34,508 nucleotides of DNA. Source: Microgenomates group bacterium GW2011_GWF2_47_9 (lineage in GTDB: Bacteria > Patescibacteriota > Microgenomatia > UBA1400 > UBA12108). The notes beneath the pieces were generated by a model. That model searched no databases. It worked only from the letters and a program-made list of their open reading frames with translations, and was not told the DNA's origin. The stretch is from contig LCPA01000004.1 of assembly GCA_001003385.1 (NCBI GenBank), positions 1 through 34,508 on the forward strand. The letters run 5' to 3'. A program made the translations under genes and the position numbers. Position 1 is the stretch's first letter; each line of letters opens with the position of its first letter. Positions 1-34,508 of the stretch are shown one piece after another.

Positions 1-1
1 A

Positions 2-337
2 CAAATCCAAACCATCGTCAGAAACGCCAAGAGTGTTTCAAGCTGTGACTCAACCAACGATTCGCTGAGCTTCATTGGACCCGACGGCTACACTACCACC
101 ATCTCCCTCGACACCGATGTTGCTCGGATTGCCTCTGTTTCTGCCGCTTATGCAGGCTACCTAACGCCAGCTGACCTAGAAATACCTTCATTCAACATTA
201 CCTGTAGCCCCAACGACTCAGCCCCAGAGTTGGTCTATCTTGATTTTAGTATCAAGAAAGCCAATAACGACGGCGCTCGTTCCTCTGAAGATCCCGTTCT
301 TTCCTTCAAATCCGCCATCCAGTTTCGAAATAACTAG
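2..337 (+). CDS. C-terminal part of a pseudopilin-like protein (partial)
   Basis: An open frame runs in from the left edge and ends at TAG 335-337, giving 111 residues of a C-terminus. The ORF track misses it because no start codon lies in the window. The visible part has two cysteines (SSCDS, ITCSP), a stretch resembling the extracellular globular part of GspH/type IV pseudopilins, and the ending KSAIQFRNN. The N-terminal helix that would prove a pilin is outside the window, so the family call is inference from the texture and from the neighbouring pilus genes. Its stop overlaps the stop of the convergent prepilin peptidase gene. Confidence 0.5.
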   Translation, partial: QIQTIVRNAKSVSSCDSTNDSLSFIGPDGYTTTISLDTDVARIASVSAAYAGYLTPADLEIPSFNITCSPNDSAPELVYLDFSIKKANNDGARSSEDPVLSFKSAIQFRNN

Positions 338-1122
338 CCCCAATAATGGAGAATTTTTTCTCCCCAAAGTAGTGTCAGCAATAGCCCAAGTACCATAAAA
401 GGCGCGAAGGGCAGGGTCTGACCAAATTTTTTCTTTCCCGTCATCAAGGCCAAAACGCCGACAACCGCGCCGAGGACAAACCCTCCCCAGATCCCCAAAA
501 GCGTTTTTGGCCACCCCAAGATCAACCCGATAAGAAGTGCCAACACCTCATCCCCTTCACCCATCCCTTTACCCAAAGTCATTTTTCTTAAAGAATAGAA
601 AAATAGGTACGCTCCCACAGCGGTCGCGACAGATTCTCCAAGGTCAGCCCAATGATAAGCTCCCCCCGTTATCAAGATCAACCGGTAAATCAATGTAGTT
701 GCTACCCCAAAATAGACATATCGTGTTGGAATCAAACCATAAAACGCATCGCTAGCCGCAATCATAATGAGAACCACCCCCACCAAGAGCCAATACAAAG
801 GCTGTAGGGTCGCCAAGGGGTGGGATGCCAACCGGAAAAAGAAAGCCCCAACCGCGATCCACCACACAAATAGCGCCCCCACCAACAACTCTACAATCGG
901 GTATTGGATACTAAGGGGCTTGTGACAGCACCTCGATCTTCCTCGATATAGCAAATACGAGAAAATAGGGACCATATCGTACCAACTTAGCTGTTTATGG
1001 CAATGATCACATCTGGACCTACCGGAGACCCAGCTTTTGGACTCTACTGTCCGCATCACAACCACATTCAAAAAACTCCCAACCGAGGCTCCCAAACAGA
1101 ACATGAGTATGTAAACTAACAT
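334..1122 (-). CDS. pilD: Type IV prepilin peptidase (PilD/GspO-like)
   Basis: Integral membrane aspartyl protease that cleaves the leader of prepilins and usually N-methylates the new N-terminus. About 262 residues with the family order: N-terminal GASVGSFLNVV helix, a cytoplasmic Cys-containing loop, then several membrane helices. The first catalytic Asp is in AASDAFYGLIP and the second in the GxGD motif of KGMGEGDEV. The Cys loop is only half conserved: CDHC is intact but the second pair, normally CxxC, reads SRCCH. The track start is GTG at 1128; I prefer ATG at 1122 because a -10-like TAGAAT ends 6 nt before it. It is last in the pilus block and would process the adjacent prepilin. Confidence 0.9.
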   Translation of the reverse strand: MLVYILMFCLGASVGSFLNVVVMRTVESKSWVSGRSRCDHCHKQLSWYDMVPIFSYLLYRGRSRCCHKPLSIQYPIVELLVGALFVWWIAVGAFFFRLASHPLATLQPLYWLLVGVVLIMIAASDAFYGLIPTRYVYFGVATTLIYRLILITGGAYHWADLGESVATAVGAYLFFYSLRKMTLGKGMGEGDEVLALLIGLILGWPKTLLGIWGGFVLGAVVGVLALMTGKKKFGQTLPFAPFMVLGLLLTLLWGEKILHYWG

Positions 1123-1128
1123 ACTCAC

Positions 1129-1134
1129 ATTCTA
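1129..1134 (-). promoter_or_regulatory. -10-like element before prepilin peptidase
   Basis: TAGAAT (5 of 6 consensus bases) on the minus strand, 6 nt before ATG 1122. No convincing -35 is visible. It supports the inner ATG as start and a separate leaderless transcript in addition to read-through from the pilin gene. Confidence 0.4.
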
Positions 1135-1160
1135 ATTCAATTACTCAGTTTAGGCTAATT

Positions 1161-1817
1161 TTAGGGTAGACAAATCATCTCGCCGGTGCCACCCGTAAAT
1201 ACGGTCGGGTACGTAGCCTGCGATGCCGCTTGTGGGCAAGGGCATGCGTCTTCTGTTGTACAAAATGCCGTCACTCCTGTCGCCGCAAAGTCCGCTCCCC
1301 AGGTCCCGGTTGCACATCTGTCAAACGCTTCCTTCTGGAAAGAACTCGACTCGGGCACAAAGCATGCCGTCACCGCGGGACCGGCCGACTCATCGTTATA
1401 ATAAAGGAAGATCTCTCTTGCCGAACTACCAGTTACTCTGTCAATAAAACTCGACTTCACTTCACTTGTTGTCGTTAGTTCTGCCAATCTGGTCGCCAAA
1501 GAGACCGTCTGATAATCACCTGTCCCGGCTGGCAAATTACCTGACTGGATCGACAAAAAGGGTACATCTGCTGTTGCCGCTACTACTTCATCATCCTCAC
1601 CAGACTGCCATGGGAAATACCCAAGTGACGCATTATAGCGCTCGAGTCCCGATACAAGCTGAGAAGAATCAGATCTTGTCCTCGTGTCTCTTCCTTTTCT
1701 AATTTGCTCCAACGGATTCAAAGTCGCAAGTAGTGCAACCGCCAAAATTCCGATTACCGCAATGACCACCAACAGCTCGATCATCGTAAAACCTTTTCGT
1801 AGATTAAATTTGAGCAT
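1161..1817 (-). CDS. Type IV prepilin / major pseudopilin (GspG/PilE-like)
   Basis: Pilus subunit of 218 residues. It has a short basic leader MLKFNLRKG, the peptidase cleavage site KG|FTMIELLVV with the essential Glu5, and a hydrophobic assembly helix to about residue 35. The remainder is a globular extracellular domain. The C-terminal 70 residues hold six cysteines (ACF, RCA, FCT, ACPCP, ICL), many for a pilin, suggesting disulphide stabilisation. The start is supported by GGGAGG 5 nt upstream. It lies between pilC and pilD on the same strand, 69 nt after pilC. Which pilin class it belongs to, and whether it is the major subunit, cannot be told from the window. Confidence 0.88.
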   Translation of the reverse strand: MLKFNLRKGFTMIELLVVIAVIGILAVALLATLNPLEQIRKGRDTRTRSDSSQLVSGLERYNASLGYFPWQSGEDDEVVAATADVPFLSIQSGNLPAGTGDYQTVSLATRLAELTTTSEVKSSFIDRVTGSSAREIFLYYNDESAGPAVTACFVPESSSFQKEAFDRCATGTWGADFAATGVTAFCTTEDACPCPQAASQATYPTVFTGGTGEMICLP

Positions 1818-1886
1818 AACACCTCCCTTTTGCTATACATCCATATCATCATTCTGTCGACACTTTGTCAATACGCAAGACCCAGT

Positions 1887-3086
1887 TTAGAAAGTACTAG
1901 TCAAGTTATAAATCGGCACTACAATCGCGACAATCATAAATCCGACCCCAAGCCCTAGCACAATCATAATAACCGGCTCCATCGCAGTCGAGAGGTTTTT
2001 GATCGCATGCTCACTCTCAATCTCAAAATATCCGGCGACCCTGTTTAACACGTCATCCAGTTTCCCGGTCTGCTCCCCGACCGATACCATCTGGGAAACC
2101 AATAATGGGAAAGCCTCGTGTTTTGCGAGCGAGGCGGCTAATGAATTCCCTTTTTCAACGTCCTTCCCGACAACGCTTAGCGCCCGGCTCAACACTTCGT
2201 TATCAACAACATGCTTTACGATCGACAATCCTTCAACCAGCGCAACCCCCGCGCCAGCCAAAAGTGCCAAGGTCCTCGTAAACTCGGCCATGAGCGTCAT
2301 CAGTTTGATCTTGCCAAAAATTGGCAGTCTAAACATCAATTTGTCATAGATTAAAGCCCCAGCCGGAGTTTTCTTCCACATCTTAATGAGGTAGGCAATT
2401 ACAAAGACTGCCGGGACTCCCAAATACCATGTATTAGCGAGAAAATCCGAAAAACTCATGAGTAGCTTGGTAATGACAGGGAGATCCGCATTAAAGTCCT
2501 CATACATTGCCGTCAGTTTCGGCAAAACAAAAATCATCATCACAAGTCCAACTACTAACATTCCCACGAGTACAATGACTGGATAGATTAGTGCTCCCTT
2601 CGTTTTCGCCCGAAATTCTCGTTGTTTCTCCAGGTTATCCGCCAAACGCACCAAAATGGTGTCAAGTACGCCCGCCGCCTCACCCGCCCGCACCAGAGAT
2701 ACATATACTTTCGAGAATACCTCTTCGTGCACAGCCAGTGCATCAGCAAAAGTCGACCCTCCCTCAATCGCCTTCAAAACCTCGCTCAACTTTTTTTGCA
2801 AGGCCGGTTGGCTCTGAATCTGCAGAATTGACATTGCATCCGTCAATGGCAAGCCCGCCGAAATCATGGTCGAGAGCTGGCGGGTAAAATTAACAACATC
2901 ATCAAACTTAATTTTCTCGCCAAAACTTAGTATCCCGCGCCCTGTCTGGTTTAACTCATGCAGTTCGATGATAAAAAGTTTTTGATTGCGAAGAACCTCG
3001 ACTGCCGCTTGCTGATTTTGTGCCTCAACAACCCCCTTGCGGTCCACCCCGTCGTGCGTCTTGGCTTTAAAACGAAAACGCATCAT
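1887..3086 (-). CDS. pilC: Type IV pilus inner-membrane platform protein PilC
   Basis: Polytopic inner-membrane platform (GspF family) that couples the PilB/PilT motors to pilin insertion and removal. At 399 residues it has the normal length. Two T2SSF repeats are visible, roughly residues 68-190 and 270-390. Each begins with the family pattern: FTRQLSTMISAGLPL in the first, FTRTLALLAGAGVAL in the second. Membrane helices follow near 167-190, 215-233 and 368-393. The start is 2 nt after the pilT stop, with a purine-rich GGGAGAGA inside the pilT end acting as the ribosome site, so translation with pilT is probably coupled. Confidence 0.95.
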   Translation of the reverse strand: MMRFRFKAKTHDGVDRKGVVEAQNQQAAVEVLRNQKLFIIELHELNQTGRGILSFGEKIKFDDVVNFTRQLSTMISAGLPLTDAMSILQIQSQPALQKKLSEVLKAIEGGSTFADALAVHEEVFSKVYVSLVRAGEAAGVLDTILVRLADNLEKQREFRAKTKGALIYPVIVLVGMLVVGLVMMIFVLPKLTAMYEDFNADLPVITKLLMSFSDFLANTWYLGVPAVFVIAYLIKMWKKTPAGALIYDKLMFRLPIFGKIKLMTLMAEFTRTLALLAGAGVALVEGLSIVKHVVDNEVLSRALSVVGKDVEKGNSLAASLAKHEAFPLLVSQMVSVGEQTGKLDDVLNRVAGYFEIESEHAIKNLSTAMEPVIMIVLGLGVGFMIVAIVVPIYNLTSTF

Positions 3087-3088
3087 TA

Positions 3089-4150
3089 CTATCTCTCCCT
3101 CGCCAATAACCTATTTAATTCCTCGAGGTTCATCGCGTACTCACGCGCTGTTTCCATTGTCACCCGTTTCATCCGGAAAGCCTCCGCTAGAGCCATTTCC
3201 AAAGTCCTCATCCCGACATCCCCCGAAGTCTGCATCACATTGGTCAACATATGTGTTTTCCCATCTCTTACCGTCGAGCGAACTGCCGGCGTCGCAAGTA
3301 GGATCTCGACTATCGCAGTTCTTGCATTGTCAACCGATGGGACCAACCTCTGGGCCAACACAGCCTCAAGCACACTTGAAAGTTGAGATCTGACTTGCGC
3401 TTGCTGATCTTCTGGGAAAACGTCCACGATCCGGTCGATTGTCTGGGGAGCATTATTGGTATGCAAGGTGGCAAAGACCAAATGTCCCGTCTCGGCAATG
3501 GTAAGGGCCGCCTCGATGGTCTCATAGTCCCGCATCTCTCCAATCAAGACCACGTTCGGATCTTCCCGCAGGACGCTCTTTAAAGCCACATCCCAGGAAT
3601 GCGTATCGGAGTGCAACTCTCGCTGGGAAATAAGGCTCTTTATTGGTGTATGGACAAACTCAACTGGGTCCTCGATCGTGACAATGTGTTCCGAGCGTTC
3701 TCGATTTATTTTGTCTATCATCGCGGCCAAGGTCGTTGACTTTCCGTGGCCGGTCGGCCCCGTTACAAGTACCAAGCCCTGTTTCAAACTGGTCAGGTCG
3801 CCAATTATCTTCGGCAGTCCCAAGTCCTCGATACTTTTGATGTTGGGAGGAACAAAACGCAATGCCGCCGCCACATTCCCTTTTTCATGATAGGCATTTA
3901 CCCTAAACCGCTCGCCAGACGTAAGAGAATAAGAAAAGTCTAGTTCTCGATCAACATTCAAAAGTTCTCTCTGCTGTTCCTCCAAGAGGGGATTCAGCAT
4001 GGTTTTGAGTGCCTCCGGCGTCAAAATTGCGCTCTCCGGGACCGGGACCAGCTTCCCATGGAACCGAAGATATGGCTGAGAACCCACCATCAGGTGGACA
4101 TCCGAAGCCTGATACTGCACACACATTTTGAGTATTTTTTCTAAATCCAT
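3089..4150 (-). CDS. pilT: Pilus retraction ATPase PilT
   Basis: Hexameric secretion-type ATPase that powers pilus depolymerisation, used for twitching and DNA uptake. 353 residues, standard length. The N-terminal PAS-like part starts with the typical ASDVHLMVGSQPYLR. The Walker A motif is GPTGHGKST, and the Asp and His boxes follow, with Walker B in VVLIGEMRD. The characteristic PilT stretch GHLVFATLHTN and the AIVEILLATPAVR element near the C-terminus separate it from PilB. A run AAAGGGGGA lies upstream of ATG as ribosome site. It sits between pilB (39 nt upstream) and pilC (2 nt downstream). Confidence 0.96.
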   Translation of the reverse strand: MDLEKILKMCVQYQASDVHLMVGSQPYLRFHGKLVPVPESAILTPEALKTMLNPLLEEQQRELLNVDRELDFSYSLTSGERFRVNAYHEKGNVAAALRFVPPNIKSIEDLGLPKIIGDLTSLKQGLVLVTGPTGHGKSTTLAAMIDKINRERSEHIVTIEDPVEFVHTPIKSLISQRELHSDTHSWDVALKSVLREDPNVVLIGEMRDYETIEAALTIAETGHLVFATLHTNNAPQTIDRIVDVFPEDQQAQVRSQLSSVLEAVLAQRLVPSVDNARTAIVEILLATPAVRSTVRDGKTHMLTNVMQTSGDVGMRTLEMALAEAFRMKRVTMETAREYAMNLEELNRLLARER

Positions 4151-4189
4151 TTTTTTGTCCCCCTTTTACTTTACACTTTTTTTACTTTT

Positions 4190-5905
4190 TCAAGTATGCG
4201 CGACCCGCATCACTTCCTCGATCGAAGTAATGCCTTCCAAAGCCTTAAGATATCCATCCTGTGTCATTAAAACCATCCCGTCTAGAACAGCCGCTTTCTC
4301 GATCTCACTTGCCGGCGACCGCTCCAAGATGAGCTTCGCCACCCGCTCGCTGACCCGTAGTACCTCAAAAATCCCAATCCTTCCCTTATAACCAGAGTCG
4401 CCACACTTCTCACACTTCTTCCCTCGATAAAGCGTAATCGGCTTTCCCCCACTTGTTGAAACAAATGAATCAAACAATGGCCCTAACACACTCTTCAACT
4501 CCTCAACTAGTGGGGCAGGGGGGGTATAGGATTCCTTGCAGTCCTCACAAATCTTGCGCACCACCCTTTGCGCGACTACACACGTGATCGAGCTAGCAAG
4601 AAGAAACGGCTCGGCCTGCATATCCAAAAGCCTTGGCAATGCCCCAGAGGAAGAATTCGTATGCAAAGTCGAGAAGACCAAGTGTCCCGTCAAACTAGCC
4701 TGGATTGCCAAATCTGCAGTCTCGTTGTCGCGAATTTCACCGACCATGATAATGTTGGGGTCCTGTCGCAAAAACGACCGGAGTCCACTTGCAAACGTCA
4801 AACCAGCCTTAGTATTGATCTGCACTTGGTTGACCCCATCCATCTGGTACTCGACAGGATCCTCCAAGGTTACGATGTTTACTTTGGGTGTGTTTAAGAT
4901 ATGCACAAGCGAATAAAGGGTAGTTGTTTTGCCAGAACCAGTCGGACCGGTAATCAATATAATCCCGTGTGGGACCCTGACTGATTCCTCCAAGTTCTTT
5001 AGAGCCGCCGCCCGTAACCCCAAATCCGATAGGGTAGGGACATTCCGGCTTTTTCTCAAAAGCCGCATCACAATCTTCTCTCCATCAACGGTCGGCAAAC
5101 TCGACACACGCAAGTCAACCTCCTGCTCATCTGCCAAAAAAGTAAACCTGCCATCTTGAGGTAATCTCCGCTCATCTATTTTGAGACCCGACAAAATCTT
5201 CACCCGCGACACGACCGCCTCATGAACTCGCTTGGGTAAGACAAGTTTTTCCTGCAAGATTCCGTCAATTCTGTACCTGACCCTGGTGTGATCCTCCAAA
5301 GGCTCGATATGGACATCGCTCGCCCTCGCATTCATGGCAAACTCAAGCACCGTCGCCACAATTTTGGCAATCGGCGCCTCCTTAATCACTTCCCCGATCT
5401 TAGTCACGTCAACAATTCGTTTACGCAGACCATCATCCTGGTTTTCCTTCAGTACCTGGCTTACCTCAGCCGACAAGCTTTGGGCATAGCGATGCGGAAT
5501 CTCCTCGACAAGCTCGCTTTCCATGGTCATGAATGGCTTAACCTTGCTCCCACTCTTTGCCTCCAAGAACGCGATGGTTTGCAAATCCAAAGGATTTGCC
5601 ATCGCAACCGACAACAAGTGTGTTTTCACATCATAAGCAAAGGGCAAAACTTTGTAGCGGATCGCGACCGACTCTGGGATCTTCGATAATGCCTCTGGAC
5701 TCGATGCCAAACCAGCCAAGGTCATGTAGGGGACATTAAACACCTTCGCTCTTGCCTTCACGATCTCCGCTTCATCGATCAGTCCAGATGAGAGCAATAA
5801 ATCGTCAACCGGAGTTCCGCTCTTTAAGCTTTCCTGTTTCAGGCGTTGGTAATTTTCCTCACTAAGCAAACCGTCCTTATGAAGAACGAGGGCAAGATCT
5901 TGCAT
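4190..5905 (-). CDS. pilB: Pilus extension ATPase PilB
   Basis: Assembly motor (GspE/PilB family) about 571 residues long from the start chosen here. An N-terminal MshEN-type domain (to about residue 150) precedes the ATPase core. The core has ASDVHIEPLEDHTRVRYRIDG, Walker A GPTGSGKTTT, Walker B IIMVGEIRD and GHLVFSTLHTN. The tetracysteine zinc site is complete: CEDC before and CEKC after a 40-residue spacer. The track start at 5941 is rejected: TTGCAA there is the -35 of a promoter (17-nt spacer, AATACT), leaving 7 nt before ATG 5905. It is first in the pilus run and nearly back-to-back with the divergent holB-like gene. Confidence 0.95.
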   Translation of the reverse strand: MQDLALVLHKDGLLSEENYQRLKQESLKSGTPVDDLLLSSGLIDEAEIVKARAKVFNVPYMTLAGLASSPEALSKIPESVAIRYKVLPFAYDVKTHLLSVAMANPLDLQTIAFLEAKSGSKVKPFMTMESELVEEIPHRYAQSLSAEVSQVLKENQDDGLRKRIVDVTKIGEVIKEAPIAKIVATVLEFAMNARASDVHIEPLEDHTRVRYRIDGILQEKLVLPKRVHEAVVSRVKILSGLKIDERRLPQDGRFTFLADEQEVDLRVSSLPTVDGEKIVMRLLRKSRNVPTLSDLGLRAAALKNLEESVRVPHGIILITGPTGSGKTTTLYSLVHILNTPKVNIVTLEDPVEYQMDGVNQVQINTKAGLTFASGLRSFLRQDPNIIMVGEIRDNETADLAIQASLTGHLVFSTLHTNSSSGALPRLLDMQAEPFLLASSITCVVAQRVVRKICEDCKESYTPPAPLVEELKSVLGPLFDSFVSTSGGKPITLYRGKKCEKCGDSGYKGRIGIFEVLRVSERVAKLILERSPASEIEKAAVLDGMVLMTQDGYLKALEGITSIEEVMRVAHT

Positions 5906-5912
5906 ACCTCTA

Positions 5913-5941
5913 AGTATTGCAAGTTTAGCGATTTTTTGCAA
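5913..5941 (-). promoter_or_regulatory. Promoter of the pilus operon, likely leaderless
   Basis: On the minus strand, TTGCAA (5941-5936), a 17-nt spacer and AATACT (5918-5913) match 4 of 6 bases at each box. The -10 ends 7 nt before the pilB ATG, so transcription would begin at or next to the start codon. Confidence 0.5.
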
Positions 5942-5960
5942 TGAACGAACTCAAGAAATC

Positions 5961-5969
5961 TGCTAAACT
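5961..5969 (+). promoter_or_regulatory. Extended -10 before the holB-like gene
   Basis: TGcTAAACT ends 6 nt before the ATG at 5976, which would place the transcription start at or within a base of the start codon. No ribosome site is present. Confidence 0.45.
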
Positions 5970-5975
5970 CGCCCT

Positions 5976-6623
5976 ATGGACAAGTTTATTTATCACGGTG
6001 GCACGGATAAGAGCAGGAAAGAACAAATTGAAAAAGACTTTCCCCTCGACCAAATGACACTTTACAAGCTAAGTCCCATAAGAGCCTCAATCGGGGTCAA
6101 AGAAGTAAGAGAGTTAATTAGCTCGATCGCAAGCACATCAATCCGACCCAAGCTTGTCTATATCGAATCTGCCGACCTCTTAACAAACGCCGCGGAGAAC
6201 GCGCTCCTAAAGACTTTGGAAGAGCCTCCCTCTGATACCAAACTAGTTCTATCCTGTGACAACCTCCTCTCGCTCTTACCAACAATCCGCTCTCGCTGTC
6301 AAAGTGTGCGGGTACAAACTCAAAAAGGTTTAGAGCTCGAAGAAAATCTCTCGATTTTCAAAGAATGTATGCAGGCAAGCCCAGGAGTCAGGATCAATCT
6401 TGCCGATTCATTTTCTCCAGATCGCGAAACCAACCTCCTCTATCTCAATCGAGTCCTCACTAGTTTAAGACCCAAACTTTCTTCAACGACAGGCTCCTCA
6501 CTCCAAATCATCCTCCAAATCGCCTCTGCCTGCACCCAAGCTTACGAAGAGTTAAAAGCCAACTGCAACGTAAGACTTGTCCTCTACAACCTTTTTCTTG
6601 CCTTACCCAAAACGAGAGGTTAG
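5976..6623 (+). CDS. holB: DNA polymerase III delta-prime-like clamp-loader subunit
   Basis: 215 residues. The diagnostic stretch is the AAA+ sensor-1 region: KLVYIESADLLTNAAENALL, then KTLEEPPSDT and LPTIRSRCQ, as in HolB/DnaX. No Walker A P-loop is present: the N-terminus opens with FIYHGGTDKSRKEQ where GxxGxGKT would be. Delta-prime subunits are naturally ATPase-dead, so it would serve as a structural clamp-loader wedge. It is much shorter than E. coli HolB (334 residues); the C-terminal collar domain is reduced. An extended -10, TGcTAAACT, ends 6 nt before ATG. gyrB starts 77 nt downstream on the same strand. Confidence 0.82.
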   Translation: MDKFIYHGGTDKSRKEQIEKDFPLDQMTLYKLSPIRASIGVKEVRELISSIASTSIRPKLVYIESADLLTNAAENALLKTLEEPPSDTKLVLSCDNLLSLLPTIRSRCQSVRVQTQKGLELEENLSIFKECMQASPGVRINLADSFSPDRETNLLYLNRVLTSLRPKLSSTTGSSLQIILQIASACTQAYEELKANCNVRLVLYNLFLALPKTRG

Positions 6624-6649
6624 TCGCTCTGGACTCCCCAGTATACCTC

Positions 6650-8647
<1,998 letters not shown>

Positions 8648-8656
8648 GGAGGTCAT

Positions 8657-9142
8657 ATGGACACCATTAAAGTCTTTATCGAAATTCCCGCTGGGGGGAA
8701 AGTAAAGTACGAAAGGGACGAAGAAACTGGCATGTTGATGTGTGATCGCATCTTGCACACCCCCATGTTCTATCCATTCAATTACGGCTTTGTTCTCGAT
8801 AGTCGTGGAGAAGATGGCGATCCTACCGACATTGTCCTCTTAGCCTCTCAAGAACTCCAAGTTGGTTGTGGAATCAAAGCTAAACTAATCGGTATGCTTG
8901 AAATGGAAGATGAAGAAGGCATAGACACCAAACTTATCGCCGTCCCCATCGAAAAAGTCGATCCAATTTTTGGCGCTTGGCAAGATTCTTCAGACATTCC
9001 CGCCCACACCAAACTAATGATCAAACACTTTTTCGATCACTACAAAGATCTAGAACCCGGCAAATTTGTCAAAACTGGCAAATTCCTTGATCGAGAAAGC
9101 GCCGAAAAAGTCCTGTTAGCTGACATGAAAAGAGGAGGATAG
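8657..9142 (+). CDS. ppa: Inorganic pyrophosphatase (family I)
   Basis: Soluble Mg-dependent hydrolase of pyrophosphate, 161 residues. Family I active-site residues are all recognisable: [11 protein letters not shown], the CDR arginine, YPFNYGFV, the metal-binding DGDPTD, and [14 protein letters not shown] strong AAGGAGG site lies 5 nt before ATG and the gene begins 9 nt after gyrB. Its last codons contain the ribosome site of gyrA (GAGGAGGA), and its TAG overlaps the gyrA GTG start by one base. A pyrophosphatase placed between gyrB and gyrA is not a classical arrangement. Confidence 0.96.
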
Positions 9143-11795
9143 TGAGCGACGAAGACACAAACATTCTAAAACCTCTAACCCTTGGTGATGACCAGGTTGA
9201 GCCGGTGAAAGTTGAGGAAGGCGACGAAGACGATTTTTTGAACATCGTCCTAAATCCTGTTGCCACTCAATTCGGGCGTATCGCGCCAGTCAAGATTACG
9301 AACGAGATGAAAAAGGCTTACCTCGACTATGCCATGTCAGTCATTGTCTCCCGCGCCCTTCCCGACGTTCGAGACGGGTTAAAGCCTGTCCACCGCCGCA
9401 TTCTCTACGCAATGAAGGAGCTCGGACTCTCTCACTCCAGTAAATACAAAAAATCGGCTCGTATAGTAGGAGAGGTTTTAGGTAAGTATCACCCTCACGG
9501 TGATACTGCCGTGTACGACGCCATGGTACGTCTTGCTCAGGACTTTTCCATGCGCTACCCTCTGGTTGACGGCCAAGGAAACTTTGGTTCAGTCGACGGA
9601 GATTCTCCCGCCGCCATGCGTTATACCGAAGCGAGGCTCTCCAAAATTACTCAAGAACTCCTCCTTGATCTAGACAAAGAAACGGTTAGCTGGATCGACA
9701 ACTTCGATGGCACCGTCCAAGAACCAACCGTTATGCCTGCCAAACTCCCAAACTTGCTCCTTATGGGCTCCGACGGAATCGCTGTCGGTATGGCCACCAA
9801 AATCCCCCCGCACAACTTAATCGAAGTAGTCGGGGCCATCAAAACCCTCATCGCCCGCGGCCAATCACTTCGAGCCGAGGAGATAAAGGACGCCGATCTT
9901 GAGAATACCAAACCAGAAGTATTGTCAGGAGAGTTTGAGACATCAGCCACAGTCGAAGAGCTCCTCGACTCCATCCAAGGCCCAGACTTTCCGACCGGCG
10001 GTATTATCTACGACTGGTCTGCGATAGCGGAAGTCTACTCGACAGGCAAAGGCAAAGTCGTCACTCGAGCCGAAGCTAATATCGAAGAGTCTAAGACCGG
10101 CAAATTTCAGATTGTGGTCACCGAGATCCCATACCAAGTCAACAAAGCCAAACTTGTCAGTAAAATCGCCGACCTAGTCCGAGACAAGAAAATCGAAGGC
10201 ATCTCCGACCTTCGTGACGAATCTGACCGTGAAGGAATGCGGATAGTTATCGAACTAAAGAAAGCCGCAAAGCCCAAGAGTGTCCTCAACAATCTTTTCA
10301 AACACACCGAACTTCAAACCAGCTTCCCCGCCAACATGGTCGCCCTCGATGACCGAGGCACCCCCCACCTCATGAATCTCAAGTCTATTCTCACCTACAG
10401 TTCGAACTCAAGGCTACCAGGGCTAGACTCCACATTCTCGAAGGTTACCTCAAAGCCCTCGACCACCTCGACGAAGTAATTGAAACCATTAAGTCTAGCA
10501 AAGATTCCGACGACGCCAAGAAAAACCTTATCGAAAAATTTGGCTTCAGCGAAATCCAGGCGGTTGCAATCCTAGATCTTCAGCTACGAAAACTCTCGGC
10601 TCTAGAAAGGCAAAAAATTCAAGAAGAATACGACGAACTTTTGGCGACGATCACGAGACTTATCACTCTCCTTCGTGATCCTATTGCCATTCTAAACGTC
10701 ATCGTGAGCGAACTAGAAGAGCTAGTCAAAGTCTACGGCGACGCAAGGAAAACCAAGGTTGTTAAATCAAAGTTGGGTGAATTCTCGGAAGAGGACCTGG
10801 TGGCCAAAGAGGACAATCTGGTTGCGATTACCAAAGAGGGATACGTCAAGCGGATGCCACTTGGTACTTATCGCTCTCAACGAAGAGGGGGTAAAGGAGT
10901 GATGGGGATGACTACCAAGGACGAAGACGAAATTCTTCACTTAACTGTCGGTAATACTCACGATTTCGCACTTTTCTTTACCAACACCGGTAAAGTATTT
11001 ATGAACCGCGTCTTCGAATTGCCAGAAGGTAGTAGACAAGCCAAGGGGCAGGCAATCATCAACCTCATTAACATCGAGCAAGACGAAAAAGTCATGGCTC
11101 TCATGACAATTCCAGGAGGTACACTCGAAAGCAAGAACCACTTTATTACAATGGTAACTAAAAAAGGCTTGGTCAAAAAAACCCCGATTAGTGAATATGC
11201 CAGTATCCGATCGGGCGGCAAGATAGGCATTAACCTCAAAGACAATGACGAGTTGGTCCGAGCTCAAGTCACGAACGGAGAAAACTACCTTCTCCTCGTC
11301 ACTCGGGACGGGAAATCAATCAAATTCAAAGAATCCGATGTCAATCCAACAGGGAGAGACACCATGGGAGTCAAGGGTATCGCCCTTAAGAAAGATGATT
11401 TTGTCATCGCGGCCGAAACCTTTGAAATCATGCCAGCTCGCCCCGACGATAAGCGGCGTAAATTCTACCGCGAAATCCTCCTTGTCACCGAAAACGGGAT
11501 TGGCAAGCGAACCGACGTCTCTGAATACCCCGAACAAAAGAGGGGAGGGCAGGGGGTCAAAGTTGCCGAGCTAACCGATAAGACTGGGAAAGTTGCCGCC
11601 GCCCAGATGGTGAGTGAAGTTGATCTTCAGTTAGTCATGACTACCAAAAGCGCCCAGGTCATCAAACTCCCCATGAAGAATATCAAAGTCTTGGGACGAT
11701 CTACCCAAGGCGTAATCCTTATGCGACCAACCAAAGGCGACAAAGTAACCTCAATTACCACACTACAAGAAGAGGAAGAAGAGGGAGTTGTTTGA
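9142..11795 (+). pseudogene. gyrA: DNA gyrase subunit A, interrupted by a small out-of-frame deletion
   Basis: Two ORFs in different frames together make one GyrA. The first (GTG 9142 to 10479) carries an acidic N-terminal extension, the winged-helix domain, [13 protein letters not shown] and catalytic Tyr161 in [10 protein letters not shown]. Homology ends near residue 419 (NLKSILTY, about 10398). The next frame resumes at 10401 with [17 protein letters not shown] and is open to 11795. Compared with E. coli GyrA (FVRHRREVVTRRT between the same blocks), about 13 residues are missing and the frame shifts, so roughly 38-40 bp are gone. The C-terminal half has a GyrA box (QRRGGKG) and pinwheel repeats. 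Track start 10641 is an internal TTG. A real lesion would be lethal for an essential enzyme, so an assembly error is the first suspicion. Confidence 0.9.
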
Positions 11796-12913
11796 AGTAC
11801 AAAGTCTTAAATGAAATTGAAATATCCGGTTCCAACCTCACCCATAATTTCAATTATTTTTTAAGTCGTAACTCGGACCTTGCCATCGCCCCTGTCCTAA
11901 AGGCAAATGCATACGGCCACGGGCTCACAAATATTGCTCATTTTGTACAGACCCATCTCACCGTTCCCTTTATCTGCGTCGACTCTCTCTACGAAGCCTA
12001 TGAATTAATGAAATCAGGGATCAAATCCGAGATATTTATCATGGGCTACACAGATCCCACTAACTACGCAGTCTGGAAAAAACTCCCATTCATTTTCTCT
12101 GTTTGGGACAACGAAACCATCGAAGCTCTCAATCGTGACCAGCCAGGAGCAAGAATTCACATCAAACTCGATACCGGGATGTCGCGTCTCGGCCTTATGG
12201 AAGATGAGATCACAAAGTTCTTGGGCGTGCTTAAAAAATGTACGTCTCTTCGCGTTCAAGGCATCTATTCTCACCTTGCCTCCGCCGACGACCCAAATCA
12301 GGCAAGTGTCACAAACTCTCAAATCGCCTCATTCAAAAAAATGGTTCGGCTATTTGAGAGGGAGGGATATGACTTCAAATGGAAACACATTGCCTCCTCG
12401 GCCGGAGCCTCATACATAAACGATAACTACTTTAATCTAATCCGCCTGGGCCTAGGTTTCTATGGCTATACTCCTTTTAGTCCAAAGAGCAAAATTGGCC
12501 AAGCTCAAAAAAATAGTCTCAAGCCAGCCCTAACCTTAAGAAGTACGATAGCGGCCATAAAAAAACTAACAGCAGGCGACAGGGTCGGCTATGGTGGCAC
12601 ATATACAGCCAAGAACAATGAAGAAATTGTCATTCTCCCTTTGGGCTACAACGAAGGCTTGTCAAGAGACTTGTCAAACTCTGGGAGTGTCCTTATCAAA
12701 GATATTGCCTGCCCGATTGTCGGGAGAATTTGTATGAACATGACCACAGTCAAACTACCAAGGGCAATGGCGAGTCTAGGTGACAAAGTTATCGTTGTCA
12801 GCAATGACCCTGATGCGGCCTGTTCTATCTATCAAATTGCCGACAAACTAAACACTATTCCCTATACTGTGCTTACAGCTCTAAGTTCGACAATAAGAAG
12901 GAGGGTAATATGA
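11792..12913 (+). CDS. alr: Alanine racemase
   Basis: PLP-dependent enzyme converting L- to D-alanine for peptidoglycan, 373 residues. The PLP lysine is in PVLKANAYGHG near residue 37. The catalytic tyrosine of the other half-site is in RVGYGGTYTA. The C-terminal beta domain has GRICMNMTTV, where most Alr have Asp after Met (GRxxMD); here it is Asn. The start is TTG overlapping the gyrA stop by 4 nt (TTGA), so expression depends on coupling to gyrA or on reinitiation. It overlaps ddl by 4 nt at the other end (ATGA), forming a D-Ala-D-Ala supply pair. Confidence 0.95.
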   Translation: MKYKVLNEIEISGSNLTHNFNYFLSRNSDLAIAPVLKANAYGHGLTNIAHFVQTHLTVPFICVDSLYEAYELMKSGIKSEIFIMGYTDPTNYAVWKKLPFIFSVWDNETIEALNRDQPGARIHIKLDTGMSRLGLMEDEITKFLGVLKKCTSLRVQGIYSHLASADDPNQASVTNSQIASFKKMVRLFEREGYDFKWKHIASSAGASYINDNYFNLIRLGLGFYGYTPFSPKSKIGQAQKNSLKPALTLRSTIAAIKKLTAGDRVGYGGTYTAKNNEEIVILPLGYNEGLSRDLSNSGSVLIKDIACPIVGRICMNMTTVKLPRAMASLGDKVIVVSNDPDAACSIYQIADKLNTIPYTVLTALSSTIRRRVI

Positions 12914-14082
12914 AAACTTTGTGTGTAATCTTTGGTGGAATCAGTCCCGAAAATGAAGTGTCCATAATCACAGCCCTCCAAGCCATGCGGACGGCGGAAC
13001 AGACCTTTCACGTCATCGCGGTTTACGTAGATCAAAACGGGATCTGGTACACGGGCAATGAGTTAAAAAACATTTCATTCTACAAAAACATCGAGGAGGG
13101 TAAAGCTGGCCTAGCCGAGGTCACCCTCCAGAATCGTGATTCAAAGCATTATCTCGTTTCAAGGCCTGGTCTTTTCAGCCAAAAAATCCGCTTCGATTAT
13201 CTCCTACCGTGCTTTCACGGAGGTTTAGGCGAAGGAGGGTATATCCAATCAATCTGTGAATTCTACAATATTCCTCTCCTTTCTTCAGGCACAACCGGTG
13301 CGGCAATAGGCATGGACAAAGTGCTTATGAAACACAGTTTTCAAGTGGCCGGCCTTAAGCAAGCCAACTACAGCTGGATCACTCGACAAGCATGGCAAAA
13401 TAAAAAAGAGAGTGTGCTTGCCGATATCAAACGCCATCACAAACTCCCTCTCTTTGTCAAACCCTCGAGAGGTGGCTCGTCCATCGGGACTGTCAAGGTC
13501 AGTACTCACGCCAAACTTCACCAAGCCCTAGACCTTGCCGCCTCGCTCGACAGTCGCATTGTGATCGAAGACGGGATCGAGAACGCTCGAGAAATAAATG
13601 TCTCAATTCTTGGTAACGCTGGAGACAATCTCATGGCTTCGGTCTGTGAAGAAGTAGTCCACGAACCAGGGAAAGACTTTCTTGACTTCACGGAAAAATA
13701 CTTAGCTAGTGGCAAGTCACAAGGAATGGCCTCCACCAAGCGGATTATCCCCGCCAAAATCGACCAAAAATTAGCACTCAAAATTGCGGAACTCGGCAAA
13801 CAAATTTTCAACCTCCTAGACTGTTCTGGTCTCGTGCGAATTGACTTCCTTGTCAAAGGTGAGGATATCTACGTAATCGAAATCAACACCATTCCCGGTA
13901 GCCTCAGCTTCTATCTCTGGGAAAAGTCAGGCTTATCCTACCAAGAGTTAATCATCAAACTAGCAAGCTTAGCTCAGGAAAAATCAAACGAGAATAGAAG
14001 AACTATCAAGGAGTTTCCCTCAAAGATCCTTTCTAACTTTGAGTCGGCGCCAGGCGCAAAAAACAAGCTCAGGAATAGTTAG
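12910..14082 (+). CDS. ddl: D-alanine--D-alanine ligase
   Basis: ATP-grasp ligase that makes the D-Ala-D-Ala dipeptide, 390 residues. It begins with MKTLCVIFGGISPENEVS, the Ddl N-terminal motif. ATP-grasp elements follow: FVKPSRGGSSIGTVKV, VIEDGIENAREINVSILG, the omega-loop region with FTEKY, and the metal/nucleotide site GLVRIDFLV...VIEINTIPG. About 35 extra C-terminal residues beyond the usual end are lysine- and asparagine-rich. It overlaps alr by 4 nt upstream and the convergent MurF-like gene by 14 nt at its 3' end. That ligase would use its product. Confidence 0.96.
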   Translation: MKTLCVIFGGISPENEVSIITALQAMRTAEQTFHVIAVYVDQNGIWYTGNELKNISFYKNIEEGKAGLAEVTLQNRDSKHYLVSRPGLFSQKIRFDYLLPCFHGGLGEGGYIQSICEFYNIPLLSSGTTGAAIGMDKVLMKHSFQVAGLKQANYSWITRQAWQNKKESVLADIKRHHKLPLFVKPSRGGSSIGTVKVSTHAKLHQALDLAASLDSRIVIEDGIENAREINVSILGNAGDNLMASVCEEVVHEPGKDFLDFTEKYLASGKSQGMASTKRIIPAKIDQKLALKIAELGKQIFNLLDCSGLVRIDFLVKGEDIYVIEINTIPGSLSFYLWEKSGLSYQELIIKLASLAQEKSNENRRTIKEFPSKILSNFESAPGAKNKLRNS

Positions 14083-15397
14083 CAGTAACATCATTCTCGA
14101 TTAAAACGAGCGGCCTCTTCTTAAACTTTCTATGGCTCACTTCCCCGATAAAATCCAGCGTCTCATCGACTTTAACAATCTTGATTCTAGAACCAACTCC
14201 CTCTGATATATAAGTGGTGCGATCGCTCTCCCCAACCAATATGAGTAAATCTACCTTACCAACCAAATATTCACCTAACCTAAGATGAGCCGTTCTTGTC
14301 TTTTCACCAAGCTCAACAATCCCCGGTGTGACTAAAACTCTAGTTCTTGTCCGCTGTTTACCCAAGAAGGCAACCGACTCCTCAAAACTCTTCTCATTGC
14401 TACTATAGCTATTGTCAATTACTTGAAGATCCCCATACGCATGGCTGTACTCCATGCGGTGGGGTAGGGGAGTAATCCCCCCTAGGTTGTCAATCATCTG
14501 GCTCTCCTCAATCCCGATCGCAAGTGAAAGAGCCACAGCTCCCGCAATGTTCATAACATTCGACGACCCCAAGACAGGCAGGCTAACAAGGTACTCTTTA
14601 TCATTAATCCTGAACTTTCCTCGCGCGACGCCTACCTTATAATCAAATTCTTTGGTTGCGATATAACTTTGGTTACTCCCGTAGGTAAATTTTGTCTTGT
14701 ACTTGTCTGCCCTCGCCCTCACATTTTCATCTCCCACATTTAGGATCAAACTTCCCCCCGTTTGCTGAATGTACTCCGCCGTTTCAAACTTTGCCTCAAT
14801 CGTATTCTCTAGACTCCCAAATCTAGCCATATGTTGCGTTGTGATTCCCGTCAAGATGCCAAGATCAGGCTGAACCATCCTACAGAGCTTAGCAATATCT
14901 CCGCGCCCATAAGCTCCAATTTCACACAAGAAAACATCTGTCCGTGAATCAAGTTCTAAATCTACAACCCTTGAAATGCCAAGCACGGTATTGTAACTAT
15001 TTGGTGTTGAAACAACATTTTTACCCGCAAGGATTTGGCTTGCGTAATGCTTAACCGAGGTTTTGCCATAAGAGCCGGCAATGACAACTACCCTAAGACC
15101 ATATGACTTCAGTTTTCTTAATTTACTTCTGGTTTTCAAATACCAATACCTATCATAAAACGCTTTCGGCAAATTCAACAAGGCGCTCGTGAAGAGTACG
15201 GCATACCTGGCCCGTAACCCCAAGACCCTTAGACCCGTCGATAATATCAATGTAATCTTTGTTCTTTTTGTAGGCCTTGCCCTGCTTACGATTTGTTTAA
15301 CTGCCGCCGCGGTTCTTCGAACCTTCATATAGCGCGACAAATCGTACTGCTCAATCTGCAAAATCGCGATTTCCTGTCTTAATTCTTCTAAAATCAT
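14069..15397 (-). CDS. murF: Mur ligase, MurF-like, with an unusual N-terminal extension
   Basis: ATP-dependent ligase that probably adds D-Ala-D-Ala to the UDP-MurNAc peptide in the cytoplasm; 442 residues. The central domain has the P-loop AGSYGKTSVKHYA, NSYNTVLGIS, the Glu of LCEIGAYGRGDIA and TTQHMARFGSLE. The C-terminal domain has RMEYSHAYG and VIDNSYSSN. The usual MurF N-terminal UDP-binding domain is not seen. In its place are about 100 basic residues with a hydrophobic stretch (ITLILSTGLRVLG, YAVLFTSALLNL), possibly membrane-associated. It overlaps the alpha/beta hydrolase by 4 nt and is last in a long minus-strand run. Substrate identity is inferred from family and from the facing ddl. 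Confidence 0.82.
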   Translation of the reverse strand: MILEELRQEIAILQIEQYDLSRYMKVRRTAAAVKQIVSRARPTKRTKITLILSTGLRVLGLRARYAVLFTSALLNLPKAFYDRYWYLKTRSKLRKLKSYGLRVVVIAGSYGKTSVKHYASQILAGKNVVSTPNSYNTVLGISRVVDLELDSRTDVFLCEIGAYGRGDIAKLCRMVQPDLGILTGITTQHMARFGSLENTIEAKFETAEYIQQTGGSLILNVGDENVRARADKYKTKFTYGSNQSYIATKEFDYKVGVARGKFRINDKEYLVSLPVLGSSNVMNIAGAVALSLAIGIEESQMIDNLGGITPLPHRMEYSHAYGDLQVIDNSYSSNEKSFEESVAFLGKQRTRTRVLVTPGIVELGEKTRTAHLRLGEYLVGKVDLLILVGESDRTTYISEGVGSRIKIVKVDETLDFIGEVSHRKFKKRPLVLIENDVTANYS

Positions 15398-16128
15398 TTT
15401 ATGAATTCCTTTATCTTTCGGACTACAAAATCAGGCTCACTAATATGCGGATCATGCTCGGAATTCCAAGCAATTCTTACGATAATGTCTCTGACAAATT
15501 TTCGATACACTTTAGTCAAATAAACAGGTAAAACATTGTCGTTATATCCCCATATAAGCAGGGTAGGGCACTTAATTAGTTTTATCGATCTTGCCAGATT
15601 GTGAGAGACAACTGCTCGATACAAATCCCGGTTTCCGGCAGAATTTCTATAATCCTCATCCATCAGTCGATGAGCGAATCTAGTTCTGATATACCTAGGC
15701 ACGAAGAAGAAAACTTTTGATAAGAAATATAGCCCAACTCGCTTGAACGAAAACACTTTCAATCCAGCTGGATCAATCAGGATTAGTTGTACTATCTTTA
15801 TCCTGGTGGGTCGTGAGGCAAGGACAGTCCCGATTCTCCCACCTAGCGAATGCCCGACCAGAATCACTTGTTTCAACCCCAGGTACTCAATCAATCTTTG
15901 AATAAGCAGGCTATACTCATAGATTGACCTAATCCCTCTTGGTTTTGTACTTCCACCAAATCCAGGACAATCAACTGCATAGACTTTTCGCTGGTCTGAA
16001 ATTTTTTTGGCCAAGTATGACCACTCCTCTTTACTCCGCCCCCATCCATGAAAAATCACTACCGGAGTTTTCTTTCCACTTCCATATTCATCTACTGCAT
16101 AAATACTTCCGTCAACTACTACTTGCAT
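15394..16128 (-). CDS. Alpha/beta hydrolase of unknown substrate
   Basis: Serine hydrolase fold, about 244 residues. The oxyanion loop is FHGWGRS, the nucleophile elbow GHSLGG, the acid Asp in LIWGYNDNVLP and the His in EHDPHISEP, so the triad is complete. No signal peptide, hence cytoplasmic. The substrate cannot be deduced. The track start (16161) overlaps the kinase gene by 50 nt; ATG 16128 has GGAAAG 7 nt upstream and a family-like beginning (MQVVVDGSIYAVDEYGSG), so I use it. It sits between the histidine kinase and the MurF-like gene, overlapping both, which suggests co-expression with envelope or redox functions. Confidence 0.82.
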   Translation of the reverse strand: MQVVVDGSIYAVDEYGSGKKTPVVIFHGWGRSKEEWSYLAKKISDQRKVYAVDCPGFGGSTKPRGIRSIYEYSLLIQRLIEYLGLKQVILVGHSLGGRIGTVLASRPTRIKIVQLILIDPAGLKVFSFKRVGLYFLSKVFFFVPRYIRTRFAHRLMDEDYRNSAGNRDLYRAVVSHNLARSIKLIKCPTLLIWGYNDNVLPVYLTKVYRKFVRDIIVRIAWNSEHDPHISEPDFVVRKIKEFIK

Positions 16129-17509
16129 ATGGACGCTTTCCGCTAATTTCAACCCTGACAATGTTTGGCTTAATATTTCTCATTATTATCTTTAGATCAC
16201 ACTGTCTAGCGACATCCCTAACAATGGCCAGTCCCAAACCGTATCCTTTTTCGCCATACCCATACTCCTGGTATCTCCGCTCAAAAACTCGCTCCTTGTC
16301 CTGGAGAGTATGGGGCGCTGGGTTTTCGATCACGATCTTAAATCTTTGCTCCAATTCCTCATATCTAACCCTGATATAACCCGGGATTAGTGTGTACTTT
16401 GCCGCATTCTCAAGTAGATTTCGAAGAATTAATTCCAAATACCCCTCATAAATCACAAGCTCCGCGTCGTCTTGAATCTCAACCGTCACCGGGACCTTGC
16501 TGTCCAATCTTTTAACAAGTTCATTTACTTTCGCTTTCAGCTTGATCACTCGCACGCTTTCTTTGCTTTGGCTATTTATTGCAAGAGCAAGTAGAGCATC
16601 TACGTTCCTCCCGAGTCCCAAAATTTCCTGCACCAAGCCTTCTATTTTAGAGCTTACACTCTTGGAAGTTTTTAGTGCAATAACCTCTAGGCCACTCGCT
16701 ACTCGCGTCAATGGTGTTTTAAACTCATGAGAAATATTCTCACTAATCTCTCTCTGCCTAGCCAACACACTCCTTACTCTCTCCATCATCGAATTAAACG
16801 CGCTTGTCAAAACACGAGTATCGTTATCAAGGTAATCAGGGATTTCAATTCTTTTGGGCAAATTCTCGACATCCACCTGCTCCAGATACATGACCAAATG
16901 CTTTAACGGAGAGAGGGCCAATTCACTCGAACGGTAGGCCACAAAAACCGACACAATCCAGACTATTGGCAAAAGGACCATCATCGACATAACTATCGCT
17001 CTTAAGAGGATTGGCATCACATCATTAATCCGAGCAATCTGCATATAGCCGACTATCTGACTATCCGTATAAAGCGCGATACTATATGTATCAAACCTCC
17101 CATAGCGAGATAGCTCTACATCCCGGTAAATCCCTCTTTTATTCGCTAAACTCTCTCTATCGCCAACCAATATCTTCTCGATTTCCTCAGTCGATAAATC
17201 CCGGTACATCCCATACTTCACGAGCGGGCGAAAATCCTTGTCTTCGATGTACATCGCAATCTCATTGCCGCGCAGATAGGAAACCAAGGAGTCATCGCTC
17301 GATCGATCCTGTAGTTCTATGCTCCCATCCCGAACATTCAGGTATTCCGTCACAATTAGATTGGCGCTAGAAACTAATTTATTTTTAATTTGATGTTCAG
17401 TCTCAAAGAAAACTATTGCCCCAATTCCCACTCCCGCCAAGGTTGTAATGACCGTCGACAGCAGAACAACAATCCAGGTTAGCCTAGTTGATAACTTTAT
17501 TTTCCGCAT
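16112..17509 (-). CDS. Sensor histidine kinase
   Basis: Membrane kinase of 465 residues. TM1 is at about 10-34 and TM2 at 169-193, enclosing an extracytoplasmic sensor of about 130 residues with no recognisable named fold. HAMP follows at about 195-250. The HisKA motif SENISHEFKTPLTR gives phospho-acceptor His261. The ATPase domain has N-box LRNLLENAAKYT, a shortened G1 region (few acidic residues before ERRYQEYG) and G2 box KGYGLGLAIV. It overlaps its response regulator by 13 nt, the usual sign of a cognate pair. The signal is unknown; co-transcription with haem and flavin redox proteins makes a redox or metal signal a fair guess, no more. Confidence 0.93.
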   Translation of the reverse strand: MRKIKLSTRLTWIVVLLSTVITTLAGVGIGAIVFFETEHQIKNKLVSSANLIVTEYLNVRDGSIELQDRSSDDSLVSYLRGNEIAMYIEDKDFRPLVKYGMYRDLSTEEIEKILVGDRESLANKRGIYRDVELSRYGRFDTYSIALYTDSQIVGYMQIARINDVMPILLRAIVMSMMVLLPIVWIVSVFVAYRSSELALSPLKHLVMYLEQVDVENLPKRIEIPDYLDNDTRVLTSAFNSMMERVRSVLARQREISENISHEFKTPLTRVASGLEVIALKTSKSVSSKIEGLVQEILGLGRNVDALLALAINSQSKESVRVIKLKAKVNELVKRLDSKVPVTVEIQDDAELVIYEGYLELILRNLLENAAKYTLIPGYIRVRYEELEQRFKIVIENPAPHTLQDKERVFERRYQEYGYGEKGYGLGLAIVRDVARQCDLKIIMRNIKPNIVRVEISGKRPYASSS

Positions 17510-18171
17510 ACGACATATCCTTTCCCTCGCACAGTCCGGATCAATTTCTTATGGTAACCCTCATCGATTTTTTTCCTTAAATACCTAATGTGCACATCAA
17601 CGGTGTTTGAAAACAAATCCAGGCTTTCATCCCATACGTGTTCAATAAGCTCCATCCTATTTACTACTTTACATTGATTGATGCACAAATACTCTAGAAT
17701 CGAATACTCGCGTGGAGAAAGGGCAATCCTTATCTCGCCACGCTTTGCCAGCCTCAAATTTGTATCCAAAGTAAGATCTCCAATAGATAGGACCGGCGAC
17801 TCCGGGATTCTCTCTCCACGGCGAATTAGTGCTCTTATCCTAGCAATTAGCTCTTCAATATTAAACGGTTTTGACAAGTAGTCATCGGCTCCACTATTAA
17901 GTCCTTCGACAATATCCTGATGTTGGTTTCTCGATGTCAAAACCAGAATCGGGCTGTATATTCCCTTGGCCCGAATTTTAGGGATGAGTTCCACTCCTTC
18001 ACCATCGGGTAATCTCCTGTCAAGCACGATACAATCATATTGGTTAGTTTCGATCTTTGCGTCAGCCTCACCTAAATTACTGGCAATCTCCACCACAAAC
18101 GAACTCTTAGAAATGAGAGCCTTCAAATTTTTTGCGATCACCACATCATCCTCAACCAACAGGATTCTCAT
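17497..18171 (-). CDS. OmpR/PhoB-family response regulator
   Basis: 224 residues. The receiver domain has the acidic pair EDD at 7-9, phospho-acceptor Asp51 in IVLDRRLPDG, the switch Thr in VLTSRN and Lys in LSKPFN. The C-terminal winged helix has LSPREYSILEYL, VWDESLDLFSNTVDVHIRYLRKKID and RTVRGKGYV. It should bind DNA as a dimer; a binding site is not evident by eye. The start codon is 14 nt after the cytochrome b5-like gene, and TATGAT ends 6 nt before ATG, so the two-component pair may have its own leaderless promoter as well as read-through from the redox genes. Confidence 0.95.
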   Translation of the reverse strand: MRILLVEDDVVIAKNLKALISKSSFVVEIASNLGEADAKIETNQYDCIVLDRRLPDGEGVELIPKIRAKGIYSPILVLTSRNQHQDIVEGLNSGADDYLSKPFNIEELIARIRALIRRGERIPESPVLSIGDLTLDTNLRLAKRGEIRIALSPREYSILEYLCINQCKVVNRMELIEHVWDESLDLFSNTVDVHIRYLRKKIDEGYHKKLIRTVRGKGYVVCGK

Positions 18172-18177
18172 ACGGCA

Positions 18178-18183
18178 ATCATA
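18178..18183 (-). promoter_or_regulatory. -10-like element before the response regulator
   Basis: TATGAT (5 of 6) on the minus strand, 6 nt before the response-regulator ATG, lying in the 14-nt gap after the preceding stop. It suggests an internal promoter that separates regulator expression from the redox genes. Confidence 0.35.
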
Positions 18184-18185
18184 GA

Positions 18186-18704
18186 TTAAATCCTGTATTT
18201 CTGCATCTGCCCCAAAATCTTCTGGTTATGTTTAGACCAAAATACTGCGCTCATATCGGTATTACATTGGAATATATCCCCGCCCGAGTGAGATTTACGT
18301 AAGCTCGTTATCTCATACTTCACCCCATCAATCATAATCACGCACCCTGTAGTGGTGGGTGGGGGCGTAGGGGTAGGAGGTGGGGTAGGGGTTTGAGTAG
18401 GAGGTGGGGTAGGGGTTTGAGTAGGAGTTGGAGTGGGGGGCGGTGTTGGTGTCAACGAGGGAGTCTGGGTCGGACTTGGAGTTGTGGGGGCAGGTTTATC
18501 CGCGCTAGGGGAGGGGAGGACTGATTGAGAAGGGGTCTCAGACGTATCGCTTGGCTCAATCTCCTGACTTAATGAACCTAGCTGACTCTCATTCATATCA
18601 CTACTTACAAGCAACTGTTGGCGAGGGGTCCCGAGCATTACTATTGTCCCTACCAAGACCGCGTTTACAATCGTCATTGTCACCATAGCTTTTAATAGTT
18701 TCAT
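18186..18704 (-). CDS. Membrane-anchored cytochrome b5-like haem protein on a Pro/Thr stalk
   Basis: 172 residues in three parts. Residues about 8-25 form one membrane helix (signal anchor). Residues 45-118 are a Ser/Thr/Pro-rich linker ending in repeats of TP and PPT. Residues 119-172 read like a cytochrome b5 core: VIMIDGVKYEITSLRKSHSGG corresponds to the b5 strand plus the HPGG loop (axial His139), and SKHNQKILGQMQKYRI to the second haem His159 and the C-terminal strand. C121 and C147 could form a disulphide outside the membrane. The domain is short, with 20 residues between the histidines. It overlaps the flavocytochrome stop by one base, arguing for a partnership. Haem binding is inferred from the motif. 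Confidence 0.72.
   Translation of the reverse strand: MKLLKAMVTMTIVNAVLVGTIVMLGTPRQQLLVSSDMNESQLGSLSQEIEPSDTSETPSQSVLPSPSADKPAPTTPSPTQTPSLTPTPPPTPTPTQTPTPPPTQTPTPPPTPTPPPTTTGCVIMIDGVKYEITSLRKSHSGGDIFQCNTDMSAVFWSKHNQKILGQMQKYRI
18373..18420 (+). repeat. Two perfect 24-bp tandem copies in the stalk-coding region
   Basis: GTAGGAGGTGGGGTAGGGG followed by TTTGA is repeated exactly twice (18373-18396, 18397-18420), with a third degenerate copy following. On the minus strand it encodes an eight-residue TQTPTPPP unit. The plus (template) strand is G-rich with four or more G-tracts within 40 nt, so it could slip during replication or form a quadruplex. Confidence 0.85.
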
Positions 18705-19963
18705 TATTTGAATCCAAAATCTTCAAAAATAATTTGTTTTCTTTTTACTCCATGCCCTATCAATTGTCTCTCTAAACCCTTCATCATCATCTCTGGTCCA
18801 CATAGAAAGAAAAACTTGTTTTTCAGAGAATCAACATATTTGGCAATGACCGGAGCTGTCAATCTGCCCAGTTCACTTGTCCGATACGGAAACCATCTAA
18901 AATTAGGATGGAGGTAGCTATATGCTTCAAAAATTCCCGCTAGGATCTTGGGTGCCCGCTTACTCGTTGTATGAATCATTAGCACATTTTGCCCGCTAGT
19001 TAATTTTTTCATCATGCTCGCATACGGAGTAATCCCAATCCCACCCGCTATCCACACCATATCGTTCTTTCGAAAAGCCACCCTCCCAAATGTCCCATAT
19101 GGGCCTCTCACCGTTACTTTGGAACCTACAGAAAGTCTCATCATGGAAAGTGTAAAGTCTCCAATCACTTTAAGCCCAATCTTTATTCTCCCGTTCTCTT
19201 CATCCAACACCGAAAAAGGATGCTCATCTCTTTTTCGACCCGGCCTTTCTATTTCGAAAAAAGCATATTGGCCTGGTTCAAAATAGATTGGCTTTGTTTG
19301 AGCAGTTGGTACAAGCTCAGCCACTACCGCCTCATCCTCTTGTGTGATTCTTTCCAAGATGTAGTTATTTCTTGGCAAAAGTAGGTAGTATAGATACCGC
19401 TTATATATAAAGACTGAAACCGCCATCAAACTCCAAAATAATACCCATACCTTTAAAGGAAGAAACCTTGATACGTCAGATACAACCAAGATCCCATGGA
19501 GTGCTCCCAAGATTACCACCAAACCCATCCACTCATGTGTCTTTTTCCAGAACCAATAAGGCAAATCTACGTACAATGTCAATGAAAGCAAAATGAATAA
19601 TAAGTATAGCGCCAAGATCCCGAGAGTATAGGCCAAACTCACTCCGGGCACTAAATAGGTTGAAAGGGTGTTAGCAGGCAAAGAATCAATTATGAGAAAT
19701 AGGGGATGATTTACCAAAAAGATGAATGCACCTGCCCCCAAAATATGATGGATCTTATAAGCCTTATCGAGCCCTCCAAACAAACGCTCAAGTATCCTAT
19801 GACGTAAAGCCAAAATATATGTCCAAGAAAGCCCGATTAACCCTAGTAAACCGGTCAGCTGTGCCAGTCCCTGCCACAATCCAGTCCCAGGTACTGCTAA
19901 CTTTGCCTGAAAATAAAGCCACAAAGTTATCAGGATGGAAACGCCTATCATTGTCAATCCCAT
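18704..19963 (-). CDS. Ferric-reductase/NOX-like transmembrane flavocytochrome
   Basis: 419 residues: six membrane helices (to about residue 190) followed by a cytoplasmic FAD/NAD(P)H reductase. Four haem-ligand histidines fit the bis-haem pattern of ferric reductases: His72-X13-His86 in the third helix and His143-X12-His156 in the fifth. The FAD motif HPFS is at 248-251, the pyridine-nucleotide loop GGIGITP at 307-313, and CGP at 388-390 followed by a C-terminal Phe-rich end (FEDFGFK). The expected reaction is cytosolic NAD(P)H to FAD to two haems to an outer acceptor; whether that is ferric iron, oxygen or a b5 partner cannot be seen. It abuts the MAPR-like gene (0 nt) and overlaps the b5 gene (1 nt). 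Confidence 0.92.
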   Translation of the reverse strand: MGLTMIGVSILITLWLYFQAKLAVPGTGLWQGLAQLTGLLGLIGLSWTYILALRHRILERLFGGLDKAYKIHHILGAGAFIFLVNHPLFLIIDSLPANTLSTYLVPGVSLAYTLGILALYLLFILLSLTLYVDLPYWFWKKTHEWMGLVVILGALHGILVVSDVSRFLPLKVWVLFWSLMAVSVFIYKRYLYYLLLPRNNYILERITQEDEAVVAELVPTAQTKPIYFEPGQYAFFEIERPGRKRDEHPFSVLDEENGRIKIGLKVIGDFTLSMMRLSVGSKVTVRGPYGTFGRVAFRKNDMVWIAGGIGITPYASMMKKLTSGQNVLMIHTTSKRAPKILAGIFEAYSYLHPNFRWFPYRTSELGRLTAPVIAKYVDSLKNKFFFLCGPEMMMKGLERQLIGHGVKRKQIIFEDFGFK

Positions 19964-20314
19964 TTACCGATACCTCCCCACTACCTGATATTTCTTTTTA
20001 ATTATTTCTGCTCCAAACACATGGAGTGGTTGACTAGCATCCCGGCCTACCAAATAATGGTAGCTCTCTCCCGGACCATAATACATCTCACGACCCATAC
20101 TTACATCATACACAAGCCCGTCTAACGCCAGATAGATCGGTTTGTTGGGATCTGTTCCATCAAATCTCATTAGCGCCTCACTATCGTACTCAGGCAAGGG
20201 CTGGTCTATCGATTCATTTATCCTGGCTGGCCAATAATAGCGGGTAAGCAGGGCGGCCAACAGTATAGTGGCCGCCGTGATTACCAAGCCTGTGCGTGCG
20301 CGTTTGACCTTCAT
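19964..20314 (-). CDS. Membrane-anchored MAPR-type cytochrome b5-like haem protein
   Basis: 116 residues: a basic N-terminus, one membrane helix at about 9-25, then a cytochrome b5-like domain of the membrane-associated progesterone receptor (MAPR) type. Matching segments are ALMRFDGTDPNKPIYLALDG and VYDVSMGREMYYGPGESYHY, followed by GRDAS. In PGRMC1 the corresponding loop supplies a tyrosine haem ligand; here Tyr78/79 and Tyr85 are in place, and no HPGG histidine exists. The domain would face outside. It is 11 nt after the acidic-tail gene and directly before the flavocytochrome. Haem ligation by tyrosine is inferred from the family. Confidence 0.8.
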   Translation of the reverse strand: MKVKRARTGLVITAATILLAALLTRYYWPARINESIDQPLPEYDSEALMRFDGTDPNKPIYLALDGLVYDVSMGREMYYGPGESYHYLVGRDASQPLHVFGAEIIKKKYQVVGRYR

Positions 20315-20325
20315 TTGCCTAAACC

Positions 20326-20778
20326 TTAGTCTTCGTCCTCGTCATGCTCGTCTTCATCCTCATCCTCCCGATCCTCTTTTTCGTCCTCATCGTCTTCTTC
20401 GTCCTCATCTTCAAACTCGATCTCATCATCGTCATCGAAATCATCCCCCAAGTTAGGATTAATGCTAGCCGCGGGGAAACCACCATCCGGTAGGGTAGCG
20501 GAAATAGTGGGGGAGGGGAAGACAGTCGGATCGGGTGTAGAAATAGGCTCGTCGAGCACAATCTCGTCATCTACGATCTGACTAGAATTGGAAGGCGAAG
20601 GGACGCCCAAAGGAGAGGGTGCTGTCGACGGAGAAGGCGACGGCACAGTAATGGGTGGCACTTCATCTTCTACTGTCTCACTCCTTGCTAATACTTTGTA
20701 ACCGGCAACCCCACTCCCAGCCAATGTTCCACTCACCAAGAGTCCTGCAACTATTTTTTTGATAATTTCTAGGTCCAT
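20326..20778 (-). CDS. Exported protein with Ser/Pro linker and Asp/Glu-rich tail
   Basis: 150 residues, not matched to a family. The N-terminus (IIKKIVAGLLVSGTLAGSGVAG) is a signal peptide or anchor. Residues about 40-100 are rich in Pro, Ser, Thr and Val. From about residue 112 the chain is almost entirely Asp and Glu, with one His near the end. Such a tail could bind metal cations or dock a basic partner; both are guesses. It is first in the redox run after an 85-nt gap. A TATAAT element and the ribosome site GGAAAGGA precede it. Its small size and composition mean homology searches will give mostly low-complexity hits. Confidence 0.7.
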   Translation of the reverse strand: MDLEIIKKIVAGLLVSGTLAGSGVAGYKVLARSETVEDEVPPITVPSPSPSTAPSPLGVPSPSNSSQIVDDEIVLDEPISTPDPTVFPSPTISATLPDGGFPAASINPNLGDDFDDDDEIEFEDEDEEDDEDEKEDREDEDEDEHDEDED

Positions 20779-20783
20779 ATCTT

Positions 20784-20805
20784 CCTTTCCGATATAAATA
20801 TTATA
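20784..20805 (-). promoter_or_regulatory. Probable promoter and ribosome site of the redox operon
   Basis: On the minus strand a perfect -10 TATAAT (20805-20800) lies 21 nt before the ATG at 20778, and GGAAAGGA lies a few nt before the start. No good -35 is at 16-18 nt. An activator such as the response regulator encoded downstream could supply that function; this is inference. Confidence 0.45.
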
Positions 20806-20863
20806 GTTGTCACTTTACCGCATCGATTATTAAGGATAGGTTAAAGGTTTTGGGCAATGTCTT

Positions 20864-21763
20864 TCACCAGACTGGCAGTCTCTCCGGGTCCCATAGATTG
20901 TTCCCAACTTCTCTAACTGGAAAGCCGACTGTTTCAACCGTCTCTTGGTAGGTATCTGCAAGTAAGTTTCCAGCCTTAACAATATAGATCCCATATATCC
21001 CCACGATAGCTAGGGTAAAGATCACCTCCAAAACCATTAAAACTCGCTGTTTCTTCTTGAGAGCTTTTTCCTCTTCCTGAAATTTCCCACGATTTAGATA
21101 TAGCATGACTCCTATAATTAGGATCAATATCTCAGGAACCCCTACAATGCTAAGTACCATTTTATTACCCTCAAGCGTCCCCAGCCTCACGAAAAACATC
21201 ATTAATAATGCTCGATAGATACCTCCAAGTAAAAAAAGTCCTACGAGGGCATAGGTGGTTAACTTCAGGGTTCTGGCAGAAAAATTCCGCACTTTAAAAA
21301 ATAGGTACGAACTGACAATGAGGAGTATCCCGTACAAATAAGGACTTGCAAAAAATAATGGAAAATCGACTACTACCATCGTCTTCTTCATGAGATACGC
21401 TGTCCCCGCAACCTTAGTCAGCTCTTCGAAATACAGAGAAGCCAACATAAAAAACATCACGCCGAAGATATTCTTCCATTTTTTATACCTATCTGGTTCA
21501 AGCTCTGTTTCCAGACTATTTGGCTCGTTAATCTGAGCACCAGATTTATCTGGTGTGGTTTGTGCCTGCATGTCCGACAAAGCCCTCTGATCCAATCTAG
21601 AATCTGATTTAAGCTTGTCTTTCCCCACTTCGAGACTCTCAAACTCAGCCGCGACAACCTCAACCGACCACCCCCTGGCGATCAACATATCCTTAATAAG
21701 CTGTTCCGGATAACCGGCAGATTTTTGCGCTTTGATATACTGGGAGAGCTGTTCATTAGTCAT
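20864..21763 (-). CDS. Five-span membrane protein with an N-terminal helical hairpin
   Basis: 299 residues, function not recognised. Residues 1-45 form a small soluble helical unit (LSQYIKAQKSAGYPEQLIKD, then ARGWSVEVVAAEFESL). It resembles short UBA-like or putative peptide-binding hairpins that precede membrane domains in other genomes of this group (recollection, not a search). A charged linker (about 45-95) follows, then about five membrane helices with short loops, and a soluble tail. The ATG at 21763 has TATAGT ending 6 nt upstream. It diverges from the PQQ-type dehydrogenase gene with only 14 nt between start codons. Co-transcription with the redox genes is possible (85-nt gap) but not certain. 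Confidence 0.7.
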   Translation of the reverse strand: MTNEQLSQYIKAQKSAGYPEQLIKDMLIARGWSVEVVAAEFESLEVGKDKLKSDSRLDQRALSDMQAQTTPDKSGAQINEPNSLETELEPDRYKKWKNIFGVMFFMLASLYFEELTKVAGTAYLMKKTMVVVDFPLFFASPYLYGILLIVSSYLFFKVRNFSARTLKLTTYALVGLFLLGGIYRALLMMFFVRLGTLEGNKMVLSIVGVPEILILIIGVMLYLNRGKFQEEEKALKKKQRVLMVLEVIFTLAIVGIYGIYIVKAGNLLADTYQETVETVGFPVREVGNNLWDPERLPVW

Positions 21764-21769
21764 ACTTCT

Positions 21770-21775
21770 ACTATA
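21770..21775 (-). promoter_or_regulatory. -10-like element in the 14-nt divergent gap
   Basis: TATAGT on the minus strand ends 6 nt before the membrane-protein ATG (21763). The gap to the divergent ATG (21778) is only 14 nt, so the promoter of that plus-strand gene must lie inside the coding region of the minus-strand gene. Confidence 0.4.
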
Positions 21776-21777
21776 CT

Positions 21778-22911
21778 ATGAAAAGATTCCTCCTACTCCT
21801 ATTGGGATTCTTATTCCTCTTATTATTTGGGCATTCTCGCCTCGACAATAGTGACCTGCCTATTGCTGATTCTCTTGACTATCTTTCTACCCCCAAAAAC
21901 TTTAGGGTTGAAGTTCTAAGTAACAAAGTTGTCGGGGCTCGCAGTCTCACAAAAAGCAGAGATGGAGTCATCTACATTGGAACTCGCAAAGAAGGGGTTG
22001 TCTATGCGCTATATGATTCAAACGGCGATACCATACCAGACAAAACTCAAGTTGTCATAAGTGAACTCAATAGCCCAAACGGAGTTGCCTATCACAACAA
22101 AGACCTCTACATCGCCGAAATCGATCGGGTGATCGTTTTGCGAAACATCGACGAGAATTTCCAAAATAGCCCCAAATACGAAATAGTCATTAAACAACTT
22201 CCAAACTCAGAACACCACGGTTGGCGATATCTCAAAGTTGGTCCCGACTCAAAATTGTACCTTAGTATCGGCGCACCTTGTAACGTCTGTGAACTCAATT
22301 ATCCCCTTGGTTCGATAGCTAGAATGAATCTAGATGGCTCAGATTTTGAAGTAATCGCGACCGGGATCCGCAACAGCGTTGGCTTCTCCTGGTCACCCCT
22401 GGACAATTCCCTATGGTTCACCGACAATGGACGAGACTGGCTCGGAGACAACGCCCCGGCCGATGAACTAAACCATCTGTCAGGCACCACCAATAATTTC
22501 GGCTTTCCTTATTGTCATGCGGGAGAAATCCTGGATCCTATCTTTGGGAAGGGGAGACAATGTAATTCCTACGCCAACCCTGCGATCAAGCTCGCCCCCC
22601 ACGCCGCCGCACTTGGCATAACATTCTATACCGGTAGTATGTTCCCAAGCGAATACAAACAAAAAATTTTTATCGCTGAACATGGCTCCTGGAACCGAAA
22701 AGAGCCAATCGGGTATCGCATCACTACTGTAGAACTAAAGGATAATCAAGCAGTAAACTACGAAGTCTTCGCCGAAGGGTGGCTAGACAAATCAGGTAGT
22801 CCCCTTGGCAGGCCGGTAGACATCCTAGAAATGAATGACGGCTCACTCGTCGTCTCAGACGACCTCTCAGGCACGATCTATCGTATTATCTACTCCTCGC
22901 TCCCAGAATGA
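21778..22911 (+). CDS. Exported PQQ-dependent sugar (sorbosone-type) dehydrogenase-like beta-propeller
   Basis: 377 residues: a hydrophobic signal sequence (1-18), then a six-bladed propeller of the soluble glucose/L-sorbosone dehydrogenase family. Family marks are NSPNGVAY, HHGWRYLKVGPD (candidate catalytic His146/147), LSIGAPCNVC, ATGIRNSVGFSW (Arg198), WFTDNGRDWLGD, and FIAEHGSWNR. If active, it oxidises an aldose or aldehyde outside the cell using PQQ and Ca2+. PQQ biosynthesis genes are not in the window, so the cofactor might be scavenged, or the protein may be a non-PQQ propeller. It lies head-to-head with the membrane-protein and redox run and overlaps the recombinase gene tail to tail by 22 nt. 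Confidence 0.82.
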   Translation: MKRFLLLLLGFLFLLLFGHSRLDNSDLPIADSLDYLSTPKNFRVEVLSNKVVGARSLTKSRDGVIYIGTRKEGVVYALYDSNGDTIPDKTQVVISELNSPNGVAYHNKDLYIAEIDRVIVLRNIDENFQNSPKYEIVIKQLPNSEHHGWRYLKVGPDSKLYLSIGAPCNVCELNYPLGSIARMNLDGSDFEVIATGIRNSVGFSWSPLDNSLWFTDNGRDWLGDNAPADELNHLSGTTNNFGFPYCHAGEILDPIFGKGRQCNSYANPAIKLAPHAAALGITFYTGSMFPSEYKQKIFIAEHGSWNRKEPIGYRITTVELKDNQAVNYEVFAEGWLDKSGSPLGRPVDILEMNDGSLVVSDDLSGTIYRIIYSSLPE

Positions 22912-23846
22912 AATTTCTCGTGCACCCGCCTCAACTGTGGATTTGTGACATGAGTATAAATCTGCGTTGTTGCGATATTCTTGTGTCCCAACATCTCCTG
23001 GACCTCTCTTAACCCCGCCCCATGCGAAATCAAATCAGTCGCAAAAGAGTGTCGCAGGACATGGGGCGTTACCGAAAAGGGCAGGTGGGCCAAACGTCCG
23101 TACTTGGCAATTATTCTCTGGACAGATCTGGTAGTCAGCCGGAGTCTTGCCCCCTCCCTAACTTCATCAATCGCAGGTTTACGACTGTGCTGTATAAAAA
23201 CCGGGGCATAGTGGTCATTTCGCTCTTTCAAATATCGCTCGATCCAATGGCAGGCGCGAGAAGATAAAAATACGACTCTAATCTTTTTGCCCTTCCCAAC
23301 TACCCCAAATTCTCTAGTTTCCAAGTTCAAGGTCACCTTATTAAGAGAAACCAGTTCCGACACCCTAAGGCCCGTTGAAAACAACACCTCCATAATCACT
23401 CGGTCACGCAAACCATAAATCGTCGAGACGTCAACTGCCTCCATCATCCTTGAAATAGAATCAAAATCCATAAACTTGATCGAGTGGTCTTTGCCTTTAG
23501 GCAACTCTAACCGCTCGGGGCTCACCACCTCGTAATCTTGCCGCACCAAATACCTAAGCATGGATCGAATCGCAATTACGTAATAGCCCTGGGTCACGGG
23601 GGCCAAAAACTCTCCCCGTTCGTTCTTCCGGTTAGCTAAATAGAGTCGGTACTGCTTAAGCATTTTGGGAGTGACCATCTCCATCCTCGCAACGTGGATC
23701 TGTTTCTTAAGCCAGTCGATGAAGGTAGTTAAGTACAGTCTGTAATTGCGAACTGTGTAAGGCGAGACTTGACGCTCAATAGTTAGGTACTCGAGGTACT
23801 CATCAACCAAGTCCTCTAATGCAGATGATCTGGACTTATCACTCAT
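22890..23846 (-). CDS. xerC: Xer-type tyrosine recombinase
   Basis: 318 residues. The N-terminal SAM-like DNA-binding domain (VDEYLEYLTIERQVSPYTVRNY) precedes the catalytic domain. All six catalytic residues are visible: Arg in STGLRVSEL, Lys in VGKGKKIRV, His-x-x-Arg in HVLRHSFAT, His in LGHKNIATT and Tyr in QIYTHV. The integron-integrase insert is absent. Length and motifs fit a chromosome-dimer resolvase (XerC, XerD or XerA); which one cannot be decided. The start has AGG 6 nt upstream. The 880-nt non-coding region behind it is a natural place to look for its target site. Confidence 0.93.
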   Translation of the reverse strand: MSDKSRSSALEDLVDEYLEYLTIERQVSPYTVRNYRLYLTTFIDWLKKQIHVARMEMVTPKMLKQYRLYLANRKNERGEFLAPVTQGYYVIAIRSMLRYLVRQDYEVVSPERLELPKGKDHSIKFMDFDSISRMMEAVDVSTIYGLRDRVIMEVLFSTGLRVSELVSLNKVTLNLETREFGVVGKGKKIRVVFLSSRACHWIERYLKERNDHYAPVFIQHSRKPAIDEVREGARLRLTTRSVQRIIAKYGRLAHLPFSVTPHVLRHSFATDLISHGAGLREVQEMLGHKNIATTQIYTHVTNPQLRRVHEKFHSGSEE

Positions 23847-23970
23847 ATATACCTGACTGCTAGAGAACTAGAATTAAATTTGGACCTGGTATATCCATCC
23901 TTTTTATACATACACATCTGGCACACATTCCTTAGTCATAAGTCCCTGTCCTATAGTGATATTAGCTAGT

Positions 23971-23981
23971 ATCCTATAATA
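23971..23981 (+). repeat. ATCCTATAATA repeat, plus-strand copy
   Basis: Exact copy of an 11-mer whose inverted copies lie near 24.64-24.69 kb. It contains a consensus -10 (TATAAT), so it may act as the promoter of whatever is transcribed rightwards; a purine-rich GGGTAGGGA follows. Confidence 0.6.
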
Positions 23982-24001
23982 AAAGGGTAGGGAACATCAG
24001 C

Positions 24002-24103
24002 ATGAGCATAAGAACATTGTGCGACATCATTCATTATCTGTCAACCAGGGACCTGCAAAGACAGGCTAGTTCCCCTCCAAACGCCCGATACTACCAGAGG
24101 TAG
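24002..24103 (+). CDS. Possible 33-residue ORF in the gene-poor region
   Basis: ATG to TAG, 33 codons, starting MSIRTLCDIIHYL and ending ARYYQR. A -10 TATAAT (23974-23979) and AGGGA 8 nt before ATG would allow expression. No family is recognised. The hairpins CCTG/CAGG (24052-24065) and CTACC/GGTAG (24091-24103) lie inside it, so the same DNA could instead be the 5' part of a structured RNA. Too short to judge from composition. Confidence 0.2.
   Translation: MSIRTLCDIIHYLSTRDLQRQASSPPNARYYQR
24016..24027 (+). repeat. 12-bp direct repeat ATTGTGCGACAT, copy 1
   Basis: Exact 12-mer also present at 24347-24358. Chance recurrence of a 12-mer within 900 nt is unlikely. In copy 1 it encodes LCDI of the small ORF at 24002. 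Confidence 0.75.
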
Positions 24104-24287
24104 AGGCTGTAGAATCAGTTTTCTGCCACATAAACCTGCAGTCCCAACCTCTTTCAGGGCAAAAAACGAAAAAAACTTCGGTAAAACTTCGGAAAGGCAA
24201 TTTTTGGGATCCACGAACAGATGGGGGAATAATACGCACGTAAAATAGGGGTAACAGAATTAAACCGGAATTATTTTCAATTTATAA

Positions 24288-24365
24288 ATGAAAAAAAATA
24301 ATCTTGGCCTCCCTACTCGTTCCAGGTTATATGTCATAAAAGATATATTGTGCGACATTGTCTAA
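24288..24365 (+). CDS. Possible 25-residue ORF sharing the LCDI repeat
   Basis: ATG to TAA, 25 codons, MKKNNLGLPTRSRLY followed by VIKDILCDIV. It shares the 12-bp repeat with the ORF at 24002 and in the same frame, which suggests a duplicated fragment. It has no clear ribosome site. Low confidence. Confidence 0.12.
   Translation: MKKNNLGLPTRSRLYVIKDILCDIV
24347..24358 (+). repeat. 12-bp direct repeat ATTGTGCGACAT, copy 2
   Basis: Second exact copy, 331 nt after the first and just 5' of the long hairpin at 24363. The same reading frame (LCDI) is open here as well, in a 25-codon ORF. Confidence 0.75.
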
Positions 24366-24429
24366 CCTCTTACCCTGTCGCCTTAGTCCCACTAAAAGGG
24401 CATAAGGGCCGACAAGCGAGATTAGGTTA
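24363..24429. other. Long interrupted hairpin
   Basis: Nested complementary arms: TAACCT with AGGTTA, TGTCG with CGACA, CCTTA with TAAGG, and CCC with GGG around the loop ACTAAAA. About 19 base pairs in all, with internal loops. No T-run follows, so it is not a plain terminator; it looks like a structured RNA or a recombination-site fold. Confidence 0.6.
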
Positions 24430-24634
24430 ACAACTTAACTCCATCCATCCCTCACTATTCTTTAAGCTAGTATTACTTATCGCGAATCTATCTCCTGAGA
24501 CAAGACCCCCTCGCGCGGCCAGCCCCCTCTAGCACTCAGAACTACACACCTGCTGAGTAAATATGTTTAACAGTACAAACTATATCATTCAGTTTTACAA
24601 AGATCGGTTCCCTTTTATGCACATTTCGTGAAAA

Positions 24635-24691
24635 TATTATAGGATATATGTGAAAAACGTGATTTATTATAGGATAAATAATATTATAGGA
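24635..24691 (-). repeat. Three minus-strand copies of the ATCCTATAATA repeat
   Basis: TATTATAGGAT is exact at 24635-24645 and 24665-24675, and 10 of 11 bases match at 24682-24691. Read on the minus strand each holds a TATAAT box. Together with the plus-strand copy at 23971 they face inward across about 650 nt. Confidence 0.6.
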
Positions 24692-24729
24692 CTATACCCT
24701 CCCCTCCCCCAGATACACAACCCGTTTTT

Positions 24730-25599
24730 CTAGATCGACCACCGCACCAAAACTGTTGTAACTATGACCGCAAGAACGATAAGTGCAAACCCCATATATT
24801 CCTGTACTGTCCGCTGGAAAAGCCGCTTGTCTAGATCCTGCTGAAAGAGCCCAAGGATGACATACATCATCATCGCAAGCATAATGCTCGCAAGCGCTAC
24901 ATCAATAAGCCAAAATGACAAAGCCAAGCTTGCCTCCGCTACCACACTAGCACCCATTAGGCTATATATTAATTCACGTGTTCCCCCTTTCTCAGAGAGA
25001 GTATGTGCCCATACCCCCTGATAAAACAAGAGATAAGAGAGTCCAAACACCGTCAGAGTGATGGCATAGGCAGGTAACCGCAAAGAAAACACGACGTGGT
25101 ATATAAATGCCGCGGTAAGTACCGTAAACAAAAACCCAACCGCCCTGGCCGCCCGCAACAACTGAATAGTTCTTATTGATGCCACCGAGAAAATATTCGC
25201 AGTCAAAAGGAGTGCATACATCGAAATCGCAAAAATTATAATGACTCCGATCCGCACCACAAATGCCTGGGGTAGTAAAAAATAAAAAAGGGCCACCGAG
25301 ACGGGGTAAAGTGTCGGCAATATCATATTGCTAAACCAGGCAACCCCTCGCAAATCCCGGAAAAGCGCCCAAGCAGCCATCAAATACGAAAGTCCCAAAA
25401 AACCGATCATCGCCAGATATCTACTCTCAACAGAAATTCGCTGAATGACAAAAAGTCCCAAAGACAACGCCACCGCCACAATCACAAACTTGCGCCTCTT
25501 TGTCAAAATCGTTTTTATCGTTCGCTTGTCGCGGGCAAGCTCCCTTCTTGGAGTCACTTTTGCCTTCGGCACCCATATTCGGTTATCACCAATTCCCAT
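24730..25599 (-). CDS. Nine-span membrane protein of unknown function
   Basis: About 289 residues. A basic cytoplasmic N-terminus (PKAKVTPRRELARDKR, ending KKTILTKRRK-like charge) is followed by about nine hydrophobic helices with very short loops; the last ends VLVRWSI. No catalytic motif is seen. It is not recognised beyond being a polytopic membrane protein, perhaps one of the domains of unknown function common in this group. The track start at 25623 is replaced by ATG 25599, which has a perfect AGGAGG 9 nt upstream inside the yebC end. It overlaps yebC by 14 nt, so the two are co-translated. Confidence 0.75.
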   Translation of the reverse strand: MGIGDNRIWVPKAKVTPRRELARDKRTIKTILTKRRKFVIVAVALSLGLFVIQRISVESRYLAMIGFLGLSYLMAAWALFRDLRGVAWFSNMILPTLYPVSVALFYFLLPQAFVVRIGVIIIFAISMYALLLTANIFSVASIRTIQLLRAARAVGFLFTVLTAAFIYHVVFSLRLPAYAITLTVFGLSYLLFYQGVWAHTLSEKGGTRELIYSLMGASVVAEASLALSFWLIDVALASIMLAMMMYVILGLFQQDLDKRLFQRTVQEYMGFALIVLAVIVTTVLVRWSI

Positions 25600-26305
25600 T
25601 AGAATACACCTCCTGCACGTCATTGTGCTCGCTCAAAATATCAAGTAATTTCGTAACCATCTCAGGATTTTTTACCTCAACTCTCATTTTCTCCTTATAG
25701 ATAAGATTTGCCTCAACACTTAAGACTCCTGGATCTCGTTCGGTCTTTTGAGCAATGAGGGTGAGATCCGCCGGCTCTGTATAAACAACAAAAAGTCCTT
25801 CCGGTGTTTTTTCAATATCAAGAGCTCCCATCTCAATAAGTTCAAGAGTCAACGCCTCTTCTACCTTGCCTTCGATCAAAATCTCCCCACGCTTATCAAA
25901 AAGATACATGACAGACCCTGGCTCCCCCAGATTCCCCCCACCTTTCTCCAGAATGTTCTTGATCTCGCTCACCGTCCGGTTGTGATTATCGGTGACCGCC
26001 GAAATTACAATCGCGACACCGTCTGGTCCATACCCTTCTAAGATAATCTCCTCGACTACCTCACCCTTACCTGTCCCCATCCCTTTTTCAATCGCCCGTT
26101 CGATATTGTCTTTCGGCATATTCACGCTTCTTGCCTTCTCGATCGCAAGACGTAAAGCAAAATTTTGCTCGGGGTCCCCCACCCTCCCACCTTTAATTAC
26201 CGCAACCACTATTGCGTTTGCCATCCTCGTAAACACACTTCCTTTTTTTGCGTCGGTAGCGGCTTTTTTGTGCTTAATCGTACTCCACTTCGAGTGTCCT
26301 GACAT
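25586..26305 (-). CDS. yebC: YebC/PmpR family protein (TACO1-like)
   Basis: 239 residues with the family start MSGHSKWSTIKHKKAATDAK and the conserved NMPKDNIERAI, followed by EGYGPDGVAI and NKGGG-like (EKGGGNLGEPGSV) stretches. These proteins were first called transcription regulators; more recent work ties members to translation, especially proline-rich stretches. That would suit a genome with Pro-rich stalk proteins. The ATG has TAAAAT ending 8 nt upstream, diverging from the TPR gene with its own TTGACA promoter. Confidence 0.95.
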   Translation of the reverse strand: MSGHSKWSTIKHKKAATDAKKGSVFTRMANAIVVAVIKGGRVGDPEQNFALRLAIEKARSVNMPKDNIERAIEKGMGTGKGEVVEEIILEGYGPDGVAIVISAVTDNHNRTVSEIKNILEKGGGNLGEPGSVMYLFDKRGEILIEGKVEEALTLELIEMGALDIEKTPEGLFVVYTEPADLTLIAQKTERDPGVLSVEANLIYKEKMRVEVKNPEMVTKLLDILSEHNDVQEVYSNGNW

Positions 26306-26313
26306 ACACGGTC

Positions 26314-26319
26314 ATTTTA
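26314..26319 (-). promoter_or_regulatory. -10-like element before yebC
   Basis: TAAAAT (5 of 6) on the minus strand, 8 nt before the yebC ATG. No ribosome site is visible in between, consistent with a leaderless or near-leaderless mRNA. Confidence 0.4.
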
Positions 26320-26331
26320 ACACGCATCGTC

Positions 26332-26360
26332 TTGACAAATCCACGCTCAGTCTGGATAAT
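26332..26360 (+). promoter_or_regulatory. Strong promoter of the TPR gene
   Basis: Perfect -35 TTGACA (26332-26337), 17-nt spacer, -10 GATAAT (26355-26360, 5 of 6), then 10 nt to ATG 26371. The ORF-track start (TTG 26332) is the -35 box itself and should be dropped. Confidence 0.7.
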
Positions 26361-26370
26361 CTCGAAAGGA

Positions 26371-27000
26371 ATGAAAGATTTACAATCGCAAGCAATAGCC
26401 GCCTCTCTCTGTGCAGACTGGGAAACCGCGATTGAACTCAATACTCAAATCCTCGCCGAAAATCCCCGCAACATGAACGCCCTTAATCGCCTTGCCCGAG
26501 CCTACACCGAACTTGGTCAAAAAGAATCAGCCAAGATGGTTTACGAGCAAGTCCTACAGATCGACAAATACAACTCGATCGCAATCAAAAATCTCAAACT
26601 CCTCCCCTCCAAAAATGGCACCTCTGACCTCTCTTTGTCCCCCGAAGACTTTATTGAAGAGTCAGGACTCACCAAATCCGTAGCCCTAATTAAGCCCGCC
26701 TCCAAAGAAATCCTCCTTACCCTCAACTGTAAACAAATCATCGTCTTTACTAAAAAAGGCAAACTCATCTCGGTCAACAAAGAAGATGGTACCTACATCG
26801 GCTGTCTACCCGATGACATGTCACTCAAAATTTCTCGCTGTATCCAATCTGGCTACAAATACTCAGCCTGCATCAAATCAACAAGCGACAGCCTTACGAC
26901 AATCTTTATTCGAGAAATAAAACGTCCAAATCGTCCATACGCCATCCCTTCCTTCAGCCGTCTCACCCCGCTACGCGACAAACGCCCGAAATCAAAATAG
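26371..27000 (+). CDS. TPR protein with a small C-terminal domain
   Basis: 209 residues from ATG 26371. Residues about 1-75 form two TPR units (AIAASLCADWETAIELNTQI, then NALNRLARAYTELGQKESAK), a protein-interaction scaffold. After a linker, residues about 105-195 form a beta-rich domain with GTYIGCLPDDMSLKISRCI and SGYKYSACIKST. This recalls the second half of HIRAN domains (GxLP...L..L..G..Y.A.V), but the match is weak and I do not assign it. Cytoplasmic, no signal peptide. It has its own promoter and overlaps the LytR_C gene tail to tail by 9 nt. Confidence 0.75.
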   Translation: MKDLQSQAIAASLCADWETAIELNTQILAENPRNMNALNRLARAYTELGQKESAKMVYEQVLQIDKYNSIAIKNLKLLPSKNGTSDLSLSPEDFIEESGLTKSVALIKPASKEILLTLNCKQIIVFTKKGKLISVNKEDGTYIGCLPDDMSLKISRCIQSGYKYSACIKSTSDSLTTIFIREIKRPNRPYAIPSFSRLTPLRDKRPKSK

Positions 27001-27924
27001 GTTGGTGGCGTCTTTCCCCAAAAAAATAACCAGATCGGCACGATATTCTTCTGTCTCGGCTATCTCAATTTCCCACCAGTCAAAAAGCCCCGAAACCTGC
27101 CGTAAAACATCCCTATGTGTCTCAATATCGCTCTCTGCTATCCTGATTTTTGTCGTGTCTTCTAGTGGCTCACCATTCTCCACTCCTCGTACCGAAATCA
27201 CGTCAAATCCCATATTGGTAAAAAACTCAGCAATGTCGCTCCCCAATCCGTTTTCCCCGCTAGCGTTAAATATTGCAACCGTAACATTTTCCTCGCCCAC
27301 GGCCCAATCAAAGACTTGCGTTTTCAAAAACTCCCCCAACCTCTCCTCTCGATATATATACCCATTCCCTTCTTTCACAATCGCCCCAGATCTTACCAAC
27401 TCTTCCCGATCAACCTCCTTATAATCATATTTCTGGCTGGCAAACAACAAAGTCAAGGCGTCCAGTCTCGACATCGAGGTTCTATTTTTCGAAAATATTA
27501 GTGACTTCAGGAGTCCGGACAATAAAGCCTTCTTGGTCCCCTGCTCCTCAATCTCACTCACCAACAAATAGCCAGCTATCGGCACTTTCATAAAACCTTG
27601 CACCTTGGTTCGAATAAACCCCCCGGGGTTTCCATCGTACTCACCTAGCTTGTACAAACTAGAAACCGAGTACTCCCCAACCGATCTCGATCTAATCTTT
27701 AAGTCTGGCGGTAATGGAATGATCAAGATGCGTTTTTCCTCGGGGTCAAAAGATACATAGCTAACCATCCCCCTCTCGCTCCCGACTACCAAACTATAAC
27801 GGTACTTACTCTGAAACACTTGGCTCGCCCGGGTCTCTTGGTAAATCATGGCAATCCCAAGTATTACCAATATCCCGACTAAAACATTTTTCCACGACCC
27901 AAGAACCATAGGCATAAAATCCAT
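26992..27924 (-). CDS. LytR_C-domain exported protein with an LCP-like region
   Basis: 310 residues: one N-terminal membrane helix (about 12-28), a central region that resembles a degenerate LytR-CpsA-Psr (LCP) domain (KRILIIPLPPDLKIR, and SVSSLYKLGEYDG), and a C-terminal LytR_C domain (VTVAIFNASGENGLGSDIAE, then FDVISVRGV). LCP proteins attach polymers to peptidoglycan; the catalytic arginines cannot be confirmed, so enzyme activity is uncertain. An inner ATG at 27915 follows TGtTAGGAT by 7 nt and is a plausible alternative start. It diverges from queA with 33 nt between. Confidence 0.8.
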   Translation of the reverse strand: MDFMPMVLGSWKNVLVGILVILGIAMIYQETRASQVFQSKYRYSLVVGSERGMVSYVSFDPEEKRILIIPLPPDLKIRSRSVGEYSVSSLYKLGEYDGNPGGFIRTKVQGFMKVPIAGYLLVSEIEEQGTKKALLSGLLKSLIFSKNRTSMSRLDALTLLFASQKYDYKEVDREELVRSGAIVKEGNGYIYREERLGEFLKTQVFDWAVGEENVTVAIFNASGENGLGSDIAEFFTNMGFDVISVRGVENGEPLEDTTKIRIAESDIETHRDVLRQVSGLFDWWEIEIAETEEYRADLVIFLGKDATNLF

Positions 27925-27943
27925 CCTAACACAGAATTAGTAA

Positions 27944-27949
27944 TATAAT
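27944..27949 (+). promoter_or_regulatory. -10 element before queA
   Basis: Perfect TATAAT 8 nt before the queA ATG; no -35 of quality and no ribosome site. This fits a leaderless start. Confidence 0.5.
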
Positions 27950-27957
27950 TACTGGTC

Positions 27958-29007
27958 ATGTTCACATTATCTGACTTCGACTATGACTTGCCTGTTGACC
28001 GGATTGCGCAAAAGCCGGTAATTCCCCGCGACCAAGCAAAACTATTAGTCGTTAACCGCGCTACTAAAAAAATCACCCATCATCTGGTGTCGGATTTACT
28101 TGAGCTTGTCACTCCCCAATTTCATTTTGTAGCCAACAACACCAAAGTTTTCCCCGCCAGACTACACGGCCAAAGACAAACCGGTGGGAAGGTTGAACTT
28201 CTCCTCACAAGACCGCTTGGCAAATCAACCTATGCCTGTATCTCTAAGCCCGGTCTCAAACTCAACACTCGGATCGTTTTTAGTCACAATCTCACGGCGA
28301 GGGTTAGCGCGATAAGTAAGCATGGTCTTGAAAGAAACATTGTTTTTAGCCTCCCCGAACCAGATCTCAGAGAGGTCCTCCTAAAAATAGGCTCTACTCC
28401 CACCCCCCCTTATATCAAAAAGAGTGGAAGCTCTCATAACGACTACCAAACAATTTACGCCAAGTATGGGTTCTCTGCCGCCGCACCAACTGCCGGACTC
28501 CATTTTACGCCCCAGCTCTTAGAAAAAATTAAGGCTGAGCGCAAATGGGACGAAATTACCCTCAACGTCGGATTAGGGACATTCTTACCTGTTAAAACTA
28601 ATTCACTTGCCGATCACAAAATGCATCGCGAGACGTTCACCATTTCAAAGAAATCAGCCGAGTCACTAACCTACTCACTTACGCATAACAAACTCCTTGC
28701 AATCGGCACCACAACCGCCCGTACGCTAGAGACGGCCGTAAGTGGCCAGAAAATTGCCCCCCTGTCAGGTTCAACTAAAATTTTTATCTATCCCCCCTAT
28801 CGCTTTTCAGCTGTTTCTGCACTCCTGACCAATTTTCACCTCCCCAAAAGCACCCTTCTCATGATGGTTTCGGCCTTTACAAGTTTTCCCAATTCGGATA
28901 CACAATTTACCAACTTCAAGTCCTCGCTCTTGGGAAGCGCCTACCAAATAGCCATTGCCAATAATTATCGCTTCTTCTCATATGGTGACGCCATGCTCAT
29001 TCTATAG
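27958..29007 (+). CDS. queA: S-adenosylmethionine:tRNA ribosyltransferase-isomerase
   Basis: 349 residues, full length. QueA transfers and rearranges the ribose of SAM onto preQ1 in tRNA to give epoxyqueuosine at the wobble position. Family motifs: FDYDLPVDRIAQKPVIPRD, NNTKVFPARLHG, AAPTAGLHFTPQLLEKIKA, VGLGTFLPVK and TNFHLPKSTLLMMVSAF. No other queuosine genes lie in the window. It ends 11 nt inside the convergent pseudouridine synthase gene. Confidence 0.97.
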   Translation: MFTLSDFDYDLPVDRIAQKPVIPRDQAKLLVVNRATKKITHHLVSDLLELVTPQFHFVANNTKVFPARLHGQRQTGGKVELLLTRPLGKSTYACISKPGLKLNTRIVFSHNLTARVSAISKHGLERNIVFSLPEPDLREVLLKIGSTPTPPYIKKSGSSHNDYQTIYAKYGFSAAAPTAGLHFTPQLLEKIKAERKWDEITLNVGLGTFLPVKTNSLADHKMHRETFTISKKSAESLTYSLTHNKLLAIGTTTARTLETAVSGQKIAPLSGSTKIFIYPPYRFSAVSALLTNFHLPKSTLLMMVSAFTSFPNSDTQFTNFKSSLLGSAYQIAIANNYRFFSYGDAMLIL

Positions 29008-29764
29008 ACTCAAGGAATGTTAGCTCATGCGCAAAGTCAGCCTCACTCCTAAACTCCACCTGTTTCCCCGACCCCGGATGAGGAAATGACAAACTATACG
29101 CATGCAACATCACTCTCCCAACCCACTTGCGGTCCTCACGGGCCCGCTTACGCCCCGCATACAACACATCCCCTACCAAAGGATGTCCTAAGTGCTTGGC
29201 ATGTACGCGGATTTGGTGCATCCGGCCGGTAAGTGGCATAAAGCTCACCAGACTAAATCCTGTATATCCACGTGTATTTACCTTTAACTCCGGGGGGAAT
29301 TTTGTGCCATTATACCTCGCTAGTACTTCCCAGCTTGTCGAGCTCTCTCTCCCGTCTTCTCTTACTCCCATCATCTTGCGGTTGTGTCGTTGACGTCCGA
29401 TGGGCAGGCTAATTGTCCCTCTGTCGGCCTTCCAGATCCCGTGCGTGAGAGCTAAATACTCCTTGTGTACCAATCTTTCTCTAAAACTCGTCAGCAAGGC
29501 CTCAAACGACCTGGGGGTCTTTGCAAGCACCATGAGACCACTTGTCTCTTTGTCTAAACGATGTACCAAACCAGACCTCTCTTTAAAATACTCGACAGAC
29601 TCACGGCTTACCCCCTCCCCACTCACACGGTCAGAAGATATCCTCTCCTCCATAAATCCTTGAATAGTGGGCACCCTCACCGTCTCAGCTTTGTTAGAGA
29701 CCATCCCTACCGGCTTATTCACAACCAAGATCTCGTTGTCCTCAAAAATTACTTCAACTTCCAT
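28997..29764 (-). CDS. RluA-family RNA pseudouridine synthase
   Basis: 255 residues. The catalytic motif HRLDKETSGLMVLAKT holds the essential Asp. Other family segments are the start EVIFEDNEILVVNKPVGMV, then HKEYLALTHG, and LTGRMHQIRVHAKHLGHPLVGD. No S4 domain is fused. The target, rRNA or tRNA, cannot be told. ATG 29764 overlaps lspA by 16 nt, and an extended -10 TGaTAGAAT lies inside the lspA end, 6 nt upstream, so it can have its own leaderless mRNA. Confidence 0.95.
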   Translation of the reverse strand: MEVEVIFEDNEILVVNKPVGMVSNKAETVRVPTIQGFMEERISSDRVSGEGVSRESVEYFKERSGLVHRLDKETSGLMVLAKTPRSFEALLTSFRERLVHKEYLALTHGIWKADRGTISLPIGRQRHNRKMMGVREDGRESSTSWEVLARYNGTKFPPELKVNTRGYTGFSLVSFMPLTGRMHQIRVHAKHLGHPLVGDVLYAGRKRAREDRKWVGRVMLHAYSLSFPHPGSGKQVEFRSEADFAHELTFLESIE

Positions 29765-30117
29765 GAAGATATTCTATCAAAGATCGCCGCCAATACTCCC
29801 CCCACAATCATATAATCTGATAAGTTATTGACGATCCCACCAAAAAACGGCAAATAATCCACAACCCCACCCCAAATAACTCGCATCAACATATTCCCCG
29901 CTCCTCCGATAACCACCATAAATAGAGCGATCTTCTCTCTACCCTGGCTTAACAAATACAACCCCACACACCCCAATAAGGCAAAAAAAGCCATCGCTTT
30001 TGGCAAGCCAAGTGAAAATGCAACGCCTGGATTGATTTCAGCCTGACCCCTAGCCAAAAAAACCTGGGCCAAAACAAGATCAACCACAATCACACTAAGT
30101 AAAGCCCACCCTTTCAC
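29749..30117 (-). CDS. lspA: Lipoprotein signal peptidase (signal peptidase II)
   Basis: About 122 residues with four membrane helices. Family residues: NPGVAFSLGLPKA, GGAGNMLMRVIWGGVVDYLPF with the first catalytic Asp, and NNLSDYMIVGG with the second. It cleaves prolipoprotein leaders before the lipidated Cys. The track start (30150) would place 11 residues rich in Cys inside the zinc-finger gene; GTG 30117 lies 2 nt after that gene's stop and has AAAGG 6 nt upstream, so it is preferred. It is in one operon with an Lgt-like gene and a DksA-like gene. Confidence 0.9.
   Translation of the reverse strand: MKGWALLSVIVVDLVLAQVFLARGQAEINPGVAFSLGLPKAMAFFALLGCVGLYLLSQGREKIALFMVVIGGAGNMLMRVIWGGVVDYLPFFGGIVNNLSDYMIVGGVLAAIFDRISSWKLK
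29771..29779 (-). promoter_or_regulatory. Extended -10 before the pseudouridine synthase
   Basis: TGaTAGAAT on the minus strand within the lspA 3' end, finishing 6 nt before the ATG at 29764. Confidence 0.4.
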
Positions 30118-30119
30118 TT

Positions 30120-30476
30120 CTAACCTTTCGATTTGGCACAATTTACACAATACTCTGCCGTCGGATCAATTCCCAGCCTATCTGTATCAATCATTTTTTT
30201 GCATTTTAAGCATTTACCATACTCCCCCTGTTCTACTCGATTCATCGTCTGTCTCACTCGCGTCAAGGCCGCCTCTGTCTCTTTCGAAAGCACCTCAGAT
30301 TGAGCGTGTCCAAATTGGCTCGCCGCCTCAGCATCATCGGAAGCATTATCATTAAACCTTGAAGTATCGGCGTAAGGATCCTCTTTCTTAAGCTCTCCTT
30401 TTCTGCGCAGTAGATCACCTTCAAGTCTTTTCAAGTATACAAGGATTGGCTTGAGCAAGTTCTTTGGATAGTCCAT
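30120..30476 (-). CDS. DksA/TraR-type zinc-finger protein
   Basis: 118 residues. A helical coiled part (about 10-80) is followed by a C4 zinc finger, CLKCKKMID and EYCVNCAK, in the DksA/TraR arrangement. DksA proteins enter the RNA polymerase secondary channel and modulate initiation. The acidic tip residues of the coiled coil may correspond to DNASDDAEAA. ATG 30476 is 2 nt after the Lgt-like stop with GGAGGG 7 nt upstream. Between two lipoprotein-processing genes, it could be regulatory or simply an operon passenger. Confidence 0.88.
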   Translation of the reverse strand: MDYPKNLLKPILVYLKRLEGDLLRRKGELKKEDPYADTSRFNDNASDDAEAASQFGHAQSEVLSKETEAALTRVRQTMNRVEQGEYGKCLKCKKMIDTDRLGIDPTAEYCVNCAKSKG

Positions 30477-30478
30477 TC

Positions 30479-31303
30479 TTATTTCCCTCCTCTTATTTTA
30501 ATTCTTTGACGGTTTCTACTAATCAACAAGGGTTCGGGTTTCCCCAACTTCCTCCCCACTCTCTTATAAACCAAAACCCCCGCTAAAACAATCATAAAAA
30601 TTCCAAGCAAGAGTTGGACAGGCAAAATTCCAATCGCATAACCCGTCACCATAAAGCTACGGATAGTAAAGAATAGCCCCCACAAGCCCAAAAAGGCCAA
30701 ACTGGCCAACCCATCCTTGGCAACGCTAGACTCACCTTTATACCAACTATAAAATCGAAACTCCTTCCGAATCCTCGAAGTTATTCCCAATGAAAATAAT
30801 GCGAAAAACATTCCAAATAACTCAACCGGTACTCGTCGACCCGAAAGTCCTGGGTAAACCAACCCCATGGCCACCTCTTTTCCTCCTCCAGAACCGTTAA
30901 AAAACACCCCCATAAACCCGAAGAGTAAAACAACAGAAAGAGAAACTGAGATTGCGTCCATTACTTTCCAGGAGTCCCACGCCTTACTATTGGCAAACAA
31001 GTGGAAAAATAGAATGGATGATAGTATCCCCCAAAAATAGTCCATGCCTGGATAAGCCAAAACAGCCACTATCCGATAAAAAGTCCCCATCTCTTCCCAA
31101 TGCGGGATCACATACCCGATCCTTCCCACGACCAAAAATAACAGAATCGCCAAGAAATATCCGTCAAACAACTCAATTTCTTCCCAGTGTTCATCACGCC
31201 CCATCTTCCACCAATAATATAGCCCCAAAAGTCCTCCCAAAAACATGAATATGCCCATGGTATATATCCGTACCGGACCAAGCGAAAGTAAGACTGGAAA
31301 CAT
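30479..31303 (-). CDS. Lgt-like prolipoprotein diacylglyceryl transferase, degenerate
   Basis: About 274 residues, seven or so membrane helices with the Lgt order: SLGPVRIYTMGIFMFLGGL at the N-terminus, GRIGYVIPHW, and a C-terminal helix GILPVQLLLGIFMIVLAGV. The core active-site signature is altered. Where Lgt has HGG there is FWG, and where it has GRxGNFxN..E there is FMGVFFNGSGGGKE, keeping Asn but losing Arg. It may be a divergent enzyme or a repurposed relative. The track start is a TTG; ATG 31303 with TACAAT ending 9 nt upstream is preferred. The lspA gene in the same operon implies lipoprotein processing. Confidence 0.78.
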   Translation of the reverse strand: MFPVLLSLGPVRIYTMGIFMFLGGLLGLYYWWKMGRDEHWEEIELFDGYFLAILLFLVVGRIGYVIPHWEEMGTFYRIVAVLAYPGMDYFWGILSSILFFHLFANSKAWDSWKVMDAISVSLSVVLLFGFMGVFFNGSGGGKEVAMGLVYPGLSGRRVPVELFGMFFALFSLGITSRIRKEFRFYSWYKGESSVAKDGLASLAFLGLWGLFFTIRSFMVTGYAIGILPVQLLLGIFMIVLAGVLVYKRVGRKLGKPEPLLISRNRQRIKIRGGK

Positions 31304-31312
31304 ATAAGCCAC

Positions 31313-31318
31313 ATTGTA
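31313..31318 (-). promoter_or_regulatory. -10 element before the Lgt-like operon
   Basis: TACAAT (5 of 6) on the minus strand, 9 nt before ATG 31303. It is the likely promoter for the Lgt-like, DksA-like and lspA genes. Confidence 0.4.
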
Positions 31319-31331
31319 CAACAAATAACCC

Positions 31332-31360
31332 TTGCGTGTTTACTATTTTCTCTTTAAACT
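31332..31360 (+). promoter_or_regulatory. Promoter of the YdjM-like gene
   Basis: TTGCGT (31332-31337), 17-nt spacer, TAAACT (31355-31360), then 6 nt to ATG 31367. A leaderless arrangement. Confidence 0.45.
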
Positions 31361-31366
31361 TAGCCC

Positions 31367-31792
31367 ATGCTCTCAATATCTCACGCAACTGTTGGTGCAT
31401 TTATCGCAACCAGCGTAGAAAATCCCGCGCTCTCGATCCCCCTTATTCTCGCCTCCCATTACTTGCTTGACGCTGTTCCACATTGGGATGCTGGGACTGG
31501 CCTCGGGAACGGCAGCAAATCAGTAGGTAAAGCCCTACTACTCGAACTCCCAGATCTCTTGTTGGCCGGCACAATAGTTCTCCTCTTTTTCCTGCTCCCG
31601 CAAATCTGGGGAGCCTTCCTTGGCCTTCTCCCAGACTTCTTAGAGGCCCCGCGCAATTTCCTCAAATACGAGCCCGCCGTCCTTCGGCCCCTAAACAAGT
31701 TTCACCATGCTTTTCACCACTCAATTCCCCATCTTCTCCCCGGCCTTGCGCCCCAAATCATCCTGCTCCTCACAATCTGGTTCTATCGATAA
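31367..31792 (+). CDS. YdjM-like membrane metal-dependent hydrolase
   Basis: 141 residues. Conserved His/Asp motifs of the YdjM/metal-dependent hydrolase family are present: SHATVGAFIA, ASHYLLDAVPHWD, LGLLPDFLE and FHHAFHHS. A few hydrophobic helices (AGTIVLLFFLLPQIWGAFLG, and APQIILLLTIWFYR) put it in the membrane. Substrate unknown. It is a single gene between the Lgt-like operon (divergent) and the tRNA gene. Confidence 0.75.
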   Translation: MLSISHATVGAFIATSVENPALSIPLILASHYLLDAVPHWDAGTGLGNGSKSVGKALLLELPDLLLAGTIVLLFFLLPQIWGAFLGLLPDFLEAPRNFLKYEPAVLRPLNKFHHAFHHSIPHLLPGLAPQIILLLTIWFYR

Positions 31793-31795
31793 ATA

Positions 31796-31804
31796 TGGTA
31801 AAAT
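31796..31804 (+). promoter_or_regulatory. Extended -10 of the tRNA gene
   Basis: TGgTAAAAT ends 9 nt before the first base of the tRNA, which fits a very short precursor leader. Confidence 0.4.
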
Positions 31805-31813
31805 AAGACTGGA

Positions 31814-31897
31814 GCCGAGGTGGCGAAATGGTATACGCGTAGGTCTCAAAAACCTATGGTCTCAACAACCATGCGGGTCCGATTCCCGCCCTCGGCA
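31814..31897 (+). tRNA. tRNA-Leu (anticodon CAA)
   Basis: Complete cloverleaf, 84 nt. Acceptor GCCGAGG pairs with CCTCGGC (discriminator A). The D arm is GCG/CGC with GG in the loop, and the anticodon stem TAGGT/ACCTA carries loop CTCAAAA (anticodon CAA, 31847-31849). The long variable arm TGGT...ACCA marks a class II tRNA, and the T stem is GCGGG/CCCGC. It reads UUG. CCA is not encoded (ACTC follows). The T loop is TCCGATT, with C where nearly all tRNAs have U55. Confidence 0.95.
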
Positions 31898-31930
31898 CTC
31901 AAAGCCTTGGCGACGTGTGTCCTCGGCACT
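31890..31930 (+). repeat. Direct repeat of the tRNA 3' end
   Basis: CCTCGGCACT at 31890-31899 (the acceptor 3' strand and flank) recurs exactly at 31921-31930, next to the dnaB stop. A tRNA 3' end repeated nearby is the usual trace of site-specific integration, though 10 bp and 31 nt spacing are small. Confidence 0.7.
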
Positions 31931-33236
31931 ATCTCGCCTTGTCCATCCCGTAAAATCTTACGCGTTCACCCCTAAACTTGAGATCAATCGTTCGCAAAGC
32001 CCCATTCCGGTGCTTTGCCACGTTCAGTTTTACACTTGAAAAGTCCTCACTATCCTCTCGGTACAAAAACATGACTACGTCCGCATCTTGCTCAATTGAA
32101 CCGCTTTCTCGCAAATCAGACAGTTGCGGTTGTGCCCCCCCTCGATGCTCGACAGCCCGCGACAGCTGTGATAACGACAGTACGGGTACTTTGAGTTCGC
32201 GCGCCAAGTTCTTCAAACCTTGGCTAATTTCAGCCACCTCTTGTACCCTATTCTCAAGATTTCTCCCTCTCATTAGTTGGAGGTAATCAACCACAATCAG
32301 TCCAACATTGTGTTCAGATTTGAGCCTTCTTGCCTTGGTGCGCATCTCAAGTACCGAGATCCCCGGCGTGTCATCAATATATAGTGGGGCGTCAGCCAAA
32401 ACTCCCATCGCTTCCGACAATTTCTCAAAGTCTGCGCTCGTCAATTTCCCCGTCTTCAATCTCCATGCGTCGATATCTGCCTGCGCCACCAACAAACGGT
32501 CGACAAGCTCTTCTTTACTCATCTCCAAAGAGAAAAATCCAACCGGAACTTTGCCCACAACTGAGGCATACTGGGCAATGTTTAAAGAAAATGCTGTCTT
32601 GCCGGTACCTGGTCTTGCCGCCAAAATAATCAAGTTAGAATCCTGAAATCCAGCCAAGGTGTTGTCCAAATCCGTAAAACCCGTCGCAACTCCTCGTAGT
32701 GCCCCAGACTTTTTGTGTAGTTCGTCAAGACGGTCAAAGCTCTCCGCCAAAACATTCTTTAGTGGAATAAACCCCTGCTTCAAGTGTTTTTGAGAAAGAG
32801 AGAAAATCTTCTGCTCGGCCGTGTCTAGCATTTCCTTAACCGGCACCCCCTCGTCAAACCCCATCTCAATCACACCCGAGGAATCGCTAATCATTTTTCG
32901 TCTTGTGTAATAATCCTGGATTATCTCGCCGTAGTGTTTAACGTTGGCACTAGATGGCACACCTTCAACAAGCTTCGACAAATAGGCAACTCCCCCGATT
33001 TCTGTGAGGCTGTTTCGCTCTTTTAGGCGTTGGGGCAAAGTCACAAGATCGATTGGCTCTCTATCCTCGTAAAGGCTAATCATTGCCGAATAAATATCCG
33101 CGTGCTTGTCCGAGTAGAAAAACTCTGGGGACAAAAAATCAGAAATCTGCACAATCGCGTCCTTGTCGATCAATATCGAACCCAAAACGCTCCTTTCCGC
33201 CGATTCGCTATGTGGGGGAACTTTTACTGTCGCCAT
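31929..33236 (-). CDS. dnaB: Replicative DNA helicase
   Basis: Hexameric replication-fork helicase, 435 residues, full length. The N-terminal domain starts PPHSESAERSVLGSILIDKDA. The RecA-like domain has GFTDLDNTLAGFQDSNLIIL, Walker A ARPGTGKTAF, SLEMSKEELVDRLL, Walker B LIVVDYLQLM, and SQLSRAVEHR with the C-terminal DLRESGSIEQDAD motif. No intein interrupts it. TAAGAT lies 6 nt before ATG and overlaps the TGA of the upstream MBL gene. It ends beside the tRNA repeat. Confidence 0.97.
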   Translation of the reverse strand: MATVKVPPHSESAERSVLGSILIDKDAIVQISDFLSPEFFYSDKHADIYSAMISLYEDREPIDLVTLPQRLKERNSLTEIGGVAYLSKLVEGVPSSANVKHYGEIIQDYYTRRKMISDSSGVIEMGFDEGVPVKEMLDTAEQKIFSLSQKHLKQGFIPLKNVLAESFDRLDELHKKSGALRGVATGFTDLDNTLAGFQDSNLIILAARPGTGKTAFSLNIAQYASVVGKVPVGFFSLEMSKEELVDRLLVAQADIDAWRLKTGKLTSADFEKLSEAMGVLADAPLYIDDTPGISVLEMRTKARRLKSEHNVGLIVVDYLQLMRGRNLENRVQEVAEISQGLKNLARELKVPVLSLSQLSRAVEHRGGAQPQLSDLRESGSIEQDADVVMFLYREDSEDFSSVKLNVAKHRNGALRTIDLKFRGERVRFYGMDKAR

Positions 33237-33242
33237 TGATAT

Positions 33243-33251
33243 ATCTTATCA
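33243..33251 (-). promoter_or_regulatory. Extended -10 before dnaB
   Basis: TGaTAAGAT on the minus strand, beginning in the TGA stop of the MBL gene and ending 6 nt before the dnaB ATG. Confidence 0.4.
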
Positions 33252-33905
33252 CTCAAAAACAATGACCTCGGTAACGTCCTGTGGCAGGGATATCTTCGAA
33301 ACAACCAAGCTCTTAACCGTTCTTGAGGTATGCCCATATGCGCTAACAAATTCTTGCACCGTTTGAAGGCCGCCAAACTCTTTTTGGTCATGTCTCTCAG
33401 TCCGGTAATGCATTGGCAATACATAGAGCGGATCAATCGCCTCTATTACCTTAATTGCCTCTTGCACATTCAAGGTATAAACCCCTCCTACAGGTATCAT
33501 CAATATATCAATTCCATTAAGCTCATCGATCAGCTTCTCGCTTAACTGATGACCCAAGTCTCCGAGGTGTAAAATCCTAATATCCTCAGCTTGTAACACA
33601 AAAATATTATTTTCCCCTCTCTCCTCTCCCCCTTTCTCATCATGCCAAGTCCTGTAACCAAAAATCGAGATCCCTTCAATTTCGTACTCTCCCGGTTCGC
33701 TAATCAGAAATGGTTTAGACGCTTTCGATGTTCCAGCAACTACCCCTGCGTTATTGTGATCATCATGTGCGTGGCTCAAGGTCACAATGTCGGCACTAAC
33801 CGCAGGCATCCTCCACCCAACGAGTTCTCCATAAGGATCGGTCACAATGGTTCCCGATTTTGCCTTTATCTTAAAACTTGCATGACCCAAATAGCTTATT
33901 TCCAT
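33249..33905 (-). CDS. MBL-fold metal-dependent hydrolase (UlaG-like)
   Basis: 218 residues, metallo-beta-lactamase fold of the small UlaG/YtnP-like type. It starts MEISYLGHASFKIKAKSGTI and TDPYG; the metal motif is LSHAHDDHNN (HxHxDH); further ligands are in HLGDLGH and LPMHYRTE. No signal peptide. These proteins hydrolyse phosphodiesters, lactones or nucleic-acid intermediates; the substrate is unknown here. Upstream is an extended -10, TGaTATTAT, ending 9 nt before ATG. dnaB begins 12 nt downstream on the same strand. Confidence 0.9.
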   Translation of the reverse strand: MEISYLGHASFKIKAKSGTIVTDPYGELVGWRMPAVSADIVTLSHAHDDHNNAGVVAGTSKASKPFLISEPGEYEIEGISIFGYRTWHDEKGGEERGENNIFVLQAEDIRILHLGDLGHQLSEKLIDELNGIDILMIPVGGVYTLNVQEAIKVIEAIDPLYVLPMHYRTERHDQKEFGGLQTVQEFVSAYGHTSRTVKSLVVSKISLPQDVTEVIVFE

Positions 33906-33914
33906 AACACTAAC

Positions 33915-33923
33915 ATAATATCA
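33915..33923 (-). promoter_or_regulatory. Extended -10 before the MBL-fold gene
   Basis: TGaTATTAT on the minus strand ending 9 nt before the ATG at 33905. Confidence 0.45.
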
Positions 33924-33937
33924 CATTGATTTTCATC

Positions 33938-33966
33938 TTGACACAACTCGTGGGGACAATTAGACT
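33938..33966 (+). promoter_or_regulatory. Promoter of the Ig-like exported protein
   Basis: Perfect TTGACA (33938-33943), 17-nt spacer, TAGACT (33961-33966), then 8 nt to the ATG at 33975. No ribosome site, so a leaderless mRNA is expected. Confidence 0.6.
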
Positions 33967-33974
33967 ACCCTCAA

Positions 33975-34421
33975 ATGAAGATTAAGAAAGAAGTCACTGT
34001 AGCTGTAATTATAGGTCTATTGATCGGCGCCGTTGTAGTGGGCGGTGTACTCCGAGCCAAATCTGCACTTCAAAAGATTGAATCGTCACTAAACTCAACG
34101 CTCAAAGGTGAGAGTTTTAAGGCCGATACAAATTCAGACCCAACCTCACTCTTTCTAACCTTAGAAACCGCCGACAACCAAATCACCGCCTCAAATAAAA
34201 TCACGATTGCAGGCAGAACCCTTCCGAAAGATATGGTTGCCGGTATTGTCATTAACGGAGAAAACGGTGATTCAATCATCGTCCCCGATGAACTAGGATC
34301 ATTTTCTCAAGATATTTCACTCGTAAAAGGCGCCAATACCATTCACGTCACAGTTTACCAAGATGATGGAACCAAGGTAGACTCCACGATTACGGTAGTC
34401 TATACAACCAGCGAGATTTGA
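33975..34421 (+). CDS. Membrane-anchored protein with a bacterial Ig-like domain
   Basis: 148 residues. A Lys-rich N-terminus and one membrane helix (VAVIIGLLIGAVVVGGVL) precede a short linker and an extracellular beta domain of about 85 residues. Its pattern (ITIAGRTLPKDMVAGIVING, LGSFSQDISLVKGANTIHVT) matches glucodextranase-B/Big-type Ig folds, which usually serve as adhesion or spacer modules. No catalytic part. Another exported gene starts 36 nt later. Confidence 0.8.
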   Translation: MKIKKEVTVAVIIGLLIGAVVVGGVLRAKSALQKIESSLNSTLKGESFKADTNSDPTSLFLTLETADNQITASNKITIAGRTLPKDMVAGIVINGENGDSIIVPDELGSFSQDISLVKGANTIHVTVYQDDGTKVDSTITVVYTTSEI

Positions 34422-34446
34422 TTACTTCCTCATTTTTTGTTATAAC
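34418..34446 (+). promoter_or_regulatory. Promoter of the last partial gene
   Basis: TTGATT (34418-34423), 17-nt spacer, TATAAC (34441-34446), then 11 nt to the ATG at 34458; the -35 overlaps the stop of the preceding gene. Confidence 0.45.
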
Positions 34447-34457
34447 ATCCACTTGCA

Positions 34458-34508
34458 ATGAAAAAAATACCGAAAATCCTAATTTTTGTTTCATTTATAG
34501 CCTCTTTT
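34458..34508 (+). CDS. N-terminus of an exported protein (partial)
   Basis: ATG followed by 16 more codons before the window ends: MKKIPKILIFVSFIASF, a typical signal peptide start (basic, then hydrophobic). The product cannot be named. It follows the Ig-like gene on the same strand with its own promoter-like element. Confidence 0.55.
   Translation, partial: MKKIPKILIFVSFIASF

What the first reader, a model, noticed from the sequence alone, without database searches (positions are those of the whole stretch)
18186..18704. Stalked His/His cytochrome b5-like domain in a tiny anchored protein
Seen: signal anchor, about 70 residues of Ser/Thr/Pro with TP/PPT repeats, then IDGVKYEITSLRKSHSGG and SKHNQKILGQMQKYRI, which line up with the two haem histidines and terminal strand of cytochrome b5. 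A haem domain held away from the membrane by a flexible stalk would suit a mobile electron shuttle reaching through the cell wall. Two cysteines could lock the short fold.
Basis: partly seen in the sequence, partly recalled or inferred. Interest (0 to 1): 0.62.

Follow-up and report, generated by a model that had tools for sequence, protein, structure and literature searches.

The report
Tethered cytochrome b5 in bacterial NOX operon
The gene encodes a tiny membrane-anchored protein that carries a shortened cytochrome b5 haem domain on a flexible proline/threonine leash, and it sits next to an NADPH-oxidase-like enzyme, so it probably carries electrons from inside a very small (CPR) bacterium to something outside the membrane.

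Summary
The minus-strand ORF 18186-18704 (172 aa) has an N-terminal anchor, a 70-residue stalk that is 80% Pro/Thr/Ser, and a 53-residue C-terminal domain. Its only histidines (139, 159) and cysteines (121, 147) are almost invariant among relatives. Alone it misses the PF00173 cut-off (13.3 against 23.7 bits), but all 15 aligned relatives match PF00173, the family profile hits cytochrome b2 (3ks0, E=3e-7), and the AlphaFold model matches solved b5 structures (TM 0.77). All 14 class genomes with the strong b5 domain also have the reductase (26 of 374 do). Fifteen operon genomes lack ferrochelatase and the two terminal oxidases searched. Best reading: NAD(P)H to FAD to two membrane haems to tethered b5 to an unknown external acceptor, with haem probably scavenged. 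A CPR operon of MAPR-like b5, two other b5 proteins, ferric reductase, TSPO and two-component system was reported in a 2021 preprint, which I could read only as summarised elsewhere.

The parts
18186..18704 (-). Stalked compact cytochrome b5-like protein, 172 aa: anchor (aa 6-24), P/T/S-rich tether (about aa 50-119), haem domain (aa 120-172; H139/H159, C121/C147)
18189..18347 (-). C-terminal b5-like domain (53 aa)
   Evidence: PF00173 genome search; profile and fold
18348..18557 (-). Coding sequence of the Pro/Thr/Ser tether (about aa 50-119); contains a 24-bp x2.8 tandem repeat at 18373-18439
18704..19963 (-). NOX/ferric-reductase-like transmembrane NAD(P)H oxidoreductase, 419 aa; H72/H86 and H143/H156 haem ligands, HPFSV (FAD), GIGITP (NAD(P)H)
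   Evidence: PF01794, PF00175, PF08022; SpNOX 8qt6 E=1.3e-25 over residues 40-419; His spacing 14 and 13 in 40/40 homologues
19964..20314 (-). Anchored MAPR-type cytochrome b5-like protein (cytb5MY-like, YYGPGESYHYLVGRDAS), 116 aa
   Evidence: PF00173 E=2.4e-8; 1t0g E=2.4e-11 and PGRMC1 4x8y E=7.9e-8
20326..20778 (-). Anchored protein with Pro-rich middle and polyacidic tail (33 of last 40 residues D/E), 150 aa; in other genomes the protein at this place often carries a b5 domain
17497..18171 (-). OmpR-type response regulator
   Evidence: PF00072, PF00486; conserved neighbour
16112..17509 (-). Membrane sensor histidine kinase
   Evidence: PF02518, PF00512, PF00672; conserved neighbour

Best explanation
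The protein is an extracytoplasmic, membrane-anchored, bis-His haem-b electron carrier: a shortened cytochrome b5 domain on a flexible P/T tether. It probably takes single electrons from the outer haem of the NOX-like reductase encoded immediately upstream (NAD(P)H to FAD to inner haem to outer haem) and, by diffusing on its leash, passes them to an acceptor beyond the membrane. This would let a fermenting cell without the searched terminal oxidases dispose of reducing equivalents or keep surface components reduced. The MAPR-type b5 and the acidic-tailed protein would be parts of the same membrane assembly, and the two-component system would switch it on. Shown by sequence: fold family, ligand residues, anchor, tether, operon, co-inheritance. 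Inferred: haem binding, direction of flow, partner contacts, disulphide, acceptor.
For: b5 identity. The NOX-like neighbour has four haem histidines at SpNOX spacing (14 and 13; SpNOX H69/H83/H129/H142 in PMC5676040) and the published NOX FAD and NADPH motifs. Genes overlap or abut: the reductase stop codon and the b5 start codon share base 18704. In other genomes the b5 gene is within 100 nt of the reductase on the same strand for 26 of 36 strong family members, and all 14 strong-b5 genomes of the class have the reductase, which 26 of 374 genomes have. The order MAPR b5, reductase, stalked b5, RR, HK recurs in many families. SpNOX reduces cytochrome c directly under anaerobic conditions, and its authors propose an unidentified protein acceptor (PMC11564096). 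(PT)x-tethered haems passing electrons by tethered diffusion are demonstrated for PgcA (PMC11520253). Operon genomes lack haem-copper oxidase and cytochrome bd oxidase.
Against: No experiment exists. Haem binding is unproven, and these genomes lack ferrochelatase, so haem must come from outside. The stalk is as short as 13-18 residues in some operon homologues (L016, L026, L017), so a long reach is not essential. Five homologues lie in loci where no reductase was found (L093, L096-L099). The external acceptor is not identified. The model rests on a 6-sequence alignment (pLDDT 80).
Confidence: 0.68

Rival explanations
1. Assimilatory iron reduction: the NOX-like protein and the b5 proteins reduce Fe(III) complexes at the cell surface for uptake, and the two-component system senses metal.
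For: The reductase scores to the ferric-reductase Pfam families. The kinase and regulator resemble the heavy-metal CopS/CopR group best, although below cut-off. Polyacidic tails could bind metal ions.
Against: No iron transporter belongs to the recurrent core order, though only selected queries were used on the neighbours. SpNOX ferric reductase activity is very slow (PMC11564096). Iron uptake does not obviously need two or three b5 proteins.
Confidence: 0.13
2. Haem or porphyrin handling: the b5 and MAPR domains capture external haem for a cell that cannot make it, and the reductase keeps the bound haem reduced or releases its iron.
For: No ferrochelatase in 15 operon genomes. TSPO in 21 of 25 operon genomes and just upstream of the operon in G395. 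Several haem proteins in one operon.
Against: The b5 family keeps two His ligands, typical of tight haem binding for electron transfer rather than hand-over of haem. TSPO is elsewhere in most genomes. A NOX module is not needed for a haemophore.
Confidence: 0.1
3. NOX-type oxidant production: the reductase makes superoxide or peroxide, and the b5 proteins are accessory or protective.
For: SpNOX is the closest solved relative and reduces oxygen in vitro.
Against: A superoxide-producing NOX needs no dedicated b5 carrier. The close coupling of b5 and reductase genes suggests that the b5 is the acceptor.
Confidence: 0.05
4. The b5 resemblance is superficial and the domain is a haem-free adhesion or binding module on a surface stalk.
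For: The single sequence is below the Pfam cut-off. Some bacterial surface proteins have P/T stalks (general knowledge).
Against: The two His are conserved in register, 15 of 15 relatives hit PF00173, the fold matches b5, and the operon is full of redox proteins.
Confidence: 0.04

Closest known systems
CPR cytb5MY / ferric-reductase / TSPO / two-component operon (Tamarit et al. 2021 preprint, doi 10.1101/2021.11.17.468889, as summarised in PMC10093951)
   Same: MAPR-like b5, further b5 proteins, ferric-reductase-like enzyme and two-component system in one operon of membrane proteins in CPR bacteria.
   Different: In this window TSPO is not in the operon, and one of the two extra b5 places is taken by an acidic-tailed protein without a b5 domain. 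Whether the preprint described the compact Cys-pair domain, the P/T tether or the SpNOX-type motifs could not be checked (the preprint is not held).
Cytochrome b5 / flavocytochrome b2 b5 domain (PF00173)
   Same: HxGG first ligand, second His, core fold.
   Different: About 53 residues; three residues deleted after HxGG so the ligands are 20 apart instead of 23 (cytochrome b2); mostly HSGG in place of HPGG; an invariant Cys pair; predicted extracytoplasmic.
Ectothiorhodospira cytochrome b558 (1cxy)
   Same: Prokaryotic b5 with Cys at the positions aligned to both family cysteines (shown by way of the canonical CPR b5 of L023).
   Different: Full-length b5 without the short ligand loop; its gene context was not examined.
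SpNOX (Streptococcus pneumoniae NADPH oxidase)
   Same: The reductase 18704-19963 aligns over 380 residues and has the four-His spacing, HPF[ST] and GxGxTP motifs.
   Different: SpNOX has no known protein acceptor; here the reductase is encoded together with b5 proteins.
PgcA of Geobacter sulfurreducens
   Same: Haem domains on flexible (PT)x tethers outside the membrane, working by tethered diffusion.
   Different: PgcA is a triheme c-type cytochrome; this is a single b-type haem domain of unrelated fold anchored to the membrane.

Membership tests
Cytochrome b5 (PF00173) | Profile score of this protein over Pfam's own cut-off | tested here: not met
   13.3 bits against cut-off 23.7; as a family, 15/15 members match with best E 1.1e-9
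Cytochrome b5 (PF00173) | Two axial His, the first in H[PS]GG | tested here: met
   H139 and H159 are the only His; aligned to the cytochrome b2 ligands; conserved in the family
Cytochrome b5 (PF00173) | b5 fold | tested here: met
   AlphaFold pLDDT 80.4; all 50 listed PDB matches are b5 or b5-domain proteins, TMq up to 0.77, rmsd 1.8 A
Cytochrome b5 (PF00173) | Binds haem b (Soret about 412 nm, alpha 556-560 nm) | not testable with these tools
   needs expressed protein
MAPR / cytb5MY (Tyr-ligated) | Tyr rather than His ligand, MAPR-type motif | tested here: not met
   P0001 has His ligands; it is the neighbour P0003 that matches MAPR proteins
CPR cytb5MY operon (Tamarit preprint) | MAPR-like b5 + other b5 + ferric-reductase-like + two-component system | tested here: met
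   definition from PMC10093951
CPR cytb5MY operon (Tamarit preprint) | TSPO gene in the operon | tested here: not met
   the TSPO hit lies at the edge of another contig (C1:48099-48275); adjacent to the operon only in G395
[quoted passage not shown]
   H72/H86/H143/H156, HPFSV, GIGITP; 4 of 40 homologues have Gln at position 143
PgcA-type tethered cytochrome | c-type haem CXXCH motifs joined by (PT)x | tested here: not met
   no CXXCH in P0001; the (PT)x tether is present, so it may work like PgcA without being a member

The most novel reading that the evidence does not exclude
A dedicated bacterial NOX-to-b5 electron export chain: the tethered compact b5 is the missing protein acceptor of a bacterial NOX-type enzyme, and in these apparently haem-auxotrophic CPR cells it is the main route by which NAD(P)H electrons leave the cell, possibly to a host cell or a mineral.
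Probability: 0.3. Interest if true: 0.85.

Novelty: new variant of a known kind. Interest (0 to 1): 0.6.

Why it matters
CPR bacteria are usually described as fermenters without electron transport chains, and the physiological acceptors of bacterial NOX enzymes are unknown. A conserved, regulated operon that pairs a NOX-like reductase with tethered b5 carriers gives a concrete, testable electron-export pathway for these cells, and a reason why cells that apparently cannot make haem keep several haem proteins.

Tried and rejected
A chance b5-like motif in low-complexity sequence was rejected because the conserved positions lie in the non-repetitive C-terminal domain and recur in relatives with quite different stalks. 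Stalk-only database hits (dihydrolipoyl succinyltransferase linkers, immunoglobulin-blocking protein and others) come from composition and were ignored. The stalk as a Fe(III)-oxide binder ((S/T)P(S/T), 11 motifs) is weakened by the PgcA work, which found no contribution of (PT)x to mineral binding, and by relatives that lack such motifs. A fixed-length 'ruler' stalk was rejected because stalk length runs from about 13 to 130 residues. A lipoprotein was rejected because there is no Cys before residue 121. The viral-contig scan found no relatives.

Full report
Observation. ORF 18186-18704 on the minus strand encodes 172 residues. It starts with a short basic stretch and one hydrophobic segment (residues 6-24). 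The next part is polar, and residues 50-119 are 27 Pro, 21 Thr and 8 Ser of 70, encoded partly by a 24-bp tandem repeat. The last 53 residues form the domain. The only histidines are 139 and 159 and the only cysteines 121 and 147. There is no Cys near the N-terminus, so it is not a lipoprotein; an uncleaved anchor with the domain outside is the simplest topology (inference).

Is it a b5 domain? On its own the protein is below Pfam's cut-off for PF00173 (13.3 bits against 23.7; E=0.089), so one sequence alone does not prove it. Searches of related genomes and one public scan gave relatives. An alignment of 15 shows Cys121, Tyr130, His139, Gly141, Gly142, Phe145, Cys147 and Asp150 invariant, and His159 in 14 of 15 in register; the exception, G002, has its second His three residues further on, in the sequence SPRH. 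All 15 members hit PF00173 (best 1.1e-9). A profile of the family finds the b5 domain of flavocytochrome b2 at E=3.3e-7, then other cytochromes b5, with both histidines aligned to the haem ligands. An AlphaFold model from six sequences (pLDDT 80.4) matches cytochromes b5 throughout its PDB list (TMq up to 0.77, rmsd 1.8 A). The domain is a shortened b5: the ligands are 20 residues apart, against 23 in cytochrome b2. I conclude that it is a compact cytochrome b5. Haem binding itself is inferred.

The cysteines. Both are invariant in the family. Canonical b5 domains of related genomes carry Cys at the same two places, and through one of them (L023) so does the solved bacterial cytochrome b558, 1cxy.

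Surroundings. The gene lies in a tight minus-strand cluster. Upstream are a 150-aa anchored protein with a polyacidic tail (20326-20778), a 116-aa anchored MAPR-type b5 (19964-20314; nearest solved 1t0g E=2.4e-11 and PGRMC1 8e-8), and a 419-aa reductase (18704-19963) whose stop codon overlaps the b5 start codon by one base. Downstream are an OmpR-type regulator and a sensor kinase. The reductase aligns over residues 40-419 with SpNOX, 8qt6 (E=1.3e-25; identity of 8qt6 from PMC11564096). Its haem histidines are spaced 14 and 13 apart in 40 of 40 homologues (one position is Gln in four of them), the same spacing as the SpNOX ligands H69, H83, H129 and H142 (PMC5676040). The published NOX motifs for FAD (HPFSV) and NAD(P)H (GIGITP) are present.

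Conservation of the arrangement. In 26 of 36 strong relatives the reductase lies on the same strand within 100 nt, and the order MAPR b5, reductase, stalked b5, regulator, kinase recurs in many families. In the class sample of 374 genomes, 26 have the reductase, and all 14 genomes with a strong b5 domain are among them (hypergeometric about 1e-18 if genomes were independent; shared ancestry is not corrected for). Some reductase genes instead neighbour proteins with two or three canonical b5 domains (L116, L119, L121), so pairing with b5 proteins recurs. Named relatives are Candidatus Liptonbacteria and Candidatus Dojkabacteria, so the window is very probably from a CPR (Patescibacteria) genome; G000 is 0.71 Mb.

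Two kinds of stalked b5. The b5 proteins encoded upstream of the reductase have extensions behind the domain that usually end in an acidic tail, while those downstream end right after the domain. In the window and in several relatives the upstream protein keeps the anchor, the Pro-rich part and the acidic tail but has no b5 domain. The acidic tail therefore probably has a use of its own (inference).

Physiology. None of 15 operon genomes has a ferrochelatase, haem-copper oxidase subunit I or cytochrome bd subunit I, while many of the control genomes do. The cells appear unable to make haem by the known last step and lack these terminal oxidases. TSPO, a porphyrin-binding membrane protein, is present in 21 of 25 operon genomes, next to the operon only in G395.

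Mechanism. Best explanation (0.68): NAD(P)H electrons pass through FAD and two membrane haems of the NOX-like protein to the tethered b5 outside, which diffuses on its leash to an acceptor. SpNOX can reduce cytochrome c directly without oxygen, and its authors suggest an unknown protein partner. Haem domains on (PT)x linkers passing electrons by tethered diffusion are demonstrated for PgcA. Stalk length ranges from about 13 to 130 residues, which suits a flexible leash rather than a ruler and shows that a long reach is not essential.

Known or new. PMC10093951 summarises a 2021 preprint (Tamarit et al.) with a reconstructed CPR operon of a MAPR-like b5, two other b5 proteins, a putative ferric reductase, TSPO and a two-component system. 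The window is an instance of that operon, with TSPO elsewhere and one b5 place taken by a b5-less acidic protein. I did not find descriptions of the compact Cys-pair domain, the P/T leash or the SpNOX-type identity, but the preprint itself could not be read. I rate it a new variant of a known kind.

Noticed in passing
window 20326-20778 (-): Acidic-tailed anchored protein at the head of the operon; in other genomes the protein at this place often carries one or two b5 domains, so the window copy may have lost them or represent the plain form.
   Followed up: partly
L116, L119, L121: Proteins with two or three canonical b5 domains next to and divergent from a NOX-like reductase gene: another recurrent b5/NOX pairing.
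   Followed up: partly
L059, L061, L064, L028: In 4 of 40 reductases one TM haem ligand (H143 in the window) is replaced by Gln while the others are kept.
   Followed up: no
L128 2021-2428 (G395 C6): TSPO gene a few hundred bases upstream of the operon, with a cupin-like ORF between; in G000 the TSPO gene is cut by the end of contig C1.
   Followed up: partly
window 21778-22911 (+): Glucose/sorbosone dehydrogenase-like protein (PF07995) encoded near the operon on the other strand; a possible extracytoplasmic oxidoreductase.
   Followed up: no
window 14069-16161 (-): An alpha/beta-hydrolase-like ORF and a Mur-ligase-like ORF follow the kinase gene with overlaps, possibly on the same transcript (assignments by eye only).
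   Followed up: no

What the first reader, a model, noticed from the sequence alone, without database searches (positions are those of the whole stretch)
23847..24729. 880-nt structured, repeat-bounded non-coding region behind a Xer recombinase
Seen: in an otherwise gapless window this is the only large gap. It has inward-facing ATCCTATAATA copies (one left, three right), a 12-bp direct repeat, and several hairpins. Known RNA families I could check by eye do not fit. It may be a new structured RNA, the recombinase target or dif region, or the remnant of an excised element.
Basis: partly seen in the sequence, partly recalled or inferred. Interest (0 to 1): 0.6.

Follow-up and report, generated by a model that had tools for sequence, protein, structure and literature searches.

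The report
Patescibacterial dif chromosome-resolution site
The 883-bp gap is not an RNA gene but the chromosome-resolution (dif) locus of a tiny Patescibacterium: it holds the 28-bp site where the neighbouring Xer recombinase should cut and rejoin DNA, a half-copy of that site in the recombinase's own promoter, and a conserved cluster of likely protein-binding motifs that includes a DnaA box.

Summary
The gap, the repeats and the inverted motif copies are real; excess RNA structure is not (fold z -0.8 and +0.5; no Rfam hit). Its core, window 24331-24358 (minus strand), ATGTCGCACAA-TATATC-TTTTATGACAT, is a dif site: 11-6-11 dyad, usually single copy, in 58 of 88 genomes of the order and 99 of 380 sampled across the phylum (reversed control pattern: none). 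Throughout the order it lies in a 0.65-3.9 kb gap between xer and DUF5656-yebC. In three single-contig chromosomes whose GC skew has nearly one sign all round, the skew steps near dnaA and within about 11 kb of dif; in two others dif is off the skew terminus. Inovirus-like prophages sit at the same 28-mer in other Patescibacteria, one flanked by a full dif and a 19-nt partial copy. The 12-bp repeat is a lone recombinase arm inside the predicted xer promoter (TTGACA-N17-CACAAT), suggesting autoregulation. Right of dif, 28 of 29 order loci carry a DnaA box in one orientation, with CGTGAAAA, CTATATCA and TATAGGA motifs. I found no earlier description of dif in this phylum. The dif call is strong, the operator likely, the DnaA-box module's role open.

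The parts
22890..23846 (-). Xer tyrosine recombinase gene (318 aa), catalytic R-K-HxxR-H-Y conserved
   Evidence: Pfam PF00589 E 1.4e-40; XerD/XerC/XerA models, all below cut-off; alignment of 14
23847..24729 (.). xer-DUF5656 intergenic region: the dif locus
24331..24358 (-). dif site ATGTCGCACAA-TATATC-TTTTATGACAT
24017..24027 (-). lone recombinase arm ATGTCGCACAA (half-site), likely Xer operator
24016..24044 (-). predicted xer promoter TTGACA (24039-24044), 17 nt, CACAAT (24016-24021)
   Evidence: 10 of 12 consensus matches; same geometry in all six family genomes
23949..23978 (-). two left copies of the TATAGGA motif (23949-23955, 23972-23978), in the predicted xer leader
24576..24587 (+). 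CAAACTATATCA motif
   Evidence: found only at the dif locus in 790 kb of G025; CTATATCA in 24 of 29 order loci
24615..24623 (+). DnaA box TTATGCACA (variant of TTATCCACA)
   Evidence: position and orientation conserved in 28 of 29 order loci
24627..24656 (+). CGTGAAAA (24627-24634) and TGTGAAAA (24649-24656) pair
24635..24691 (+). three TATTATAGGA copies (24635, 24665, 24682)

Best explanation
The gap is a xer/dif module. Shown by sequence: a 28-bp dif site upstream of a Xer recombinase gene, conserved across the order, at or close to a GC-skew break in three of five single-contig chromosomes examined, and occupied by inovirus-like prophages in related Patescibacteria. Inferred: when recombination leaves a chromosome dimer, Xer (alone or with the second conserved Xer-like protein) binds two dif copies and exchanges strands at the 6-bp centre, with the FtsK gamma domain found in these genomes as the likely activator at division. 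The lone arm in the xer promoter is most likely an operator through which Xer limits its own transcription. The cluster of DnaA box and repeats beside dif is probably a protein-DNA assembly site tied to the terminus; this last step is the least certain.
For: 28-mer in 58/88 order and 99/380 phylum genomes, nearly always once per genome, 0 in the reversed control. Conserved xer-dif-DUF5656-yebC order. Catalytic residues invariant. FtsK gamma in 9/9 genomes. Free two-break skew fits at 685, 360 and 815 kb against dif at 684.1, 348.7 and 818.9 kb. Prophage L231 flanked by a full 28-mer and a 19-nt partial copy, beside murG; in seven relatives murG lies 1.2-1.5 kb from an intact dif. Half-site in the xer promoter. 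DnaA box in 28 of 29 loci.
Against: No experiment. In G025 and G084 dif is 0.20 and 0.17 of the chromosome from dnaA and the main skew shift is elsewhere. A second Xer-like gene is conserved, so one-recombinase action is not shown. Xer scores below every equivalog cut-off. 30 of 88 order genomes gave no match at 3 mismatches; some hold diverged copies, the rest were not checked. Operator and module functions are inferred from position only.
Confidence: 0.93

Rival explanations
1. A new structured non-coding RNA is transcribed from the gap, and the repeats are parts of its helices.
For: Large conserved non-coding region; several family-level blocks could form short hairpins.
Against: Fold z -0.80 and +0.46; no Rfam match; consensus folds of blocks are weak, -2 to -7 kcal/mol (its column-shuffle z-scores look strong but the control breaks up conserved blocks); order-wide conservation is limited to short motifs.
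Confidence: 0.03
2. The locus is a second or main replication origin (DnaA box, AT-rich repeats) beside dif.
For: Conserved DnaA box and AT-rich repeats; one-sign skew (PMC7143001 proposes unidirectional replication).
Against: Skew steps run in opposite senses at dnaA and near dif, so dnaA behaves as a source of forks and dif as a sink. There is usually one DnaA box, and in G007 two to three others lie by dnaA.
Confidence: 0.06
3. The 28-mer is an attachment site of a mobile element and the gap is the scar of an excised element.
For: Prophages do sit at this 28-mer in relatives; a partial copy (half-site) lies about 320 bp away in the window.
Against: Same place, neighbours and block order throughout the order; the half-site falls in fixed promoter geometry in 13 of 20 loci, which a random scar would not.
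Confidence: 0.03

Closest known systems
Bacterial dif/XerCD (E. coli, B. subtilis)
   Different: different arm sequence (ATGTCGCACAA / ATGTCGCAAAA type); xer gene lies next to dif in this order; lone arm in the xer promoter; DnaA-box module beside dif
XerS/difSL of streptococci and lactococci
   Same: recombinase gene genetically linked to its dif site (PMC5357621)
   Different: difSL is 31 bp with an 11-bp centre; here 28 bp with a 6-bp centre, 0.3-2 kb or more from xer, and a second Xer-like gene exists
Archaeal XerA/dif
   Same: 11-6-11 site; dif 122-142 degrees from oriC in Thermococcales (PMC2958812), here 133-152 degrees in three genomes
   Different: FtsK-independent in archaea; NF040815 score below cut-off; in Thermococcales dif is not next to xerA
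Xer-exploiting filamentous phages (IMEX)
   Same: inovirus-like prophage at dif, flanked by a full and a partial dif
   Different: in Patescibacteria, from metagenomes; PMC6813254 reports inoviruses in the Candidate Phyla Radiation but its main text does not mention dif or Xer

Membership tests
dif site | 28 bp, two 11-bp inverted arms around a 6-bp centre | tested here: met
dif site | one copy per chromosome | tested here: met
   nearly all matching genomes have one place
dif site | lies at or near the replication terminus (GC-skew shift) | tested here: inconclusive
   met in G007, G009, G015 after allowing a constant offset; not met in G025 and G084; not testable in the window's own draft genome
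dif site | recombined by Xer protein(s) | not testable with these tools
   indirect: prophage insertions at the 28-mer
Xer recombinase | tyrosine-recombinase catalytic residues and XerC/D-like full length | tested here: met
   below equivalog cut-offs, so not filed as XerC, XerD or XerA
FtsK-activated Xer system | FtsK with gamma domain in the genome | tested here: met
   9 of 9 genomes; activation itself and KOPS motifs not tested
XerS/difSL-type single-recombinase module | 31-bp site with 11-bp centre next to xerS, only one Xer | tested here: not met
   28-bp site; second Xer-like gene in most genomes checked
IMEX (for L231) | inovirus-like genes flanked by dif and a partial dif in direct orientation | tested here: met
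known structured RNA (Rfam) | covariance-model match at gathering score | tested here: not met
bacterial oriC | several DnaA boxes at the skew source | tested here: not met
   usually one DnaA box; the locus behaves as a skew sink

The most novel reading that the evidence does not exclude
The DnaA initiator acts at the terminus: a DnaA-bound module next to dif, conserved across this order, controls fork arrival or terminus anchoring and so couples replication initiation to chromosome resolution.
Probability: 0.15. Interest if true: 0.85.

Novelty: new variant of a known kind. Interest (0 to 1): 0.6.

Why it matters
It gives a dif site to a very large, mostly uncultured bacterial phylum, and a terminus landmark where GC skew alone was hard to read: in this group a one-sign skew was taken to suggest unidirectional replication (PMC7143001), but steps near dnaA and near dif point to a terminus near dif in three genomes. 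The predicted Xer operator and the DnaA-box module are specific, testable additions to a textbook system, and the site predicts where filamentous phages of these bacteria integrate.

Tried and rejected
Rfam scans of the window, the gap and eight relatives, RNA folding and consensus folds: no RNA. KOPS-like FtsK-orienting motifs were not tested. A generic palindrome search upstream of Xer in more distant Patescibacteria was too noisy to use, though a few (for example L177) show a different dif-like palindrome close to xer. TATCAAACTATATCA in viral contigs gave many hits in unrelated-looking contigs and was set aside as chance. A terminator hairpin just right of dif was suspected but not supported. 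The first idea, from G025 alone, that dif is far from the terminus in the order in general was dropped after G007, G009 and G015.

Full report
Observation. The gap 23847-24729 is real, non-coding and the largest in the ORF list. Four exact TATTATAGGA copies, one facing three, and the 12-bp repeat ATTGTGCGACAT are present. The claim of structure is not supported: folding is ordinary on both strands and Rfam finds only a tRNA-Leu gene elsewhere in the window.

The core is dif. A search of 53 related genomes with the gap found short conserved blocks in 23, the window's own genome included. The block shared most widely is a 28-mer, in the window ATGTCGCACAA-TATATC-TTTTATGACAT on the minus strand (24331-24358). 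As a pattern it occurs in 58 of 88 order genomes, nearly always once, and in 99 of 380 genomes drawn from the phylum; the same pattern read backwards occurs in none. Genomes without a match at 3 mismatches may hold diverged copies; G005, G009 and G015 do. Changes in the outermost bases are sometimes matched on both sides (L021, L112).

Neighbourhood. In the order the gene order is xer - gap with dif - DUF5656 - yebC, often continued by the same further genes. The gap is 0.65-3.9 kb long. The encoded Xer keeps the catalytic residues and is closest to XerD and XerC models, below their cut-offs. A second Xer-like gene of about 290 aa is found in nearly all genomes checked; the two copies read (G025, G007) have Asn in place of the usual His of the HxxR motif (sequence; G025 copy classified). 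FtsK with a gamma domain is found in 9 of 9 genomes.

Terminus. G007, G009 and G015 are single contigs whose sampled GC skew keeps one sign in 93-99% of bins. PMC7143001 reported this in the group and proposed unidirectional replication as one possibility. A free two-break fit places one break at 685, 360 and 815 kb; dif is at 684.1, 348.7 and 818.9 kb, and the other break lies about 50-66 kb from dnaA. In G009 a sampling gap follows 360 kb. The shorter dnaA-dif arc has the stronger skew in all three. I read this as a constant strand bias plus an ordinary replication component with dif near the terminus; mostly one-directional forks that often end near dif are not excluded. In G025 and G084, both of one other family, dif lies 0.20 and 0.17 of the chromosome from dnaA and the main shift is near 490-500 kb, with a smaller step at dif. 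So the terminus criterion is met in three genomes and not in two.

Recombination in nature. Nine viral-collection contigs carry the 28-mer. L231 (9.2 kb) has murG and a second gene, then the full 28-mer at 2225, then about 5.3 kb with a G2P-type Rep protein and a morphogenesis ATPase (PHROG match only), then a partial copy with 19 identical nt at 7537. L233 shows a similar left junction. L229 (3.9 kb) has a Pfam Zot protein and carries the 28-mer at the 3' end of its rep-like gene. In seven genomes of other families of the phylum murG lies about 1.2-1.5 kb from an intact dif, so L231 looks like an occupied site and these like empty ones; in G251 and G457 the distance is about 6.3 and 7.7 kb, not examined further. 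This is the signature of phages that exploit Xer.

Half-site in the promoter. The repeat copy at 24016 is a lone arm. On the xer strand it forms TTGACA-N17-CACAAT in all six family genomes, with the arm over the -10. In further loci of other families the arm lies just upstream of a TTGAC[AGT] -35, usually with a plausible -10 at 17-18 nt. By my reading about 14 of 20 loci with a lone arm fit one of these two layouts. Autoregulation is my inference.

Right module. In 28 of 29 non-redundant order loci a DnaA box (TT[AT]TNCACA) lies about 150-900 bp right of dif in one orientation; background for TT[AT]TCCACA is 0.017-0.030 per kb. CTATATCA, CGTGAAAA and TTATAGG occur there in 24, 20 and 20 of 29 loci. 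Ranking 400-bp stretches of the sampled sequence of five genomes by these motifs puts the dif locus first in each; most of those loci helped to find the motifs, G007 did not. The module lies downstream of DUF5656 and far from the predicted xer promoter, so a promoter role is unlikely. Its function is open; a terminus-linked protein-DNA complex is my best guess.

Literature. Searches of the held library for dif or Xer together with this phylum found no description; preprints and most subscription papers are not held, so a prior description cannot be excluded. Earlier dif prediction covered 16 phyla in 2011 (PMC3025954).

Noticed in passing
L024 about 4600-6822 (genome G001): The xer gene of this family member carries an in-frame insert of about 420 aa inside the HxxR-H active-site motif, matching intein splicing and LAGLIDADG domains: an intein in a Xer recombinase.
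   Followed up: yes
G007, G009, G015 (whole contigs, sampled): GC skew keeps one sign in 93-99% of bins around the chromosome; the cause of the constant offset is unexplained (reported for related genomes in PMC7143001).
   Followed up: partly
L046 (G025 about 167.6 kb) and L081 (G007 about 90.2 kb): A second conserved Xer-like protein of about 290 aa has Asn where the catalytic His of HxxR is expected.
   Followed up: partly
window 9142-11795: A gyrA-like gene appears as two ORFs (9142-10479 and 10641-11795), possibly a frameshift or assembly error.
   Followed up: no
L021-L025, right of dif: Palindrome of the type CCAGATGTNACATCTGG, one or two copies, in the other family members but not in the window.
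   Followed up: no
G251 C1 192-199 kb; G457 C1 422-430 kb: murG-dif distance is 5-6 kb longer than in relatives, possibly further prophages at dif.
   Followed up: no
G025 and G084: In this family dif is displaced from the GC-skew terminus, with only a small skew step at dif.
   Followed up: partly
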